DNA of 64,000 nucleotides from Zobellia uliginosa (GTDB taxonomy: Bacteria; Bacteroidota; Bacteroidia; Flavobacteriales; Flavobacteriaceae). The notes under the pieces were generated by a model, which searched no databases, had not been told where the DNA came from, and saw nothing but the letters and a program-made list of their open reading frames with translations. This document shows, one piece after another, positions 1-64,000 of this stretch. Numbering within the stretch: position 1 is the first letter of the stretch; each line of letters opens with the position of its first letter. The translations under genes and the position numbers were made by a program. Where the stretch lies: the NCBI RefSeq assembly GCF_900156625.1, contig NZ_FTOB01000004.1, forward strand, positions 620,001-684,000, written 5' to 3'.

Positions 1-438
1 TACACCTTGGTTGCTTCTTCCCTGGGTAACCGAACGGGAATCAAAATTTTGAACCAAGTCATAGTTAAGCGCCAAAGTCAGTTTTTTCCATGGGCTGTCG
101 GCATCGGTAGACTTGAATACAAAAGCCCCACCGATTTGGTTGATGTCGAAATTGTTGGAAGATGTTGAATTTAGGCTACCGTTAAGATCGGAATCGATTT
201 TATTGGAATAATTCGTTCCCGATACGGAGAATAGGCCGTTGTTGAACACGGCGCTACCTGCGGGATTGATGTTGAGGGCCGATAAATCGCCTCCCAGAGA
301 TCCAAATGCGCCTCCCATAGCCTGAAATCGGGCCGAGCCCTGAATGTTTTCGGAACTGTAACGTAAGACGTCGTCAATGTTTTGGGCGCTTGCGACAACA
401 CATGCCAACAGCCCTATGAATGTTATGTATTTTCTCAT
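1..438 (-). CDS. OmpP1/FadL-type outer membrane protein, N-terminal part (cut by window edge)
   Basis: Reading the minus strand from an ATG at 438 gives 146 codons open to the window edge. The product starts with a signal peptide (hydrophobic stretch ending VASAQ). A segment with SARFQAMGGAF, LGGDLSALNINPAG and a Ser/Asn-rich strand region follows. The MGGAF...NPAG pattern is typical of the N-terminal hatch region of the flavobacterial OmpP1/FadL/TodX family, beta-barrels that let hydrophobic compounds cross the outer membrane. The substrate cannot be told. The C-terminal barrel lies outside the window. The gene sits 39 bases downstream of the next minus-strand gene and may be co-transcribed with it. 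Confidence 0.75.
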   Translation of the reverse strand, partial: MRKYITFIGLLACVVASAQNIDDVLRYSSENIQGSARFQAMGGAFGSLGGDLSALNINPAGSAVFNNGLFSVSGTNYSNKIDSDLNGSLNSTSSNNFDINQIGGAFVFKSTDADSPWKKLTLALNYDLVQNFDSRSVTQGRSNQGV

Positions 439-477
439 TCCTAGCAAATTTAGAGTAAGTTTATTCTGATTTTGGAC

Positions 478-1689
478 TTAGTTTCTACGACTTGAAGATG
501 ATCTAGAGCTTGATCCGGAAGAAGATCTTGTACTTCCTGAACTTCTTGAAGAGCTGCTAGAGCTTCTGTAGGTTCCGCTGCTCGAGCTGCTTCTACTTGA
601 GCCTGACGACCTGTACGTGCTGGTTCTGGGCGTTGAGCTGCGCTTGTAGGTGCTGCCACTGCTCGATCTTGTGCCCGAACTCCTATAGGTAGAGGTACGG
701 GGTGTGGAAGAGGTGCTGCGTCTGTAGGTACTGCTTCTAGATGAAGAATTGTACGTAGGGGTGGCCCTGGTGCTTCGGCTCGTTCTGTACGAACGGTTTT
801 GGTCGACACCTACGCTTCTTCTTGAAGCTGCTGAGGATCGGCTGCTGCTATAGCTTCTAGAAGTGCCCGTTGCCGAGCTTCTGCTTGTTCTGCTAGACGA
901 ACCATTGGCGGAGTATCTAGGTGTGGCCCTGCTACTACGGCTTGTCGCCGCGGTTCTTGTATATCTTGAACTGTTTCCTGAAATGGCATTGGTATTGCTG
1001 TAGTAACCTCTTCTGCCGCGGTTATATGCGTAGTGTCGGTTTCTGTACGAATAATTGTTGTATCCACTGTAGTATCCGTAAGGAGGACACCAAGTGCCAT
1101 AGCCGCCCCATCGGTAACCGTAGTAGCCACCGTAGAATCCGCCGTATCCATATCCGTAACCTCCCCATCCCCAAGGACTGTATCGGTATCTCCAAGGGTT
1201 GTAATAACCACCATAGCCATAGTAGCCCCCCCATCCGATCCATGGCGAAGCCCATCCGTATCCGGCGTAACCCCATCCGCTGTCGTAAATGTTGATGTTT
1301 ACACTGGTCGCATTGTCACCCCATCCTGCATAACCTGCATAATCATTGTCGTTTTTGTAATAATCGGTCAACTGGCCTTGCGAAACACTGTCTTGGGCCG
1401 ATTCACTGGAATAAGAGTCGATGTCGGTGAAAATTTCACCTTCGAGCATTTGATCGAATTGGTCGGCTTGCTGCCCGAAATATTCGGAATACACATTGTC
1501 CTCATTCTGTTCTTGTTGCTGTTGAGGCCTAGATCGGCGCTCTACACTGACTTGGGTGTCGCTGGAATAAATTCCGTCGTTGTCATAGTACGAGGCCGAT
1601 TGGTACGACCCGCAAGATGCTGCAACAATGCCGATTACGGTGCAAAGTGCAATGTGATGGATTTTACTGCGGGATGGTAAATGTATCAT
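478..1689 (-). CDS. Low-complexity Gly/Tyr/Trp- and Ser/Arg-rich lipoprotein, function unknown
   Basis: A 403-residue protein with a lipoprotein signal (hydrophobic run ending VAASC, Cys about residue 26). Three zones follow. Residues 30-125 are acidic and Gln/Asp/Ser-rich. Residues about 125-220 are made of Gly, Tyr and Trp (WGGYYGYGGYY-like runs). The last 180 residues are almost only Ser, Arg and Thr with a few Tyr (SSRSS, TPRTSTYRSS repeats). No enzyme domain is recognisable. The lipidation signal places it in the envelope. The aromatic/glycine zone resembles aggregation-prone surface proteins and the basic Ser/Arg tail could bind polyanions, but both are inferences. Large open frames on the opposite strand here are by-products of the composition. 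Confidence 0.75.
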   Translation of the reverse strand: MIHLPSRSKIHHIALCTVIGIVAASCGSYQSASYYDNDGIYSSDTQVSVERRSRPQQQQEQNEDNVYSEYFGQQADQFDQMLEGEIFTDIDSYSSESAQDSVSQGQLTDYYKNDNDYAGYAGWGDNATSVNINIYDSGWGYAGYGWASPWIGWGGYYGYGGYYNPWRYRYSPWGWGGYGYGYGGFYGGYYGYRWGGYGTWCPPYGYYSGYNNYSYRNRHYAYNRGRRGYYSNTNAISGNSSRYTRTAATSRSSRATPRYSANGSSSRTSRSSATGTSRSYSSSRSSAASRRSVGVDQNRSYRTSRSTRATPTYNSSSRSSTYRRSTSSTPRTSTYRSSGTRSSSGSTYKRSSTPRTSTYRSSGSSRSSSSSGTYRSSSSSSRSSGSTRSSSGSSSRSSSSRRN

Positions 1690-1785
1690 GGGTGCAATTT
1701 TTTATTGTTGAACATAGTAAAAATAAGTAGTTTTACCCAATTATTTTGCTAACATAAGCACAAGTTTTGTGCCAAACTAAATATA

Positions 1786-3261
1786 ATGGGTAAGAATTTG
1801 ACAAAGCGCAGCGAGGATTATTCCAAATGGTATAACGAGCTCGTAGTGAAGGCCGACTTGGCCGAAAATTCAGGTGTTCGTGGTTGTATGGTAATCAAAC
1901 CTTACGGTTTTGCCATTTGGGAGAAGATGCAGGCCGCTCTTGATAAGATGTTCAAGGAGACGGGGCATGAAAATGCTTATTTTCCGCTGTTCATACCCAA
2001 ATCGTACTTGAGTAAGGAGGCGAGCCACGTTGAAGGTTTTGCCAAAGAATGCGCCGTAGTGACCCACTACCGCTTGAAGAATGCCGAGGACGGTAGCGGT
2101 ATTATAGTGGATCCCGATGCCAAATTGGAAGAAGAGCTTATTGTAAGGCCTACCTCTGAAACCATTATTTGGGATACGTATAGGCGATGGATACAATCGT
2201 ATCGAGACCTTCCCTTGTTGATCAACCAGTGGGCCAATGTGGTACGTTGGGAAATGCGTACGCGTTTGTTTCTTAGAACTGCCGAATTTTTATGGCAAGA
2301 AGGGCATACTGCGCACGCTACCGAAGCCGAAGCAATAGAGGAGGCCGAAAAAATGATGCGGGTCTATGCCGAATTTGCCGAAGAACATATGGCCGTGCCG
2401 GTCATTCAAGGGGTGAAAACGGAAAGCGAGCGTTTTGCGGGAGCCATAGAGACCTACTGTATCGAGGCTTTGATGCAGGACGGAAAGGCACTGCAGGCCG
2501 GTACCTCTCACTTTTTGGGACAGAATTTTGCCAAGGCCTTCGATGTTAAGTTCGCGAATAAGGAAGGGAAGCAAGAACATGTTTGGGCTACTTCTTGGGG
2601 AGTTTCAACCAGATTGGTAGGGGCCTTGATCATGAGCCATAGTGATGATAACGGTTTGGTCTTGCCTCCAAAATTGGCTCCTATACAAGTGGTTATCGTT
2701 CCTATTTACAAGGGAATGGAACAATTGGACGCCATTTCTGAAAAGGTCGCTCCCTTGGTAAAAGAATTAAGGGCCAAAGGTATTTCGGTAAAATTCGATA
2801 ATAGGGATACCCATAAGCCTGGCTTTAAATTCAACGAATATGAATTGAAAGGGGTTCCGATTCGTTTGGCCATAGGGAAGCGTGATCTAGAGAACGGTAC
2901 CTACGAGGTGGCCCGAAGGGATACGTTGACGAAAGAGATTGTTCCTATGGACGATGTTGTAGCTAAAATTGAATTTCTCTTAGAGGATATTCAAAAGAAC
3001 ATATATCAAAAAGCACATTCCTTTAGGGAAGATAATATTACCGAAGTCGATACCTACGAGGAGTTTAAGAAGGTCTTGGAAGAAAAAGGAGGATTTATTT
3101 CCGCGCATTGGGACGGAACCAAGGAAACCGAGGAGAAAATAAAAGAAGAGACCAAGGCAACTATTAGATGTATCCCCTTAGGTACTGAAAACAAGGAGGG
3201 AAAGTGCATGGTGACGGGAAAATTATCATCAAAAAGAGTACTTTTTGCTAAAGCATATTAA
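1786..3261 (+). CDS. proS: Prolyl-tRNA synthetase (ProS type 3)
   Basis: A 491-residue class II aminoacyl-tRNA synthetase that charges tRNA-Pro. The length and the lack of an editing insertion match the short archaeal/eukaryotic-type (type 3) ProRS. Visible signatures are PTSETIIW, the motif 2 region [24 protein letters not shown], and the motif 3-like area [19 protein letters not shown]. The anticodon-binding domain begins near residue 300 ([10 protein letters not shown]), and a C-terminal domain ends the protein. The ATG at 1786 fits the family start ([17 protein letters not shown]). It is transcribed away from the low-complexity lipoprotein, and the tRNA-Glu pair follows on the same strand. 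Confidence 0.97.
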
Positions 3262-3278
3262 AAAAATTATGTTAGCTA

Positions 3279-3308
3279 TTGCGTTAGTTAAAAATAATTG
3301 TATTTTTG
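3279..3308 (+). promoter_or_regulatory. Bacteroidota-type promoter of the tRNA-Glu pair
   Basis: TTG at 3279-3281 is followed after 19 bases by TATTTTTG at 3301-3308, an exact match to the Bacteroidota TAnnTTTG -7 element with correct spacing. The first tRNA starts 23 bases further on. Confidence 0.65.
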
Positions 3309-3331
3309 CATCCGCAATTGCGTAAGGCAAT

Positions 3332-3403
3332 GGCCCGTTCGTCTAGGGGTTAGGACGCCAGGTTTTCATCCTGGTAACAGGGGTTCGATTCCCCTACGGG
3401 CTA
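3332..3403 (+). tRNA. tRNA-Glu (anticodon TTC), copy 1
   Basis: A 72-base cloverleaf. The acceptor arm is GGCCCGT/ACGGGCT, with G1 facing T72. The anticodon stem CCAGG/CCTGG encloses loop TTTTCAT, which gives anticodon TTC. The T arm is AGGGG-TTCGATT-CCCCT. The discriminator base is A and no CCA is encoded. It is identical to the second copy 86 bases downstream. Confidence 0.95.
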
Positions 3404-3489
3404 CAAAATGCAAATGAACGATAGGTAAAACCCCTAAATAAGGGTTTGTAAAGTCTAAAGTTCAGGAGCTTATTTAGAGAGTATGTATT

Positions 3490-3561
3490 GGCCCGTTCGT
3501 CTAGGGGTTAGGACGCCAGGTTTTCATCCTGGTAACAGGGGTTCGATTCCCCTACGGGCTA
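3490..3561 (+). tRNA. tRNA-Glu (anticodon TTC), copy 2
   Basis: A second 72-base copy, identical base for base to the gene at 3332. No separate promoter of the TAnnTTTG type is evident in the 86-base spacer, so both are probably processed from one transcript. rpsT follows 62 bases downstream and could share it. Confidence 0.95.
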
Positions 3562-3623
3562 CAAAAGGTTCGATGAGGATTGGGGAAGAGGAATTTTAAA
3601 AAATTATAACAAGTTAGAAAAAG

Positions 3624-3875
3624 ATGGCAAATCACAAGTCAGCATTAAAAAGAATCAGAAGAAACGAAGCAGTACGTCTTCGTAATCGCTATCAGCACAA
3701 AACTACACGTAACGCAATCAAAAAATTGCGTGGTGAAGAAAGTAAGAAGGAAGCTGAAGCTTTGTTGCCTAGCGTTGTTAGTATGATCGATAGATTGGCG
3801 AAGCGCAATATCATTCATGATAACAAAGCGGCTAACTTAAAAAGTAAATTGGCCAAGCACGTAGCTGCTTTGTAA
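3624..3875 (+). CDS. rpsT: 30S ribosomal protein S20
   Basis: An 83-residue, strongly basic helical protein starting [15 protein letters not shown], which is the S20 signature. S20 is a primary 16S rRNA-binding protein of the small subunit. The length is normal for the family. The gene lies downstream of the tRNA-Glu pair and is closed by a strong hairpin 17 bases after the stop. Confidence 0.97.
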
Positions 3876-3891
3876 GATTTAAAAGTTATTA

Positions 3892-3930
3892 AAAAAAGCC
3901 CTGTCGTAAACTTTACGACAGGGCTTTTTT
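3892..3930 (+). terminator. Bidirectional rho-independent terminator (rpsT / membrane protein)
   Basis: The stem GCCCTGTCGT/ACGACAGGGC (3899-3924) has a 7-base loop. It is flanked by an A-run on the left and a T-run on the right, so it can end transcripts from rpsT (+) and from the convergent minus-strand gene. Confidence 0.85.
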
Positions 3931-3952
3931 GTTTCTATGTATCGCCTTTGTT

Positions 3953-4645
3953 CTATTTGGGCATCCTCCGTTTCATTCTTAAAAAACCGATAACAAAGAA
4001 TAGATAGCTTATAATGATCAACGACCAATGGATCCTTCTGATGATTGGTGGGGTCGGTGTTTCGTGAATGGTATGGATATACCTTATGACTTTGATAGGA
4101 AGGTAGCCAGCGTAAAAAATGAAAAGTCCGCTGCTTAACCAAAATAAAAGGTTCTCCTTTGTTTTAAAAAGTAAATCGATGGAGAAAAACTTTCTTAAAT
4201 ACATTAAAGTACTGTAAACGAGTATAATTCCCCCGAAAACATAGGCGTATACTTGCGGCAATTTACTGAAGTTGTCGACGAATGCATTTATCAAGCAGAC
4301 AACTAAAAAGAAAATACCTCCATAATATATATTCCTTTTGTGTTTTGGGTCATCGATATAGAACCTGAATATATAATAGAAATATAGGTAAAATACCAAC
4401 ATGTAGGTGTTGTATATAAACCAATTGTAATTGCGATAGGTCTCGATTGAAATTAAACTGAACTCGTCTTGGTAATTGTTTATTAGGTATCCTAATAATT
4501 CATTTAGCAAGGTGTAAATGAAAATAATAGGCAGATACGTAAGCTTTGATTCGTAATATTTGGGATACTTAAGCAATGCCAAGCCCACAGTAACTGCGTA
4601 CATGGGGATGAGCGAGTTCAGTAAAATAAAATCGAAATCTACCAA
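3953..4645 (-). CDS. Polytopic integral membrane protein, function unknown
   Basis: A 230-residue protein with about seven hydrophobic segments, rich in Tyr, Phe and Ile. Short charged loops include DDPKHKRN (about residue 99) and the C-terminal RMKRRMPK. There is no signal peptide; the first hydrophobic segment acts as anchor. No catalytic motif is seen. It follows the minus-strand lipoprotein gene by 36 bases, so they probably form a two-gene unit that ends at the 3892-3930 hairpin. I recognise the general type (flavobacterial multi-pass proteins, sometimes found near sensor kinases) but cannot give a function. Confidence 0.7.
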   Translation of the reverse strand: MVDFDFILLNSLIPMYAVTVGLALLKYPKYYESKLTYLPIIFIYTLLNELLGYLINNYQDEFSLISIETYRNYNWFIYNTYMLVFYLYFYYIFRFYIDDPKHKRNIYYGGIFFLVVCLINAFVDNFSKLPQVYAYVFGGIILVYSTLMYLRKFFSIDLLFKTKENLLFWLSSGLFIFYAGYLPIKVIRYIHTIHETPTPPIIRRIHWSLIIISYLFFVIGFLRMKRRMPK

Positions 4646-4681
4646 AGGGTAAGTTTTTTATTTAAGAATGTATGTGTGGGT

Positions 4682-5446
4682 TTATGGTTGAGAGTGGCCT
4701 TCATTTTTGGTGGTACTTCGCTCTGCGTAGAAAGGTGCGCTTGAAGCGGAGAAAAAACCGGGTAAAAATGAAGCTTCATTTTTTGTATTAGGTGTTTGCC
4801 CTGTGCTCTTTCGTGGTCCTATAGGGTTGAATTCGTCGTCTAAAAGTACCACTTCCCGTTTGCCGTCGGTGCCGTCAATGGTAAAGAACATATGGTCGCC
4901 TCCATTTTTGTTGATGGTAGGTGACATTATGATCGTATTTTGTTTGGGGTGTACTACGGGTTTGCCATCATTGTATTTTTTTTCATCCGCATAATTGGCA
5001 AAATAGAACCTTAGCGTGGTCAATTCTTCACCTGAGAGTTTGGCTTCGTTCTCGATGTAGGCCAAGTATGCTTTAATGTCTTTGTAATCGTAAGATACGT
5101 AACGGGCCGCTTTGAACTTTCCGGGTTTGGAATCGTCGCTGCTGCTTTCCGTTGCGGCATGTTGTGCCTGTGCTTTCTCTTTGGAAGGCTTTTTGGGGTC
5201 TTTGTCTTTTTCTTCCATAGCCCGTTCGTAGTTTTCTATGAGGCCTACGCGTCTGCTTTTGTAGTTTTCATAGAGCTTGTGGGCTTTGGTGGGAAGAATG
5301 ATTCCGTTGTTGTAATTGTCGTTTAAAACGGTCTCACAAGGACAATCGGGGCAGGGTTGTGCTTTTTCGTCTAGCCGGCATCCCGTAAAAATCAAGAAAA
5401 GAAGGAATGTGGCGCAGGTAAGCGCAGTTTGTTTTGAATTTTTCAT
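4682..5446 (-). CDS. Lipoprotein of unknown function with a Cys-rich N-terminus
   Basis: A 254-residue protein with a lipoprotein signal ending FTGC (Cys about residue 22). Directly after it comes a cluster of cysteines (PCPDCPC, residues about 32-38) that could form disulfides or hold metal. The middle, about residues 75-110, is a charged Lys/Glu/Ser-rich linker. The part with KAYLAYIENEAKLSGEELTTLRFYFANYADEKKY reads like a compact alpha/beta domain, and the tail is Ser/Thr/Asn-rich. No family is recognised with confidence. It is the first gene of a probable unit with the membrane protein 36 bases downstream. Confidence 0.7.
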   Translation of the reverse strand: MKNSKQTALTCATFLLFLIFTGCRLDEKAQPCPDCPCETVLNDNYNNGIILPTKAHKLYENYKSRRVGLIENYERAMEEKDKDPKKPSKEKAQAQHAATESSSDDSKPGKFKAARYVSYDYKDIKAYLAYIENEAKLSGEELTTLRFYFANYADEKKYNDGKPVVHPKQNTIIMSPTINKNGGDHMFFTIDGTDGKREVVLLDDEFNPIGPRKSTGQTPNTKNEASFLPGFFSASSAPFYAERSTTKNEGHSQP

Positions 5447-5630
5447 AATGTAAGTTTTTTAAGTTCTACTTTTTTACATAAAATTCGGGGGAAGAAAATT
5501 TTTGTGCTATAAAGATATCCGAAAAAACGGATAATTGAATCTTCATTTATGGAATTCCGTAATCTTTGAACTATAAATAGGTGGGAAAAGTAGTAATTTC
5601 CGCTTTGTTTTAAGGGAAAGGCGGGTAATC

Positions 5631-5673
5631 AAAAAAAATCCCGAACACCAGATTGTAGACTGGAATTCGGGAT
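5631..5673 (-). terminator. Rho-independent terminator of rho
   Basis: On the minus strand ATCCCGAA...TTCGGGAT (5638-5673) pairs, with an inner CCAG/CTGG stem and an 8-base loop. It is followed by a run of eight T (plus-strand A-run at 5631-5638). It lies 38 bases after the rho stop codon. Confidence 0.85.
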
Positions 5674-5710
5674 GCTGTAAATTTGATATCTTACTTAAAT
5701 CAATAAAAAC

Positions 5711-7384
5711 TTATTGATTCATAGTCAGCAAAAACTCTTCATTGTTTTTGGTCTGTTTGATGCGTTGCTCAATGAATTCCATGGCTTCGACAGGATTCAT
5801 ATCCGCCAAGTATTTTCTTAGGATCCACATGCGCTGAATAGTGCTTTCGTCCAATAACAGGTCGTCGCGTCTTGTACTTGAAGAGGTAAGGTCGATAGCG
5901 GGGAAAATCCTTCTGTTTGAAATCTTACGATCCAATTGAAGTTCCATGTTACCTGTTCCTTTGAATTCTTCAAAAATCACCTCGTCCATTTTTGAACCGG
6001 TCTCCGTAAGGGCGGTCGCGATGATAGAGAGTGAACCGCCGTTTTCAATGTTTCGGGCAGCTCCAAAGAAACGTTTGGGCTTGTGAAGGGCATTGGCGTC
6101 TACACCACCACTCAATACTTTACCGGAAGCAGGTTGTACCGTGTTGTAGGCCCTGGCCAGACGGGTAATGGAGTCTAAAAGAATAACGACATCATGGCCG
6201 CATTCTACTAGACGCTTCGCTTTTTCCAGAACAATGTTCGCTACGCGCACATGTTCGGTAGCCTCTTTGTCAAAAGTAGAGGCAACGACTTCGCCACGTA
6301 CGTTACGTTGCATGTCGGTAACCTCTTCAGGACGTTCGTCTATCAGCAAGATGATTTGGTATACCTCTGGGTGGTTGGCGGCAATTGCATTGGCAATCGC
6401 TTTCAATAGCATGGTCTTACCCGTTTTTGGTTGGGATACGATCATACCTCTTTGTCCCTTTCCGATAGGGGAGAATAAATCTATGATTCTGGTAGAGATA
6501 TTACTTTGTCTGTCCGCCAAGTTGAATTTTTCTTGGGGGAAAAGTGGGGTCAAATGCTCGAAAGATACCCGGTCTCTCACCACTTGGGGGTCGATTCCGT
6601 TAATTTTATTGACTTTGATCAAAGGGAAATATTTTTCACCTTCTTTAGGAGGTCTTACGTTTCCTAAAACGGTATCCCCTGTTTTAAGTCCGAATAACCT
6701 GATCTGTGATTGTGATACATAGATATCATCGGGAGATGATAGGTAATTGTAATCTGAAGAGCGTAAAAACCCGTAACCGTCTTGCATGATATCTAGAACG
6801 CCTTCGCTTTCTATGATGCTGTCAAATTCAAACTCGGGCTCTTTGTACCTGTTTTTTAGATCCTTGTCAAAATTGCTTTTGTCATAGGTCGTTTTTTGGT
6901 GACGTTGGTTCTTGTTGTTATTGGGGTTGTTGGAGTTACCGCTGGGGGTATTTTGATTCTTGTGCTGTGGGTTGCCCTTGGCTTCCCTTTTTGCAGGGCC
7001 GGAATTGGTCTTTACCGGTCTTGGGCGAGGTTTTTTGACTTCGGTAGGTGTTGCCTTTGCCGCTGGTGCCGCTGGTGTCCCTTCCGGAGTTTCCGATTTT
7101 TCCGGGGCTTCTACTTTTTCCTTTTTCTCGGGAGCGGAAGCTTTGGTTGTCGGTTTTTTGGTCTCGGTTGCCGTTCTTGGTTTACGTGCTCTAGGTTTGG
7201 GTTTTTCCTCTGTTTTTGTAGCGGTTACTTCTGCTACAACTTTAGGATTGGCTGCTTGTACATCTAAGATTTGATAAACAAGGTCCAACTTTTTTAGGGT
7301 TTTGAACTTTGGCACGTTAAGGCCTTTGGCAATTTCCTGCAATTCAGGCAGTTTTTTTGCTTTTAAATCTGAAATTTCAAACAT
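5711..7384 (-). CDS. rho: Transcription termination factor Rho
   Basis: A 557-residue hexameric RNA helicase that ends transcription. Domain order: a SAP-like Rho_N segment (residues 1-45), then a long low-complexity insert (about 55-185). Its first part is Lys/Pro/Ala/Glu-rich and its second Asn/Gln/Lys-rich with NPNNNKNQ. The primary RNA-binding cold-shock domain follows (about 190-265, [20 protein letters not shown]), then the RecA-type ATPase with P-loop SQPKTGKT near residue 315. Walker B is [16 protein letters not shown], and the Q-loop region contains [22 protein letters not shown]. coli Rho is 419 residues; the extra length lies in the insert, which is typical for Bacteroidota. It is divergent from the DUF4293 gene. 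Confidence 0.97.
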
Positions 7385-7546
7385 TAAGTAGGATATAAAT
7401 TATACGTCTCTTGTATTGATAAGAAGTGAATTGTTATCTGAGTATTACGAGGGAAAGATTTCCCAATAGGTAAGTGTAATAACTAATAATCTCACAATAT
7501 TACGAATTATTTTGCTTGTGACATCGATTTTTTTCAAAAAGACGTG

Positions 7547-7554
7547 TATTTTTG
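7547..7554 (+). promoter_or_regulatory. -7 promoter element of the DUF4293 gene
   Basis: TATTTTTG matches TAnnTTTG exactly and ends 23 bases before the start codon. That offset recurs in front of several genes here. No clear TTG lies at the ideal distance upstream. Confidence 0.5.
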
Positions 7555-7577
7555 TGGAGTAAAATGGAGTTTAGGCA

Positions 7578-7988
7578 ATGATTCAAAGAATACAAACAGT
7601 TTATTTGCTCATAGTTGTATTAGTAGCGGGAGTACTGCCGTTCTGGGTGAATCTCTGGTCTGATGCGGAAGGAAACGAGATTTTTGCGAGCCATGAAATC
7701 TTTATTTCGCTTACATTTTATATTTCATCATTATTGGCGCTTATTGCCATAGTGATGTTCAAAAACAGGAAAAATCAATTTGTGATGAACAGATTGAACA
7801 TGATATTGAATCTTTTTTTACTAGGATTTTTCGTTTACCGGTCGCTAAATTTATCCGGAGAGATTTCGGTCTCGGAGAAGGGTATTGGGATGCTGATTCC
7901 TATTATTTCTATCGTTTTTCTGGTTCTTGCCAATAGGGCCATCAAGAAGGATGAGGATCTTGTAAAATCTGTTGATCGTCTACGATAA
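7578..7988 (+). CDS. DUF4293 family membrane protein
   Basis: A 136-residue protein with four predicted membrane helices (about residues 5-25, 45-65, 75-92 and 105-122) and a short charged C-terminus (KKDEDLVKSVDRLR). The start MIQRIQTVYLL and the overall pattern are those of DUF4293, a Bacteroidota-specific family often encoded divergently from rho, as here. No biochemical function is known. A clear terminator follows 30 bases after the stop. Confidence 0.85.
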   Translation: MIQRIQTVYLLIVVLVAGVLPFWVNLWSDAEGNEIFASHEIFISLTFYISSLLALIAIVMFKNRKNQFVMNRLNMILNLFLLGFFVYRSLNLSGEISVSEKGIGMLIPIISIVFLVLANRAIKKDEDLVKSVDRLR

Positions 7989-8016
7989 ACCTAACATCTT
8001 AGTAGTATTAGTGCGT

Positions 8017-8047
8017 AAAACCCGGAGTAGTTACCGGGTTTTTTTTA
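8017..8047 (+). terminator. Rho-independent terminator of the DUF4293 gene
   Basis: The stem AACCCGG/CCGGGTT (8019-8040) has an 8-base loop and is followed by a T-run to 8047. The preceding A-run would also allow use by the convergent phosphodiesterase gene, whose stop lies at 8049. Confidence 0.8.
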
Positions 8048-8048
8048 T

Positions 8049-8543
8049 TTATCGTTTTCCGAGTTCTACTACTTCTAGGTCCTTTATATCCGTTCCATCA
8101 ATAACAAACCGTAACATGGTGCGAACCTGGTGAAAGCCGTGTTTGCCACAGGCGCCTGGGTTCATATGGAGTACGCCAAGCTTTTGGTCCATCATAACCT
8201 TAAGGATGTGCGAATGCCCGCAAATGAACAGCTTGGGAGGCTTGGCCTTGATGATGTCGCGGGTCCTGCCGTTGTATTTCGGGGGGTAACCGCCGATATG
8301 GGTCATAAGCACCTCTACACCTTCGCAGAAAAAACGGTCGTTCAACGGAAATTCCTTTTGAATGATGTGGTCGTCAATATTTCCGTAAACGGCCCTTAGC
8401 GGTTTAATGCTCCGCAAGGTGTCGGTTACCTTTAAACTACCGATATCGCCTGCGTGCCATATTTCATCCGCTTGACGGGCATATTTTAAAATGGTGTCGT
8501 CAATATGTGAATGCGTGTCGGAAAGCAATAGAATTTTGGTCAT
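8049..8543 (-). CDS. YfcE/MJ0936-type metallophosphoesterase
   Basis: A 164-residue protein of the calcineurin-like phosphoesterase fold. The dimetal site motifs are in order: LLLSDTHSH (D-x-H), HAGDIG (GD), VYGNIDD (GN-D), TH near residue 82 and CGHSH (GHxH). The length equals that of YfcE/MJ0936 phosphodiesterases, small cytosolic enzymes that act on phosphodiester model substrates and whose natural substrate is poorly defined. It converges with the DUF4293 gene and is divergent from truA. Confidence 0.88.
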   Translation of the reverse strand: MTKILLLSDTHSHIDDTILKYARQADEIWHAGDIGSLKVTDTLRSIKPLRAVYGNIDDHIIQKEFPLNDRFFCEGVEVLMTHIGGYPPKYNGRTRDIIKAKPPKLFICGHSHILKVMMDQKLGVLHMNPGACGKHGFHQVRTMLRFVIDGTDIKDLEVVELGKR

Positions 8544-8600
8544 GTGGTCTCGTGAAAATTAGGTGATAGGACTTCGGCCTTGTCAATATTTTTAGTGGCA

Positions 8601-8632
8601 TTGTTCTGTTTGGTCAAAGAAAAGTATCTTTG
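8601..8632 (+). promoter_or_regulatory. Bacteroidota-type promoter of truA
   Basis: TTG at 8601-8603 is followed after 21 bases by TATCTTTG at 8625-8632, an exact -7 consensus. The truA start lies 26 bases downstream. Confidence 0.6.
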
Positions 8633-8657
8633 AGGCTCACAAAATTAAAGGTTTCGG

Positions 8658-9410
8658 TTGAGATATTTCGTTGAATTTTCATACTTGGGCAGGGACTATC
8701 ACGGTTGGCAAAACCAACCGAACGCCATAACGGTGCAAGAAGTTCTTGAAAAAGCATTTTCTACCCTGTTGCGAGAGCCTGTGGCCTTGGTCGGTGCCGG
8801 AAGGACCGATGCTGGGGTGCACGCCAAACAAATGTATGCCCATTTTGACGTTGAGGGGATTGCCGATCTACAACGGTTGGTATATCGGTTGAACGCTTTT
8901 CTTCCCGAAGCCATTGCCGTACACGATGTTTTTAAGGTGCCTGCCGAGGCACATGCGCGTTTTGATGCCGAGGAACGAACCTATGAGTATTGGGTGGTGC
9001 AGGGGAAGAACCCCTTTTATACCGACTTTGCGTACTACGTAAAACATCGGTTGGATATAGATCGTATGAACCGAGCTGCCGAACTTCTCTTGCAGTTTGA
9101 AGATTTTGAATGCTTTTCAAAATCGAATACCGATGTAAAAACCTATTTGTGCGATGTTAAAAAAGCGGTTTGGGAAATGAAGGGCGACCGGCTCGTCTTT
9201 ACCATAACCGCTGATCGATTTTTGAGAAATATGGTGCGTGCGGTCGTGGGGACGCTCTTGGAAGTAGGGATGGGAAAAATCGACCTAAGCGATGTTAAAT
9301 CAATCATAAATAGCAGGAACAGAAGTAATGCCGGCCCATCGGTACCGGCAAAAGGGCTATATTTGACCTCTGTTTTATACCCCAAAAAGATTACGAAAAA
9401 GCATGGATAA
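8658..9410 (+). CDS. truA: tRNA pseudouridine(38-40) synthase TruA
   Basis: A 250-residue cytosolic enzyme that converts U38-40 of the tRNA anticodon arm to pseudouridine. The catalytic Asp is in GAGRTDAGVHA, and other conserved pieces are YLGRDYHGWQNQP, FLRNMVRAVVGTLLEVG and AKGLYL. The only start that keeps the N-terminal strand RYFVEFSYLG is a TTG at 8658. The gene overlaps the downstream ABC transporter gene by 8 bases, so translation of the two is probably coupled. Confidence 0.95.
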   Translation: MRYFVEFSYLGRDYHGWQNQPNAITVQEVLEKAFSTLLREPVALVGAGRTDAGVHAKQMYAHFDVEGIADLQRLVYRLNAFLPEAIAVHDVFKVPAEAHARFDAEERTYEYWVVQGKNPFYTDFAYYVKHRLDIDRMNRAAELLLQFEDFECFSKSNTDVKTYLCDVKKAVWEMKGDRLVFTITADRFLRNMVRAVVGTLLEVGMGKIDLSDVKSIINSRNRSNAGPSVPAKGLYLTSVLYPKKITKKHG

Positions 9411-11169
9411 AAATTCGGGAAAAGCATTTGATATTCGGTTGTTCAGACGCTTATTGGCGCATACCCGACCTTATCGGTTGACCTTTTACGGGGTGGCCCT
9501 TGCGGCTATTTTACTTTCTGCCTTTGCGGTAATGACACCGATTATCGTACAAAAGATTGTCGACGATGCCATTAAGGTGGGCGATCAAGAAAAATTAATG
9601 TGGTTGACCATTGCTATGGGCGTTGTCTTGCTCGGCCAAGTAAGCTGTCAACTTGCCTTTAACTATTATGCCAACTGGCTGGGAGAATCGGTTATCAAAG
9701 ATATTCGGATCAACCTTTTCAAACATATGTTGGGGTTTCGGATGAAGTATTTCGATAGCTCTTCCCTAGGGGTCTTGGTTACCCGTGCCGTTGCCGATAT
9801 GCAGCGGATCGGTGAAATTTTTAGCCAAGGATTTTTTGTAATCGTAGCCGATTTGTTGAAAATGTTGGTGGCCGCAGTGGTAATGCTGATAATGAACTGG
9901 AGGCTGGCCCTCATAGTTTTTGCCATCTTGCCCTTGATCCTTTATGCGACACGTCTGTTTCAGAAGGCTATGAAGGTGGCTTTTGCCGAGGTAAGATTAC
10001 AGGTTTCCAACCTCAATTCTTTTGTGCAGGAGCGGATTACGGGTATGAAAATCGTTCAGCTCTTTACCCGTGAAAAAATCGAAAGTGAAAAATTTAGGGT
10101 CATCAACGAAAAACATAAAAATGCTTGGTTGAAGACCGTTTGGTACAACTCCATCTTTTTTCCGATTGCGGAAATCGTTTCGTCTATTGCAGTGGGACTC
10201 ATTGTTTGGTACGGGGGGCTCCAAAATGTATCCAATCTTTCCAAGGAAGAACTCGGTACCTTGTTCGCCTTTATTCTGTTGATCGATATGCTTTTTCGTC
10301 CGTTGCGGCAAATCGCCGATAAGTTCAATACCCTACAAATGGGTATGGTAGCGGCCAATAGGGTGTTCAAGATATTGGATACCCAAAGCAATATTCAAGA
10401 TGTCGGTACCATTGTCAAAGATGATGTACGCGGCAATATCAAGTTTGAGAATGTACATTTCGGATATTTGGAGGATGAGGAAGTTTTACATGGTATTTCC
10501 TTTGAGGTCGAAGTAGGGGAGACAGTGGCCATTGTAGGGGCTACGGGAGCCGGGAAATCGACCATTATCAACCTGTTGAATCGCTTTTATGAGATCAACT
10601 CCGGAACGATCCGGATAGATGGGATCGATATAAAGGATTTTAGTCTTGCTTCCTTAAGGGGGAAAATTGCCGTTGTACTTCAAGATGTGTTCCTGTTTGC
10701 GGATACTATTGAGAATAATATATCGCTCAAGAACGAGTCGATCGGCCTTGACCGTATAATGGCGGCGGCCAAACAAATCGGGGTAGACGAATTTATAACC
10801 AGTCTTCCAGGTGGTTATAACTATAATGTAAAGGAAAGGGGGACTATGCTGTCGAGCGGACAACGTCAATTGATAGCCTTTTTGAGAGCCTATGTAAGCA
10901 ATCCCAGTATTTTGGTCTTGGACGAGGCCACCTCTTCGGTAGATACCTATTCTGAGCAATTGATACAAAGAGCTACGGAAAAAATAACGGAGGGAAGGAC
11001 TTCGATCATTATTGCACACCGTTTGGCTACGATCAAAAAGGCCGATAAGATAATTGTAATGGATGAGGGTAAGATTGTGGAAACGGGTACGCACAGACAA
11101 TTGCTGAAGAAAGGCGGATACTACAAAAACCTTTATGAAGCCCAGTTTCTTGCCGAAGAAGTGGCCTAG
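9403..11169 (+). CDS. ABC exporter, fused permease and ATPase (MsbA-like)
   Basis: A 588-residue half-transporter. The membrane domain with six helices spans about residues 20-325. The nucleotide-binding domain spans about 345-580, with Walker A GATGAGKST, signature LSSGQRQL, Walker B ILVLDEATSS and H-loop IIAHRL. It works as a dimer that pumps a substrate out of the cytoplasm. Lipid or drug export is typical of the family, but the substrate cannot be told. The overlap with truA suggests one operon. Its TAG stop is directly followed by the stop of the convergent cdaA gene, with no base between. Confidence 0.92.
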   Translation: MDKNSGKAFDIRLFRRLLAHTRPYRLTFYGVALAAILLSAFAVMTPIIVQKIVDDAIKVGDQEKLMWLTIAMGVVLLGQVSCQLAFNYYANWLGESVIKDIRINLFKHMLGFRMKYFDSSSLGVLVTRAVADMQRIGEIFSQGFFVIVADLLKMLVAAVVMLIMNWRLALIVFAILPLILYATRLFQKAMKVAFAEVRLQVSNLNSFVQERITGMKIVQLFTREKIESEKFRVINEKHKNAWLKTVWYNSIFFPIAEIVSSIAVGLIVWYGGLQNVSNLSKEELGTLFAFILLIDMLFRPLRQIADKFNTLQMGMVAANRVFKILDTQSNIQDVGTIVKDDVRGNIKFENVHFGYLEDEEVLHGISFEVEVGETVAIVGATGAGKSTIINLLNRFYEINSGTIRIDGIDIKDFSLASLRGKIAVVLQDVFLFADTIENNISLKNESIGLDRIMAAAKQIGVDEFITSLPGGYNYNVKERGTMLSSGQRQLIAFLRAYVSNPSILVLDEATSSVDTYSEQLIQRATEKITEGRTSIIIAHRLATIKKADKIIVMDEGKIVETGTHRQLLKKGGYYKNLYEAQFLAEEVA

Positions 11170-11958
11170 TTATTCTATCAGGTCGTCTTTAATGATTCCG
11201 ATGAGTTCGTCTATACTGCCGTAATCGGTGAATTTCCCATTCTTTATGTAAGATATGTTTCCGGTCTCCTCACTTACAACCAGGGCCAGGGCATCGGTTT
11301 TTTCGGTAATGCCGACAGCGGCCCTATGGCGAAGACCGAAACGAAGTGGAATGTTTCTTTCGTTCGAGACGGGTAGAATAACCCGGGTAGCTACAATATA
11401 GTTGTTCTCAATGACGGCGGCACCATCGTGGAGCGGACTGTTTTTGTAAAAGATGCTCTCTAGAATGGGCTTGTTGACTTCTAGGTACATTTTGTCTCCT
11501 GACGATTTTACGAAATCAAGGGAGTTGTTCCGTTCTATAATAATCAAGGCCCCTGTTTTGGTAGAGCTCATTTTTTTGCATGCGGCAAGAATGGCATCGA
11601 CGTCTACGCTAACGCTGGCACCGTCTTGGCGTAAAAATTTAAAATGTTTGATAAAGTTTCGCTTGTTGGCGAAATTGGTCGAACCGATCATCAAAAGAAA
11701 TTTTCGTATTTCTTGCTGGAACACGATGATCAAGGCAATCAACCCTACTTGCATAAAGGCACCGACCATACTGCTGATCATTTCCATGCCGAGAAGTTCG
11801 GTGAGTTTCCAAAAACCCCAAACGATTACGATGCCAATAAAAATATTGATGGCCACGGAGCCCCGTACCAACTTGTATATGTAGTACAACAGCACCGCTA
11901 CCAGAAAAATATCGAGAACGTCGGTAACCTTAAATTCTAAAAAATCTAGAAAATCCAA
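11170..11958 (-). CDS. cdaA: Diadenylate cyclase CdaA (c-di-AMP synthesis)
   Basis: A 262-residue membrane enzyme that makes c-di-AMP from two ATP. Three hydrophobic helices lie at about residues 13-90 and are followed by the DAC domain. Its hallmark motifs are present: HDGAAVI (DGA) at about residue 175 and GLRHRAA (RHR) about 33 residues later. The layout is that of the membrane-bound CdaA/DacA class (TIGR00159). It lies 43 bases downstream of folP on the same strand, a neighbourhood I associate with Bacteroidota, and may be co-transcribed with it. Its products would regulate osmolyte and envelope balance, by analogy with Firmicutes. Confidence 0.95.
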   Translation of the reverse strand: MDFLDFLEFKVTDVLDIFLVAVLLYYIYKLVRGSVAINIFIGIVIVWGFWKLTELLGMEMISSMVGAFMQVGLIALIIVFQQEIRKFLLMIGSTNFANKRNFIKHFKFLRQDGASVSVDVDAILAACKKMSSTKTGALIIIERNNSLDFVKSSGDKMYLEVNKPILESIFYKNSPLHDGAAVIENNYIVATRVILPVSNERNIPLRFGLRHRAAVGITEKTDALALVVSEETGNISYIKNGKFTDYGSIDELIGIIKDDLIE

Positions 11959-12001
11959 TATCGGAGGTGTTTTTGTAAAATTAGCAAAATCCCTTAAATT
12001 T

Positions 12002-12829
12002 TTATTCAGGTTTTAATCGTTCTGCAAGTTTAACACATTCATAGGCTTCTTTAACGTCATGAACCCTTAAAATATTGGCACCGGCCAATAATGAGGCCAT
12101 ATGAAGGGCGGTTGTGCCATTGAGTGCGTTCTTTGCATCGGTTTCAAGTGCTTTGTAAATCATCGACTTTCTGCTGATCCCTATTAACAATGGGCGTTCT
12201 AGGGTCTGGAAAAGGGGCAGCTTCCGGAGGATTTCATAATTCTGAGATAGGGTTTTGGCAAAACCGAAACCGGGGTCGATAATAAGGTCGATCATGCTCA
12301 AGGCTTTTGCAGCGGCAATTCGTTCCGAAAAATAGGCGATGATATCGACTAAAAGATTGTCATACGCCGTTTGTTCTTGCATGGTTTGCGGATTGCCTCG
12401 CATGTGCATCATGATGTAGGGGGCGCGGCGCTCGGCTACCGTTTGTAGCATGTTGGGGTCGAGCTTGCCTGCCGAGATGTCATTTATGATGGCCGCACCG
12501 GAATCGAGACATGCTGATGCCACCTTGCTCCTGAACGTGTCTATCGATAAGATGATTTCAGGAAAGTGGTCTAACAGGAGTCGGGTCAGCGGAAGCATGC
12601 GTTTAAGTTCCTCCTCTTCGCTTACGTAATCGGCCCCGGGGCGCGAACTGTAACCGCCGACGTCGATGAAGGTGGCACCGTCGTTCAGCATCTTTTCAGT
12701 CTGTTTTAGAATGGCTTTCGCATCGCGATATTTTCCACCATCGTAAAACGAATCGGGTGTATGGTTTAGAATGCCCATTATTTTTGGGCTAGAGAGGTCG
12801 ATTAAGCGGCCTTTGCAATTTAGGGTCAT
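12002..12829 (-). CDS. folP: Dihydropteroate synthase
   Basis: A 275-residue TIM-barrel enzyme of folate synthesis that joins p-aminobenzoate to hydroxymethyldihydropterin pyrophosphate. Signatures are MGILNHTPDSFYDGG (first DHPS motif), INDISAG, DPGFGFAKT, LIGISRKS and the C-terminal ILRVHDVKEA. The length is normal. It is divergent from the DUF1599 gene and precedes cdaA. Confidence 0.96.
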   Translation of the reverse strand: MTLNCKGRLIDLSSPKIMGILNHTPDSFYDGGKYRDAKAILKQTEKMLNDGATFIDVGGYSSRPGADYVSEEEELKRMLPLTRLLLDHFPEIILSIDTFRSKVASACLDSGAAIINDISAGKLDPNMLQTVAERRAPYIMMHMRGNPQTMQEQTAYDNLLVDIIAYFSERIAAAKALSMIDLIIDPGFGFAKTLSQNYEILRKLPLFQTLERPLLIGISRKSMIYKALETDAKNALNGTTALHMASLLAGANILRVHDVKEAYECVKLAERLKPE

Positions 12830-12935
12830 ATATGATAAAGTTGAAGCGGTATCCCTTGATTAACCAAGTTTAAAACACGAACTTTGAACAATTCAAAATT
12901 TTGAGTGAAATTTACGCAAATTAGAAAGGATAGCC

Positions 12936-13484
12936 ATGCAAAAGACTTCCGAACAATATGATGGGGTAATTCAAACCTGTAGAGACCTCTTTGAAAAGAA
13001 AATGAAAGATTACGGTAGTGCTTGGCGTATCTTAAGATTACCTTCCTTGACCGATCAGATTTTTATTAAGGCACAGCGCATCCGAAGCCTTCAAGAAAAT
13101 GAAGTGCGCAAAGTTGATGAAGGCGAGCGCTCAGAGTTCATCGGTATTATCAACTATTCGATTATGGCCCTGATTCAATTGGAAAGGGGAGTGGTAGACC
13201 AACCCGATCTAACTACCGAAGAGGCGGTGGCGCTTTTTGATAAGCATGCCGGCATTACCAAAACCTTGATGGAAAACAAAAACCATGATTATGGTGAGGC
13301 TTGGCGCGATATGAGGGTGAGCTCCTTGACCGATCTTATTCTGCAAAAATTATTGCGTGTAAAGCAGATAGAGGACAATAAGGGGGAAACCTTGGTGAGC
13401 GAAGGCATTGATGCCAATTACCAAGATATGGTCAATTATGCCGTTTTTGCCATGATTCATCTCGACGAAAATACAAAAGGATAG
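12936..13484 (+). CDS. DUF1599 protein with duplicated domain
   Basis: A 182-residue cytosolic protein that contains the same unit twice. Residues about 20-90 carry MKDYGSAWRILRLPSLTDQI and about 105-175 carry HDYGEAWRDMRVSSLTDLI. Each unit is followed by a Lys/Arg/Ile-rich helix and an (I)INYS/VNYA-type helix. This is DUF1599, listed among nucleotide-modification-associated domains; its own function is unproven. The next gene starts one base after this stop, so the two are an operon. The conserved D-Y-G-x-A-W and S-x-T-D positions in both halves suggest that both sites are functional. Confidence 0.88.
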   Translation: MQKTSEQYDGVIQTCRDLFEKKMKDYGSAWRILRLPSLTDQIFIKAQRIRSLQENEVRKVDEGERSEFIGIINYSIMALIQLERGVVDQPDLTTEEAVALFDKHAGITKTLMENKNHDYGEAWRDMRVSSLTDLILQKLLRVKQIEDNKGETLVSEGIDANYQDMVNYAVFAMIHLDENTKG

Positions 13485-13485
13485 T

Positions 13486-14583
13486 ATGAAATATATAGTG
13501 GGCCTTTGCCGAATACTTGTTGGTGTCTTATTCATTATCAGTGGTTTTATCAAGTTGAACGATCCCGTAGGTTTCTCATTTAAGTTGGAGGAATATTTTA
13601 GTCAGGGGGTTTTGGATCTTCCGTTCTTTGAGCCACATGCTTTGGCCATTTCTATTTTTGTAGTAATCTTTGAAGTGTTGTTGGGGGTTATGCTCTTGGT
13701 GGGTTTTAGGGTGAAATTTACGGTATGGAGCTTACTGCTTATGATTATCGGCTTTACCTTTCTTACCTTTTATTCGGCTTATTTCAACAAGGTTACCGAT
13801 TGCGGCTGTTTTGGCGATGCCATTAAACTGACACCTTGGGAATCGTTTACCAAAGACATTGTTCTTTTGGTACTTATCGTGGTTCTTTTCGTAGGTAGAA
13901 AATATATAAAACCAATTTTTGGCGCCAATACCTTACGCGTGGTTACCTTGACGTCGGTAGTCATCTGTGGCTTGTACTGTAATTATGTACTCAATCACTT
14001 GCCGGTCGTCGATTTTAGACCTTATAAGATCGGGGCCAATATTGTTGAGGGTATGACGGTGCCCGAAGATGCCCCTAAGCCTATTTATGACTATGCCTGG
14101 CGTTTTAAGGTCAATGGTGAAGACAAGGTAATCGTTACGCAAGGTGACTATCCGCAGGTCGATGGTGATTTTGTTGATGTTGAGACTACGGAGGTACAGG
14201 CCGGTTACGAGCCGCCGATCCATGATTTTACCATAGAACAAGCGGGCGTTAATTACGCTGATTCCTTATTGCAAGAACCTAAGTTGGTCATGGTTGTGGC
14301 CTACGATTTGAAAAAGACCAATGAGGATATGTATTCGGAAGTAAAGAAAGTGACCGATAAGGCGATCAAGAAGGGCTACCATGTTATTGGTATGTCGGCC
14401 TCTAACGATCGGCAGACCGGTAAATTGGTCAAAGATCATAAGTTGAATTTTGAGTTTTATTTTACCGACGAGACCGCCTTAAAGACAATCGTACGCTCCA
14501 ACCCGGCGGTGTTGGTCGTTAATAAGGGGACGATTGAACAAAAAGTACATTATAATGATTTGGATGAACTGGTTTTTGAATAA
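13486..14583 (+). CDS. BT_3928-like membrane protein with DoxX/MauE-type domain
   Basis: A 365-residue protein. The first 150 residues hold four membrane helices with the DoxX-like start GVLFIISGFIKLNDPVGF and a conserved CGCFGD motif (about residue 107), seen in MauE/DoxX redox-related proteins. Another helix follows near residue 155. The rest is a soluble domain with a thioredoxin-like feel (VMVVAYDLKKTNEDMYSEV and a C-terminal VLVVNKGTIEQ), but with no CxxC. This arrangement matches the Bacteroidota family named after BT_3928. A role in membrane redox or electron supply is inference. It lies between DUF1599 and tpiA. Confidence 0.8.
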   Translation: MKYIVGLCRILVGVLFIISGFIKLNDPVGFSFKLEEYFSQGVLDLPFFEPHALAISIFVVIFEVLLGVMLLVGFRVKFTVWSLLLMIIGFTFLTFYSAYFNKVTDCGCFGDAIKLTPWESFTKDIVLLVLIVVLFVGRKYIKPIFGANTLRVVTLTSVVICGLYCNYVLNHLPVVDFRPYKIGANIVEGMTVPEDAPKPIYDYAWRFKVNGEDKVIVTQGDYPQVDGDFVDVETTEVQAGYEPPIHDFTIEQAGVNYADSLLQEPKLVMVVAYDLKKTNEDMYSEVKKVTDKAIKKGYHVIGMSASNDRQTGKLVKDHKLNFEFYFTDETALKTIVRSNPAVLVVNKGTIEQKVHYNDLDELVFE

Positions 14584-14635
14584 TTTGCGAAGCCTTTAAA
14601 TTCAAATTGAACGCATATAACATAAACACATAGAA

Positions 14636-15385
14636 ATGAGAAGCAAAATAGTTGCAGGAAACTGGAAAATGAATAAAAACTTGGCAGAGACAGAGGCGTT
14701 GTTGACCGAATTGGCCGCCAAATTGCCCGATACACAAGCAGAGGTTATGGTAGCCCCTACCTTTGTTAACTTGGCAGCTGCCGTACATACTTTAGATTCA
14801 TCCGTTATAGAGGTGATAGCACAGAATATGCATTTTGCCGAAAGTGGGGCCTATACGGGAGAGATTTCTGCTGACATGTTGCTGAATATCGGTATTGATA
14901 CCGTGATTATAGGGCATTCTGAAAGAAGGGCCTATTTTGGTGAAACCGATGAAATATTGGCCAAAAAAGTAAAGGCGGCTTTGGCAAAGAATATGCGTGT
15001 GATGTTTTGTTTCGGTGAAGAGCTTGATGATAGAAAGTCCGATAACCACTTCAAGGTGGTCGAAAGTCAATTGAAAAATGCACTTTTCTCTTTGGAAGCT
15101 TCCGATTGGGGGAAAATTGTATTGGCTTACGAACCGGTTTGGGCCATCGGTACCGGAGAGACCGCTTCTCCTGAACAAGCACAAGAAATGCATGCCTTTA
15201 TCCGTAAGACCATTACCGAAGCCTATGATGCTTCAATTGCCAACAATGTTTCTATTTTGTACGGAGGTAGTGTAAAACCTGCCAATGCGGTAGAGATTTT
15301 TGGAAAGCCGGATGTTGATGGTGGACTTATCGGAGGCGCTTCTTTGGTTGCCGATGATTTTGTAGCTATAATCAAGGCGATTTAG
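14636..15385 (+). CDS. tpiA: Triosephosphate isomerase
   Basis: A 249-residue glycolytic TIM barrel that interconverts dihydroxyacetone phosphate and glyceraldehyde 3-phosphate. Visible are the N-terminal AGNWKMNK with catalytic Lys, GHSERR with catalytic His, AYEPVWAIGTG with catalytic Glu, and the phosphate loop ILYGGSVKP...GGLIGGASL. The ATG at 14636 is the expected start. It stands 52 bases after the BT_3928-like gene and is followed by a hairpin. Confidence 0.98.
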   Translation: MRSKIVAGNWKMNKNLAETEALLTELAAKLPDTQAEVMVAPTFVNLAAAVHTLDSSVIEVIAQNMHFAESGAYTGEISADMLLNIGIDTVIIGHSERRAYFGETDEILAKKVKAALAKNMRVMFCFGEELDDRKSDNHFKVVESQLKNALFSLEASDWGKIVLAYEPVWAIGTGETASPEQAQEMHAFIRKTITEAYDASIANNVSILYGGSVKPANAVEIFGKPDVDGGLIGGASLVADDFVAIIKAI

Positions 15386-15411
15386 GTCTTTAAGAAAACC
15401 GATGATTTTAT

Positions 15412-15441
15412 AAACCCTTTCCCCAAAAACGGAAAGGGTTG
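15412..15441 (+). terminator. Probable terminator of tpiA
   Basis: The stem AACCCTTTCC/GGAAAGGGTT (15413-15440) has an 8-base loop. The following T-run is poor (GTTCATTT), so the termination strength is uncertain. Confidence 0.6.
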
Positions 15442-15548
15442 TTCATTTCATACTGAATATTGATCTTGTGTAAAAAGAGGGTGTGCGGTGTTTTTTTTGT
15501 AAATGAACACCAGTAAATACGACCAACAACAAATAAAGAGACAACAAG

Positions 15549-16385
15549 ATGTCGAACACTGTATATATAGAATATAATTTTTCGGTAAGCCCTTTGCAGC
15601 CCGGCTCCGATATTTTAATTGCCGAACTGGGCGAAGCGGGCTTTGAAAGTTTTGTTGAGAATGAAGAAGGGGTCTTGGCCTATATTCAAAAGGAAGACTG
15701 GAACGAGAAGATTTTGGAAACACTTGAAATCTTGAACAATCCGATTTTTGAAGTCGGTTTTTCTATGAAGGAAATAGAACAAGAGAACTGGAACGCGACC
15801 TGGGAGAAAAATTTTGAAGCGATTCAAGTGGCCGACCAATGTGTGGTGCGAGCGCCTTTTCACGAAAAGCCGGATGTAGCCTTCGATATTGTGATAGAGC
15901 CCAAAATGAGCTTTGGTACGGGACATCATGAGACCACCTATATGATGCTTCAATTTGTTTTGGAAAACGATTTCGAGGGTAAGGACGTTCTTGATATGGG
16001 CAGTGGAACCGGTGTGTTGGCTATCTTGGCGGCCCTGAAAAAGGCAGCACATATAGATGCTATCGATATCGATAATTGGTGTTATTTGAACGCCAAGGAA
16101 AATGTGGAGCGGAACAACTGTAGCCATATCTCGGTTTTTGAAGGGGATTCGTCGTTGTTGGGAGAGCGGAAATACGATGTTATCTTGGCCAATATCAATA
16201 GAAATATACTGCTGGCCGATATACCGGTGTATGCACAAAATCTACGGGAAAACGGAGCCCTTTTCTTAAGTGGATTCTATGAAGAGGATATTCCCTTGAT
16301 TTCGGAAACCTGTCTAAAAGCAGGGTTAAAGTTTGAAAAAAATCTGCAAAAAAATAATTGGGTTGCCGTAAAATATGTATTTTAG
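15549..16385 (+). CDS. prmA: Ribosomal protein L11 methyltransferase
   Basis: A 278-residue SAM-dependent methyltransferase that trimethylates L11. It has the PrmA N-terminal domain (residues 1-100) and the conserved PKMSFGTGHHETT segment. The SAM-binding motif I is VLDMGSGTGVLAI, with motif IV VILANINRN. The length is close to the E. coli protein. clpS follows 29 bases downstream on the same strand, a common pair in Bacteroidota. Confidence 0.95.
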   Translation: MSNTVYIEYNFSVSPLQPGSDILIAELGEAGFESFVENEEGVLAYIQKEDWNEKILETLEILNNPIFEVGFSMKEIEQENWNATWEKNFEAIQVADQCVVRAPFHEKPDVAFDIVIEPKMSFGTGHHETTYMMLQFVLENDFEGKDVLDMGSGTGVLAILAALKKAAHIDAIDIDNWCYLNAKENVERNNCSHISVFEGDSSLLGERKYDVILANINRNILLADIPVYAQNLRENGALFLSGFYEEDIPLISETCLKAGLKFEKNLQKNNWVAVKYVF

Positions 16386-16414
16386 AAGAGGTATACTATT
16401 TTAAATTGATCACT

Positions 16415-16690
16415 ATGAGTTTCAAAGAAAAAGTATCGGAAGAACTACTGCTAGAGGAAGAAGTAGTAAAACAAAACGAAATTGTCCTTTTCAATGATGA
16501 GGTCAATACTTTTGACCATGTCATAGAAACCTTGGTAGATGTATGCGATCATACGCCTGTTCAGGCAGAGCAATGCTCGCTTATTGTGCACTACAAGGGT
16601 AAATGTACTGTTAAAACAGGCGAGTATAAAGACCTAGAGCCCCGTTGTACCAAATTGTTGGAAGCAGGCCTTAGTGCAGAAATCGTATAG
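16415..16690 (+). CDS. clpS: ATP-dependent Clp protease adaptor ClpS
   Basis: A 91-residue adaptor that hands N-degron substrates to the Clp ATPase. The core is present: VLFNDEVNTFDHVIETLV, then HTPVQAEQCSLIVHYKGKCTV and LEAGLSAEI. I chose the ATG at 16415 (MSFKEKVSEE) because an upstream in-frame start would overlap prmA and add unrelated residues. It is probably co-transcribed with prmA. The YeeE/YedE pair converges from the right. Confidence 0.93.
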   Translation: MSFKEKVSEELLLEEEVVKQNEIVLFNDEVNTFDHVIETLVDVCDHTPVQAEQCSLIVHYKGKCTVKTGEYKDLEPRCTKLLEAGLSAEIV

Positions 16691-16709
16691 TTTAAATAAA
16701 GGTAGAAGG

Positions 16710-17123
16710 TCAGTGCGGTAGCTTGTTCTTGAGCAATCCGTATACAAAAGTACCCAATACGGCTGCTGCTATGACTATAAGCATGCTGTAGACTCCGGTT
16801 CCTATAAGAATGTACATGGGGCCGGGACAAGCTCCTGCCAACGCCCATCCTAACCCAAAAATACTACCTCCCAAAATATAACGGATAAAACTCTTGTCTT
16901 TGGGCATGAGTTTTATTTCGTTTCCCTCTATGCTTTTTACCTTGAATTTTTTGAGGGCCCAAATGGAAATGATGCCGAGTACTACGGCAGACCCGATGAT
17001 TCCATACATGTGAAACGATTGAAATTTGAACATTTCATATATGCGATACCATGATACGGCTTCGGACTTGACCAGTACGATACCAAAGAATATACCTACG
17101 AATAAGAATTTTATAAATTTCAT
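16710..17123 (-). CDS. YeeE/YedE-type transporter, second half (DUF6691-like)
   Basis: A 137-residue membrane protein with about four helices and the motif ALAGACPGPMY near residue 98. It carries a conserved Cys of the kind that relays sulfur compounds in YeeE/YedE (TsuA) transporters. I take the ATG at 17123, which overlaps the TAA of the upstream gene by one base (TAATG) and indicates coupled translation. A longer open frame upstream is an artefact inside the partner gene. With its partner it likely forms a split importer for thiosulfate-like sulfur species; the substrate is inferred from the family. Confidence 0.88.
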   Translation of the reverse strand: MKFIKFLFVGIFFGIVLVKSEAVSWYRIYEMFKFQSFHMYGIIGSAVVLGIISIWALKKFKVKSIEGNEIKLMPKDKSFIRYILGGSIFGLGWALAGACPGPMYILIGTGVYSMLIVIAAAVLGTFVYGLLKNKLPH

Positions 17124-17683
17124 TATGCAAAGATTAAGGGTAGTAATAGGTGTGTCATTAGAAGTCCGCCTATAAAGAATCCGATTACGGCTATCAATGA
17201 AGGCAGTTGTAGGTTGCTCAGGCCGGTAATGGCATGTCCGGAAGTACAGCCGCCGGCATAGCGTGTGCCGAAGCCTACTAGAAAACCTGCAATGATCAAT
17301 ATGGCCAGGCCTTTGATCGATAGGGCGTTGTCCCAATCATAGATTTCTCCCGGTAGCAATGTGCTTCCTGCATTGTTGAAGCCCAATTCCTGTAAGTCTT
17401 TGATGGTTTCCGGGTTAAGGTCGATGGCCGAGCCGTCGGAAAGAAAGTTCACGGCTATAAAACCCCCGATAATCGCACCTAGCACAACGGTCAGGTTCCA
17501 TTTTTGGGCCTTCCAATCGAACCTAAAGAAGTCCGAATACTTTCCGGCACCCCCTATGGTACATAGGGTCCTTAGATTTGATGACATGCCAAAAGTCTTC
17601 CCGAAATAAATCAGAAAGATCATTACCAAAGTAATCAAAGGCCCTGAAACGTACCAAGGCCATGGTTGAAGTATGCTGTCCAT
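17123..17683 (-). CDS. YeeE/YedE-type transporter, first half
   Basis: A 186-residue membrane protein with about five helices. The family motif RYAGGCTSGHAITG (about residue 141) carries the conserved Cys. The region around residue 35 (LRTLCTIGGAG) holds another Cys. It is the N-terminal partner of the split YeeE/YedE system, and the downstream half begins at its stop codon. Such pairs are often linked to beta-lactamase-fold persulfide dioxygenases or rhodaneses, but none is adjacent here. Confidence 0.88.
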   Translation of the reverse strand: MDSILQPWPWYVSGPLITLVMIFLIYFGKTFGMSSNLRTLCTIGGAGKYSDFFRFDWKAQKWNLTVVLGAIIGGFIAVNFLSDGSAIDLNPETIKDLQELGFNNAGSTLLPGEIYDWDNALSIKGLAILIIAGFLVGFGTRYAGGCTSGHAITGLSNLQLPSLIAVIGFFIGGLLMTHLLLPLIFA

Positions 17684-17814
17684 GTAGAAAAAATTTACGC
17701 AAAGGTAGGGCGAAAGAGGTTAGGGAAATGTAATCGGAGTTACAAAACATGTTAGAAATAAAAATGAAGGGCATTTTGTTTTTAGGAAAAAGGGTAAAAA
17801 GGAAATCGGAAATA

Positions 17815-17850
17815 AAAAACCCCTTGAAACGGGGGTTTCAAGGGGTTTTG
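17815..17850 (-). terminator. Terminator of tRNA-Arg
   Basis: The perfect 11-bp stem CCCCTTGAAAC/GTTTCAAGGGG (17820-17845) has a 4-base loop and T-rich sequence on the minus-strand 3' side. It begins 4 bases past the tRNA 3' end. Confidence 0.8.
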
Positions 17851-17853
17851 AAG

Positions 17854-17927
17854 TGATCCTGACAAGATTCGAACTTGTAACCTTCTGATTCGTAGTCAGA
17901 TGCGCTATCCAGTTGCGCCACAGGACC
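17854..17927 (-). tRNA. tRNA-Arg (anticodon ACG)
   Basis: A 74-base cloverleaf on the minus strand. The acceptor is GGTCCTG/CAGGATC, the anticodon stem TCTGA/TCAGA with loop CTACGAA gives anticodon ACG, and the T arm is ACAAG-TTCGAAT-CTTGT. The discriminator is A and no CCA is encoded. A34 is expected to be deaminated to inosine by TadA. Confidence 0.95.
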
Positions 17928-18008
17928 AATTAAGGTACTTTTGTTAGGGTGTTTCGAACCGAAACAAAAAAGAAACTCGTTTGAACCAGTTTTTTACCTA
18001 ACGGGGTG

Positions 18009-18039
18009 CAAATATATTTCTTTTTACATTTACGGCAAA
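18009..18039 (-). promoter_or_regulatory. Bacteroidota-type promoter of tRNA-Arg
   Basis: On the minus strand TTTG (18036-18039) is followed after exactly 19 bases by TATATTTG (18009-18016). This is one of the best matches to the consensus in the window. The tRNA starts about 80 bases further on. Confidence 0.6.
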
Positions 18040-18057
18040 ATATAAGTTACTTATTAA

Positions 18058-18570
18058 ATGGATTTAAAAACCTTTATTAGGGATATTGATGATTTTCCGA
18101 GGCAGGGCGTAGTCTTTAAAGATATAACACCGCTGCTGGCAAATGCCAAGGCCATACGGTATACGCTTGATAAACTCGTGGAAATGGTGGGGGTGTATGG
18201 TGTAGACAAGGTAGTAGGTATGGAAAGCCGGGGCTTTTTCTTCGGGCCTCTTTTGGCCCAACGATTAAACGCGGGCTTTGTTCCCGTTCGTAAACCGAAT
18301 AAACTGCCATCGGAAAAAATTAGCCAAACCTATGATTTGGAATACGGAACCGATACCTTGGATATGCACAGCGATGCGATCTTAGCGGGTGAAAAGGTCT
18401 TGGTGCACGACGATGTTCTCGCTACCGGCGGTACGGCAAGGGCTACCTGTAACTTGGTCGAACGTTTGGGGGGTGAAATCGTTCAATGTAATTTTTTGAT
18501 CGAACTCGATTTTTTAAAGGGAAGGGACAAATTAGGAGAAACCCCTGTAAAAGCCCTTTTGAATTATTGA
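18058..18570 (+). CDS. apt: Adenine phosphoribosyltransferase
   Basis: A 170-residue purine-salvage enzyme that makes AMP from adenine and PRPP. Visible are the N-terminal IRDIDDFPRQGVVFKDITPLL, GMESRGFFFGPLLA, RKPNKLP and the PRPP loop VLVHDDVLATGGTARA. The length is standard. Its last 7 bases overlap the end of a convergent small gene. Confidence 0.97.
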   Translation: MDLKTFIRDIDDFPRQGVVFKDITPLLANAKAIRYTLDKLVEMVGVYGVDKVVGMESRGFFFGPLLAQRLNAGFVPVRKPNKLPSEKISQTYDLEYGTDTLDMHSDAILAGEKVLVHDDVLATGGTARATCNLVERLGGEIVQCNFLIELDFLKGRDKLGETPVKALLNY

Positions 18571-18719
18571 CCCAAGGCACGTATGGTAACGAAATAACGC
18601 CACCCGATCAAAGCCATCTGAAATTTTGAAGCTTTTGAAAGGTCAAGTTGCTTTTTAGAGAAGGAGGGTAGAAGGAATCGGTTTACTTGGGCAAGTAACT
18701 TGAAAAACGATTGTTTCAT
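18564..18719 (-). CDS. Small conserved-looking basic protein (51 aa), function unknown
   Basis: A 51-residue protein from the ATG at 18719: an N-terminal KQSFFKLLAQVNRFLLP segment, then SKASKFQMALIGWRYFVT. I recognise this as a short protein common in Flavobacteriaceae. I recall similar ones being labelled SsrA-binding protein in automatic annotation, although it is far too short to be SmpB. The longer in-frame start at 18812 would run through a hairpin and add low-quality sequence, so I reject it. It overlaps the 3' end of apt tail to tail. Confidence 0.65.
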   Translation of the reverse strand: MKQSFFKLLAQVNRFLLPSFSKKQLDLSKASKFQMALIGWRYFVTIRALGQ

Positions 18720-18760
18720 GGTTTGGTTCTTTGGAAACGCTAACTTATTGATTTTAAAGT

Positions 18761-18789
18761 AAAAGACCGCCATTAAGCGGTCTTTTTTG
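18761..18789 (+). terminator. Hairpin with T-run, probable terminator of apt
   Basis: The stem AAGACCGC/GCGGTCTT (18763-18784) has a 6-base loop followed by a T-run. It lies antisense-upstream of the 51-aa gene, so apt transcripts would run through that gene's antisense strand before ending here. Confidence 0.65.
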
Positions 18790-18813
18790 TTGTATAGGCC
18801 TATATGATTCAAC

Positions 18814-18876
18814 TTACGATACTATCGTGATCAGCGATACTAAGAGTAATAATAGAAGTTTTGCAAGAGTAATCAT
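18814..18876 (-). CDS. Possible 20-residue hydrophobic peptide
   Basis: The ATG at 18876 opens a 20-codon frame, MITLAKLLLLLLV followed by SLITIVS, and ends with TAA. It would be a single membrane-spanning peptide with one Lys. It is a candidate only because other tiny membrane peptides occur in this window. No ribosome binding site or promoter supports it strongly. Confidence 0.3.
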   Translation of the reverse strand: MITLAKLLLLLLVSLITIVS

Positions 18877-19245
18877 AAATAGGGGTTTTTTAGGTTAATA
18901 GATAGTTGATAATAATCGATTACCTAATTAAGATAGTTAAAAGAAATATTCGTTTCCAAGTGAAATCATGAGAATTATTCAATTTAAATACGGTTTTATA
19001 AGTGTAAAGACGGATTCGATTTATAATTTGAAAATGTTGTCTTCATTTATGTTATTTATTGAAGTTAAAAATGGTTTATGTAGTGTAAATTAGTAACATT
19101 TTAAGGGGCTTTTTCAAGACGATTTTCTTTTTTAAGCATAATTTTGCGCGGAAAATGATGCTTTTTGGTGCTATTCATTTTCAAGGTGTATTTTTTTCTC
19201 GTGGCTAAGGCCCAACAAAGACACCGTTTAATTAAAATCTTGGCA
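18877..19245. other. AT-rich intergenic region without recognisable gene
   Basis: About 370 bases rich in A and T with many short T- and A-runs and no ORF of note. No tRNA, hairpin terminator or repeat was found by eye. It ends at the promoter of the exchanger gene. Confidence 0.5.
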
Positions 19246-19253
19246 TATCTTTG
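19246..19253 (+). promoter_or_regulatory. -7 promoter element of the Na/Ca exchanger gene
   Basis: TATCTTTG, an exact TAnnTTTG match, ends 23 bases before the ATG at 19277. No good TTG lies upstream. Confidence 0.45.
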
Positions 19254-19276
19254 CTTTAATTCCCTGAAACCGATAC

Positions 19277-20215
19277 ATGCAGAATTTTATTTTTATTGTT
19301 CTTGGCCTCATGCTTTTGATAGCAGGTGGTAATTGGCTTTTAAAATCGGCTGTGGCCCTTTCTTTAAGATTGAGTATTCCGAAAATTGTTATCGGTATGA
19401 CGGTAGTATCCTTTGCTACCTCGGCACCTGAACTGATTGTAAGTATAAAGGCCGCTCTTGATGGGTTTCCCGACTTGGCTTTGGGAAATGTGGTGGGTTC
19501 CAATATAGCGAACCTGGGCTTGGTTTTGGCCGTTACCGTTCTTATGGGGTCGATAGATGTGCGAAGAACCTTTTATACTACCGATTGGCCGGTTATGATG
19601 GCCGCATCGTTGCTCTTCTTTTTTTTCCTTTTCTTTGACGGGGAGCTGCAGCAGTATGAAGGAGGGATAATGGTCGTGGCCCTGTTCCTGTTTTTGGTGT
19701 ATTTGCTCCGCTTTCAAAAACAGGCTGTGGAAGATGAGGCCCCTGAAGATGATTTGCCTTTGCCTTTGTATAAGTTGGTCCTCTTTTTAGGGCTTGGGGG
19801 TACGGCACTCTGGGGTGGCTCTGAGCTCCTTATTAACGGTGCGGTGGGTACGGCCAAGATATTTGGTGTAAGTGAGCGGATCATTGCCGTTACCGTGGTT
19901 TCTATAGGGACGAGTATCCCTGAATTGGCTGCTTCCGTAATTGCGGTAATTAAGAAGGAAAAAGCTATTTCCTTGGGTAATCTTATCGGGTCGAACATTT
20001 TTAACTTATTGGCGGTTTTGGGAATTACTTCTATAATAACCCCGATTAAAGTGGTCGATGAGCGTTTGTTAAGCAACGATATTTTTTGGATGCTGGGTAT
20101 TTCCTTTCTGATTCTTCCCTTGGTATTCTTTCCTAAGGGGCTACGCTTGGGTTGGCGCGATGGTTTGGTGCTTCTGAGCTGTTACGTAGTCTTTGTGTAT
20201 TTGACGGTTGCCTAG
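19277..20215 (+). CDS. Calcium/sodium antiporter (YrbG family)
   Basis: A 312-residue inner-membrane exchanger with ten hydrophobic segments arranged as two inverted halves. Both alpha repeats are visible: GMTVVSFATSAPEL (residues about 44-57) with GNVVGSNIANLGLV, and AVTVVSIGTSIPELAAS (about 205) with GNLIGSNIFNLLAV. The Glu residues in SAPEL and SIPEL are the cation ligands. A charged cytosolic loop (about residues 150-160) separates the halves. It would extrude Ca2+ using Na+ or H+. It stands alone between apt and the glutamine synthetases. Confidence 0.93.
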   Translation: MQNFIFIVLGLMLLIAGGNWLLKSAVALSLRLSIPKIVIGMTVVSFATSAPELIVSIKAALDGFPDLALGNVVGSNIANLGLVLAVTVLMGSIDVRRTFYTTDWPVMMAASLLFFFFLFFDGELQQYEGGIMVVALFLFLVYLLRFQKQAVEDEAPEDDLPLPLYKLVLFLGLGGTALWGGSELLINGAVGTAKIFGVSERIIAVTVVSIGTSIPELAASVIAVIKKEKAISLGNLIGSNIFNLLAVLGITSIITPIKVVDERLLSNDIFWMLGISFLILPLVFFPKGLRLGWRDGLVLLSCYVVFVYLTVA

Positions 20216-20475
20216 GACACATCGGTTCGGAACTTTTGTAATCTTCTATTTTTTTATTCCTTCGTTTAGACGGGGCCGACTTTTAGGTTTGGTTGGTGGC
20301 GGCTCTTTGGTGTTTCCTGGTTTTCTTTTAAGCCGATTTGGCGGCCTTGGTCGGTGAATATAGAGGAAAGGTGTATATCGTATAAATTAAAGAAAGAAGG
20401 GGGGGATTGGGCTTGTAGGAGGGCTTTCGCGTAGTGTATTCTTGCTAGGAAGCTAAATAGTAACCTAGGCTTAAA
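20216..20475. other. Intergenic region after the exchanger gene, nothing recognised
   Basis: About 260 bases, G/T-rich on the plus strand, with no ORF, tRNA or clear hairpin. Together with the following terminator it separates the exchanger from convergent glnA. Confidence 0.5.
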
Positions 20476-20510
20476 GAAAAACGCTCGAACCTATGGGTTC
20501 GAGCGTTTTA
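20476..20510 (-). terminator. Bidirectional terminator of glnA
   Basis: The stem AACGCTCGAACC/GGGTTCGAGCGTT has a 3-base loop (about 20480-20507) and A/T runs on both sides. It lies 33 bases after the glnA stop. Confidence 0.85.
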
Positions 20511-20542
20511 CATTATATTAACAACAAAAAAATTAGATCGAA

Positions 20543-21559
20543 TTAAACATCGGCAGATTTAACCGTTTTAACGATTCTTCCGGCGATTTTGTATGGGTCA
20601 CCGTTAGAAGCTGGTCTTCTGTCTTCCAACCATCCTTTCCATCCGCTCTCAACAGTAGCGATAGGGATACGGATAGAGGCACCACGGTCAGAAATACCGT
20701 AGCTGAAATCATGGATCGATGCAGTTTCGTGAAGACCGGTCAAACGTTGGTCGTTGAACTCACCGTAAACGGCAATGTGTTCTTTTACTACTGGTCTGAA
20801 AGCCTCACATATTTTCTCGTAAACCTCTTTTGAGCCCGCAGTTCTTAAAGTAGTGTTAGAGAAGTTGGCGTGCATACCCGAACCATTCCAGTCCATGTCT
20901 TTTCCTAATGGTTTTGGGTGGTATTCAATATAGTAACCATATTGTTCCGATAGTCTGTCTAAAAGGTATCTGGCAACCCAAAGTTCGTCACCGGCCAATT
21001 TGGCTCCTTTGGCGAACAATTGAAATTCCCACTGGCCACAGGCAACCTCTTGGTTGATTCCTTCAAAGTTAAGTCCGGCAGCGATACATAGGTCGGCGTG
21101 CTCTTCGACCAACTGACGGCCATGTGTATTTTTACCTCCAACTGAACAGTAGTAAAGACCTTGTGGGGCAGGGTAGCCACCAACAGGGAAACCTAAAGGT
21201 AGTTGGGTATGGGCATCCATTATAAAGTATTCTTGCTCAAAACCAAACCAGAAATCGTTATCATCGTCATCAATAGTGGCTCTTCCGTTAGATTCATGAG
21301 GTGTTCCATCGGCATTAAGTACTTCGGTCATTACCAAAAATCCATCTTTTCTTGCTGGGTCTGGGAAGATAGCAACAGGCTTTAACAAGCAGTCCGAATC
21401 GCCGCCGATTGCCTGTCTCGTTGAACTTCCGTCGAAAGACCACATAGGGCAATCTTCCAATTTACCACTAAAGTCGTTTACGACCTTAGTCTTGCTACGC
21501 ATGTTTTGCGTTGGGAAATATCCGTCCAACCAGATGTATTCTAATTTAGTTTTGCTCAT
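20543..21559 (-). CDS. glnA: Glutamine synthetase type II (eukaryote-like GSII)
   Basis: A 338-residue ATP-dependent enzyme that condenses ammonium with glutamate. It begins with KLEYIWLDGYFPTQNMRSKTKV and the beta-grasp domain. Then come MWSFDGSST, the Glu ligands in FGFEQEYF, and the substrate site NGSGMHANFS. NDQRLTGLHETASI, SIRIP and LEDRRPASNGDPY follow. The length and order are those of GSII rather than the 470-residue bacterial GSI, so the usual adenylylation loop is absent. It is divergent from GSIII. Its promoter carries the dyad elements described at 21618-21690, so nitrogen control at transcription is likely. Confidence 0.95.
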   Translation of the reverse strand: MSKTKLEYIWLDGYFPTQNMRSKTKVVNDFSGKLEDCPMWSFDGSSTRQAIGGDSDCLLKPVAIFPDPARKDGFLVMTEVLNADGTPHESNGRATIDDDDNDFWFGFEQEYFIMDAHTQLPLGFPVGGYPAPQGLYYCSVGGKNTHGRQLVEEHADLCIAAGLNFEGINQEVACGQWEFQLFAKGAKLAGDELWVARYLLDRLSEQYGYYIEYHPKPLGKDMDWNGSGMHANFSNTTLRTAGSKEVYEKICEAFRPVVKEHIAVYGEFNDQRLTGLHETASIHDFSYGISDRGASIRIPIATVESGWKGWLEDRRPASNGDPYKIAGRIVKTVKSADV

Positions 21560-21593
21560 AATTACGGTAGTTAATTTTACATTTAAAGACGAA

Positions 21594-21601
21594 CAAAAAT
21601 A
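21594..21601 (-). promoter_or_regulatory. -7 promoter element of glnA
   Basis: TATTTTTG on the minus strand, an exact consensus match 35 bases before the ATG. No TTG element lies at -33; that space is occupied by AT-rich sequence and the G-rich element at 21631-21638. Confidence 0.5.
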
Positions 21602-21617
21602 TGTTTTTTACTTAATT

Positions 21618-21690
21618 ATACTAATTTTTAGGGGGGTAAATATGAAAAAATTGAGTATTATTTAGGATAGCCCTATTTTTTGAGGGGTAT
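21618..21690. promoter_or_regulatory. Paired GGGGTAT-type elements between glnA and glnN (putative nitrogen operator)
   Basis: The promoter-proximal element reads GGGGGGTAA (21631-21639), with a weak left arm ATACT (21618-21622). The distal element is a dyad ATAGCCCT-N8-AGGGGTAT (21667-21690) with 7 of 8 arm positions pairing. The T of the GTA core lies 36 and 87 bases from the first base of the glnA -7 box. The same pair with nearly the same spacing precedes glnK. Confidence 0.5.
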
Positions 21691-21770
21691 TTTGTGGTAA
21701 GTTGATTATTTCATCTTTTTATTATTAATTCGTTAATTGCTATTTTAGCCGAAATTTTTAAGTATATACT

Positions 21771-23957
21771 ATGTCGAGACAGCGATTTGATGCAATGACC
21801 GAAAGCCGGAAAAGAGAGCGTGTAGGTGTTGAGGAAAAAGGGCGACGTTCCAAGCTTTTTGGAAGCAATGTTTTTAATAAGGAGCGTATGCTACAGTATC
21901 TTACCAAAGATGCTTTGGAAAGTGTGCAGGGGGCTATTTTCTCGGGATCTAAAATAGATAGAAAGATAGCTGACCAGGTGGCCGAGGCCATGAAAACCTG
22001 GGCTATAGAAATGGGTGCTACGCACTATACGCATTGGTTTCAGCCGCTTACGGGGGCAACTGCCGAAAAGCACGATGCTTTTTTTGATCTGCTGCCTGAT
22101 GGCAGGGCCTTGGAGAAATTCGGCGGTGGTCAATTGGTGCAACAAGAGCCTGATGCTTCAAGTTTTCCAAGTGGTGGGATTCGCAATACTTTTGAAGCTC
22201 GTGGCTATACCGCATGGGACCCTACGAGTCCGGCTTTTGTTTACGATACGACACTTTGTATTCCAACAATCTTTGTTTCGTATACAGGTGAAGCTTTAGA
22301 TAATAAGGCACCGCTTTTGCGTGCCCTTAATGCCATAGACGAGGCGGCAACCGCCGTGGCAAAATATTTTGATAAAACCGTGGTCAAGGTAAATGCTACT
22401 TTGGGCTGGGAGCAAGAGTACTTCTTGGTCGATAAGGCATTGGCCCATTCACGTAGTGATATAAGTCTGACGGGGAGAACCTTGGTAGGGCATTCGGCCG
22501 CAAAGGGACAGCAACTTGATGATCATTATTTTGGGGTGATACCCTTGAGGGCCATTAGTTTTATGAAGGAACTCGAGCTGGAATGTATGCGCCTGGGTAT
22601 TCCCGTTAAGACAAGGCATAACGAAGTGGCGCCGAACCAATTTGAATTGGCCCCTGTTTTTGAAGAGGCTAATTTGGCGGTAGATCATAACCTGCTCTTG
22701 ATGGATGTCATGGACCGCATTGCGGATAAGCACAACCTTAAAGTGCTCTTTCATGAAAAACCCTTTGCCGGTATCAATGGTTCGGGTAAGCACAATAACT
22801 GGTCGCTGGCGACCGATACGGGCGTGAATTTGTTGAGTCCGGGGTCTACGCCTATGAAGAACCTTCAGTTTTTGACCTTTTTTATCAATACTATCAAGGC
22901 GGTAGATACCTATGAAGAGCTGTTGCGTTCGTCTATAGCCTCGGCGAGCAATGACCATAGGTTGGGCGCGAACGAGGCTCCGCCGGCAATCTTGTCGATA
23001 TTCGTTGGTAAGCAGTTGGGTAATGTGTTGGATGAATTGGAAGGCGTTTCCAAAGGAAAGTTGTCCCCTGAGGAAAAAACTGAGCTTAAATTGAACGTGG
23101 TAGGTAAAATACCTGAAATTCTACTTGACAATACGGATCGTAACAGGACTTCCCCCTTTGCCTTTACCGGAAATAAATTTGAAATGCGTGGCGTAGGTTC
23201 AAAAACGAACTGTGCCAAACCGATGACTATTTTGAACACTATAGTGGCCAAGCAACTGCGGGAGTTTAAAAAAGAGGTAGATGCGCTTGTCGATAAAAAG
23301 AGCCTTAAAAAGGATGAGGCCGTATTCAATGTTTTGCGGGAGTATATCAAAACTTCAAAACGCATTCGTTTTGATGGTGATGGTTATAGCGAAGATTGGC
23401 AAAAGGAAGCGGAACGCAGAAAGCTTAGTAACAATAAAACCACTCCGGCCGCCCTTCAGGTACTGACCTCAAAGCAAAGCTTGGAGCTCTTTGCATCTAT
23501 GGGGGTGATGAGCGAAAAGGAGGTTGCCGCAAGGCAAGAAGTGGAACTTGAGGCCTATATCTTGCACATACAGATAGAGGGTAGGGTGTTGAACGAATTG
23601 GTATATAGCCATATTATCCCATCGGTAATAGAATATCAGAATATTTTGATCAAGAATGTGTTGGGACTCAAAGAAATTTATGGGGCGGCCCACCGAAAAC
23701 TGACCGATGGTCAATCAGGTATTATAGAGCAGATCGCCGAACACATTGCCGAGCTTAAAAAACAGGTAGATGCAATGACGGATGCCCGTAGAAAAGCCAA
23801 TAAACTGACCGATACCCGCAAAAAAGCCTTTGCATACAGTGACGATGTCAAGCCTTATTTTGAAAAAATAAGAATGCATTGTGATAAGCTGGAAATGCTT
23901 GTGGATAACCGTTATTGGCCCTTGGTCAAATATCGGGAGTTGTTGTCTATCAAATAA
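21771..23957 (+). CDS. glnN: Glutamine synthetase type III (GSIII)
   Basis: A 728-residue enzyme of the large GSIII class (dodecamer) that makes glutamine. Class signatures are the N-terminal NVFNKERMLQYLTKDA and THYTHWFQPLTG. FPSGGIRNTFEARGYTAWDPTSPAF follows, then the Glu motif GWEQEYFLVD, HNEVAPNQFELAP, GINGSGKHNNWS and GANEAPPAIL. The long C-terminal helical part includes DGQSGIIEQIAEHIAELKKQVDAM. It is divergent from GSII and shares the 211-base intergenic region with it. A weak -7-like TATTTTAG stands at 21741-21748. Confidence 0.96.
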   Translation: MSRQRFDAMTESRKRERVGVEEKGRRSKLFGSNVFNKERMLQYLTKDALESVQGAIFSGSKIDRKIADQVAEAMKTWAIEMGATHYTHWFQPLTGATAEKHDAFFDLLPDGRALEKFGGGQLVQQEPDASSFPSGGIRNTFEARGYTAWDPTSPAFVYDTTLCIPTIFVSYTGEALDNKAPLLRALNAIDEAATAVAKYFDKTVVKVNATLGWEQEYFLVDKALAHSRSDISLTGRTLVGHSAAKGQQLDDHYFGVIPLRAISFMKELELECMRLGIPVKTRHNEVAPNQFELAPVFEEANLAVDHNLLLMDVMDRIADKHNLKVLFHEKPFAGINGSGKHNNWSLATDTGVNLLSPGSTPMKNLQFLTFFINTIKAVDTYEELLRSSIASASNDHRLGANEAPPAILSIFVGKQLGNVLDELEGVSKGKLSPEEKTELKLNVVGKIPEILLDNTDRNRTSPFAFTGNKFEMRGVGSKTNCAKPMTILNTIVAKQLREFKKEVDALVDKKSLKKDEAVFNVLREYIKTSKRIRFDGDGYSEDWQKEAERRKLSNNKTTPAALQVLTSKQSLELFASMGVMSEKEVAARQEVELEAYILHIQIEGRVLNELVYSHIIPSVIEYQNILIKNVLGLKEIYGAAHRKLTDGQSGIIEQIAEHIAELKKQVDAMTDARRKANKLTDTRKKAFAYSDDVKPYFEKIRMHCDKLEMLVDNRYWPLVKYRELLSIK

Positions 23958-24074
23958 TGAGAGTTTGTGTCGGCTTGGCCGTAAATTAGGTAAAAGACCT
24001 TATTATTGGTCAAGCTGATGTAAGGCAATGGTGAAAAGGTATACTAAGTAAAGAATATCTAAAACATTCTAAAG

Positions 24075-24923
24075 ATGCATAGTACCTTAAAAAAATACCT
24101 TTTTACCCTGCTTTTTTTATTTTCGGTTTCCCTTTTCTCTCAGGGAGCGTGGACAAAGGCAAAAAACGAAGCTTACGTTCAGTTGTCGTTTTATAATATA
24201 GCTGGTTATTCGGGTATTTATGGAAACCCCGATTATAGAACCGAGCGAAAAATCACCGATAACACCCTTCAACTTTTTGGTGAATACGGTATTTCCGATA
24301 AGACTACGGTGCTCTTGAGCCTACCGGTTAAAATGATCAAAGCTGGCGATGTGGTGTCATCTACAGCTGGTGTGCCCATTACTTCTGATGGTTCTGAAAC
24401 GACCTTGGGTAATTTGGTACTTGGTGTAAAACATCAACTTTATAATAATAAATGGGCGATTTCCGGACAGCTTAATGTCGAGGCCAATACCGGAAGCTAT
24501 TTTGAAGCCTCGGGATTAAGAAGTGGCTATGATACTTATACCTTGTCCCCAAAACTGAATATCGGTAGGGGATATGCTAATTTCTTTGTTCAGGCATCCA
24601 CGGGGGTCGATATCCGTTTTAACGACTATAGTTCAAGTTATAGGGCGGGGGCAGAGGTCGGTGTAAAACCTATAAAACGACTTTGGTTGATCGGTTTTCT
24701 TGATTTTTCCACCTCTTTCGAAAATGGGGATGTTGTGCTTCCGGAAGCCAATCGGGCTACGGGATTCTACCTCAATGATCAAGAGTACCTTGCGTATGGT
24801 ATAAAGGGTATAGTTGAAATTACGCAAAAGTTTGGTGTGCTGGCGAACTACACCTCGGCCATCTCTGGAACCAACGTGCCGAAAAGGGCGGTTTTGGGCG
24901 GAGGGATTTATCACAAATTTTAA
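24075..24923 (+). CDS. Outer-membrane beta-barrel protein, function unknown
   Basis: A 282-residue secreted protein with signal peptide (FLFSVSLFSQG, cleavage near residue 24). A run of amphipathic strands with alternating aromatic and polar residues follows. These include YVQLSFYNIAGYSG, TVLLSLPVKM, ISGQLNVEANTGSYFE, and a C-terminal strand ending VLGGGIYHKF, a typical barrel terminus with final Phe. The size fits a barrel of about 12 strands. It resembles small putative outer-membrane channels of Flavobacteria but I cannot name the family. It lies before the PurM-type gene, apparently on its own. Confidence 0.75.
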   Translation: MHSTLKKYLFTLLFLFSVSLFSQGAWTKAKNEAYVQLSFYNIAGYSGIYGNPDYRTERKITDNTLQLFGEYGISDKTTVLLSLPVKMIKAGDVVSSTAGVPITSDGSETTLGNLVLGVKHQLYNNKWAISGQLNVEANTGSYFEASGLRSGYDTYTLSPKLNIGRGYANFFVQASTGVDIRFNDYSSSYRAGAEVGVKPIKRLWLIGFLDFSTSFENGDVVLPEANRATGFYLNDQEYLAYGIKGIVEITQKFGVLANYTSAISGTNVPKRAVLGGGIYHKF

Positions 24924-24983
24924 TCTACTTGAGAACTTTTGGAAAGTTTTTTTTGTCAAGCGATGATTATTCGGTGAATACCT

Positions 24984-24991
24984 TATTTTTG
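24984..24991 (+). promoter_or_regulatory. -7 promoter element of the purM-type gene
   Basis: TATTTTTG, an exact TAnnTTTG match 16 bases before the ATG at 25008, giving a very short leader. Confidence 0.45.
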
Positions 24992-25007
24992 CCAAAAAGC
25001 CGTAATA

Positions 25008-26189
25008 ATGAGTTCATCTACCAGTGAAAGATACAGTCAAAGAGGGGTTTCTGCCTCAAAAGAAGATGTGCACAATGCCATAAAGAATATTGATAAGGGA
25101 CTCTTTCCTAAGGCGTTCTGTAAAATCGTGCCTGATTATCTGACTAACGATGATGGGTACTGTTTGGTCATGCATGCCGACGGTGCGGGAACAAAATCGT
25201 CTTTGGCCTATATGTACTGGAAAGAAACGGGAGACCTCTCGGTATGGAAAGGTATTGCCCAAGATGCACTTATTATGAACATAGATGACCTTATCTGTGT
25301 GGGCGCTACCGATAATATTATGCTCTCCTCCACTATAGGACGGAATAAAAACTTGATTCCCGGTGAAGTAATATCGGAAATCATCAATGGTACCGAAGAG
25401 CTTATTGAAGATTTGGCCCAGCATGGTCTTACCATTCGGTCTACCGGAGGTGAAACTGCCGATGTGGGAGATTTGGTGCGTACCATTATTGTCGATTCAA
25501 CGGTTACTGCCAGGTTAAGAAAGAAAGATGTAATCGATAACGCCAACATAAAGGCCGGTGACGTTATCGTAGGTTTGGCTTCTTTCGGACAGGCTTCCTA
25601 TGAAAAGGAATATAACGGCGGTATGGGAAGTAATGGCCTTACTTCCGCTAGGCACGACGTTTTTTCCAAATATCTCGCCGAGAAATATCCTGAGAGTTTT
25701 GACGCTTCCGTACCTGATGATTTGGTGTATTCCGGTAATGTCAAGTTAACCGATAAGGTAGGTGAAAACGTGCCATTGGACGCGGGTAAACTGGTGTTGT
25801 CGCCTACCCGGACCTATGCGCCCATCGTAAAGAAAATATTAAGCAAATATACTTCCCAAGATATTCATGGTATGGTGCATTGTAGTGGTGGTGCGCAAAC
25901 CAAGATTTTGCATTTTATCGATGAACTACATATCGTAAAAGATAATTTATTTCCGGTTCCCCCCCTGTTTAAATTGATTCAAGAACAATCCGGTACCGAC
26001 TGGAAAGAGATGTATCAGGTCTTCAACTGCGGGCATCGTCTTGAAATCTATACCAATGAATCGGTGGCCGATGATCTTATCGCTATTTCCAAGAGTTTTG
26101 GGGTAGATGCGCAAATCGTTGGAAGGGTCGAGGCGCATTCCGCTAAAAAACTGACCATCGAGAGTCCTTATGGCAAGTTTGTATATTAA
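25008..26189 (+). CDS. purM: Phosphoribosylformylglycinamidine cyclo-ligase (AIR synthase, long Bacteroidota type)
   Basis: A 393-residue member of the PurM/AIR synthase superfamily. It would close the imidazole ring in purine synthesis using ATP. Recognisable parts are RYSQRGVSASKEDVHNAI, MHADGAGTKSS, WKGIAQDALIMNIDDLICVGA, STGGETADVGDLV, VGLASFGQ and LSPTRTYAPIVKK. HGMVHCSGGAQTK and VFNCGHRLEIY complete the series. It is about 45 residues longer than E. coli PurM, as is usual for the Bacteroidota form that databases often call AIR synthase related protein. No other purine gene is adjacent. Confidence 0.88.
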   Translation: MSSSTSERYSQRGVSASKEDVHNAIKNIDKGLFPKAFCKIVPDYLTNDDGYCLVMHADGAGTKSSLAYMYWKETGDLSVWKGIAQDALIMNIDDLICVGATDNIMLSSTIGRNKNLIPGEVISEIINGTEELIEDLAQHGLTIRSTGGETADVGDLVRTIIVDSTVTARLRKKDVIDNANIKAGDVIVGLASFGQASYEKEYNGGMGSNGLTSARHDVFSKYLAEKYPESFDASVPDDLVYSGNVKLTDKVGENVPLDAGKLVLSPTRTYAPIVKKILSKYTSQDIHGMVHCSGGAQTKILHFIDELHIVKDNLFPVPPLFKLIQEQSGTDWKEMYQVFNCGHRLEIYTNESVADDLIAISKSFGVDAQIVGRVEAHSAKKLTIESPYGKFVY

Positions 26190-26239
26190 GGTATACGAAT
26201 CGTTTCAATCCGCCGTTTTCTATAGTAAACAATTGTACT

Positions 26240-26689
26240 ATGGAAAGAAAGCAGTTTTTGAAAAGTCTTGGGGCTAGTGCAGCCTTTGCTATCGCTTTTC
26301 CATGTCTTCATGCTTGTTCTACGGATAGCGAAGATGAAGACGGCGGTAATGTCCCGGTACCTACCGGGGTAGATTTTACCATTGACTTAAGTGCCCCTGA
26401 AAATGCGAAACTTGCCGAAAAAGGCGGATTCGTATTGAAAGATTTGGTGGTCGTTGTGCAGAATTTGGAAGGTGAATATGTAGCGGCGAGCCAGGTCTGT
26501 AGCCATCAAGGATATGAGCAGGTGCGTTTTGCAGATATAGATGGAGGAATATTTTATTGTGATGTACACGGGTCGCGTTTTGAACAAGACGGAACACCGA
26601 TATACGAAAAAGTGGAAGGGGTGACCTCGAAGCCATTGAAAATTTTTAAGACCGAGCTGAACGATAATATGCTACGCGTATTTGAATAA
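26240..26689 (+). CDS. Rieske (2Fe-2S) lipoprotein
   Basis: A 149-residue periplasmic protein anchored by a lipoprotein signal (hydrophobic run ending LHAC, Cys about residue 26) and an acidic linker. The Rieske fold spans residues about 45-149. The cluster ligands are C-S-H (VCSHQGYEQV) and C-D-V-H (IFYCDVHGSRF), 17 residues apart, and the Ser/Gly after the second His is present. It would be a one-electron carrier at the outer face of the inner membrane. It starts the three-gene run with the thioredoxin-like protein and ApbE, which suggests a small redox module. Confidence 0.9.
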   Translation: MERKQFLKSLGASAAFAIAFPCLHACSTDSEDEDGGNVPVPTGVDFTIDLSAPENAKLAEKGGFVLKDLVVVVQNLEGEYVAASQVCSHQGYEQVRFADIDGGIFYCDVHGSRFEQDGTPIYEKVEGVTSKPLKIFKTELNDNMLRVFE

Positions 26690-26717
26690 GTGGCACTGAT
26701 TTTGTTTTAGACCTAAT

Positions 26718-27149
26718 ATGAAAAAGATAATACTTTTGTTTTTTGTTGCTCTGGCTACTTCCCTTTCTGCCCAAGATTGGCAAGAAGATTACACACAGGC
26801 CTTGGCTTTGTCAAAAGCGGACAACAAGAAAATGGTATTGGTTTTTGCGGGCTCCGATTGGTGTGCGCCTTGCATAAAACTGGATAAGACCATCTGGCAA
26901 TCGGAAGAGTTTAAAAAATTCGCCCAAAATGAACTGATACTTTATAAGGCCGATTTTCCACGGAAAAAAGCAAATCAACTTAGCGCTGAACTCAGTGCGA
27001 AAAATAAAGAGTTGGCCGAAAAGTTCAATCCCCAGGGGCACTTTCCCTTAGTGGTTCTTTTATCGGAAAAAGAAGAAGTCTTGGGGCGGACTGGCTATTT
27101 GAAGCTTTCTCCAAAAGAATATGTTGCGCATTTAAAATCCATGTTATAA
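26718..27149 (+). CDS. Periplasmic thioredoxin-like protein
   Basis: A 143-residue protein with a cleavable signal (SLSAQD, about residue 19) and a thioredoxin fold carrying the active site GSDWCAPCIKLD. The cis-Pro region is GHFPLVVLLSEK. A Lys-rich insertion after the active site (FPRKKANQLSAELSAKNKELAEKFN) is typical of the flavobacterial thioredoxin family protein found beside ApbE. Its stop codon is immediately followed by the GTG start of apbE, so the two are co-translated. It probably keeps thiols of the neighbouring redox proteins reduced (inference). Confidence 0.88.
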   Translation: MKKIILLFFVALATSLSAQDWQEDYTQALALSKADNKKMVLVFAGSDWCAPCIKLDKTIWQSEEFKKFAQNELILYKADFPRKKANQLSAELSAKNKELAEKFNPQGHFPLVVLLSEKEEVLGRTGYLKLSPKEYVAHLKSML

Positions 27150-28139
27150 GTGAGGGCGGTATTGTATATACTTTCTTTTTTGTTCTTTTCTATTGGTTTT
27201 TCCCAGGATAAGAAATTGGTAACCGTGCACAGGGCGATGGAGCTTATGGGCTCTCGGTTCGATATTACGGTGGTATCCGCCAATGAAGATTTAGGGTATA
27301 TCAATATAGAGGAGGCTACCGCTGAAATCCAACGTATTGAAAATATGATTTCTTCTTGGAAACCCGATTCGGAAACCTCCTTGATAAATGCAAATGCGGG
27401 AATTAAACCGGTCAAGGTAAGTGCTGAAATGTTTATGCTGATAGAACGGGCCAAGAAACTTTCGGAAATTACCGATGGGGCCTTTGATATTTCTTTTGCC
27501 TCTATGGATGAAATATGGAGTTTTGATGGCTCCATGGTTCGAATGCCCAGTAAAAAGGAAATCGAAAATTCGGTAAAAAGAGTCGGCTACGAGAAAATCA
27601 TCCTAGATTCGTCCGAAAAAACGGTATTTCTGGCTGAAAAAGGCATGAAAATTTCTTTCGGGGCCATAGGAAAGGGCTATGCGGCCGATAAGGCCAAAGA
27701 GCTTTTGGTTTCAAAACAGGTATTGGGGGGGATTATAAATGCGGCCGGCGACCTTACTACATGGGGGACGAAGGCTACAGGGGAAAAATGGCTTATTGGT
27801 ATAGCCAATCCGCTGAGCGAAGAGAAAATCTTCTCTTGGTTACCTATCGTTGAGTCGTCTGTGGCCACTTCGGGCAACTATGAGAAGTATGTTGTCTTTA
27901 ACGGGGTGAAGTATTCGCATATCATCGACCCTAGAACCGGGTATCCCTCTACGGGAATCAATAGTGTGTCCATATTTGCCAAAAGCGCCGAAATTTGTGA
28001 TGCCTTGGCTACGGCCGTGTATATACTGGGTAAAAAAGAGGGGCTTGCCCTTATCAACCAATTGGGGGATACCGAGGCTATTTTGGTAGACGATAGCAAT
28101 AAAGTGCACAAAAGCAGTGGCATATTACTGAACAACTAG
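27150..28139 (+). CDS. apbE: FAD:protein FMN transferase ApbE
   Basis: A 329-residue exported flavin transferase that attaches FMN to a Thr or Ser of target proteins such as NqrB/NqrC or RnfG. It has a signal peptide (LSFLFFSIGFSQD). RAMELMGSRFDITV, the active-site region SFGAIGKGYAADKA, INAAGDLTTWG, VATSGNYEKY and HIIDPRTGYP are present, followed by SAEICDALATAVYILG. The start is GTG at 27150, directly after the previous stop. The flavinylated partner is not in the window. Confidence 0.93.
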   Translation: MRAVLYILSFLFFSIGFSQDKKLVTVHRAMELMGSRFDITVVSANEDLGYINIEEATAEIQRIENMISSWKPDSETSLINANAGIKPVKVSAEMFMLIERAKKLSEITDGAFDISFASMDEIWSFDGSMVRMPSKKEIENSVKRVGYEKIILDSSEKTVFLAEKGMKISFGAIGKGYAADKAKELLVSKQVLGGIINAAGDLTTWGTKATGEKWLIGIANPLSEEKIFSWLPIVESSVATSGNYEKYVVFNGVKYSHIIDPRTGYPSTGINSVSIFAKSAEICDALATAVYILGKKEGLALINQLGDTEAILVDDSNKVHKSSGILLNN

Positions 28140-28234
28140 GCCTAAGGGCTTATTCCTCTTTTTGCCGAAAACCTTAGGGATATCAATAAATGTGCAAATT
28201 TGTCGTAAATTCGCAGCACAAGTGATGTAAGATA

Positions 28235-29311
28235 ATGATAGATAAACTCAATATAGTTAAGCAGCGTTTTGATGAGGTTTCCGACCTTATTATTCAGCCC
28301 GATATTATTTCGGATCAGAAACGTTATGTGGAATTGACCAAAGAATACTCCGATTTAAAAGAGCTTGTGGCAAAACGTGAACAGTACGTGGAGCTTATGG
28401 ATAATATTCAGGAAGCCGATGAAATTATAGCGGATGGCAGTGACGCCGAAATGGTGGAAATGGCCAAAATGCAGTTGGAAGAAGCTAAAGAGGCCCTTCC
28501 GCAATTGGAGGAGGAAATCAAGTTGATGCTTATTCCCAAGGATCCAGAAGACGCCAAAGATGTCGTAGTCGAGATCAGGGCCGGAACGGGGGGTGATGAA
28601 GCCAGTATTTTTGCTGGGGACCTGTTTCGTATGTATACCAAATATTGTGAGAGCAAAGGTTGGAAGACCAATGTCATCGATTTGAGTGAAGGTACCAGTG
28701 GGGGGTATAAGGAAATCCAATTTGAAGTAACCGGCAAGGATGTCTATGGAACTTTAAAGTTCGAGGCAGGGGTACACCGTGTACAGCGTGTGCCACAGAC
28801 CGAGACCCAAGGGAGGGTACATACCAGTGCGGCTACCGTTATGGTGCTTCCGGAAGCCGAGGATTTTGATGTGCAAATCGATCCCAAAGACGTTCGAATA
28901 GATTTCTTCTGTTCTTCTGGGCCTGGAGGGCAGTCTGTAAACACTACGTATTCAGCGGTGCGTTTAACGCATATCCCTACCGGATTGGTGGCGCAATGTC
29001 AAGACCAGAAATCACAGCACAAGAACAAAGACAAGGCTTTTAGGGTGTTGCGTTCGCGTTTGTACGATCTAGAACTTGCCAAAAAACAGGAAGAAGATGC
29101 TGCAAAGCGAAATTCCCAGGTGAGTAGCGGTGACCGTTCGGCAAAGATTAGAACTTATAACTATCCGCAAGGACGGGTTACCGATCACCGTATCGGACTT
29201 ACCTTGTACGATCTGCAAAATATTATTGATGGCGATATCCAAAAGATAATCGATGAGTTGAGTTTTGTAGAGAATACCGAAAAACTAAAAGAAGCTTCCG
29301 AGATTTTCTAG
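28235..29311 (+). CDS. prfA: Peptide chain release factor 1
   Basis: A 358-residue RF1 that reads UAA and UAG stops. The N-terminal helical domain (residues 1-100) is followed by the codon-reading domain, which contains the P-x-T tripeptide as PQT ([17 protein letters not shown]). The catalytic loop is [12 protein letters not shown]. The C-terminal [20 protein letters not shown] is standard. The P-x-T motif distinguishes it from RF2, which has SPF. pyrF follows 45 bases downstream. Confidence 0.96.
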
Positions 29312-29356
29312 CCGACCTAAATTTTCAAGAATCTTAATTATAGCCGTAGCGATACT

Positions 29357-30166
29357 ATGACTACAGAACAACTTGTTGCCCAGATTTATAAGAAAAAATC
29401 CTTCCTCTGCATTGGCCTTGATACCGATTTGGAAAAGGTGCCACCGCATCTATTGGAAGAGGAGGACCCCATATTTGCCTTTAATAAGGCGATAATTGAC
29501 GCGACACATGATATTTGCGTCTCGTACAAGCCGAACATTGCATTTTATGAGGCTTATGGTATCAAGGGCTGGCAAGCTTTGGAGAAGACGATTCGTTACC
29601 TAAATGAAAATTATCCTGAGCAATTCACCATTGCCGATGCCAAGAGAGGGGATATAGGAAATACCTCTACGCGTTACGCTAAGGCTTTTTTAGAGGACTT
29701 ACAGTTTGATTCGGTGACCATAGCTCCGTATATGGGAAAAGATTCCGTAGAGCCGTTTTTAGCCTTTAAGGATAAACATACCATATTGTTGGCCCTGACC
29801 TCGAATGTGGGAGCCTTTGATTTTCAAACCAAATTGGTAGATGGTAAGGAATTGTACAAGACCGTTCTTGAGACCTCAAAGTCCTATGAGAATTCCGAAA
29901 ACTTAATGTATGTGGTCGGTGCGACCAAGGCGGAGTATCTAAAGGAGATACGCGAAATCGTACCTGATAGTTTTCTGCTGGTTCCCGGGGTGGGGGCACA
30001 GGGGGGTAGTCTAAAGGATGTCTGCGAAAATGGAATGAACGATAAGGTTGGCCTTCTTGTAAACTCTTCGCGAGGTATCATATACGCCTCGGCAGAATCG
30101 GATTTTGCGGACGCGGCAAGGCAAAAAGCCTTAGAGCTTCAAGGTCAAATGGCCGAACTGCTATAG
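29357..30166 (+). CDS. pyrF: Orotidine 5'-phosphate decarboxylase (type 2)
   Basis: A 269-residue TIM barrel that makes UMP from OMP. The active-site segment is [21 protein letters not shown] with the Lys-Asp pair, and other parts are [42 protein letters not shown] and [14 protein letters not shown]. The length and the DAKRGDIG context are those of the longer type 2 enzyme. The next gene converges. Confidence 0.96.
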
Positions 30167-30178
30167 TTTCGGTTGAAA

Positions 30179-30376
30179 CTACTTGATCATATTCTCTAAA
30201 ACTTTTTGAATCTTAAGGGCTTTTTGCTCAAAAAACTCTACCAATTTGGCATCGGTATATTTCATGTCGCTTGCCTTGCTTAAAAAAGTTTGATACTGGT
30301 ACTCTAAAAGAGAAATCGCGTTTCTATTAGAGGTTATTGGAGTAACTGTTCCTACTTTGCAATACTGATTTTCCAT
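30179..30376 (-). CDS. Small hypothetical protein (65 aa)
   Basis: A 65-residue soluble protein ending 12 bases from the pyrF stop, tail to tail. The N-terminal part is polar (VGTVTPITSNRNA). The rest looks like two amphipathic helices (SLLEYQYQTFLSKA and AKLVEFFEQKALKIQKVLENM). No family is recognised. The even helix pattern and position after a real gene support it as coding, but this is not decisive. Confidence 0.55.
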   Translation of the reverse strand: MENQYCKVGTVTPITSNRNAISLLEYQYQTFLSKASDMKYTDAKLVEFFEQKALKIQKVLENMIK

Positions 30377-30762
30377 AGTCTTATAATCCTTTACAACAAA
30401 TATACGGACGGAAATTGTCTTTGGATGTCGATAATCGCTGTATATGGCAAAAATTAAGATGAATTGATGATTTATTTACAATTACTCAATCTGCTTGCTG
30501 AGAATCTTATGGTGTACTTGTTAATAACTCCAATTTTCTTGTGGTTTTGGTAAAGTGTTTTTTGTTAAAATAATGTGGTATTGTCGATCATTTGCTTGTT
30601 TTGTATTGTGTTGATAATCAGATTCTTGGTTTTTCTTCCTGTTTATTGCGTTTTTTGTTTTTTTTAAGGTGGTGTGGATTATATTTCGGTTACGGCCTGA
30701 AATTGGATCAAAAGATTTAATACATTGCAAGGTTTCCTAATTGGAAAAGTCGAGAGAACACT
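30377..30762. other. AT-rich intergenic region, nothing recognised
   Basis: About 385 bases with many T-runs and TTG/TGT strings. A 69-codon frame on the minus strand (30521-30730) is Lys/Asn/Gln-rich without any family look, so I leave it out. The start of the hydrolase gene follows. Confidence 0.5.
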
Positions 30763-31554
30763 TTGTTAAATTACGTTACATATCTGCATCAAGAGTCTGA
30801 TTCTTGGGTGACCTTCGTACATGGTGCCGGAGGCAGTTCTTCTATTTGGTACAAACAGTTGAGGGAGTTTAAGAAACACTTTAATATTTTACTGTTGGAC
30901 CTTAGGGGGCATGGTGACTCAAAACCGAGCCTAAAGGATGCCTTCGACGATAAATATACCTTTGATTATATTACAGAGGATATTTTGGAAGTGTTGGACT
31001 ATCTGAAAATTCAAAAATCGCATTTTATCGGTATTTCGCTGGGCACGGTGCTTATAAGGAATTTGGCCGAAAAACATCCCGATCGTGTGGAAAGCATGGT
31101 TTTGGGCGGGGCTATTATCCGGTTGGATATGCGATTCAGGATTTTAATGGGCTTTGGAGGGCTTTTTAAGTCCTTGGTACCCTATATATGGCTCTATAAA
31201 TTATTCACGTTTGCCATCATGCCGGATGGAAACCATAAAGAGTCACGCTTGCTTTTTGTGAGAGAGGCCAAGCGAATGTATCAGAAGGAATTTGTAAGAT
31301 GGTACAAGATGGGTTCGCAAATCAATAGGCTCTTGCGTTTCTTTAGGGCAGGGGATGTCGATATTCCTACACTTTATGTGATGGGGGGTGAAGACTATCT
31401 TTTTTTGCCTTCCGTCAAAAAAATGGTCCAAAAACAATCTCAGTCGAGTTTGTTGACCATTGAGCATTGCGGGCACGTAGTGAACGTGGAACAGCCACAA
31501 CTCTTCAATCGCTTTGTTATTGACTTTGTTTCCGATGTCGATAGAGGGTATTAG
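30763..31554 (+). CDS. Alpha/beta hydrolase
   Basis: A 263-residue alpha/beta-hydrolase with FVHGAGGSS (oxyanion region), LLLDLRGHGDS, the nucleophile elbow GISLGT (Ser about residue 93), an acid residue near MGGEDYLF and the catalytic His in EHCGHVVNVEQP. No signal peptide is seen, so it is probably cytosolic. The start appears to be TTG at 30763 (GAGAGAAC lies just upstream); no ATG fits the N-terminal strand. The substrate is unknown. Confidence 0.88.
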   Translation: MLNYVTYLHQESDSWVTFVHGAGGSSSIWYKQLREFKKHFNILLLDLRGHGDSKPSLKDAFDDKYTFDYITEDILEVLDYLKIQKSHFIGISLGTVLIRNLAEKHPDRVESMVLGGAIIRLDMRFRILMGFGGLFKSLVPYIWLYKLFTFAIMPDGNHKESRLLFVREAKRMYQKEFVRWYKMGSQINRLLRFFRAGDVDIPTLYVMGGEDYLFLPSVKKMVQKQSQSSLLTIEHCGHVVNVEQPQLFNRFVIDFVSDVDRGY

Positions 31555-31626
31555 ATTTTGAACTGTAAAGAAATCTATTATTTTTTGAAACTGGGTGCAA
31601 TGCTCTTTTCTATTGAAAAGGCACAA

Positions 31627-31655
31627 AAAAACCGGTGCTCCCACCGGTTTTAAAC
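31627..31655 (+). terminator. Terminator of the alpha/beta hydrolase gene
   Basis: The stem AAAACCGGTG/CACCGGTTTT (about 31628-31651) has a 3-4 base loop, an A-run before it and T's after. It lies 74 bases past the stop. Confidence 0.75.
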
Positions 31656-31813
31656 TAACTAACTCAAAAATTACTAACTCAAAATATTCAATATTGTAAT
31701 CTTAAACCTATGGTGTTCGATCAAAGGTCGCGGATAAGTTGTCTTTAAAGACTATCTATGAGTTTAACGGGTTAATTTTCAAGTTATTGTAAGATTTTTA
31801 CTAAATATTTTTT

Positions 31814-32518
31814 TTAATCTTGAAGGCTGAAAACGCGCTTTAAAAGATCGGTTGTACGCGAAGCGGCATTGTTTCTTATTTCCTTTTCCTCGACCGCGAT
31901 CATGGTGTAAACGCCCTTGAGTGCTTCTTGGGTAACATAGTCGGTCAAATCAGGGTTTACCTTCTTTGTAAGGGGTATGCTATTGTATTTTGAGATGAGG
32001 TTGCTCCATACCTTATCGGCACCTACTTTATCGAAAGAGTTTTTGATGACGGGGTTGAATTTGGCGTAGAGTTGGGTTTGTGTGGCCGAGGTGAGGTATT
32101 GGGTGGCGGCATCGTCACTACCTAATAAAATGTTCTTGGCATCATTGAAGGTGATACCTTTTACCGCATCGACAAAAATAGGGGTAGCTTCGCCTACGGC
32201 ATCTTCTGCGGCCCTATTGATTACCTTTAGGCCTTCGTCGGCCAAATTTCCAAGTCCGATATCTCGAAGGGTCTTATCAACCTTTTGAAGTTCTTCGGGT
32301 AAAAGAATTTTTACGGCTTCGTTCTTTAGGAAGCCGTCTTCTTGAGTGAGCTTGCTTACCTGGCTTTTAATGCCTTTGTCAAGGGCTTGTCGTAGGCCGG
32401 CGGCAATTTGGTCATTGCCGAGGGCGGTTTGTCCTTGGGGCAATTGGTCTATAACTTGTTGAAGTTCGCCACAGGCCGTTAGGTTCAGTGCGAGAAATAA
32501 GAGAAATATTTTTTTCAT
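31814..32518 (-). CDS. DUF4197 lipoprotein
   Basis: A 234-residue lipoprotein (signal ending LTAC, Cys about residue 16) that is nearly all helical. Family-like pieces are IAAGLRQALDKGIKSQVSKL, the GITFNDAKNILLGSDDAATQYL segment and ALKGVYTMIAVEEKEIR near the C-terminus. This matches DUF4197, a family of periplasmic-facing proteins with no known role. It follows purU on the same strand after 86 bases. Confidence 0.88.
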   Translation of the reverse strand: MKKIFLLFLALNLTACGELQQVIDQLPQGQTALGNDQIAAGLRQALDKGIKSQVSKLTQEDGFLKNEAVKILLPEELQKVDKTLRDIGLGNLADEGLKVINRAAEDAVGEATPIFVDAVKGITFNDAKNILLGSDDAATQYLTSATQTQLYAKFNPVIKNSFDKVGADKVWSNLISKYNSIPLTKKVNPDLTDYVTQEALKGVYTMIAVEEKEIRNNAASRTTDLLKRVFSLQD

Positions 32519-32604
32519 AGCTGCTTTTTTGTCTATTAGGAAAAATAAAAGTGTGGCCTATCCAAATGGGTATGCCTTTTCTTTCTTTTATGTATCGAAT
32601 TATA

Positions 32605-33456
32605 TTACGAAAAAATGACGGTCTTATTGTTGTAGACCATAGTCTTTCTTAGAATATGTAGTTTAACGGCCCTTGAAAGCACTATTTTTTCAAGATCCCG
32701 GCCCTTGGCGATAAAGTCTTTGATGCTATGGGCGTGGGTTACCGTAGTAACGTCTTGTTCTATGATCGGTCCCGCATCGAGTTCTTCGGTAACGTAATGG
32801 CTCGTAGCCCCAATGATCTTAACGCCACGTTTAAAGGCTGCATGATAGGGTTTGGCGCCTGCAAATGCCGGAAGAAACGAGTGGTGGATGTTGATAATAC
32901 GATTGGGGAAGTTGCTAATGATTTTCGGACTTACAATTTGCATATACCGCGCCAAGACAATAAAATTTACGCCGTGTTGCTTGAGTAGTTCCAATTGTTT
33001 CGTCTCAGCTTCGGCCTTAGTGTCCTTGGTTACGGGTATGTGGTAGAACGGAATGTCAAATTGTTCGGCAATGGGCTTAAGGTCGGGGTGGTTGCTGATG
33101 ATAAAAGGAATCTCTACTTCGAGCTCACTGGAGTTAAACCGGCTTAAAAGGTCGTATAAACAGTGATTGTATTTTGATACGAAAATGGCCATCTTAGGTT
33201 TTATGCCGGCTTCATGCATGCTCCATTGCATGTTGTACCGGTCGGCTAGTTCTTTCTGGAATTCGTTCTTGAACGTTTCTTTTGAAAATGTTGAAAGGTC
33301 AAAGTCACTGTCAAGACGCATAAAGAAGACATTGGCCTCTTTGTCTACATGTTGGTCCAAATATATGATGTTGCCATGGTGCTGATGGATAAAATTCGTG
33401 ACAGCACTTATGATTCCCGCTTGATCGGGGCAATGGATAAGAATGGTCGTTTTCAA
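32605..33456 (-). CDS. purU: Formyltetrahydrofolate deformylase
   Basis: A 283-residue enzyme that hydrolyses 10-formyl-THF to formate and THF. An N-terminal ACT domain (residues 1-80, ILIHCPDQAGIISAVTNFI) is joined to a formyltransferase-fold catalytic domain. That domain has the Asn-His-Asp triad in NIHHSFLPAFAGAKPYHAAF and HYVTEELDAGPIIEQ. The length is normal. It supplies formate for purine synthesis or balances one-carbon pools. Confidence 0.95.
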   Translation of the reverse strand: MKTTILIHCPDQAGIISAVTNFIHQHHGNIIYLDQHVDKEANVFFMRLDSDFDLSTFSKETFKNEFQKELADRYNMQWSMHEAGIKPKMAIFVSKYNHCLYDLLSRFNSSELEVEIPFIISNHPDLKPIAEQFDIPFYHIPVTKDTKAEAETKQLELLKQHGVNFIVLARYMQIVSPKIISNFPNRIINIHHSFLPAFAGAKPYHAAFKRGVKIIGATSHYVTEELDAGPIIEQDVTTVTHAHSIKDFIAKGRDLEKIVLSRAVKLHILRKTMVYNNKTVIFS

Positions 33457-33544
33457 AATCGATAATTTAAAACTTCAAAATTAGAACTTTAAACTAACAA
33501 TTTTAGTATAATTCGGGTTTTAAAACAAAATGGGGTGCAGCGAC

Positions 33545-33958
33545 TTAATTCCAATAATTGGAACCTCCATCGGGAAACGAACTGCGCCACTTTTTAAACG
33601 AACGTCTAAAACTTTTGATTTCTTTTCGAAGCAGATTAAGATATTCCTTTTCCTTTACACCATCTTTTTCAAGGCCGGTACAGTACGAATTAATGTTTCG
33701 TATCATAATATTGATAAAGCTGGCGCTCTTCATCCGTTCAATATGGCACCCGCTTATTTCCGCCAAGGCAATTTTCTTAGGTATTAGAATGGCATCGGTC
33801 AATAGGGAGTCGGCAATGCTATCCCTATGGCTATTAGATTGGTAGAGTTTTAAAAGGTCTTTGTTCAAAGAAACATACGAAGCAATTTCCCTGCTCATAT
33901 GGCAGAGCTCTAGGGCTTTTTTGTAGACGGGTATGTCACGAAGATTCTTGTAAGACAT
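33545..33958 (-). CDS. Four-helix-bundle protein (IVP/S23-like)
   Basis: A 137-residue, wholly helical, basic protein starting YKNLRDIPVYKKALELC. This resembles the four-helix-bundle family (TIGR02436) related to proteins encoded in 23S rRNA intervening sequences. The second helix zone (LTDAILIPKKIALAEISG) and the end FRRSFKKWRSS also fit. No catalytic residues are seen and the function of such proteins is unknown. It is divergent from the Lrp regulator. Confidence 0.65.
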   Translation of the reverse strand: MSYKNLRDIPVYKKALELCHMSREIASYVSLNKDLLKLYQSNSHRDSIADSLLTDAILIPKKIALAEISGCHIERMKSASFINIMIRNINSYCTGLEKDGVKEKEYLNLLRKEIKSFRRSFKKWRSSFPDGGSNYWN

Positions 33959-34084
33959 TTTTCTTTTACTAGCAATTTTGTTTCATAAAGTTACGGCCAG
34001 TTTTGAACTTTTGTCTTTAGAAACGAAAGTGATTTTGTAAATTAGCTTTAGATAATAAGGTTTTTATAATTTTTAGACACGAAA

Positions 34085-34531
34085 ATGAATATAGATGATT
34101 TAAACTGGAAAATACTCAAATGCCTTCAGGCAAATGCGCGTGAAACCTTTGCCGATATTGGGCGCCAAGTCGGCTTAACGGCACCGGCAGTAGCGGAGCG
34201 CATCAAGAAGATGGAAGACCTGGGAATTATAGAAGGGTATATTACTAAAGTGTCTCATGCAAAGACGGGTCATCACTTAAAGGCCATTATTACCCTTAGG
34301 GCCTTTATGGGGAAATTAAAACCTTTTTTAGAGATGGTGAAGACCTATAAAGAGGTTGTGAACTGCTATAGGATTACGGGTAACGAGAACATTGTAATGG
34401 AGGTAGTGCTGAAAGATCAGTTTCATTTGGAGCGCTTTATCGATAAGCTGATTCAGTATGGTGAAACACGCACCCATATCATTCTTTCCAATGTGGTGTC
34501 AAGCGCGCCTATTGGGAAGAACACTTTTTAA
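34085..34531 (+). CDS. Lrp/AsnC family transcriptional regulator
   Basis: A 148-residue regulator. The N-terminal winged HTH starts at LNWKILKCLQANARETFADIGRQVGLTAPAVAERIKKMEDLGII. The RAM ligand-binding domain follows (residues about 65-148, AIITLRAFMG...VVNCYRITGNENIVMEVV). It would bind DNA as an octamer-type assembly and respond to an amino acid. The target cannot be inferred from the neighbours, which are a four-helix protein and a T9SS cargo gene. Confidence 0.93.
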   Translation: MNIDDLNWKILKCLQANARETFADIGRQVGLTAPAVAERIKKMEDLGIIEGYITKVSHAKTGHHLKAIITLRAFMGKLKPFLEMVKTYKEVVNCYRITGNENIVMEVVLKDQFHLERFIDKLIQYGETRTHIILSNVVSSAPIGKNTF

Positions 34532-34637
34532 AAATGTAATTTATTTTCGGCAATTGGTCTTTAATTCGTGGTGTGGGCTAATTAAGAGTTCCTTATATTT
34601 AGCTTTCCGTTTTTTTCGGAAGGACACACTGTACGAA

Positions 34638-36707
34638 ATGAAACAATTGGGATTCTTGGCAATGCTGCTATCTTCTTTTGGGCTATGGGCCCAAATACGC
34701 GTAGATGATACCACATATTCGGTGGAAGAATTGATTCGTGATATCTTGGTGGATAGTAATTGTGCGGAAACGTCGAATTATAGTTCACAAACCGGGTCTG
34801 CGGAAGGTTTGAACGGTATTGGTTATTTTCAGGCCAACGGTAGTGATTTTCCGTATGAGGAAGGTATTGTGCTCAGTACGGGTCGGGCCAAATTGGCCGA
34901 AGGCCCAAATGTCGATATTCATGATTCTGGTAGCGAAAAGTGGGCCGGTGATGACGATTTACGGGCCATTACTAGTTCTGATGCACTTTATAACGCCTCT
35001 TACATTCAATTTGATTTTGTTCCGTATGCGGACCGTATCACTTTCAATTTCCTGTTTGCTTCCGAAGAATACCAAGAGAACTTTCAATGTGTTTTTGGCG
35101 ACGTCTTTGCTTTTATCTTGACCGACTCCAAAGGGGTCTCCAAAAATTTGGCGGTTATTCCGAATAGTCAACTTCCTGTTAGGGTAACTACGATAAGGCC
35201 AGGGGTAAATGAGGAATGTTTGCCGCGTAATCTTGAATACTTTGACAAGATAAACGACGAAAATTCGGCTATATCGTTTCATGGTCAGACCAAAAGTTTT
35301 ACGGCTGAATCGAAAGTGGTGCCAGGCAATGCTTATAATATAAAACTGGTGATTGCCGATAACCGCGATTCGCAGGTAGATTCGGCGGTGTTTCTGGAGG
35401 CGGGAAGTTTTACTTTAGGGGCAGATCTAGGTGAAAATAGAACGGTAGAAGATGGTAATCCAATGTGTATTGGGGAGACCATCGCTTTGGATGCGACCAC
35501 TGAAGGAGTAGGTGAGTATAAGTGGTATAAAGATGAAGTCGAACGGGTCGAATGGGCAGGCTTGTCCAAGGTAGATGTTACCGAGAGTGGAAAGTATCGC
35601 GTAGATATAGGGTTTTCTGAATCATGTGTCGCTAATGGAGGCGTGACACTTGAGTTTATTTTGCCGCCCCAAATTATATCGCCCCCTGTTTCTTTGAATT
35701 TTTGTGATGTTGATGCCACTGGTAAGCAGGTCGTTGACCTTACCGTTAATTCTGAACTCATATTGGGAGGGCAAGACCCTAAAATTTATCAGCTTACCTA
35801 CTACTCGTCGGAAGAAGATGCGCGGGCTTTTAAAAATGCTATAGGGAATCCGACCGCGTATGAGTTGACCCATGCTTTCGAGACGGTTTTTGTTCGGATA
35901 TCGTCAGGAAATAGTTGTTACGAAATTGCGACGTTTGAATTGAAATTATTGGGAATTGATTTCCGGTCCGAGCTTCAAGAGGAATATGTCTTGTGTTTGG
36001 GGGCTGACGGGGAAACCCTTGAACCCTTGCCGGTTTTGGATACGGGGTTATCCGCATCGGTATACAGCTTTGCTTGGTATAAAGGGGAGTTGTCCCCTGA
36101 AAACAAGATTGCCGATGCTAGCGATGCTTCTTTTACGGCAAGCGAAGCGGGTACCTATATTGTGCAACTTCAAAATATGGAGTTGGGGTGTGAATTTTCT
36201 TTGGCTACCCAGGTGTTTGTTTCTTCTCGTGCCAGAGTGTTTGAAATTGATTTTGTTTCAGATCCGTTCACCGAGAATACCACAATCGATATTATAGCTG
36301 AAGGAGATGGGAATTATCGCTACAGTGTCGATGGCCTTGATTTTACCTCCGCTAATAGGTTCGAGGGCTTGTCGGCAGGAGGGCATACCGCATACCTAAC
36401 CGATGAGTACAACTGTAGCGTGCTTTCAAAGGAATTTATGGTTGTCGATTTTCCGAGATTCTTTACCCCTAATGGTGATGGGGTCAATGATACGTGGTCT
36501 ATTATAGATGTTCCCCAATTGGAAAACCCCGAGGTGACGATTTATAATCAATACGGTATGCTGATACGTCAATTGAAGGGGAATCTTGCTTGGGACGGTT
36601 CTTTCAACGGAGGTATTGCTCCTTCGAATGATTATTGGTTCAGGATAGCATATACCAAAGATGGGGAGCGAAAGGAGTTTAAGGGCCATTTCTCCCTAAA
36701 AAGATAA
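34638..36707 (+). CDS. Secreted T9SS type B protein with choice-of-anchor-L domain
   Basis: A 689-residue exported protein, taking the ATG at 34638 with signal peptide ending GLWAQ. Residues about 25-260 form a choice-of-anchor-L-type domain (GIGYFQANGSDFPYEEGIVLSTG, FDFVPYADRITFNFLFASEEYQE). A middle part has Ig/PKD-like strands (IALDATTEGVGEYKWYKDE, YSFAWYKGE). The end is a gliding-motility-type C-terminal domain (FPRFFTPNGDGVNDTWSI...VTIYNQYGMLIRQL...WDGSFNGG...HFSLKR), the type B signal for the type IX secretion system. The upstream 60 codons in frame overlap the Lrp gene and are not coding. The role is probably adhesion or surface binding. Confidence 0.9.
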   Translation: MKQLGFLAMLLSSFGLWAQIRVDDTTYSVEELIRDILVDSNCAETSNYSSQTGSAEGLNGIGYFQANGSDFPYEEGIVLSTGRAKLAEGPNVDIHDSGSEKWAGDDDLRAITSSDALYNASYIQFDFVPYADRITFNFLFASEEYQENFQCVFGDVFAFILTDSKGVSKNLAVIPNSQLPVRVTTIRPGVNEECLPRNLEYFDKINDENSAISFHGQTKSFTAESKVVPGNAYNIKLVIADNRDSQVDSAVFLEAGSFTLGADLGENRTVEDGNPMCIGETIALDATTEGVGEYKWYKDEVERVEWAGLSKVDVTESGKYRVDIGFSESCVANGGVTLEFILPPQIISPPVSLNFCDVDATGKQVVDLTVNSELILGGQDPKIYQLTYYSSEEDARAFKNAIGNPTAYELTHAFETVFVRISSGNSCYEIATFELKLLGIDFRSELQEEYVLCLGADGETLEPLPVLDTGLSASVYSFAWYKGELSPENKIADASDASFTASEAGTYIVQLQNMELGCEFSLATQVFVSSRARVFEIDFVSDPFTENTTIDIIAEGDGNYRYSVDGLDFTSANRFEGLSAGGHTAYLTDEYNCSVLSKEFMVVDFPRFFTPNGDGVNDTWSIIDVPQLENPEVTIYNQYGMLIRQLKGNLAWDGSFNGGIAPSNDYWFRIAYTKDGERKEFKGHFSLKR

Positions 36708-36743
36708 TCGCTGCCTTGAATATCGATGTTGTATCTGTAATTT

Positions 36744-36769
36744 TTTGTGTTTTTGAATAAAAACACAAA
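36744..36769. repeat. Perfect AT-rich palindrome upstream of the MscS gene
   Basis: TTTGTGTTTTT-GAAT-AAAAACACAAA has an 11-bp perfect stem. It lies 37 bases after the T9SS gene and 42 bases before the MscS gene. It may end the former transcript or be an operator; there is no T-run typical of a strong terminator. Confidence 0.5.
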
Positions 36770-36810
36770 CTTTCTGTAGGAGAACGCTCGCTAATTATTA
36801 ATTTTAATTT

Positions 36811-37635
36811 ATGGATTTGGATAAAATTAATGAGTACGCGCAAATCGCAATAGATAAGGCGGTTTTCTATATACCTCGAATTTTCTTGGCCGGAATTATT
36901 TTGTGGATCGGCTTTAAGGTGGCCGCGAAAGTGGTCGATCTTGTAAGAAAAGCGTTGGAACGAACGGGTTTCTCTGAAACCTTGCGCCCTTTTTTGTCAT
37001 CGATAGTGGGGGTACTTTTAAAGGGTACGGTGCTATTTATTATAGCTACGGTGCTCGGTGCCGACCTTACGGGACTTTTTGCGATACTGGCCGCGGCGGC
37101 ATTTGCCGTGGGTATGGCCTTACAGGGTAGCTTGGGGAATTTTGCTTCGGGCATCTTGATTTTGACATTAAAGCCGTTTAAGGTAAACGATTGGATCCAG
37201 GTTGAGGAGAAGTTCGGTAGGGTAGTGGAAATCGGTATTTTTAGTACCGATGTGCTGACGCCGGGCAATAAAATATTGATCATTCCCAATTCAATGATTA
37301 CCGACTCGGTGGTGACCAATTATTCGGAAAAGGGTATGATCAGGTTGGAGCTTGAAGTTACTATGCCTTATGAAGAAAGTTTTCCCAAGGTAAGGGAGGT
37401 GTTGGCAAGCTCGTTAAAGGAGGTTTCAAAAATTCTTCCCCAGCCCGAACCTGAAATCGGTATTTTGGATTTTGATTCGCACAACGTGCGATTAATTGTA
37501 AGGCCATACGTGTTGCCCGATGACTTTTGGGAGGTAACCTTTAATGCCAATAAAGCTATCAAGAAGGCTTTTAGCAGCAATGGTGTTAAAGTGGCTTACT
37601 CCGAAGGAGTGGAGATAGGTAAGATAGGCGAGTAG
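36811..37635 (+). CDS. Small-conductance mechanosensitive channel (MscS family)
   Basis: A 274-residue inner-membrane channel with three helices (about residues 18-105). The pore helix is Ala/Gly-rich (AILAAAAFAVGMALQGSLGNFASG). The beta domain follows (FKVNDWIQVEE...TPGNKILIIPNSMITDSVVTNYS) and then the C-terminal alpha/beta domain. The size is like E. coli MscS (286). It releases solutes on osmotic downshock. A second, more distant MscS homologue lies at 52964. Confidence 0.94.
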   Translation: MDLDKINEYAQIAIDKAVFYIPRIFLAGIILWIGFKVAAKVVDLVRKALERTGFSETLRPFLSSIVGVLLKGTVLFIIATVLGADLTGLFAILAAAAFAVGMALQGSLGNFASGILILTLKPFKVNDWIQVEEKFGRVVEIGIFSTDVLTPGNKILIIPNSMITDSVVTNYSEKGMIRLELEVTMPYEESFPKVREVLASSLKEVSKILPQPEPEIGILDFDSHNVRLIVRPYVLPDDFWEVTFNANKAIKKAFSSNGVKVAYSEGVEIGKIGE

Positions 37636-37714
37636 GTGTATTGTGGTATATGAAGCTTGGCATATCGGATGAATGCCGTTATTTTTTGGCTAGATTTTTG
37701 ATGATTCTATTTTT

Positions 37715-39127
37715 ATGAAGAGAATGCTACTGTTATTGGCTTTCGGGGCTGTTTTTACCTGTGTGGGCCAGAATATCAAATTGAAAAAAGGGGTGGTAAT
37801 TGATTCTATCGCGGTCAACGATACGATAGCGGAAACCTTTGCCCTCTATTTACCGAAGTCATTTGAACTTTCGAAACCTTGGCCGGTAATCTTCGTTTTC
37901 GATATGAACGGTAGGGGCAGACAGGCCTTGGCGATGTTCAGTGAGGCGGCCGAGGAACAAGGTTACGTTCTTGCCGCTTCCAATAATATTAGTGATACCT
38001 TGTCCATTTCTAAAAATATAGTGACAGCGAGTAGAATGTTCAGTACGGTGAACGCTATGTTGCCTATTCATAAAGACCGAGTCTATACGGGCGGTTTTGA
38101 TGTGGGAGGCCGTTTTTCCTCCTTGGTGCCCACCTTTGTCAAGGGGGTAGACGGGGTCGTTGCCTGTGGGGCTTCAATAGCCAATGTAGAAGTGCTTACG
38201 AGTAGAAATCCTTTTCATTTTATTGGAATTGTAGGCGATGAAGATTTTAGGTACCCGCAAATGTTGAAGGTTGAAAAGATTTTGAACCGCTTGAAGTTTC
38301 CCAATCAGTTGTTGGTTTTTGATGGAGGGCATGAGTGGCCTGACGGTAAGGAGCTTAGTGCGGCCCTTAAAATGTTGACCTTAGTGGCCATGGCAAAAGG
38401 TAATGTGGAAAAAGATCAGGCCTTTATTGATGAAAACTATGTCTCCGATTTTGTGAAGGTCAATAGGCTGTACACGGCCAATAGGCCCTTGTTGGCGGAT
38501 AATCTTTTAGAGGAAATGACCGAGCTGTACCAGCCTTACCTCGCTTTGGATTCTATAAAGGCAAGTAGGAAAATTTTGCGTAAAAGCCGATTGTTTAAAA
38601 ATCAGAATAGAACCCAGAATGCACTGCTTTTAAAAGAGGAGTTGATTAAGGAGGACTATAATTATTACTTGGAGGAAGATATTTTGACCTACAATTATAA
38701 CAATTTGGGGTGGTGGAAGTATCAAATGGAGGAATTGCAGAAATTTCAAGGAAGTTCAGGGGTGTTGCAGCAAAAAATGGGCAAGCGTTTGGAAGGCTAT
38801 GTCAAAGCCTTGGTTTCCGATAATGTAGATATATTAAGTGCGGAGCGTCCTGTTGATGGCGAAGCCCTAAATTTTTTATGGATGTTAAAGACCATCGTAG
38901 AGCCTGAAAATTATGAGAGCTACCTTAAGGTTATATCTTATGCGGCTAAAACCGATGACTATGGCACGGCGCTCTTTTATCTAGAGGAGTTGTTGAAGAA
39001 AGGTTATACCGACCGCAGCAAGCTCTATGCGCTTGAAAATACGGCTTTGCTCCGTATAACACCGGAGTTTAATGAACTGGTGGAAAAATACCTTAAAAGT
39101 GCACGCTATAACATAATTGAAGAGTAG
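37715..39127 (+). CDS. Exported alpha/beta-hydrolase-fold protein with Asp in place of the nucleophile Ser
   Basis: A 470-residue protein with signal peptide (FTCVGQ). Residues about 40-250 look like an esterase of the PHB-depolymerase/feruloyl esterase type: WPVIFVFDMNGRG, then VYTGGFDVGGRFSSLVPTF at the nucleophile elbow, IVGDEDFRYP and FDGGHEWPDGKEL. The elbow, normally G-x-S-x-G, reads G-F-D-V-G, with Asp at residue 129; the His and acid positions are kept. Residues about 255-470 are helical, TPR-like in feel. It may be a pseudo-esterase that binds rather than cleaves, or use Asp as nucleophile. It converges with the DJ-1 gene. Confidence 0.75.
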   Translation: MKRMLLLLAFGAVFTCVGQNIKLKKGVVIDSIAVNDTIAETFALYLPKSFELSKPWPVIFVFDMNGRGRQALAMFSEAAEEQGYVLAASNNISDTLSISKNIVTASRMFSTVNAMLPIHKDRVYTGGFDVGGRFSSLVPTFVKGVDGVVACGASIANVEVLTSRNPFHFIGIVGDEDFRYPQMLKVEKILNRLKFPNQLLVFDGGHEWPDGKELSAALKMLTLVAMAKGNVEKDQAFIDENYVSDFVKVNRLYTANRPLLADNLLEEMTELYQPYLALDSIKASRKILRKSRLFKNQNRTQNALLLKEELIKEDYNYYLEEDILTYNYNNLGWWKYQMEELQKFQGSSGVLQQKMGKRLEGYVKALVSDNVDILSAERPVDGEALNFLWMLKTIVEPENYESYLKVISYAAKTDDYGTALFYLEELLKKGYTDRSKLYALENTALLRITPEFNELVEKYLKSARYNIIEE

Positions 39128-39132
39128 TAGGG

Positions 39133-39870
39133 TCAGTCTATTATGAGGTGTGGGGTTTTCTCAAGATTCCAATCTATTACTAAACCTTTTGCCAAGGCGT
39201 CGGCAACTTCTTTTCCGTATAGGTGCTGGCACAAATAGAGAGCGGCTTCAAAACTTTTGGCGCCTCCTGCAGAAGTGATGTATTTTCCATCGTGAACGAA
39301 GAGGACGCTATCGGCGACCTTTAAATGAGGAAACATTTCTTTGTAAGCTTCAATGTCACTGGGAAAGGTGGTTGAGGTTTTTCCTTTGAGCACACCGGCT
39401 TTGGCTAAAACAAAAGCGCCATCGCAATGGCTGGTCATAAACAAAGCAGAGCTATCTATTTTTTGTACAAAATTCAACATTACGGTGTCTCTTAGGTCCG
39501 TATCCAAATGGCGTTCTGCGCTTGGTACTACCAGAATGTCTATTGGGGGTAATTCGTCTTTGGTGTAGTCAAAATCGGGTAGTAGGCGTATACCTTCAAA
39601 AGTGGTAACGGGTTCTAAGGTGTTGGCTATGGTAAAGGTATTCATGGCCTTGATGTTTTTTCTGAATTTGGTATGCTGGAAAATATCGAATGGAGCGGTT
39701 AACTCCGTGTTGAAGGTACCGTTCATAATTAAAAAAGCCACGTTGTAGCGATTCTGCGATATTTTGGGTGGTATTCGTTCTGTATCCGTTGTTTTGCGGT
39801 CTTTTTCTTTGGTGGGGTGGCAGGAAAAAAAGAATCCGATGACGAGTAGTACGGGGTAGATTTTGTTCAT
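39133..39870 (-). CDS. DJ-1/PfpI (GATase1-like) lipoprotein
   Basis: A 245-residue protein with a lipoprotein signal (FFFSC, Cys about residue 17). A GATase1-like domain of the DJ-1/PfpI/GlxA type spans residues about 40-240: YNVAFLIMNGTFNTELTAPFDIF, IDILVVPSAE, the nucleophile elbow MTSHCDGAFVLAKAG (Cys), TTFPSDIEAY and YITSAGGAKSFEAALYL. GlxA regulators carry an AraC HTH after this domain; here there is none and the protein is exported. An extracytoplasmic glyoxalase, chaperone or ligand-binding role is possible. Confidence 0.85.
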   Translation of the reverse strand: MNKIYPVLLVIGFFFSCHPTKEKDRKTTDTERIPPKISQNRYNVAFLIMNGTFNTELTAPFDIFQHTKFRKNIKAMNTFTIANTLEPVTTFEGIRLLPDFDYTKDELPPIDILVVPSAERHLDTDLRDTVMLNFVQKIDSSALFMTSHCDGAFVLAKAGVLKGKTSTTFPSDIEAYKEMFPHLKVADSVLFVHDGKYITSAGGAKSFEAALYLCQHLYGKEVADALAKGLVIDWNLEKTPHLIID

Positions 39871-39931
39871 ATTGGCATATTTAAAGTCGCAATGTACAAT
39901 CCATTCGTATAAGGGGAATGACTTAATATTG

Positions 39932-39939
39932 TATTTTTG
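39932..39939 (+). promoter_or_regulatory. -7 promoter element of the DUF1684 gene
   Basis: TATTTTTG, an exact TAnnTTTG match, ends 17 bases before the ATG at 39957. Confidence 0.45.
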
Positions 39940-39956
39940 GATTTAAAAATGATTAT

Positions 39957-40607
39957 ATGCGAATTCTAGTTTTGATCCTTTTCTTTGGAGTTTTTGGGTG
40001 TAAGGCCGATAAAAAGTATCACGATACATTGGAAGAAAGCGAAGTATTGGTAGAGGTCGATGCGCTACGGGCTATTTTAGACTATCAGAAAGAAATGAAC
40101 GAAGAATTTAAAAAACCTGAAACGTCGCCCTTGCCCGACCGTTATCGAAAGGATTTTGAAGCTTTGGATTTCTTTGCTCCCGATACCAATTATATTGTAA
40201 CGGCCAAGTTTGTTCGTACTCCCGAAGCGTTGCCCTTTATGATGCCCAGTACTACAGGTGATGCCTCGGAGGAAACTGTTTATGGTATCGCCCATTTTAC
40301 CTTAAATGGAAAGAATCGGCAGTTGGAGGTGTATCAAAATAAGAAATTGATGCAGCAAGAGAAGTATAAGGATTATTTGTTTTTGCCGTTTACCGATAAT
40401 ACCAACGGAAAGGAAACTTATACGGGTGGGCGGTATATCGATTTGAACATACCTGATGGTGATACTATAATTATTGATTTCAATAAAGCCTATAATCCGT
40501 ATTGTGCTTATAATAAGAAGTATTCTTGTCCTGTTGTGCCTAGTGTAAATAATTTGGATACAGAGATACTAGCTGGTGTAAAAGCTTTTGAGCCTTCCAA
40601 AAAATAA
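39957..40607 (+). CDS. DUF1684 lipoprotein
   Basis: A 216-residue lipoprotein (signal ending FGVFGC, Cys about residue 15). It contains the DUF1684 features: a helix with YQKEMNEEFKKPETSPLP, FFAPDTNYIVTAKF, YGIAHFTLNGKNRQLEVYQN, LFLPFTDNTNGKETYTGGRYIDL and the C-terminal FNKAYNPYCAYNKKYSCPVVP. The conserved N-P-x-C-A-Y motif suggests a binding or catalytic site. The role of the family is unknown. The gene converges with the porin gene and shares a terminator with it. Confidence 0.9.
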   Translation: MRILVLILFFGVFGCKADKKYHDTLEESEVLVEVDALRAILDYQKEMNEEFKKPETSPLPDRYRKDFEALDFFAPDTNYIVTAKFVRTPEALPFMMPSTTGDASEETVYGIAHFTLNGKNRQLEVYQNKKLMQQEKYKDYLFLPFTDNTNGKETYTGGRYIDLNIPDGDTIIIDFNKAYNPYCAYNKKYSCPVVPSVNNLDTEILAGVKAFEPSKK

Positions 40608-40640
40608 AGACCCCAACGTTAAACGTCAGGGCCTTTACTT
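40605..40640 (+). terminator. Probable bidirectional terminator (DUF1684 / porin)
   Basis: An imperfect hairpin in which AAAG-A-CCC pairs with GGG-C-CTTT, with an inner ACGTT/AACGT stem. An A-run precedes it and T's follow it. Confidence 0.55.
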
Positions 40641-40684
40641 GAATTAGCTTTAAATTATAAACACTTAACCATTATAATTCTTTT

Positions 40685-41749
40685 TTAGAAAGAGTAGACC
40701 GCAGCCAACACGAAAGAAGAAAGACCTCCAATTGGGTTTCCATCATTGTCAATGAATACTTCTTCTGAAGCACTGTCTAATCTTAATTCTGGCTTGATGA
40801 TCAAGTCACCAATAGTTGCGCTACCGGTAAGGGTTACAGCAAATACACTTGCATCGCCATCAGCATCTGATCCACCAACTGCTCCAAAGAAATCGGTTTC
40901 AGCAAAATATTCACCTCTTAATCCTATAGAGAAAGTATCGGAAGTTGCTAACTGTGGGTAAACTGCCAAACCTGCAAAGCTACCAACACCGTCATCTTCG
41001 TCACCATCAAAATAAGCAGCGTTCAGTCCTAGGAAGAAAGTATCGGAAAGATCAAAACCACCTGTGAAATCTACTTCGTAAGAACCGTTATCAATTAAAA
41101 GGTTCAAATATTGACCGCTGTAGCCTAATTGAGCTCCCCAAGCGTATTGTCCTGTTGGGTTGAACTCTGTGAGGTCAGTTGGGTTCATTACCGCTAACAT
41201 TAAGCTGAAATCATCAGATAAAGCAAAATCTGCTTTAAGACCGGTATGTGAAAACGGACCGTAAGAGAACAAGTAAGATGTGCTGTAGTTAAAGTTGGCA
41301 ACCGGAGAGATAACCTCGTAACCTAAGAAGGTGTTAAAGTTACCAAAGGTTAATGTTACGGCATCACTTACATTCCAGTAAGCATACAATTGGTTAACAA
41401 TGTTTCCTGTAGAAGAATACATAGGAGATTCAAAAATAGCGTCCGTTCCTCTTGGACCGAAAACTAAATCGGCAACAAAACCTACTTTTTCACCTTCATA
41501 AGCACCAATAACATTGGCCATACCTAAGGCGAATCCTGGTAGGTTAGCGAATGAGCTTCCTGGAGCTGGAGCATCTTCTCCGTTAGGTGCATTTAAATTT
41601 GCTCTATAATACGCATCAACAGAACCACTGAAAGAAAATTTTGGCTTTGATTCTTCTTCCTCTTGTGCAACAACCGCTGTTGCAGAGAAAAGTAGTATGG
41701 CTAGGAAAAATAGATTTTTTACGTATTTTGTATTTGTAATCGCTTTCAT
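40685..41749 (-). CDS. OmpL-like beta-barrel porin of the ammonium locus
   Basis: A 354-residue outer-membrane protein with signal peptide (ATAVVAQ) and an acidic linker EEEES. A barrel of some 16-18 strands follows, ending in FVLAAVYSF with terminal Phe. Strand and loop patterns such as FSFSGSVDAYYRANLN, NQLYAYWNVSDAVTLTFGNF and IKPELRLDS match the putative beta-barrel porin-2 (OmpL-like) family. It lies after amtB on the same strand, so it likely lets ammonium or other small N compounds reach AmtB, an inference from position. A hairpin between the two genes could lower its expression. Confidence 0.83.
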   Translation of the reverse strand: MKAITNTKYVKNLFFLAILLFSATAVVAQEEEESKPKFSFSGSVDAYYRANLNAPNGEDAPAPGSSFANLPGFALGMANVIGAYEGEKVGFVADLVFGPRGTDAIFESPMYSSTGNIVNQLYAYWNVSDAVTLTFGNFNTFLGYEVISPVANFNYSTSYLFSYGPFSHTGLKADFALSDDFSLMLAVMNPTDLTEFNPTGQYAWGAQLGYSGQYLNLLIDNGSYEVDFTGGFDLSDTFFLGLNAAYFDGDEDDGVGSFAGLAVYPQLATSDTFSIGLRGEYFAETDFFGAVGGSDADGDASVFAVTLTGSATIGDLIIKPELRLDSASEEVFIDNDGNPIGGLSSFVLAAVYSF

Positions 41750-41818
41750 CTGAATTTTGTTTAGTTATCCCTGTGTGGAATGATTATTTTAATCTGTAAA
41801 GATTTTGAAAGGGTTATA

Positions 41819-41848
41819 TAACGGAGCGTTTGGCAGAACGCTCCGTTT
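41819..41848 (-). terminator. Hairpin between amtB and the porin gene
   Basis: The stem AACGGAGCGTT/AACGCTCCGTT (41820-41846) has a loop of about 6 bases. T-rich sequence is only moderate on the minus-strand 3' side, so partial termination or mRNA protection is as likely as full termination. Confidence 0.7.
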
Positions 41849-41861
41849 CTAATTAATAAGG

Positions 41862-43094
41862 TTAGTCGTTTATGAAATCTGGGTAAGCATCCATACCGTG
41901 CTCGTGAATGTCAAGACCTTCAATCTCTTCTTCTTTGCTCACTCTAAGTCCCATTACCGCTTTTAGGGTTCCAAGAATAGCGAACGTGCAAATTACACAG
42001 AAGACACCTATGATCAATACGCCGTATAGTTGTGTCATGAACTGTTCTCCGCCAGCTTTGGCACCGAAGATGCCTACTGCCAATGTTCCCCAGATACCAC
42101 ATACCAAGTGAACGGCAACGGCACCAACAGGATCATCTAATTTTAATTTGTCAATCAAGGCAACGGCAAGAACAATCAGTAGACCGGCCAAAAACCCGAT
42201 GGCTACGGCTTCGTTGGGAGACATAAGGTCGGCCCCTGCAGTGATGCCTACAAGACCACCAAGAATACCGTTAAGGAACATGGTCAAATCGAGGTTCTTG
42301 TATAATATGGTAGATAAAATCATGGCTCCGAAGCCACCGGCTGCTGCGGCTAAACTTGTGGTAACCAATACTAGGGAAGTCAATTCGGGGTCGGCAGATA
42401 ATACAGAGCCACCGTTGAAGCCAAACCATCCTAACCAAAGGATAAGTACACCTGCCGTAGCTAAAGGTATGTTGTGACCTGGTATGGCCTTAGGCTTGCC
42501 GTTATCGTCAAATTTGCCGATACGTGATCCCAATAAGAATATAGCGACCAATGCGGCCCATCCGCCTACAGAGTGAACCAAGGTAGAACCTGCGAAATCA
42601 TAGAAACCCCATGAATCCAAGAAACCGCCGCCCCATTTCCAGGCACCTACTATAGGATATACAAGTCCTACGTAGATAACAGTGAAAATCATAAAGGCAC
42701 CAATTTTAATACGTTCTGCAACGGCACCTGATACTATGGTTGCTGCCGTAGCTGCGAACATACCTTGAAATAAGAAGTCTGTCCACCACGTGTAGCCACC
42801 ATCGGCATATTCAGGGGTCATTCCGCCTTCTGGAGCGGCAATGCCGAATCCGGCGAATCCGAATATACCTGAAGATCCTTCTTCAAAACCGGGGTACATC
42901 ATATTAAAGCCCCACGCGTAGTAAAGTAAAAGTCCACCTGTAATAATAAAGATGTTCTTGAATAATATGTTTATTGTATTTTTTTGTCTGGTAAGGCCGA
43001 TTTCTAAAAAAGAGAATCCGGTGTGCATGAAGAATACCAAGGCGGTAGCCACCATCATCCAAACGTTGTTTGCTGTAAATAATCCTGCGTCCAT
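41862..43094 (-). CDS. amtB: Ammonium transporter AmtB
   Basis: A 410-residue trimeric inner-membrane channel with 11 helices. Both pore histidines are present (STLVHSVGGWAAL and AVAVHLVCGIWG), as are GFSFLEIGLTRQKN and the vestibule Phe/Trp-rich segments. The C-terminal tail that contacts PII is MGLRVSKEEEIEGLDIHEHGMDAYPD. The gene follows glnK by 26 bases, so it is controlled with it from the 43483-43581 region. Confidence 0.97.
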   Translation of the reverse strand: MDAGLFTANNVWMMVATALVFFMHTGFSFLEIGLTRQKNTINILFKNIFIITGGLLLYYAWGFNMMYPGFEEGSSGIFGFAGFGIAAPEGGMTPEYADGGYTWWTDFLFQGMFAATAATIVSGAVAERIKIGAFMIFTVIYVGLVYPIVGAWKWGGGFLDSWGFYDFAGSTLVHSVGGWAALVAIFLLGSRIGKFDDNGKPKAIPGHNIPLATAGVLILWLGWFGFNGGSVLSADPELTSLVLVTTSLAAAAGGFGAMILSTILYKNLDLTMFLNGILGGLVGITAGADLMSPNEAVAIGFLAGLLIVLAVALIDKLKLDDPVGAVAVHLVCGIWGTLAVGIFGAKAGGEQFMTQLYGVLIIGVFCVICTFAILGTLKAVMGLRVSKEEEIEGLDIHEHGMDAYPDFIND

Positions 43095-43120
43095 TTCTTA
43101 AAAGTTTAGTTATTGGTTTT

Positions 43121-43459
43121 TTAGTTGATTCCGGCTTGCCCGCTTTCTTTGGTCCTTATTCTATATGCTTCAATGATTTCTGAAACAAAGATTTTTCCGT
43201 CACCGACATTGCCGGTGTAGGCCGCTTCAAGAATGGTGTCGACAGTACGCTGTAAAAACTCATCCGATACTACTATAGAAAGATACCTTCGTTGAATGTC
43301 GCTCGTACTATAAGAGATTCCCCTATATACGTGACCTTGCTTTTCGTTTCCGACTCCGGTTACATCCCAGTAACTGAAGAAGTTGACCTCTATTTGATGC
43401 AACGCCTTCTTGACGTCGTCAAACTTCGATTTTCTAATGATTGCCTCGATTTGTTTCAT
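43121..43459 (-). CDS. glnK: PII nitrogen-regulatory protein
   Basis: A 112-residue trimeric signal protein that senses 2-oxoglutarate and ATP/ADP and blocks AmtB. It starts KQIEAIIRKSKFDDVKKAL. The T-loop (GHVYRGISYSTSD) keeps the Tyr at the position that is uridylylated in E. coli, with the same spacing to the preceding Tyr-Arg-Gly. The B-loop region VGDGKIFVSEIIEAYRIRT is standard. Whether the Tyr is modified here is not known. It is first in the glnK-amtB(-porin) run. Confidence 0.95.
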   Translation of the reverse strand: MKQIEAIIRKSKFDDVKKALHQIEVNFFSYWDVTGVGNEKQGHVYRGISYSTSDIQRRYLSIVVSDEFLQRTVDTILEAAYTGNVGDGKIFVSEIIEAYRIRTKESGQAGIN

Positions 43460-43482
43460 AATAATTGTATTAATTAGAGAGA

Positions 43483-43490
43483 CAAATGTA
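43483..43490 (-). promoter_or_regulatory. -7 promoter element of glnK-amtB
   Basis: TACATTTG on the minus strand, an exact TAnnTTTG match about 24 bases before the glnK ATG. The -33 position has no TTG; the G/C-rich element at 43503-43527 sits there instead, which is usual for promoters that need an activator. Confidence 0.55.
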
Positions 43491-43502
43491 TGTTAAAAGA
43501 AT

Positions 43503-43581
43503 TAACACCCATAAAATTTGGGGGTATATGTATTAATTTTTATGTTTATAGGAATTATACCCCCTTAAAATTTGGGGGTAT
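43503..43581. promoter_or_regulatory. Two GGGGGTAT/ATACCCCC dyads upstream of glnK (putative nitrogen operator)
   Basis: The distal site is perfect: ATACCCCC-N9-GGGGGTAT (43557-43581). The proximal site keeps the right arm GGGGGTAT (43520-43527) with the same 9-base spacer and a weaker left arm (43503-43510). Both spacers end AAAATTT. The centres are 54 bases apart, about five helical turns. The glnA promoter has a matching pair. Confidence 0.6.
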
Positions 43582-43751
43582 GGAATTAAAAACAATCAAA
43601 AATGCATATTTAGCCATCTGATTTGCGATTTTTTGAAGGAATATTTAGAAAAATCGATAAAATCTACCAGATAGGTTAATAAAAACAGCTTGCCTGCTTA
43701 AAACTTTAGATTTTTAATAAAGAGGGGTGTGTTTGGTTGAAAAAACCTTAA

Positions 43752-44123
43752 TTATATAAGTTTTGATAACCAAAGGCCGAGTGCGACCGCTAGAACTCCA
43801 ACTACTATGCTGGAAATCAGATAAATGAAGAAAAAGGTCAACTCGCCTGAGTTCAAAAGCGAGTGTTTTTCAAATGCAAATGTGGAAAAAGTGGTAAAGC
43901 CCCCGCAGAAACCCGTAGCGAATAAAAGGGTTTGGTTCGGGGTCAAATAATTGGTCTTGAGGGAGAGGCCTAGAATGAAGCCGATCAATAGGCAGCCGAG
44001 AACATTGACCAAAAAAGTACCTAAAAAGAAATGTTGAAAGTAATTGTTGAGCGATTTGGAAACTAGATAGCGAAGTATGCTGCCTATGCCACCACCAAAG
44101 AATACGAGTAACAATTGTTTCAT
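43752..44123 (-). CDS. crcB: Fluoride channel CrcB/Fluc
   Basis: A 123-residue protein with four membrane helices that exports fluoride as a dual-topology dimer. Conserved are GGGIGSILRYLVSK, TFLVNVLGCLLIGF (with the Asn) and GFCGGFTTFSTFAFE (with the Phe box and Thr-Phe-Ser). The length is normal. No fluoride riboswitch is visible in the short upstream region. Confidence 0.95.
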   Translation of the reverse strand: MKQLLLVFFGGGIGSILRYLVSKSLNNYFQHFFLGTFLVNVLGCLLIGFILGLSLKTNYLTPNQTLLFATGFCGGFTTFSTFAFEKHSLLNSGELTFFFIYLISSIVVGVLAVALGLWLSKLI

Positions 44124-44179
44124 CGGTGCAAATTACGTAAATAATTTATCAGATGAACAGTACTCGGTCGAGTTACTGG

Positions 44180-44359
44180 TTAAACCGCTTTCTTGAATTT
44201 GGAAGACAGACTGTTTAATGGGTATACTTTAGAGGACAAATCTTTTGATGTGTCTTCCCCAGTTTTTTTACCACTGCTGGATACGCTGTTTAAACTGAAT
44301 ACCATAAACAATGCGTTAGCTCCAACTAATATTAAAAGTATTGTAAAAAAAGTCATCAT
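44180..44359 (-). CDS. Small single-span membrane protein (59 aa)
   Basis: Starting at the first of two adjacent ATGs (44359), this gives 59 codons and a TAA stop. The N-terminal 23 residues are a membrane helix (MMTFFTILLILVGANALFMV), followed by a polar Ser/Lys/Asp-rich tail ending FKKAV. AAAGGGG 6-12 bases before the start may act as ribosome binding site. Its start resembles that of the 30-residue peptide at 60413 (M-x-TFF-x-IL-x-IL). The function is unknown. Confidence 0.55.
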   Translation of the reverse strand: MMTFFTILLILVGANALFMVFSLNSVSSSGKKTGEDTSKDLSSKVYPLNSLSSKFKKAV

Positions 44360-44473
44360 ATATTTACCCCTTTGAATACATAACGCAAAATTACGCCATT
44401 TGTTATATTATACGCAAACAAACGGTTTTTGGTCGTTAAAAATCGCACTTTTAACGGGGTGGTAATATTTGTC

Positions 44474-44662
44474 TTAATTTTTAAGGAAATGCTTAAGAAA
44501 GAGTAGGATAATTACGAAGGATATAAATAAAACACCTACCCATATTACACCTTTGTAGTTCTTTGCGTGTAATTTTTTGTCTTTTTTGTAAGCTAAAAAG
44601 ATGATTATGATAAAACTAATAGCAAATAGCGCGGCAAAAACGATTTGTCCGGTAGAGAACAT
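44474..44662 (-). CDS. Small two-span membrane protein (62 aa)
   Basis: A 62-residue protein. Helix 1 (residues 5-24, IVFAALFAISFIIIIFLAY) is followed by a basic loop KKDKKLHAKNYKGV, helix 2 (35-57) and a KHFLKN tail. I recognise this pattern (MFSTGQ start, KLHxKNYKG loop) as common in Flavobacteriaceae. No function is known. It is on the same strand as the 59-aa gene, 114 bases upstream of it. Confidence 0.75.
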   Translation of the reverse strand: MFSTGQIVFAALFAISFIIIIFLAYKKDKKLHAKNYKGVIWVGVLFISFVIILLFLKHFLKN

Positions 44663-44731
44663 ATTCTTTATTTTTATGCAAAATTACGCTATTATTGGCA
44701 GAAACTATTTTTTAAATCAACACAACTATAG

Positions 44732-45118
44732 ATGAAAAACAAAATAAGTGCCGTAGAACTTTTTCACACTTCTTTCGGGCTGGGGGTGTCGGAAACCATG
44801 CAAGCCGATTTGGGGGCGAAGAAAAACCTTCTCAGGTTCAATTTAATGGACGAGGAGAACAAAGAATATTTGGAGGCTGCCAATAATAACGATTTGGTAG
44901 AAGTTGCCGATGCATTGGGCGATATGCTCTACATTCTCTGTGGTACGATTATAGAACATGGTATGCAACATAAGATCGAAGAGGTGTTCAATGAAATACA
45001 GCGCAGCAATATGAGCAAGCTGGGGGCAGATGGGAAACCTATTTATAGGGAGGATGGTAAAGTGCTCAAAGGGCCGAATTATTTTAAGCCCAATATCTCC
45101 AAAATACTTGAAAACTAA
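44732..45118 (+). CDS. MazG/PRA-PH-like nucleoside triphosphate pyrophosphohydrolase
   Basis: A 128-residue all-helical enzyme. The metal-binding E-x-x-E...E-x-x-D pattern is visible as DEENKEYLEA and LVEVADALGDMLYIL. After it comes GTIIEHGM, then a C-terminal segment IQRSNMSKLGADGKPIYREDGKVLKGPNYFKP. That segment is characteristic of the HisE-like NTP pyrophosphohydrolases found in bacteria and phages. It would cleave a (d)NTP to NMP and PPi as a house-cleaning enzyme; the substrate is not known. It is followed by a strong shared terminator. Confidence 0.9.
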   Translation: MKNKISAVELFHTSFGLGVSETMQADLGAKKNLLRFNLMDEENKEYLEAANNNDLVEVADALGDMLYILCGTIIEHGMQHKIEEVFNEIQRSNMSKLGADGKPIYREDGKVLKGPNYFKPNISKILEN

Positions 45119-45140
45119 ATTAGAGGGACTTTACAGCATA

Positions 45141-45178
45141 AAAAAACGGTCGACCAAAAAAATGGCGACCGTTTTTTA
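45141..45178 (+). terminator. Bidirectional terminator (MazG-like gene / ilvE)
   Basis: The stem AAAAAACGGTCG/CGACCGTTTTTT (45141-45177) has an A-rich loop and A/T runs that suit both convergent genes. Confidence 0.85.
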
Positions 45179-45218
45179 TATATCCTTATATGAATAGGTG
45201 TCCGTAAAAAAATACTTT

Positions 45219-46283
45219 TTATAGGCCTACCCTCCATCCGAAGGGGTCTTCGGCACGGTTATATTGAATATCGGTAATGTCTTTCTTTATTTGGGAAGCG
45301 AAGCTTGATTCAAGCTCGGGCAAGTCGTAATCGACTCCCTTATACCCGAATCCGGAAATAGGGGAAACGACCGCAGCGGTACCTGCCCCGAACATTTCCT
45401 TGAGTCTTCCGTCTTTGGCGGCCTCGATAACCTCGGTAACGGTGATTTTCCGAACTTCCGTCTGTATGCCTTTCTTCTCGGCAAGTTGAAGGATGCTCTT
45501 TCGTGTAATACCATCTAATATACGGTCACTGGTAGGGCCGGTGATTAGGGTGTCGTCAATGCGGATAAAAATATTCATCGCGCCGGCTTCTTCAATGTAT
45601 TCGTGGTTGTGGTCGTCTGTCCAGATGACCTGATTGTATCCTTTGGCTACGGCCAGTTGGGTAGGGTAGAACTGACCGGCATAGTTGCCGCCTGTCTTGG
45701 CATAACCGACCCCGCCATTAGCGGAACGAGAGTACTTCTCTTCGATAAGTACCTTGATCTTTCCGGAGAAATAAGAACCGGATGGCGCAAGGCAGATGAT
45801 AAATTTATAGGCGTCGGCCGGAGAGGCATGAAAGCCATTTCCCGAAGCGAAAATAAAAGGTCTGATGTACATAGAACTTCCTTCGGTCTGCGGAATCCAC
45901 TGGTTGTCCACTTTCAATAAAGTCTTTAGTCCCTCCATAAAAAACTCTTCTGGCAACTCGGGTATGGCCATACGCTTTGCCGAGATGTTCAATCTTTTAA
46001 AGTTTTCCAAGGGTCTAAAGAGCCATGTTTTGTTGTTGTCGTCCTTGTAGGCTTTCATGCCTTCAAAAATAGATTGCCCGTAATGAAATATCTTTGCCGA
46101 CGGGTCAAGGCTGATGGGCTGGTAGGGGATGACCTTAGGGGTTTCCCAAGCGCCATCTTTATAATCGCAGACCAGCATATGATCGGTAAATACGCTACCA
46201 AAAGCAAGATTGTTAAAATCTACTTGTTCGATCTTTGATTCTTTTACCTTTTCAACGCTGATGTTTTGCATGGTCGAGTTCAT
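45219..46283 (-). CDS. ilvE: Branched-chain amino acid aminotransferase
   Basis: A 354-residue PLP enzyme (fold type IV) for the last step of valine, leucine and isoleucine synthesis. Motifs are HYGQSIFEGMKAY, RPLENFKRLN, AKTGGNYAGQFYPTQLA (with the PLP Lys in the GYAKTGGNYA stretch), the EEAGAMNIF segment, and ILDGITRKSIL. FGAGTAAVVSPI is also present. The length fits the longer (type II, about 350 residues) family. There are two candidate starts, MNSTMQ and the internal Met5. It stands alone. Confidence 0.95.
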   Translation of the reverse strand: MNSTMQNISVEKVKESKIEQVDFNNLAFGSVFTDHMLVCDYKDGAWETPKVIPYQPISLDPSAKIFHYGQSIFEGMKAYKDDNNKTWLFRPLENFKRLNISAKRMAIPELPEEFFMEGLKTLLKVDNQWIPQTEGSSMYIRPFIFASGNGFHASPADAYKFIICLAPSGSYFSGKIKVLIEEKYSRSANGGVGYAKTGGNYAGQFYPTQLAVAKGYNQVIWTDDHNHEYIEEAGAMNIFIRIDDTLITGPTSDRILDGITRKSILQLAEKKGIQTEVRKITVTEVIEAAKDGRLKEMFGAGTAAVVSPISGFGYKGVDYDLPELESSFASQIKKDITDIQYNRAEDPFGWRVGL

Positions 46284-46388
46284 AACTTTTGAATTAAAGG
46301 ATTAAAATTAACGATTTATCCGTATTCGTTCTTCTTTTTTCGTTTAAAAATGTCCAGTTTTGCAGTACTCATCTAATTTTTGTCAGAA

Positions 46389-46883
46389 ATGCGTGTATTT
46401 AACATTTTACTTGCGGTTTTTACGCTGGTTTTTGCCTGTAAAGACCAAGAACGGGAAAAGGCTGTGTCGGGGAATGGAGACTATATAGTAATAGGTAAGC
46501 GGTTGGAACCCAATGATCTATTGTCAAGCACAGAAATGACACGAAAATTTCAGGAATTAAAGGGGAATGATACGCTTCGAGCAAAGTTCAAGGCTACGGT
46601 TGCCGATGTTTGTAAGGTGAAGGGCTGCTGGATGAAATTGGCCCTGGAAGATGGAAAAGAGACCATGGTGCGTTTTAAGGACTATGCCTTTTTTATGCCC
46701 AAGGATATTCAAGGAAAGGAAGTGGCGGTCAATGGATATGCTTTTGTTGAGACCATGAGTGTGGAGGATCAAAAACACTATGCGAAAGATGCCGGTATGT
46801 CAAAGGAGGAAATAGAAAAGATTACCGAGCCCAAGAAGATCTATAGTTTTGAGGCAGATGGGGTCTTGGTAGAAAAACACTAA
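46389..46883 (+). CDS. DUF4920 lipoprotein
   Basis: A 164-residue lipoprotein from the ATG at 46389 (signal ending LVFAC, Cys about residue 17); a TTG three codons upstream is less likely. The family core is KFKATVADVCKVKGCWMKLAL with two Cys, then VRFKDYAFFMPKDIQGKEVAVNGYAF. DUF4920 proteins resemble small OB-like periplasmic domains, and a metal- or copper-handling role has been guessed but not shown. mnmD starts one base after its stop, an odd partner that suggests shared transcription only. Confidence 0.85.
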   Translation: MRVFNILLAVFTLVFACKDQEREKAVSGNGDYIVIGKRLEPNDLLSSTEMTRKFQELKGNDTLRAKFKATVADVCKVKGCWMKLALEDGKETMVRFKDYAFFMPKDIQGKEVAVNGYAFVETMSVEDQKHYAKDAGMSKEEIEKITEPKKIYSFEADGVLVEKH

Positions 46884-46884
46884 T

Positions 46885-47544
46885 TTGGAAAGGAAGATCA
46901 TAACTACGGGCGATGGTTCCAAAACCATTCAGATTACCGATTGGGACGAGCAATACCACTCAAAGCACGGGGCCGTACAAGAGGCTTATCACGTTTTTAT
47001 AAAACACGGACTGGCCCTTTTTTCCGGAAAGGATATATCCATTTTGGAAATAGGTTTTGGTACGGGACTTAACGCGCTTATAACGTATATCGAATCTAAA
47101 AAGAACGGCGGCCAGCTAAGGTATACAGGGGTCGAGGCCTATCCGGTTTCCGAAGCGGAAATGGCACAACTCAATTATATAGGGGAACTCGATGCCGAGA
47201 CCTATGAAAACGACTTTAAACGGATGCATAACTCGGAATGGGGATGCGATGTTCGAATTTCTAATGACTTCACCCTTAGGAAAGAACAGAGGTTTTTTGC
47301 CGATATAACGGATGAAAATGCTTATGATTTGGTCTATTTTGACGCCTTTGGGGCCCGTGTTCAACCTGAACTGTGGACCGAGGATATATTTTCCATTATG
47401 TACAAGGCCATGCGAAAAGACGGAGTTCTTGTTACCTATGCTGCCAAGGGCAGTGTAAGGCGGGCTATGCAAGCTGTTGGCTTTGAGGTGGAACGACTAC
47501 CTGGGCCACCTGGAAAAAGGGAGATGTTAAGGGCGCGAAAGTAG
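46885..47544 (+). CDS. mnmD: tRNA 5-methylaminomethyl-2-thiouridine methyltransferase MnmD
   Basis: A 219-residue SAM methyltransferase that completes mnm5s2U34 in tRNA. It corresponds to the N-terminal half of E. coli MnmC, standing alone without the FAD domain. Motifs are TDWDEQYHSKHGAVQEAYHVF, ILEIGFGTGLNAL (SAM site), YFDAFGARVQPELWTEDIF and VTYAAKGSVRRAMQAVGFEVERLPGPPGKREMLRA. The start is TTG at 46885, one base after the previous stop. Confidence 0.92.
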   Translation: MERKIITTGDGSKTIQITDWDEQYHSKHGAVQEAYHVFIKHGLALFSGKDISILEIGFGTGLNALITYIESKKNGGQLRYTGVEAYPVSEAEMAQLNYIGELDAETYENDFKRMHNSEWGCDVRISNDFTLRKEQRFFADITDENAYDLVYFDAFGARVQPELWTEDIFSIMYKAMRKDGVLVTYAAKGSVRRAMQAVGFEVERLPGPPGKREMLRARK

Positions 47545-47659
47545 CTGGGTGACTTAATTAAAAGTTAAGGAAATGTACTATATCGGATTTTCTTAACATA
47601 TAGGCGTGATTTAGTGTTAAATCGGAATTAAATGGGGTGCAGGTGGGGCTCGGATCACA

Positions 47660-47667
47660 TATCTTTG
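47660..47667 (+). promoter_or_regulatory. -7 promoter element next to the TIGR01777 gene start
   Basis: TATCTTTG, an exact consensus match, ends only 4 bases before the ATG at 47672. Transcription would begin at or beside the start codon. Confidence 0.45.
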
Positions 47668-47671
47668 GCTT

Positions 47672-48637
47672 ATGAGAATACTGATTACAGGAGCGACAGG
47701 TCTGGTGGGCAGTGCAATTGTAGAGCAATGTCATAAGAATGGTATTGCCATAAATTATTTGACGACAAGTAAGAAGAAAATTGCCTCTGAGCCAGATTAT
47801 AAAGGTTTTTATTGGAACCCTAATAAGGGGGAGATAGACCTTGCGTGCTTTGAGGGGGTTACGGCCATTATTAATTTGGCCGGCGCCAGTATATCGAAGA
47901 GGTGGACGTTAGCCTATAGAAAAAAAATTATCTCGAGCAGGGTCAATTCTTTGAGAACCTTGCATGCTGCACTCGAAAAAGTAGATCATCAAAATATTTT
48001 GTCTTTTGTTTCGGCCTCGGCTATCGGGGTTTACCCAGATTCCTTAAGCCGTTACTACACCGAGGAAGAAACGGCGGTAGATAATAGTTTTTTAGGAGAG
48101 GTTGTAAAGGTCTGGGAAGAGGAAATCGATAAATTCAAAAGTTTTTCGTTCAGTGTGGCCAAGGTAAGGATAGGTTTGGTCATGTCATGTAAGGGCGGCG
48201 CCTTGCCCGAAATGGCGAAACCGGTCAAGCTTTACTTGGGAGCGGCATTCGGCAGTGGGGAGCAATGGCAGTCATGGATTCATATTTCCGATCTGGCCCG
48301 TATCTTCATTTTTGTATTGGAGCATGGCCTGAACGGAATTTATAATGGAGTAGGCCCCAATCCCGTTACCAATGCCAAACTGGTTAAAGAAATTGCCAAG
48401 GTTTTTGATAGGCCGCTTTGGTTGCCGAACATTCCTAAGTTTGTCATGCGATTGTTGCTGGGTAAAATGTCGTACATCCTCTTTGCGAGTCAACGGGTCA
48501 GTTGCAAAAAAATAGAAGAAGAAGGTTTTAGTTTTGAATACCCCAATGTATGCATTGCCCTTGAAGGTATCTATAAAAATGCCGAATGTGCCGATGCGTC
48601 AGGCATGCAAACCTTTAACAAAGAATACGTTCCCTAA
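47672..48637 (+). CDS. TIGR01777 family NAD(P)-dependent epimerase-like protein
   Basis: A 321-residue short-chain dehydrogenase-type protein with a Rossmann start RILITGATGLVGSAI. IINLAGASISKRW, SFVSASAIGVYP, VRIGLVMSCKGGALPEM, WQSWIHISDLARIF and YNGVGPNPVTNAKLVKEIAK are the TIGR01777 (YfcH/SulA-like) signatures. A C-terminal DUF1731-like domain carries the segment LLGKMSYILFASQRV. The substrate is unknown. The start cannot be moved downstream without losing the nucleotide-binding loop. Confidence 0.9.
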   Translation: MRILITGATGLVGSAIVEQCHKNGIAINYLTTSKKKIASEPDYKGFYWNPNKGEIDLACFEGVTAIINLAGASISKRWTLAYRKKIISSRVNSLRTLHAALEKVDHQNILSFVSASAIGVYPDSLSRYYTEEETAVDNSFLGEVVKVWEEEIDKFKSFSFSVAKVRIGLVMSCKGGALPEMAKPVKLYLGAAFGSGEQWQSWIHISDLARIFIFVLEHGLNGIYNGVGPNPVTNAKLVKEIAKVFDRPLWLPNIPKFVMRLLLGKMSYILFASQRVSCKKIEEEGFSFEYPNVCIALEGIYKNAECADASGMQTFNKEYVP

Positions 48638-48660
48638 GCGGATCTAAAATACTAACGATT

Positions 48661-48690
48661 AAAACATCTGCAATTCGCAGGTGTTTTTTG
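48661..48690 (+). terminator. Terminator of the TIGR01777 gene
   Basis: The stem AAACATCTGC/GCAGGTGTTT has a 5-base loop and one G-T pair, followed by a T-run. Confidence 0.75.
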
Positions 48691-48761
48691 TTTTAGGGCG
48701 TATGGGAATAGATAGGCTAGTCGGTCAAGAAGGCCATGGGGCCGTCTTTTTTTGGTGACAT

Positions 48762-48794
48762 TTTGACATTTTTAAAGAAATGGCAGTACTTTTG
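48762..48794 (+). promoter_or_regulatory. Bacteroidota-type promoter of grpE-dnaJ
   Basis: TTTG (48762-48765) is followed after 21 bases by TACTTTTG (48787-48794), an exact -7 match 35 bases before the grpE ATG. No CIRCE inverted repeat is visible. Confidence 0.65.
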
Positions 48795-48829
48795 CCAACC
48801 AAAACACGAGAATTCAAATTCAAGTAGAA

Positions 48830-49393
48830 ATGAGCGATAAAGAAAAAATCGAAGACTTTGAAGATGTTGTTGATCAAGAGGAACAAACGGAAGCAGAGTC
48901 TGCGAACGATATAGAACAAGAAGAAGATATGCAAGAAGAGCTTAGTGTAGAAGAACAGTTAAGGGAAGATCTTGCAAAAGAGAAAGACAAGTTTTTGCGT
49001 TTGTTCGCGGAGTTTGAGAATTTCAAAAGACGAACATCGAAAGAAAGAATGGACCTGTTCAAAACCGCAGGACAAGAAATTATTATTTCATTGTTGCCGG
49101 TCTTGGACGATTTTGAGCGTGCCTTGAAAGAGATGGCCAAATCTGAGGATAAGGAAATGTTCAAAGGAGTGGAGTTGATTCGGGTGAAATTCCGTGAAAC
49201 CCTTAAGTCTAAGGGCTTAGAGGAAGTGCAGGCCGAGGTGGGCGATGCCTTTGATGCAGAGATACACGAGGCCATTACACAAATCCCTGCACCGAACAAA
49301 AAGCTCAAGGGTAAGATTGTCGATGTAGTCGAAAAAGGATTTAAGCTGGGCGATAGAATTATCCGTCACCCCAAAGTGGTGGTCGGTAACTAA
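48830..49393 (+). CDS. grpE: Nucleotide exchange factor GrpE
   Basis: A 187-residue co-chaperone that releases ADP from DnaK. The N-terminal 50 residues are very acidic and disordered. The long dimerisation helix follows (LREDLAKEKDKFLRLFAEFENFKRRTSKER). The C-terminal beta domain contains HEAITQIPAPNKKLKGKIVDVVEKGFKLGDRIIRHPKVVVG. It is followed 9 bases later by dnaJ, forming a stress operon; dnaK is elsewhere. Confidence 0.96.
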   Translation: MSDKEKIEDFEDVVDQEEQTEAESANDIEQEEDMQEELSVEEQLREDLAKEKDKFLRLFAEFENFKRRTSKERMDLFKTAGQEIIISLLPVLDDFERALKEMAKSEDKEMFKGVELIRVKFRETLKSKGLEEVQAEVGDAFDAEIHEAITQIPAPNKKLKGKIVDVVEKGFKLGDRIIRHPKVVVGN

Positions 49394-49402
49394 AAGAAAA
49401 GG

Positions 49403-50518
49403 ATGAAGGAAGATTATTACGAAATACTTGGCATCAGTAAAAATGCCAGTGCAGCGGAGATAAAAAAAGCATATAGAAAAAAGGCTTTGGAGTTTCACCC
49501 TGATAAAAACCCGGGTGATTCTAAGGCGGAGGAAATGTTCAAGAAATCTGCTGAGGCCTACGAGGTGCTGAGCAATCCTGACAAAAAAGCACGTTACGAC
49601 CAGTTTGGCCATGCGGCTTTCGATGGTTCTGGAGGCTTCGGCGGCGGAAGCATGAACATGGATGATATCTTCAGCCAGTTCGGTGATATTTTCGGTAGTG
49701 CTTTCGGAGGAGGTTTCGGTGGCTTTGGCGGCGGTGGCGGTGGCCAGCGCAGGGTCAAGGGGAGCAATCTGCGTATTCGTGTTAAGCTTACCCTCGATGA
49801 AGTGGCCAATGGTGTTGAGAAGAAAGTAAAGGTCAGACGAAAAATTCAGGCCAGTGGCGTTACCTATAAAACATGTGGTACGTGTAACGGTAGGGGACAG
49901 GTTACCAAAATAACCAATACCATCTTAGGACGTATGCAGACCGCAGCTACCTGTAGCACGTGTGGGGGTAGTGGTCAGATATTGGATAGAAAACCGAGCG
50001 ACGCCGATGCGCAAGGCTTGAAAGTTTCCGAAGAGACCGTAGCTATCAATATTCCAGCAGGGGTTGAAGAGGGGATGCAGTTGAAAGTACCGGGCAAGGG
50101 TAATGACGCCCCCGGTAATGGTATTCCCGGAGATTTGTTGGTAGCGATAGAGACCATCGATCACGCTACTTTAAAACGTGAAGGGGATAATTTGCATTAT
50201 GACCTGTACATCAGTTTTTCCGAGGCCGTTTTAGGTACTTCCAAAGAAATAGATGCCGTTGGTGGGAAGGTGCGTATTAAACTTGAACCAGGAATCCAAT
50301 CGGGTAAGATATTACGATTAAGGGGTAAGGGTATATCAAGTATTAACGGCTATGGTAACGGTGACCTATTGGTGCATGTAAATGTCTGGACGCCAAAAGA
50401 ACTCAACAAAGAACAAAGAGACTTCTTTGAGCGAATGCAGAACAATGAAAATTTTGTACCAAAACCTGAGAAATCTGATAAGTCTTTCTTTGAAAAAGTA
50501 AAAGATATGTTCTCTTAA
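49403..50518 (+). CDS. dnaJ: Chaperone DnaJ (zinc region with two repeats)
   Basis: A 371-residue Hsp40. The J domain (residues 1-70) has the HPD motif in [11 protein letters not shown] Gly/Phe-rich linker follows ([14 protein letters not shown]). The zinc region has only two CxxCxGxG repeats (CGTCNGRG and CSTCGGSG, about 155-200) instead of the four in E. coli. The substrate-binding domain ends with the C-terminal [22 protein letters not shown]. With two repeats a single zinc site is expected; I recall this form from other Flavobacteriaceae. It is co-transcribed with grpE. Confidence 0.96.
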
Positions 50519-50528
50519 TTCAATTTTA

Positions 50529-50557
50529 TTGAGTTTTAAATAAAAAACGTATATTTG
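50529..50557 (+). promoter_or_regulatory. Promoter downstream of dnaJ
   Basis: TTG (50529-50531) is followed after 18 bases by TATATTTG (50550-50557), an exact -7 match. It starts 10 bases after the dnaJ stop and would serve either a short RNA or the ABC operon. Confidence 0.5.
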
Positions 50558-50561
50558 GTTT

Positions 50562-50644
50562 AATATTGGATTACCAATATTAATTTTCTTTTTCATAGCA
50601 ATTTTTTTCCCATCCTTATTTCTATAAGGGTGGGTTTTGTTTTT
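50562..50644 (+). ncRNA. Possible small RNA or attenuated leader between dnaJ and the ABC operon
   Basis: Downstream of the promoter lies a perfect 10-bp palindrome TTAATATTGG-ATTA-CCAATATTAA (50560-50583). A second, stronger hairpin CCCATCCTTAT/ATAAGGGTGGG with loop TTCT follows (50609-50634), then TTTTGTTTTT. A transcript of about 80 bases with a proper terminator would result. It could instead be the leader of the ABC ATPase mRNA. Confidence 0.35.
50609..50644 (+). terminator. Rho-independent terminator before the ABC operon
   Basis: An 11-bp stem with one G-T pair, a 4-base loop and a T-rich tail. It ends grpE-dnaJ transcripts and any short RNA started at 50562. Confidence 0.75.
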
Positions 50645-50701
50645 AAGAGCAATGCTAATGTCGTGTAAAGACAAAAAACTATCTTTGACAAAATTGCGTG
50701 C

Positions 50702-51640
50702 ATGAACAATATTTTGGTCACTAAAGAGGTCACCAAACAATTTGGGGAACATACGGCTCTAGACAAAGTTTCTCTAGAGATTCCTAAAAATAGTATTTAT
50801 GGACTTTTAGGGCCGAACGGCGCCGGAAAGACCACCCTTATACGTATTATCAATCAAATTACATACCCTGATCAAGGCGAGGTGTTCTTCGACGGACAAG
50901 CTTTGAGGGCCGAGCATATTGCCCAAATTGGCTATTTGCCGGAAGAAAGAGGGCTGTATAAGAGTATGAAGGTGGGTGAACAGGCCTTATATCTGGCCCA
51001 ATTAAAAGGATTGTCAAAGGCCGAAGCCAAAAAACGGTTGAAATTTTGGTTCGAGCGTTTGGAAATAGGGGATTGGTGGAACAAGAAAATTCAAGAACTT
51101 TCTAAGGGCATGGCCCAAAAGATACAGTTTATCGTTACGGTATTGCACGAACCAAAACTCTTGATCTTTGATGAGCCCTTTAGCGGTTTTGACCCCATCA
51201 ACGCGAATATTATCAAAGATGAAATATTAAAGCTCAAAGAGAATGGTACCTCCATTATATTTTCTACGCATAGGATGGAATCGGTAGAGGAACTTTGTGA
51301 GTACATTGCGCTGATTCACCGCTCTGAAAAAATATTGGACGGTAAGTTGTCCGATATTAAAAAGGCTTATAAGAACAATATCTTTAAGGTAGGATTGCAA
51401 ACCGGGGATGCCGAAGTGCTTTTGCAAGAACTGGGCGACAAATTTACCATCAACGCCTCGCAAATCGACCTTGAGGAAAATCAATTGGACCTTACGCTTC
51501 AATTGCCTACCAATGATTCACGTGAATTATTGACCTATTTGTCGACCAAGGCCAACATCAACCATTTTGTAGAGACCATTCCGTCTACAAGTGAAATTTT
51601 TATACAAACGGTACAAAGCAAGGGAGGGGAGCATGAATAA
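50702..51640 (+). CDS. ABC transporter ATPase (NatA-like)
   Basis: A 312-residue ATPase subunit. Walker A is GPNGAGKTT, the signature LSKGMAQKIQF, Walker B LLIFDEPFSGFDP and the H-loop IFSTHRM. The C-terminal 90 residues form an extra domain (SEIFIQTV end). It is of the NatA/CcmA type that pairs with a separate ABC-2 permease. The ATG start follows a short gap. Its last 8 bases overlap the permease gene, so the two are translated together. Confidence 0.92.
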   Translation: MNNILVTKEVTKQFGEHTALDKVSLEIPKNSIYGLLGPNGAGKTTLIRIINQITYPDQGEVFFDGQALRAEHIAQIGYLPEERGLYKSMKVGEQALYLAQLKGLSKAEAKKRLKFWFERLEIGDWWNKKIQELSKGMAQKIQFIVTVLHEPKLLIFDEPFSGFDPINANIIKDEILKLKENGTSIIFSTHRMESVEELCEYIALIHRSEKILDGKLSDIKKAYKNNIFKVGLQTGDAEVLLQELGDKFTINASQIDLEENQLDLTLQLPTNDSRELLTYLSTKANINHFVETIPSTSEIFIQTVQSKGGEHE

Positions 51641-52961
51641 ACTATCGCTTATTATAAAAAGGGAATATTTGGCCAAGGTGCGAAATAAGTCCTTTGTAAT
51701 AATGACATTTTTGAGTCCGATACTTATGGTCGCCATGGTGATTCTTATCGCGTATTTGACCAAAGTGAACGATAACGAATCACGGATTATAGCCATCCTT
51801 AACGAAAGCGATTTTTTTTCAAACGATTTTGTAGGATCGGAAGCCGTTTCTTTTGTTGATTTTAGGGATATTTCCCTAGAGGCGGCAAAAGACTCCGTAG
51901 CTGGACTCGGTTTTGATGGGCTCTTGTACATACCTAAGGATACAAGTCTAAAGGCAGTAACCGAGGGCGCGTTTTTTTACACCGCCGACGCACCGCCTAC
52001 CCAAGTGGTACAACGCCTGGAGAACACTTTTCAAGAACGCCTTCGCCAAGGGTATTTGCAAGAGTTGGGCATTACAGCGGCAGATTATGCGGCCATGGAT
52101 GCCAACTTTGATCTCAATACGGCCACCTTCAGCGGAGAAACCAATCTAAAGGGCATTACCGAACTCAAGGCCTTTATCGGAGGTGGTTTTGGTTATCTGA
52201 TTATGATGTTCATTATTATATACGGCGGCTTTGTGATGCGTAGCGTCATAGAAGAGAAGACGAGCCGTATTATAGAAGTGATCATTTCTTCAGTGAAGCC
52301 GTTTCAGTTGATGTTGGGCAAGATTATAGGTACTTCATTGGCCGGTATTACACAATTCGCTATTTGGATTGTTTCTGCCGGAATACTGTTGTTGATATCG
52401 TTTGCCGTATTCGATATTGACCCGTCGGCCTTGAATACCGGGGTATCGGTAGCACCCAATATGGGGCCGGCTATGCCATCGGTAGACCATACCATGCAAT
52501 TGTATGCCCAAGAACTTTTTAAGATACCTTGGGTTATGTTGATTACCTTCTTTTTGATCTATTTTATCTTAGGCTATCTGATTTACAGTTCTATTTATGC
52601 CGCCATTGGTGCGGCGGTCGACAACGAGACCGATACCCAACAATTTATCTTTCCGATAATCATGCCTTTGATGTTGGCTATTTACGTAGGTTTCTTTTCG
52701 GTATTCAGTAATCCACATGGCCCCATCGCCGTGGGGTTTTCCCTTTTTCCCTTAACTTCACCTATAGTTATGCTGATGCGCTTACCTGGAGGAATAGGGG
52801 AAGGAGGGGTTCCTATTTGGGAACTGGTGACGAGTATTATCCTATTAATTGCTACTTTTATAGGTATCGTTTGGCTGGCGGCCAAAATTTATCGCGTTGG
52901 TATCCTTATGTATGGTAAAAAACCGACCTATAAGGAACTGTTCAAGTGGTTAAGGTATTGA
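51633..52961 (+). CDS. ABC-2 type permease (NatB-like)
   Basis: A 442-residue inner-membrane permease. An N-terminal helix (residues about 20-42, FVIMTFLSPILMVAMVILIAYL) is followed by a large extracytoplasmic domain (about 45-180). Five or more helices follow, starting at LIMMFIIIYGGFVMRSVIEEKTSRIIEVIISSVKPFQLMLGKI. This is the NatB/YhaP layout, often called Na+ or drug efflux. I take the ATG at 51633, which overlaps the ATPase stop by 8 bases. It partners with the preceding ATPase and precedes an MscS gene. Confidence 0.9.
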   Translation: MNKLSLIIKREYLAKVRNKSFVIMTFLSPILMVAMVILIAYLTKVNDNESRIIAILNESDFFSNDFVGSEAVSFVDFRDISLEAAKDSVAGLGFDGLLYIPKDTSLKAVTEGAFFYTADAPPTQVVQRLENTFQERLRQGYLQELGITAADYAAMDANFDLNTATFSGETNLKGITELKAFIGGGFGYLIMMFIIIYGGFVMRSVIEEKTSRIIEVIISSVKPFQLMLGKIIGTSLAGITQFAIWIVSAGILLLISFAVFDIDPSALNTGVSVAPNMGPAMPSVDHTMQLYAQELFKIPWVMLITFFLIYFILGYLIYSSIYAAIGAAVDNETDTQQFIFPIIMPLMLAIYVGFFSVFSNPHGPIAVGFSLFPLTSPIVMLMRLPGGIGEGGVPIWELVTSIILLIATFIGIVWLAAKIYRVGILMYGKKPTYKELFKWLRY

Positions 52962-52963
52962 AC

Positions 52964-53857
52964 ATGATACAAGACACACAAAGTAAAGTAGAAGAGATTA
53001 TAGAAGAAGATATCTGGGGGGCCATTAAAGAATTTCTTAACCTGGGTATTAGGTTTGGCGAGGGTGAAAACACCATTAATATTACCATTGGTCTATTACT
53101 TTTGCTCACCTTTGCTTTTCTTGCTACAGGTTTTATCTTGAAATGGCTGCGTAAGCTTATAACCAGGCGAATGGAGGAGGAAGATAAGTTGAAGTTCGTT
53201 AGCGTCTTCAAGTTTATCAGGTACGTCGTTTACTTGGTCGTCATACTACTGACGATGAGCTCCGCAGGTATTGATATTACCCTCTTGCTAACGGCATCTG
53301 CGGCATTGTTCGTCGGACTTGGTCTGGCCCTTCAAGAACTTTTTCAAGATATCATAGGGGGCATTTTTATCATTATCGACAAGTCGTTGCACGTGGGCGA
53401 TATTATTGAGGTCGATGGTAAAGTGGGAAAGGTTTTTGAGATAAAGCTACGTACCACAAGGGCCATTACCCGAGATGATAAGGTAATCATTATACCCAAT
53501 CATAAGTTTATAAGCGATATCATTTACAATTACACCCAGAACCACAAAACGACCCGTGAACAGGTTCGTATAGGGGTGGCTTATGGAAGTGATATACAAT
53601 TGGTGACAAAAATATTGAAAAATATAGCGGAAGATCAAAATGGTGTTCTGAACAGTCCGAAACCCTTTGTCATTTTTGAGGACTTTGGCGATTCGGCCTT
53701 GATGTTTTCTTTGAACTTCTATATTACCGATAGTTTTAGTGATCCTCGGATAAAAAGTGAAATACGCTACAAGATAGACGCAGAGTTTAGAAAGAACGCT
53801 GTTTCCATACCTTTTCCACAGAGAGATATACATATAATCCAACAAAAGCCGTTTTAG
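52964..53857 (+). CDS. Mechanosensitive channel (MscS family), second paralogue
   Basis: A 297-residue channel starting at the ATG 52964, two bases after the permease stop. It has an N-terminal amphipathic part, then three helices (about residues 38-130). The pore helix is TASAALFVGLGLALQELFQDIIGG and the beta domain is HVGDIIEVDGKVGKVFEIKLRTTRAIT...IIIPNHKFIS. The C-terminal domain ends PFPQRDIHI. It differs clearly from the MscS at 36811. Its place inside the ABC and regulator run suggests a function in envelope or osmotic stress. Confidence 0.92.
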   Translation: MIQDTQSKVEEIIEEDIWGAIKEFLNLGIRFGEGENTINITIGLLLLLTFAFLATGFILKWLRKLITRRMEEEDKLKFVSVFKFIRYVVYLVVILLTMSSAGIDITLLLTASAALFVGLGLALQELFQDIIGGIFIIIDKSLHVGDIIEVDGKVGKVFEIKLRTTRAITRDDKVIIIPNHKFISDIIYNYTQNHKTTREQVRIGVAYGSDIQLVTKILKNIAEDQNGVLNSPKPFVIFEDFGDSALMFSLNFYITDSFSDPRIKSEIRYKIDAEFRKNAVSIPFPQRDIHIIQQKPF

Positions 53858-53861
53858 AATA

Positions 53862-54755
53862 GTGATATCAGTTCAACCGGAGAAAAGTATTAGATACCTT
53901 ACCCGTACCGTTTTTTTCTTTTTGTGGTCTTTTGTAGGCTTGGCCCAAACACCTGATGTGATCAGGGCCGAATATATGTTGATGCCAAGAAATGATTCCG
54001 ATGCCGAGTTGTCGCGAATGAAGCTGCTGGTTAACGTTCCCATTAAGGTGCGCGATTCGAACAATGTGATTTTAGGAGCCGAATATAACCGCTTGGCCTA
54101 TAATTTGGAAAGGGAGCTTCCCTTCAGTAGTGCCGGGTTGAAGCAGTTTCATGTTTTGGATTTTAACATGGCCTACGTTTGGAAATTCAATCCTAATTGG
54201 CGTTTTATCGGTGTGGTTACCCCACGTTTGGCATCCACATTGACCAATCCTTTGGAAAATGGTGATTTTTCGGTGAATGCCACGGTCGGCTTTTTTAAGG
54301 AAAAGAAAAACATAGACAAGCCTATGATCTTGGTGTTGGGCGTGGCCTATAATTCTACGGTGGCACTTCGTATACCCCTGCCTATTTTTTACTATGAAAG
54401 ACGCTTTAGTAAAAGTTGGAGCTTTGTAGTGGGGATACCCAAGACCGGAATGAAATTCCACCTCAAGGAAAGGCATCAGTTTCAAACCGAATTTATTTTT
54501 GACGGATACTATGTAAATCTTCAGAATAATATAGTACTCCCGAATACCGTTAGTGCTTCGTCGGTTTCGTCTTCTGCCGCATTGGTAACCGTGGGTTATC
54601 AGTTTAGGCTCGCCGCGAATACCTTTATCTATGCCTATGCCGGCCATACGGTGTTTCAAGACGGGGTGTTGAGAGATGCCGATAGAAATGATATATTTAC
54701 ATTAAACGATAATCCCAGTCTATACTTTAGAACGGGGTTTAGAATAGGACTCTAA
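53862..54755 (+). CDS. DUF6268 outer-membrane beta-barrel protein
   Basis: A 297-residue protein with signal peptide (FLWSFVGLAQ) and a beta-barrel. Examples are IRAEYMLMPRNDSDAELSRMKL, MAYVWKFNPNWRFIGVVTPRLAST and YYERRFSKSWSFVVGIPKTG, with end LYFRTGFRIGL. This fits DUF6268, a Bacteroidota barrel family of unknown function. The start is probably GTG at 53862, four bases after the MscS stop, and the response-regulator gene follows after 12 bases. It is part of the five-gene run. Confidence 0.82.
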   Translation: MISVQPEKSIRYLTRTVFFFLWSFVGLAQTPDVIRAEYMLMPRNDSDAELSRMKLLVNVPIKVRDSNNVILGAEYNRLAYNLERELPFSSAGLKQFHVLDFNMAYVWKFNPNWRFIGVVTPRLASTLTNPLENGDFSVNATVGFFKEKKNIDKPMILVLGVAYNSTVALRIPLPIFYYERRFSKSWSFVVGIPKTGMKFHLKERHQFQTEFIFDGYYVNLQNNIVLPNTVSASSVSSSAALVTVGYQFRLAANTFIYAYAGHTVFQDGVLRDADRNDIFTLNDNPSLYFRTGFRIGL

Positions 54756-54767
54756 ATTCAAGATATT

Positions 54768-55931
54768 ATGCCTAGAATATTGGTGATCGAAGATGAATCC
54801 GCAATCAGACGGGTGTTGGTAAAGATCCTTTCGGAAGAAAGCGACACCTATCAATTGGAAGAGGCCGAAGATGGCCTTAAAGGTTTGGAAGCGGTAAAGA
54901 ACAATGATTATGACCTAGTGCTCTGTGATATTAAGATGCCCAAGATGGATGGTGTTGAGGTACTCGAAGCGGCCCGAAAAATTAAGCCGGAGACCCCTTT
55001 TATCATGATTTCGGGACATGGAGACCTCGATACGGCCGTCAATACGATGCGTATAGGGGCTTTTGACTACATTTCTAAACCGCCCGATTTAAATCGACTT
55101 TTGACCACGGTGCGCAATGCACTGGACCGTAAGGAATTGGTGGTCGAGAATAAGATCTTGAAAAAGAAGGTCAGTAAGAATTATGAAATGATCGGTAAGA
55201 GCGAAGAAATCACCATCATTAAGGATATGATCGAAAAAGTGGCGCCTACCGATGCCCGTGTTCTTATTACGGGGGCAAACGGTACGGGAAAAGAACTGGT
55301 GGCCCATTGGCTCCATGAAAAGAGCCAACGTAGCGGCGCTCCGTTTATAGAGGTCAATTGTGCGGCCATTCCCTCTGAACTTATAGAGAGCGAGCTTTTC
55401 GGACATGTAAAAGGGGCATTTACCTCGGCGGTGAAAGATCGTGCGGGAAAATTTGAAGCGGCGAATAAGGGAACGATATTTTTAGATGAAATCGGTGATA
55501 TGAGCCTATCGGCACAAGCCAAGGTCCTAAGGGCATTGCAAGAGAGCAAAATATCCCGCGTTGGTAGTGATAAGGATATTAAGGTAAATGTACGTGTCTT
55601 GGCGGCGACCAACAAAGACCTAAAAAAGGAAATCGAAGAGGGGAACTTTCGTGAAGATCTCTATCATCGATTGGCCGTTATTCTTATAAAAGTCCCTTCC
55701 TTGAACGATAGGCGAGACGATATCCCTTTGCTTATAGAGCATTTCGCGAAAAAAATAGTCAATGAACAAGGTATAGCCCCTAAGGCTTTCTCTGCAAAAG
55801 CGATCAAGCTTTTAAAGAGTTATGACTGGACAGGTAATATCAGGGAGCTCAGAAACGTTGTGGAACGATTGATAATCTTGGGTGGAAGTGAGGTTACTGA
55901 AGAAGATGTCAAACTTTTTGCCAGTAAGTAA
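54768..55931 (+). CDS. NtrC-type response regulator without HTH and with GAFTSA loop
   Basis: A 387-residue protein. The receiver domain (1-120) has the phospho-acceptor Asp54 in VLCDIKMPKMDG and the Lys in YISKPPD. The AAA+ domain (about 140-380) has Walker A GANGTGKE (169-176), Walker B GTIFLDEIGD and the sensor II part WTGNIRELRNVVERL. The sigma-54 contact loop, normally GAFTGA, reads GAFTSA (216-221). The protein ends just after the AAA+ lid (EDVKLFASK), so the Fis-type DNA-binding domain is missing. It follows the DUF6268 gene by 12 bases. No sensor kinase is adjacent. Confidence 0.92.
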   Translation: MPRILVIEDESAIRRVLVKILSEESDTYQLEEAEDGLKGLEAVKNNDYDLVLCDIKMPKMDGVEVLEAARKIKPETPFIMISGHGDLDTAVNTMRIGAFDYISKPPDLNRLLTTVRNALDRKELVVENKILKKKVSKNYEMIGKSEEITIIKDMIEKVAPTDARVLITGANGTGKELVAHWLHEKSQRSGAPFIEVNCAAIPSELIESELFGHVKGAFTSAVKDRAGKFEAANKGTIFLDEIGDMSLSAQAKVLRALQESKISRVGSDKDIKVNVRVLAATNKDLKKEIEEGNFREDLYHRLAVILIKVPSLNDRRDDIPLLIEHFAKKIVNEQGIAPKAFSAKAIKLLKSYDWTGNIRELRNVVERLIILGGSEVTEEDVKLFASK

Positions 55932-55939
55932 TAAGATTT

Positions 55940-56641
55940 CTACTTGGATAACTGATTACACTCTCCAAGGCTTTGTAAGGCCTTGGCCGTAATCTCCTTG
56001 GTTTTTAGGTTGTAGTACTTTTTGCCTTCCGACAGTTTGGGCTTTAAAAGCTCTTGCTCACAATTTTCGTAAATCCGTTGCGCAAAGAGTCGGGCCTCGG
56101 CGCAATCTACCGTATTGATTACCTTTTCTAGGGAGTGTTTATACTTTAGTAGGGCCTCGTCAATCTTGGTCCGTATTTTTTGTTGATCGACAAGACTTTC
56201 GTTATAAGATGCTTTCTTTTCGGTCTTGGTAACGTTCATGGCAAGGCTGTTCGATCCATAAATACTCCCGTGCTCACCATGGTTGGCAATGGCTTCCAGA
56301 CTTTCATGCGTGTAATCGAGGGCTTTGTTGAGTAGTATGCGCGCACCGCTGATCGATGTTGCTCGGGTCGCATTTTTCAAGTACTCTATATTTTCTATCA
56401 TACTGTCGGTAGCGTACTCGCAACCACAGTCCTTAATTTGTTTCTTTGATTTTTCAAGTGCGGTCAGGGCTTTATAGGTGTAAAATTTTGTCATTTTCAA
56501 ATCGTGCATCGAAAGTGCTTTGTTCGTCTGGTTTTTGACATAGCCGATGTTTGAATTCGCGTATTCGCAGGCTTGACCCATTGCGAACGAGGAGAAAAAC
56601 AAAAATGTGAAGATAAAATGTATTCGGTAAAATAACCTCAT
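55940..56641 (-). CDS. Secreted helical protein, function unknown
   Basis: A 233-residue exported protein (signal ending FAMGQA) that is nearly all helical, with six cysteines (CEYAN, CGCEYA, DCAE, NCEQ, ECNQ). They could give disulfides in the periplasm. Repeated patterns such as LSMHDLKMTKFYTYKALTALEKSKKQIKDCGCEYATDSM suggest two similar helical hairpins, one with CEYA near residue 25 and one near residue 74. I do not recognise the family. It converges with the NtrC-like gene, 8 bases apart. Confidence 0.72.
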   Translation of the reverse strand: MRLFYRIHFIFTFLFFSSFAMGQACEYANSNIGYVKNQTNKALSMHDLKMTKFYTYKALTALEKSKKQIKDCGCEYATDSMIENIEYLKNATRATSISGARILLNKALDYTHESLEAIANHGEHGSIYGSNSLAMNVTKTEKKASYNESLVDQQKIRTKIDEALLKYKHSLEKVINTVDCAEARLFAQRIYENCEQELLKPKLSEGKKYYNLKTKEITAKALQSLGECNQLSK

Positions 56642-56842
56642 ATAGTAGGAATTTTCGGCTGTAAAAATTTGGGGTTAATACAATGTAAAGTTAAGCCCGC
56701 CAAGGGCTTACAGACGAAATTTTTCGATACATGGTAGGGCTCCTTGGATATTTTGGATGAAGCGGACACTTCTTTTGTTGAACGGTCATTTTTTTTAACA
56801 ATTCACTACCGTTCAACGACAAAATATATTTATATTCAACCT

Positions 56843-57727
56843 ATGTACGGACCAAAAATGACCCAGTTTAGGGTAGATAAAGAAATAGAGCTTTCAAAAT
56901 GCCCCACCCATGTTGATTTTGGAAGGAGCGAAAAGGAGCTTAAAAAGGACTTAAAAAAGATTCGGGTGGAGCTCGGGGAGTTTCAAGATACCCTTTACGC
57001 TCATGGAAAATACAGTGTCTTGATCTGTTTGCAGGGCATGGATACGGCGGGGAAGGACAGTCTTATTCGTGAGGTATTCAAAGATTTCAACGCCCGGGGC
57101 GTAGTTGTTCACAGTTTTAAAGTGCCTACGGCCCTGGAACGGGGGCATGATTATCTTTGGCGCCACTATATAGCACTGCCGGCCAAGGGGAAGTTCGGGG
57201 TGTTCAATAGAACCCACTACGAAAACGTTTTGGTGACCAGGGTTCATCCTGAATATATTTTAGGCGAACACATACCCGGTATTCATTCCGTGGACGATAT
57301 TGACCAAGAATTTTGGGATAAGCGCTTCGAGCAAATCAATAACTTTGAACGCCACATTGCCGAAAACGGTACCATCATCTTTAAGTTCTTTCTTCATCTG
57401 TCGAAAGAGGAACAGCGATTAAGGCTTTTAAGAAGATTGGCCCTACAACGTAAGAACTGGAAATTTTCGCCTAGCGATCTTGAGGAGCGTAAACTTTGGG
57501 AGAAATATCAGCATTGTTACGAAGACGCCATTAACGAGACCTCAAGACCCCATGCCCCATGGTATATAGTTCCTGCGGATAATAAAAAAGCTGCCCGGGT
57601 GGTCGTGGCCTCCGTGCTTTTAGAGGAACTCAAGAAATACAAAGACATTAAAGAACCCGACCTTGACGATAAAATAAAGGCTAACTTGGCCCTTTATAAA
57701 AACGAATTGGAAAACGAAAAGGAATGA
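56843..57727 (+). CDS. Polyphosphate kinase 2 family protein
   Basis: A 294-residue phosphotransferase that uses polyphosphate to phosphorylate nucleotides (or the reverse). Walker A is CLQGMDTAGKDSLIREVF, and the lid region is GVVVHSFKVPTALERGHDYLWRHY. GVFNRTHYENVLVTRVHPE and RNWKFSPSDLEERKLWEKY are also typical. I place the start at the ATG 56843; an ATG at 56858 is equally possible. The open frame goes on upstream to 56744, but those residues do not look conserved. It overlaps the peptidase gene by 4 bases (ATGA). Confidence 0.9.
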   Translation: MYGPKMTQFRVDKEIELSKCPTHVDFGRSEKELKKDLKKIRVELGEFQDTLYAHGKYSVLICLQGMDTAGKDSLIREVFKDFNARGVVVHSFKVPTALERGHDYLWRHYIALPAKGKFGVFNRTHYENVLVTRVHPEYILGEHIPGIHSVDDIDQEFWDKRFEQINNFERHIAENGTIIFKFFLHLSKEEQRLRLLRRLALQRKNWKFSPSDLEERKLWEKYQHCYEDAINETSRPHAPWYIVPADNKKAARVVVASVLLEELKKYKDIKEPDLDDKIKANLALYKNELENEKE

Positions 57728-59118
57728 AACAAATAAGTCTACTCCTATTATTGTGCATCACTTTTGGGAATTCTGTTCTAGCCCAAGACAAAGACGCCGA
57801 GCAGATAAAAAAGATATACGATCAGGCCCTAACCCAAGGTAAAGCTTATGATTGGCTCAATTATCTTTCCAATCAGATAGGGGGCAGGCTGTCGGGCAGC
57901 GTTCAGGCTCAGCAAGCGGTCGAGTACACCAAGTCACAATTAGATTCTTTGGGTCTTGATCGGGTTTGGCTTCAACCGGTAAAGGTTCCCAAATGGGTGA
58001 GGGGCACGCCAGAATTCGCCTATTTTGAAACGAGTCCGGGGCTTTCTACCAATGTCGATATATGCGCCTTAGGGGGCTCTGTAGCAACTCCCTTGGGAGG
58101 TTTAAAGGCTGGTGTGGTAGAAGTTCAAAGTATTGAAGAGCTTGAGTCATTGGGAAAGGAAAAAGTTGAAGGCAAGATCGTATTTTTTAATAGGCCTATG
58201 GACCCGACCTTGATCAGCACCTTTGCCGCTTATTCAGGCTGTGTCGACCAAAGGTATTCTGGGGCCGAAGAGGCGGCCAAATATGGTGCCGTGGGGGTAA
58301 TCGTAAGGTCGATGAACTTGAGGATCGATAATTTTCCGCATACGGGTTCGATGGGATATGGGGATACTCCCGTTTCAAAGCGCATACCGGCAGCCGCTAT
58401 AAGTACCAAAGGGGCGGAATTGTTAAGTACTACCTTAAAGCTGAATTCCGAGACCAAGTTTTATTTTAAGCAAAATTGTAAGCAGTTCAATGATGTAGAA
58501 TCGTTTAACGTTATAGGTGAGATCAAGGGATCCGAATTTCCTAATGAGATTATTGTCGTTGGCGGGCATCTCGATTCGTGGGATTTAGGGGATGGTTCAC
58601 ATGATGATGGTGCGGGTTGTGTGCAAAGTATGGATGTGCTTCGCTTGCTAAAAACAACGGGCTACAAGCCTAAAAGAACGATCCGGGTCGTTCTGTTTAT
58701 GAACGAGGAAAACGGATTAAGGGGAGGTAATAAATATGCTGAAATTGCCAAAGGCAAAAATGAAAAGCATGTTTTTGCCCTGGAAAGCGATGCAGGAGGG
58801 TTTACACCGCGTGGATTCTCTTTTGATTGTTCCGACGAAAACCTGAAGCAGGTCCTTAGCTGGAAGAGCCTTTTTGAGCCGTATTACATCCATCTTTTTG
58901 AAAAAGGTTTTAGTGGGGCCGACATTCGTCCGTTGAAAGATGACGGAATCGTATTGGCCGGTCTAAGACCTGATTCCCAAAGGTATTTTGAACACCATCA
59001 TTCCGAAAATGACACCTTTGAGCACGTCAATAAAAGAGAGCTAGAGCTAGGCGCGGCATCTATGGCCAGTTTGGTCTATCTGTTCGATAAGTACGGTGTG
59101 ATCACTTCCGCAAAATAA
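57724..59118 (+). CDS. Exported M28 family metallopeptidase
   Basis: A 464-residue peptidase with signal peptide (NSVLAQ). A protease-associated domain (about 110-240) sits before the catalytic M28 domain. Two-zinc ligands are visible: His and Asp in GGHLDSWDLGDGSHDDGAG, Glu pair in MNEENGLRGG, ESDAGG and the last His in YFEHHHSENDTF. The overall type is the carboxypeptidase Q-like branch, which cleaves dipeptides or C-terminal residues outside the cytoplasm. The ATG overlaps the stop of the PPK2 gene. Confidence 0.92.
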   Translation: MKQISLLLLLCITFGNSVLAQDKDAEQIKKIYDQALTQGKAYDWLNYLSNQIGGRLSGSVQAQQAVEYTKSQLDSLGLDRVWLQPVKVPKWVRGTPEFAYFETSPGLSTNVDICALGGSVATPLGGLKAGVVEVQSIEELESLGKEKVEGKIVFFNRPMDPTLISTFAAYSGCVDQRYSGAEEAAKYGAVGVIVRSMNLRIDNFPHTGSMGYGDTPVSKRIPAAAISTKGAELLSTTLKLNSETKFYFKQNCKQFNDVESFNVIGEIKGSEFPNEIIVVGGHLDSWDLGDGSHDDGAGCVQSMDVLRLLKTTGYKPKRTIRVVLFMNEENGLRGGNKYAEIAKGKNEKHVFALESDAGGFTPRGFSFDCSDENLKQVLSWKSLFEPYYIHLFEKGFSGADIRPLKDDGIVLAGLRPDSQRYFEHHHSENDTFEHVNKRELELGAASMASLVYLFDKYGVITSAK

Positions 59119-59239
59119 ATATCGGGAAAATAGTTGGTCTGAAGGGGGCGGTCCATTTTCTTTTAGGGGCGGAGTTTTACCGCAATCTTGGGTAAGTGGG
59201 GGTAATGCACTTGTTCGGATATTTCCGGACAAAATTATG

Positions 59240-59247
59240 TACCTTTG
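59240..59247 (+). promoter_or_regulatory. -7 promoter element of the PPIase fusion gene
   Basis: TACCTTTG, an exact TAnnTTTG match, ends 22 bases before the ATG at 59270. The nearest TTG is 26 bases upstream, longer than usual. Confidence 0.45.
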
Positions 59248-59269
59248 CCGCTCATTAAAAAAATGAGAA

Positions 59270-60202
59270 ATGCAAGACGGAATCTACGCAAAATTCAATA
59301 CTGACAAAGGTGAGATTTTAGTAAAACTTACCCATGATAAAACGCCCGGTACGGTCGGTAACTTTGTTGCCTTGGCAGAAGGTAAGCAAGAAAATACGGC
59401 CAAGGCCAAAGGGGAGCCTTATTACGATGGGCTAAACTTTCACAGGGTCATACCCGATTTTATGATCCAGGGCGGATGTCCACAAGGAACCGGTACAGGT
59501 GACGCAGGATATAAGTTCGACGATGAATTTCATCCCGACCTAAACCATTCGGAACCCGGTGTTCTTTCTATGGCCAATGCAGGACCTGGTACCAATGGCA
59601 GCCAATTTTTTATTACCCATGTACCTACTCCATGGTTGGATAACAAGCATACCGTTTTCGGACACGTTCAAAGCGGTCAGGATGTGGTCGATAGCATTGC
59701 CCAAGGCGATAAGATAAATAGTGTTGAAATCGTTCGTGTAGGTGACGATGCCGAAAAATGGGACGCCCTTGCGGCATTCGAAAATTTTAAGACTTCCAAA
59801 GAACAGCGTCTTGCGGAAGAAAAGGCTAAGCAAGCTGCGGAACTGGACAAGGTTGCCGCCGGATTCGATGAAACCGAAAGCGGACTAAGATATAAACTGA
59901 TCCAAAAAGGTGATGGGCCCCAAGCCCAAAAGGGACAAACGGTTTCCGTGCATTACGAAGGCTCTTTGTTGAGCGGTCAAGTTTTTGACTCTTCTTATAA
60001 ACGCAATCAGCCCATCGATTTTCAGTTGGGTGTAGGCCAGGTTATTCCCGGGTGGGATGAGGGCATAGCGCTATTGAAAGTGGGTGATAAGGCAAGGTTG
60101 GTGATACCGTCTGATCTAGCATACGGTAGTGCCGGTGCTGGTGGGGTAATTCCACCGAACGCAACCTTGTTGTTCGATGTTGAATTGATGGGGGTTAAAT
60201 AA
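59270..60202 (+). CDS. Cyclophilin-FKBP dual peptidyl-prolyl isomerase
   Basis: A 310-residue fusion. The cyclophilin domain (residues about 1-170) has [51 protein letters not shown] charged helical linker (about 170-205, [18 protein letters not shown]) follows. The FKBP domain (about 210-310) has [54 protein letters not shown] and a final [11 protein letters not shown]. No signal peptide is present, so it is cytosolic. Such dual immunophilins are known from Flavobacterium (CFBP type). Both active sites look intact. Confidence 0.94.
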
Positions 60203-60225
60203 TAGCCCCAATATATACTATAAAA

Positions 60226-60257
60226 GAAAGCCCCGACCTTGTGTCGGGGCTTTTTTA
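60226..60257 (+). terminator. Terminator of the PPIase fusion gene
   Basis: The stem AAGCCCCGAC/GTCGGGGCTT (about 60228-60252) has a 5-base loop and a T-run. It starts 25 bases after the stop. Confidence 0.85.
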
Positions 60258-60412
60258 TTGTGATTCATAGAGCATACGCAAAGGGGAATCCCAAAAGAAA
60301 TAAGTCTACTAAAGTTTTGTAAGGGTATTTTGGTCAGCTACGATACCACCAGCGTTTTGCAGGGTATATAGATGAAGTCAGCTTTTTTAAAAAAATAATG
60401 ATAGCATGATGC
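60258..60412. other. Intergenic region before the 30-residue peptide gene
   Basis: About 155 bases, AT-rich, with no ORF, tRNA or strong hairpin noticed. Together with 60506-60642 it makes up most of the 450-base gap between the PPIase and cold-shock genes. Confidence 0.5.
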
Positions 60413-60505
60413 TTATCGTGAGTTCTTCGCCCTATTGGTACTTAAGAACAATAAAATGATATTTACTACCAACAGTATAAAGAGTATACCGAAAAAAGTT
60501 AACAT
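60413..60505 (-). CDS. Possible 30-residue single-span membrane peptide
   Basis: The ATG at 60505 opens 30 codons. MLTFFGILFILLVVNIILLF forms one membrane helix, followed by LSTNRAKNSR and TAA. The positive tail suggests an N-out/C-in placement. Its start is similar to that of the 59-aa protein at 44180 (M-x-TFF-x-IL-x-IL), which favours coding. AAAG seven bases before the ATG could help ribosome binding. The function is unknown. Confidence 0.45.
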   Translation of the reverse strand: MLTFFGILFILLVVNIILLFLSTNRAKNSR

Positions 60506-60642
60506 AGTCGCTTTAATTATTATGGTTATTGGGGGATAACTGTTTTTTATGAAGATGCATATACTCTAAAAGGGTTGCTTCAAAAAAACTTAAACAAATG
60601 TATGAAAAATATTACGAAGTTGTTGTAGGTTGGCTAAAGGGT

Positions 60643-60680
60643 AAAAAAAAAGCCCCGATACCAATGGTATCAGGGCCTGT
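60643..60680 (-). terminator. Terminator of the cold-shock gene
   Basis: On the minus strand GGCCCTGATACC pairs with GGTATCGGGGC around loop ATT, and a run of nine T follows (plus-strand A-run 60643-60651). Confidence 0.85.
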
Positions 60681-60704
60681 ATAAAAAAAGTTTATGCGTC
60701 TTTC

Positions 60705-60899
60705 TTAGTCTACAACTTTCACATTTACCGCGTTCAGTCCTTTTTTACCTTGTTGTAGCTCAAATTCTACAACGTCACCTTCACGAATTTCATCGATTAA
60801 ACCAGAAATGTGTACAAAGTGATCTTCGCTTGAACCATCTTCAGTGATAAATCCGTAACCTTTGGAATCATTGAAGAATTTTACTGTTCCTTTACTCAT
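60705..60899 (-). CDS. Cold-shock domain protein
   Basis: A 64-residue RNA chaperone with RNP1 KGYGFIT and RNP2 HFVHISGL, beginning SKGTVKFFNDSKGYGF. It is a typical CspA-like protein that melts mRNA structure. It is a single gene with its own terminator; a weak -7-like TATCTTCG lies at 60930-60937 on the minus strand. Confidence 0.96.
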   Translation of the reverse strand: MSKGTVKFFNDSKGYGFITEDGSSEDHFVHISGLIDEIREGDVVEFELQQGKKGLNAVNVKVVD

Positions 60900-61205
60900 A
60901 ATACAAAAAAATTAAATTAAATTATGCCGCGAAGATAAGGTTAATAAATTTAATTAAATGATTTTTACTAAGTTATCTTTGGTTTAAGCTAAGGTTAGTT
61001 GTAAGAATGTTGCCTGATTTTGGTTCTTATTTCATCGTTTTTTTCCTTTTAAAAGAGCGTAAAATAAAATGTTTTATCGCTTGGTTTACAAGAGCTGAAC
61101 CCCTTGATACCTCCTGTGTTATATAGGCTTTCGAATTATTTTCCTACAAATTTTATGTAGGAAATATTGACGAAGGCCTTGGGTGTCCTAGTTTAAATTA
61201 AAGCA
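60900..61205. other. Intergenic region upstream of the cold-shock gene, no gene recognised
   Basis: About 305 AT-rich bases that hold the cold-shock promoter and its short leader. A plus-strand TATCTTTG at 60974-60981 matches the -7 consensus but no gene follows it on that strand for nearly 1 kb. Confidence 0.45.
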
Positions 61206-61240
61206 TAAAAAAGCCATAGATGTTAAAATTCTATGGCTCT
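61206..61240 (-). terminator. Terminator of the peroxiredoxin gene
   Basis: The perfect stem AGCCATAGA/TCTATGGCT (61212-61238) has a 9-base loop. On the minus strand it is followed by a T-run. It lies 22 bases after the stop. Confidence 0.85.
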
Positions 61241-61259
61241 TATCAATATTTCGATTTTT

Positions 61260-61898
61260 TTATGCCGTCGGATCCGGAGTCATTCGTAAATAAGGTTTAA
61301 TTTCTTTTACACCTTTACTGAACATGGTTTTTGCGTCTTCGGTAGTAATGGCCGGGCTAACAACTACGTCTTCACCGTTCTTCCAGTTGGCAGGAGTAGC
61401 TACCTTATGGTTAGCGGTAAGTTGTAAGGAGTCGATAACGCGTAATAGCTCATGGAAGTTTCTTCCTGTTGAAGCTGGATAGGTAATCATTAGCTTGACC
61501 GTTTTGTCGGGAGCGATGATAAAAACCGAACGAACGGTTAGGGTGTTATCCGCATTCGGGTGGATCATGTCGTAAAGGTCCGATACCTTTCGATCTTCAT
61601 CGGCTATAATAGGGAAGTCTACAGTAGTGTTTTCAACCTCGTCGATGTCTTTGATCCATTCAACGTGGGATGCGGCCCCATCTACACTCAAGGCCAACAT
61701 TTTAACATTGCGTTTCGCAAACTCATCTTTAAACTGGGCCGCAGTACCTAATTCGGTGGTGCAGACCGGGGTGAAATCAGCAGGGTGTGAAAAAAGAATA
61801 CCCCAGCTATCGCCTAGATAATCGTAAAGGTTTATTTGGCCTAATGAACTATCGGCCGTAAAATTTGGGGCTTTGTCGCCCAATCGTATTGTTGCCAT
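61260..61898 (-). CDS. 1-Cys peroxiredoxin (Prx6 type)
   Basis: A 212-residue cytosolic peroxidase. The peroxidatic Cys lies in HPADFTPVCTTELG, with the Arg in the SVFIIAPDKTV region and the Prx6-type C-terminal domain (VATPANWKNGEDVVVSPAI). No second conserved Cys is present, so an external thiol recycles it. The length is normal for Prx6. It is divergent from the DinB-like gene. Confidence 0.95.
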   Translation of the reverse strand: MATIRLGDKAPNFTADSSLGQINLYDYLGDSWGILFSHPADFTPVCTTELGTAAQFKDEFAKRNVKMLALSVDGAASHVEWIKDIDEVENTTVDFPIIADEDRKVSDLYDMIHPNADNTLTVRSVFIIAPDKTVKLMITYPASTGRNFHELLRVIDSLQLTANHKVATPANWKNGEDVVVSPAITTEDAKTMFSKGVKEIKPYLRMTPDPTA

Positions 61899-62007
61899 TT
61901 GAAATGTTTTTAGGTTTGAAATATAATCCTATAAAATTAGTAGATTATAAAAACAGAACCTTAGGTTTATGGTTAAAAATCTATTAAAGTTTTCTATTTT
62001 TAAAAGT

Positions 62008-62556
62008 ATGAAAAATAATGAATTAGAGGCCCTTCAATATCCGATAGGAAAATTTCAACGTCCGAAGGAAATTGGCCACGAACAGATTCAGGAATGGATT
62101 GAGGTTCTTGAGAAATTGCCCAATGAATTAACTCTATTGGTCGAGGGCTTGACCGAAGAACAATTGGAAACCCCTTATCGACCGGGAGGATGGACGGTAA
62201 GACAGACCATACATCATATAGCCGATAGCCATCACAACAGTTATATACGCTTTAAATGGGCCTTGACGGAAGACACCCCCATAATTAAGGCCTACGACGA
62301 GAAGGCCTGGGCCGAACTTTTTGACAGCAGAACGGCCCCCGTACAATTGGCATTAGACCATTTGAGCGCCGTTCATGGCAGATTGGTCTACTTGTTAAAG
62401 GGGCTGGGCGAAGAACAGTTAAAACGAGGGTTTATACATCCGGATAGCCGTGTAGAGGTCGCTTTAGATGAGAATATCGGTCAGTATGCATGGCACGGGC
62501 GGCATCACTTCTCGCATATATACAACCTAATGCAAAGAAAGGGCTGGGCCCGCTAA
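62008..62556 (+). CDS. DinB/YfiT-like putative metal-dependent hydrolase or thiol transferase
   Basis: A 182-residue four-helix-bundle protein of the YfiT/DinB superfamily. It begins LQYPIGKFQRP, then EGLTEEQLETPYRPGGWTVRQTIHHIADSHHNSY with the first metal-site His. The two later His lie in QYAWHGRHHFSHIYNLM. The B. subtilis family includes the bacillithiol S-transferase BstA; the activity here is uncertain. I take the ATG at 62008; an upstream ATG at 61969 adds 13 unlikely residues. Confidence 0.88.
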   Translation: MKNNELEALQYPIGKFQRPKEIGHEQIQEWIEVLEKLPNELTLLVEGLTEEQLETPYRPGGWTVRQTIHHIADSHHNSYIRFKWALTEDTPIIKAYDEKAWAELFDSRTAPVQLALDHLSAVHGRLVYLLKGLGEEQLKRGFIHPDSRVEVALDENIGQYAWHGRHHFSHIYNLMQRKGWAR

Positions 62557-62566
62557 AGAACTTGCG

Positions 62567-63124
62567 CTATTTTTTCCATTTGATATTACAGCCGATACTC
62601 GGTTTTTGTACTTCGCTTATCTTTTGGTTGTCCAATAGCGCATCTATGGCATTTCGGAGGTCTTTTCCGGTTACGGGAATACCATTTTCAGGTCTTGAAT
62701 CGTCCAATTGTCCCCGATATACCAATTTTAGGTCGGCATTGAACAAATAAAAATCGGGTGTGCATGCGGCATCATAGTCCTTGGCCACTTTCTGGGTATC
62801 GTCATAGAGATAGGGAAAGGTGTAACCTTCTTCTTCGGCTACCGCTTTCATAAGATGAGGGGCGTCTTGTGGATAGTTTTTCACATCATTGCTGGAGATA
62901 GCGATGAAGCCGATACCCTTATCTTGGTAAGTTTTGGCGAGACGGACCAATTCGGGGTTGATATGTTTTACAAAAGGACAGTGATTGCATATAAAGGCGA
63001 TAAGCGTTCCCCTGGTTCCCTTAAGGTCGTTTAGGGCCGAGGTTTCTCCCGTAATCGTATTTTGAAGCTCGAAATCTGGTGCTGTCGTGCCGAGAGGAAG
63101 CATATTGCTTGGTGTTCTTGCCAT
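62567..63124 (-). CDS. Thioredoxin-fold (AhpC/TSA-like) protein
   Basis: A 185-residue cytosolic protein of the TlpA/AhpC-TSA type. It has PLGTTAPDFELQNTITGE, the active-site region AFICNHCPFVKHI (C-N-H-C), FIAISSNDVKNYP and a cis-Pro-containing ACTPDFYLFNADLKLVYRGQLDD. The C-N-H-C motif and the RGQLDDSRP segment are typical of a bacterial thioredoxin family whose role is not well known. No signal peptide is present. It converges with the DinB-like gene. Confidence 0.88.
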   Translation of the reverse strand: MARTPSNMLPLGTTAPDFELQNTITGETSALNDLKGTRGTLIAFICNHCPFVKHINPELVRLAKTYQDKGIGFIAISSNDVKNYPQDAPHLMKAVAEEEGYTFPYLYDDTQKVAKDYDAACTPDFYLFNADLKLVYRGQLDDSRPENGIPVTGKDLRNAIDALLDNQKISEVQKPSIGCNIKWKK

Positions 63125-63238
63125 TATGTTCTGTTGTTATCGATTTAAATTGGTAAAAACTGTTTTGTGCCTCTTTGCCAAACCACAATCTATTTTTACC
63201 TTCATATTTTTTATAGATACGAACAAAAATAGAAAATA

Positions 63239-63577
63239 ATGGACGAAACGATAAACTGGCAAGACTTTGCAAAGATAGATATGCGGGTGGGAACGATTGT
63301 AGAAGTTAATGATTTTCCCGAAGCGCGCAATCCGGCCTATCAGGTGCATATTGATTTTGGAGGGGAAATAGGTATAAAAAAAACCTCGGCGCAGATTACT
63401 GCCCTATATACAAAAGAGCAGCTACTGGGTACCCAAGTGGTTGCCGTAGTCAACTTTCCGAAGAAACAAATTGCCAATTTTATGAGTGAATGTCTTATCT
63501 TGGGTGCCGTCAACGGCAAAGACGTTGTACTCTTACAACCGGAGGCAACTGTAGCCAACGGACTCAAAATATCATAA
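63239..63577 (+). CDS. csaA: tRNA-binding protein, CsaA type
   Basis: A 112-residue OB-fold protein: FAKIDMRVGTIVEVNDFPEARNPAYQVHIDFG, then KTSAQIT and VVAVVNFPKKQIANFMSECLILGAV. This is the CsaA/EMAP-II-like tRNA-binding domain, which in B. subtilis is linked to protein export. The length matches the stand-alone protein. The next gene starts five bases after its stop. Confidence 0.93.
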   Translation: MDETINWQDFAKIDMRVGTIVEVNDFPEARNPAYQVHIDFGGEIGIKKTSAQITALYTKEQLLGTQVVAVVNFPKKQIANFMSECLILGAVNGKDVVLLQPEATVANGLKIS

Positions 63578-63581
63578 TTGA

Positions 63582-64000
63582 TTGACCGAAACCCTTCTAG
63601 ATAACGTATCACTTAATTTTGACGCCCAGGCACAATGGGTATTGAATGTTTCGCTTTCACTGGTCATGTTCGGCATTGCCCTAGAAATATCCGTACAAGA
63701 TTTTAAGACGCTTTTTCAAACTCCCAAAGCTATTTTTACGGGACTCCTGAGTCAATTTGTGCTATTGCCCTTCGTTACTTTTCTTTTAATTCTATGTATT
63801 GAACCTGTGGGAAGTCTAGCCTTGGGGATGATCATGGTCGCCGCCTGTCCTGGGGGTAATGTTTCTAATTTTATATCACATATAGCGGGAGGTAATACGG
63901 CCCTTTCGGTCAGTCTTACGGCCGCAGCTACTTTGTTGGCCGTGGTAATGACCCCTTTAAACCTACAATTTTGGGGCGGACTCTATGGGCCTACGCAAAA
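63582..64000 (+). CDS. Bile acid:sodium symporter family protein, N-terminal part (cut by window edge)
   Basis: From a TTG at 63582, 139 codons are open to the window edge. The product has membrane helices at about residues 20-37, 50-72 and 80-100. It also contains the family motif VAACPGGNVSNFISHIAGGNTALSVSLTAAATLLAVVMTP, which holds the Na+-site Gly-Gly and Ser-Asn residues. It belongs to the BASS/SBF family of sodium-coupled organic anion carriers; the substrate is unknown. It starts 5 bases after csaA, so the two may be co-transcribed. The C-terminal half lies outside. Confidence 0.88.
   Translation, partial: MTETLLDNVSLNFDAQAQWVLNVSLSLVMFGIALEISVQDFKTLFQTPKAIFTGLLSQFVLLPFVTFLLILCIEPVGSLALGMIMVAACPGGNVSNFISHIAGGNTALSVSLTAAATLLAVVMTPLNLQFWGGLYGPTQ

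Follow-up and report, generated by a model that had tools for sequence, protein, structure and literature searches.

The glnA promoter and the promoter of the glnK-amtB-porin operon of Zobellia uliginosa very probably carry a tandem operator belonging to a nitrogen regulon shared within the Flavobacteriaceae, and a conserved two-site operator of this putative regulon is well supported by sequence comparison. Both promoters lie in the window, as we call the whole analysed stretch of 64,000 nucleotides. The original prediction held that they share a paired element at the same distances, that this is unlikely by chance, and that it points to a common regulator of ammonium uptake and assimilation; such a shared regulator is strongly supported by the conservation of the sites and by the genes behind them. 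The breakdown of algal polymers, in which marine flavobacteria have a major part, requires nitrogen, and an operator of defined, fixed geometry makes the control of nitrogen genes in flavobacteria experimentally tractable.

In the window, glnA (20543..21559, minus strand), which encodes a glutamine synthetase of 338 aa (Pfam PF00120 and PF03951), is divergent from glnN (21771..23957, plus strand), a type III glutamine synthetase gene (Pfam GSIII_N). Upstream of glnA, on the minus strand, the distal dyad ATACCCCT-N8-AGGGCTAT (21667..21690), read directly and found by a genome matrix scan, is followed after 51 bp by the proximal site TTTACCCCCCTAAAAATTAG (21621..21640), a strong half-site that includes TTTACCCCCC at 21640-21631, and after another 37 bp by the sigma-A box TATTTTTG (21594..21601), of the form TAnnTTTG, whose position is kept in relatives. 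From the T of TAC to the first T of the box, the two sites are 37 and 88 positions away; the distances given previously, 36 and 87, are correct as counts of the bases between, and the sites lie where they had been placed. The dyad centres would be at about -38 and -90 if the position of the sigma-A box in Flavobacterium psychrophilum, put at -12 to -5 in a passage of PMC9723704, is transferred to this promoter. In relatives, the consensus of the distal dyad is TACCCYWAAAAAAATAGGG(G)TA, with the frame CCC-N11-GGG. No clear TTTG -33 element was found in the window under the proximal glnA site, while some relatives do carry TTTTTTTTG in the -33 region of their glnA promoters. Inspection by eye of the window between the glnA site and the start revealed no GG-N10-GC sigma-54 (-24/-12) element.

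The second promoter precedes an operon, likewise on the minus strand, of glnK (43121..43459; PII, 112 aa, Pfam P-II), the ammonium transporter gene amtB (41862..43094; Pfam Ammonium_transp) and, behind amtB, the gene of a BBP2 outer-membrane porin (40685..41749), which opens the operon in many relatives. Its distal dyad, ATACCCCC-N9-GGGGGTAT (43557..43581), and its near-complete proximal dyad, ATACCCCC-N9-GGGTGTTA (43503..43527), were both read directly, and the sigma-A box TACATTTG (43483..43490) was read directly and matched by pattern. The layout runs dyad, 54 bp, dyad, 36 bp, TACATTTG, with 36 and 90 positions from the T of TAC to the first T of the box; 35 and 89, as previously reported, are the bases between. 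Hence the two promoters have the layout in common, as the original prediction had it, and the element itself is not identical, the sites being 51 bp apart at glnA and 54 bp at glnK and the proximal one being a half-site at glnA and a near-complete dyad at glnK. Between the two glnK sites lies CATAAAAAT (43536..43544, minus strand), an element common to ammonium-uptake promoters: ATAAAAAT or ATAAAAG was present between the sites in 12 of 15 glnK or porin promoters against 2 of 19 glnA promoters. CATAAAAAT is possibly a contact for the alpha subunit (UP-like) or a bend. The gene order of the operon varies among glnK-amtB-porin, porin-glnK-amtB and porin-amtB-glnK, and the operator remains at the front throughout; this constancy, and the porin moving with glnK and amtB, suggest that the BBP2 porin serves ammonium uptake, and the operator thus marks it as part of that process.

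The conservation of the glnA promoter was followed in the best 80 of 593 glnA relatives (identity 84-94 percent, mostly Flavobacteriaceae by name), which together with the window gave 81 promoters, most of the relatives showing two CCC-rich sites upstream of glnA. A dyad was accepted when at least 9 of 12 letters matched at 105-150 bases from the start codon, and dinucleotide shuffles (n=1620) served as the control. A dyad so placed was present in 62/81 glnA promoters and 39/1620 shuffles; joined to a second CCC at 49-55 bp, it was found in 54/81 promoters and no shuffles, and joined to a TAnnTTTG sigma box at 84-90 bp, in 37/81 and 0/1620. All three elements at fixed spacing occurred in 29/81 promoters and in 0/1620 shuffles, counts that are non-independent events because the glnA sequences are akin, although the glnA promoters are unrelated to those of glnK and the porin and yet have the same layout. 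This footprint of the DNA upstream of glnA upholds the view that motif and geometry exceed chance. Across relatives, the proximal site follows the distal one by 50-54 positions, and the box follows the distal CCC by 85-89 and the proximal site by 33-36. The dyad criterion excluded 19/81 promoters, several of which have slightly altered sites by eye; any site was absent by eye in about 8 of the 81 (L007, L021, L029, L064, L076, L077, L080 and L082).

On the glnN side, where the original prediction allowed for a possible action of the distal dyad, a TAnnTTWG box lies 3-109 bp from the dyad in 48/52 loci with a divergent glnN and a dyad, such boxes being frequent in AT-rich DNA and their distance from the dyad variable. 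Over the 52 loci, the distances group at roughly 26, 34, 45, 55, 63, 71 and 81 bp, which hints at phasing, though only at a borderline level. The 26 distinct distances gave a p of 0.05 for periodicity at 10.5 bp, and the best scanned period, 9.2 (p 0.01), is not helical; all 52 distances give a stronger periodicity, but these values are non-independent and phasing is not claimed.

A strict pattern of the whole promoter was matched in 112/299 genomes of the family, with 158 matches (hand sum) against 3 for the reversed pattern, and was absent from 187/299, some of which carry a relaxed match. Thirty loci were cut out, and 26 directly face glnA, glnK or an operon of porin and amt or glnK: 14 face glnA, whose start lies 25-45 bp from the box, 5 face glnK at 20-26 bp from the box, and 7 face a BBP2 porin gene followed by amt or glnK at 2-73 bp from the box. 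One more (L114) faces gltB at 281 bp with a regular pair and a divergent porin-glnK, and another adjoins glnN with purK about 255 bp downstream; a link to a nitrogen gene is missing in 2 of the 30 (L091, L106). At 19 further loci, glnA, glnK or an operon-opening porin gene begins 0-40 bp after the site in 20 of 20 cases, 4 of these 20 sites overlapping with the 30 loci; the organism's own gltB region, which has no strict site, makes the twentieth locus fetched. These genome-wide scans thus did not find the pair spread randomly without a nitrogen link, the outcome that would have spoken against the original prediction.

Looser or wider searches were less discriminating. In the genome of Z. uliginosa itself, a loose tandem pattern occurred at 6 places, 2 of them at glnA and glnK, with none for the reversed control; the other 4 do not precede any nitrogen gene searched for, one of them preceding a gene for an FGE-sulfatase, so that the loose pattern alone is unspecific. 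Across a sample of the phylum, 13/345 genomes matched, 6/37 within the family and 7/308 outside it (hand count), with 4 for the reversed control. None of the searched nitrogen genes lay behind the 7 matches outside the family, and only chance is seen there. Genus g127 has the strict pattern in 0/22 genomes and lacks glnK in 5/5 tested, a joint absence that speaks for the shared operator. For glnK, 30 genomes were tested: 24 that lack a strict match, 4 that were reached through loci and unscanned for the pattern, and G264 and G165, with one site; 13/30 gave a glnK match, that of G264 being weak. Among the 14 loci, a relaxed site lies upstream of glnK or further up in L310, L311, L314, L315 and L318, two loci (L309, L316) are doubtful and two (L321, L322) hold distant PII proteins. 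No site was found within 1.5 kb upstream of glnK in L312, L313, L317, L319 and L320 (in genomes G064, G020, G633, G034 and G187), where the operon may start further up.

Two further genes deserve mention here. The organism's own gltB (L136, L137, C9) has five runs of at least 4 C or G at 192-297 bp before its start; these lie at an odd distance from the sigma box, unlike at glnA and glnK. At a locus of genome G176 (L132, C9:493006-496101), a strict site at 1501-1596 stands 13 bp before the alanine dehydrogenase gene ald (361-1488), the gene being preceded by a sigma box and, by eye, by three CCC...GGG-like sites spaced about 52 bp from one another, an arrangement seen in this one genome only.

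Matrix scans tested single dyads against genome sequences. The matrix was a sequence-only model of 52 distal glnA sites from relatives, the window's own site left out. In the genome of Z. uliginosa, scoring was confined to the best 150 of 4919 first-look candidates, with 31 matches listed; among the candidates scored, the window's glnA dyad ranked 1 (22.7 bits, E 6e-4) and the distal glnK dyad ranked 2 (16.4 bits, E 0.07), and the proximal sites reached 12.3 bits at glnK (rank 16) and 10.0 bits at glnA (rank 30). Ranks 3 and 4 fell to two likely terminators 4 kb apart (C12:248912-248938 and C12:252973-252999), both of them C/G dyads that have A-rich loops and T runs. In the small genome G166, of which 1.41 Mb was scanned, the glnK pair took ranks 1 and 2 with 30.1 and 28.1 bits, and the glnA/glnN site, at 15.6 bits, came about tenth, amid chance matches of 15-20 bits. 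Single dyads are therefore only partly specific, and specificity lies in the pair and its spacing.

From these observations, a mechanism may be proposed. A small regulon of glnA and the glnK-amtB-porin operon, joined in single genomes by gltB and alanine dehydrogenase, would be controlled by one dimeric regulator that binds a dyad TACCC-N11-GGGTA centred at about -90 and, with its centre at about -38, a further dyad or half-dyad, just upstream of the sigma-A TAnnTTTG box. The column frequencies of the operator read A-C-C-C, Y, an A-tract of about seven, T-A and G-G-G with AT flanks. Being five helical turns apart, the sites would lie on the same face of the DNA; the distal dimer would aid cooperatively, and the alpha subunit could be accommodated between the two dimers. 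The analysis shows the sequence, its conservation, the spacing and the linkage to genes; from these we infer the single regulator, the activation and nitrogen shortage as the signal, and activation by one dimeric regulator is likely. The proximal dimer would overlap the -33 region, so that a weak promoter would probably be activated when nitrogen is short.

The same geometry would also suit repression, with the two dimers, 52 bp apart, enclosing the -33 region in a small loop that keeps the genes off when nitrogen is plentiful. The proximal site does lie over the -33 region, the two sites are separated by close to a whole number of turns, and nitrogen repressors are known (GlnR, AmtR and NrpR). 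We nevertheless consider such a loop unlikely: in the window, the proximal site is without a clear TTTG -33 element, as expected of an activator-dependent promoter, a weak point since some relatives have one. That the dyads are RNA hairpins or terminators instead of DNA operators is scarcely credible. The distal glnK dyad folds at -13.2 kcal/mol and ranks 3 and 4 of the matrix scan look like terminators, but the dyads stand upstream of the sigma box and at fixed spacing to it, the proximal glnA site is unfolded as RNA, and no terminator was found at the promoter. Among Rfam elements, the window matched three tRNAs only (gathering scores).

As to the protein, the original prediction offered regulators of the CRP/FNR, Lrp or two-component type, and these have fared differently. 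A CRP/FNR-type, NtcA-like activator that would occupy the two sites as a class II plus class I pair is improbable. The two-dimer geometry near -40 and -90 recalls tandem CRP-type promoters, and the Crp of G166 has relatives in 17/20 motif genomes; against it, the site-bearing genomes G264, G139 and G165 (completeness 92, 86 and 89 percent) have no relative of it at E 1e-15, an absence that is provisional given their incompleteness, the single CRP-type protein above the cut-off in G166 is unrelated to that of G264 at that threshold, G139 has none above the cut-off, and the half-sites, 14 bp apart, are wider than CRP half-sites. Lrp-1 (34085..34531, plus strand), an Lrp/AsnC regulator whose gene in the window is flanked by glnA on one side and glnK on the other, was examined as a candidate and is unsupported. 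It stays near the sites in many genomes, a nearness that fits general conservation of gene order, and is present in 31/40 genomes (E 1e-20), leaving nine without it; it is missing from G014, G171, G178 and G278, which have sites before both glnA and the glnK operon, and from G165 and G264, with one site each. As the regulator, Lrp-1 is very improbable. For the two-component type, the NtrC-like gene near the G166 site (G166:C4:243260-244435) encodes a protein that stops short of any helix-turn-helix, and so lacks a DNA-binding end, and that carries GAFTSA instead of GAFTGA (by eye). A 58 percent identical relative of this copy, an NtrC-like response regulator, is encoded at 54768-55931 in the window.

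Of the three, the Lrp type is still a candidate. Lrp-2 is found in 19/20 motif genomes and missing from G118 (99 percent complete, one contig), which has a glnK site; Lrp-3 is found in 20/20 by secondary matches, and 10/10 copies fetched share 77-94 percent identity with the G166 protein. Both occur in genomes without a strict match as well, so their presence is compatible with a regulatory role without singling them out. In G176, the Lrp-2 gene (C9:492021) lies about 2 kb from the operator-bearing ald on the same contig; the G166 Lrp-2 gene has the same neighbourhood of metallopeptidase and tRNA-ligase genes, but without ald. AldR, an Lrp-type protein adjacent to ald, controls ald in other bacteria. 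The ald site in G176 raises the odds for the Lrp family from doubtful to somewhat below even, and Lrp-3 or Lrp-2, taken together, is our leading guess at that level. The same site lifts a lineage-specific Lrp-type system from unlikely to a tentative possibility: Lrp-3 or Lrp-2, as an amino-acid sensor of the Lrp/AsnC type that hardly varies, would activate sigma-A promoters in class II plus class I manner from an operator with two rigidly spaced sites. Were this to hold, glutamine synthetase, PII-AmtB and an outer-membrane porin dedicated to ammonium would be switched on as one module, replacing NtrC, GlnR or NtcA.

Other candidates fell away. For an IscR-like Rrf2 regulator, matches were found in 30/39 genomes, and there were none in the motif genomes G171, G268 and G139 nor in G046, which has a relaxed site. 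A regulator controlling its own gene might appear at third place in G166 (19.7 bits), near an AraC-type gene, which is chance level. Around 20 loci, searches with seven E. coli seeds found no consistent neighbouring regulator, with three Lrp, one Crp and two response regulators seen. The list of G166 regulators is incomplete, covering contigs C1-C29 (1.41 Mb of about 1.7) with 16 E. coli seeds, by which other families could be missed; of contigs C30 and C31, the first 20 kb were read.

No description of a nitrogen operator or regulator of Flavobacteriaceae was found by title or abstract start in the full-text papers searched, most subscription journals falling outside that scope, and the passages of PMC5069720, PMC12596196 and PMC9723704 drawn on here mention no such operator.

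Several known systems invite comparison. IscR type 2 sites resemble the operator described here in their CC-N13-GG frame, in the T-R that precedes the right arm and in being flanked by AT-rich DNA, whereas Rrf2 proteins are wholly absent from the motif genomes G171, G268 and G139. Control of gltBDF, glnA and ald by Lrp/AsnC proteins is known from E. coli, haloarchaea and AldR; these systems resemble the one proposed here in AT-rich dyads, multiple sites and nitrogen genes, with Lrp-2 lying near the operator-bearing ald in G176, although a fixed 52 bp pair is not known as part of the Lrp consensus. GlnR/TnrA in Firmicutes, GlnR/AmtR in Actinobacteria and NtcA in cyanobacteria act at dyads before nitrogen genes such as glnA and glnK-amtB; the dyad sequence here differs from theirs, and outside the family the 7/308 matching genomes have no searched nitrogen gene behind the match. 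The NtrC regulon of Proteobacteria also targets glnA and glnK-amtB through paired upstream dyads. Its target genes, paired dyads and biological role are alike to those of the regulon proposed here, in which, however, a sigma-A TAnnTTTG box stands at fixed distance and no sigma-54 element was seen by eye.
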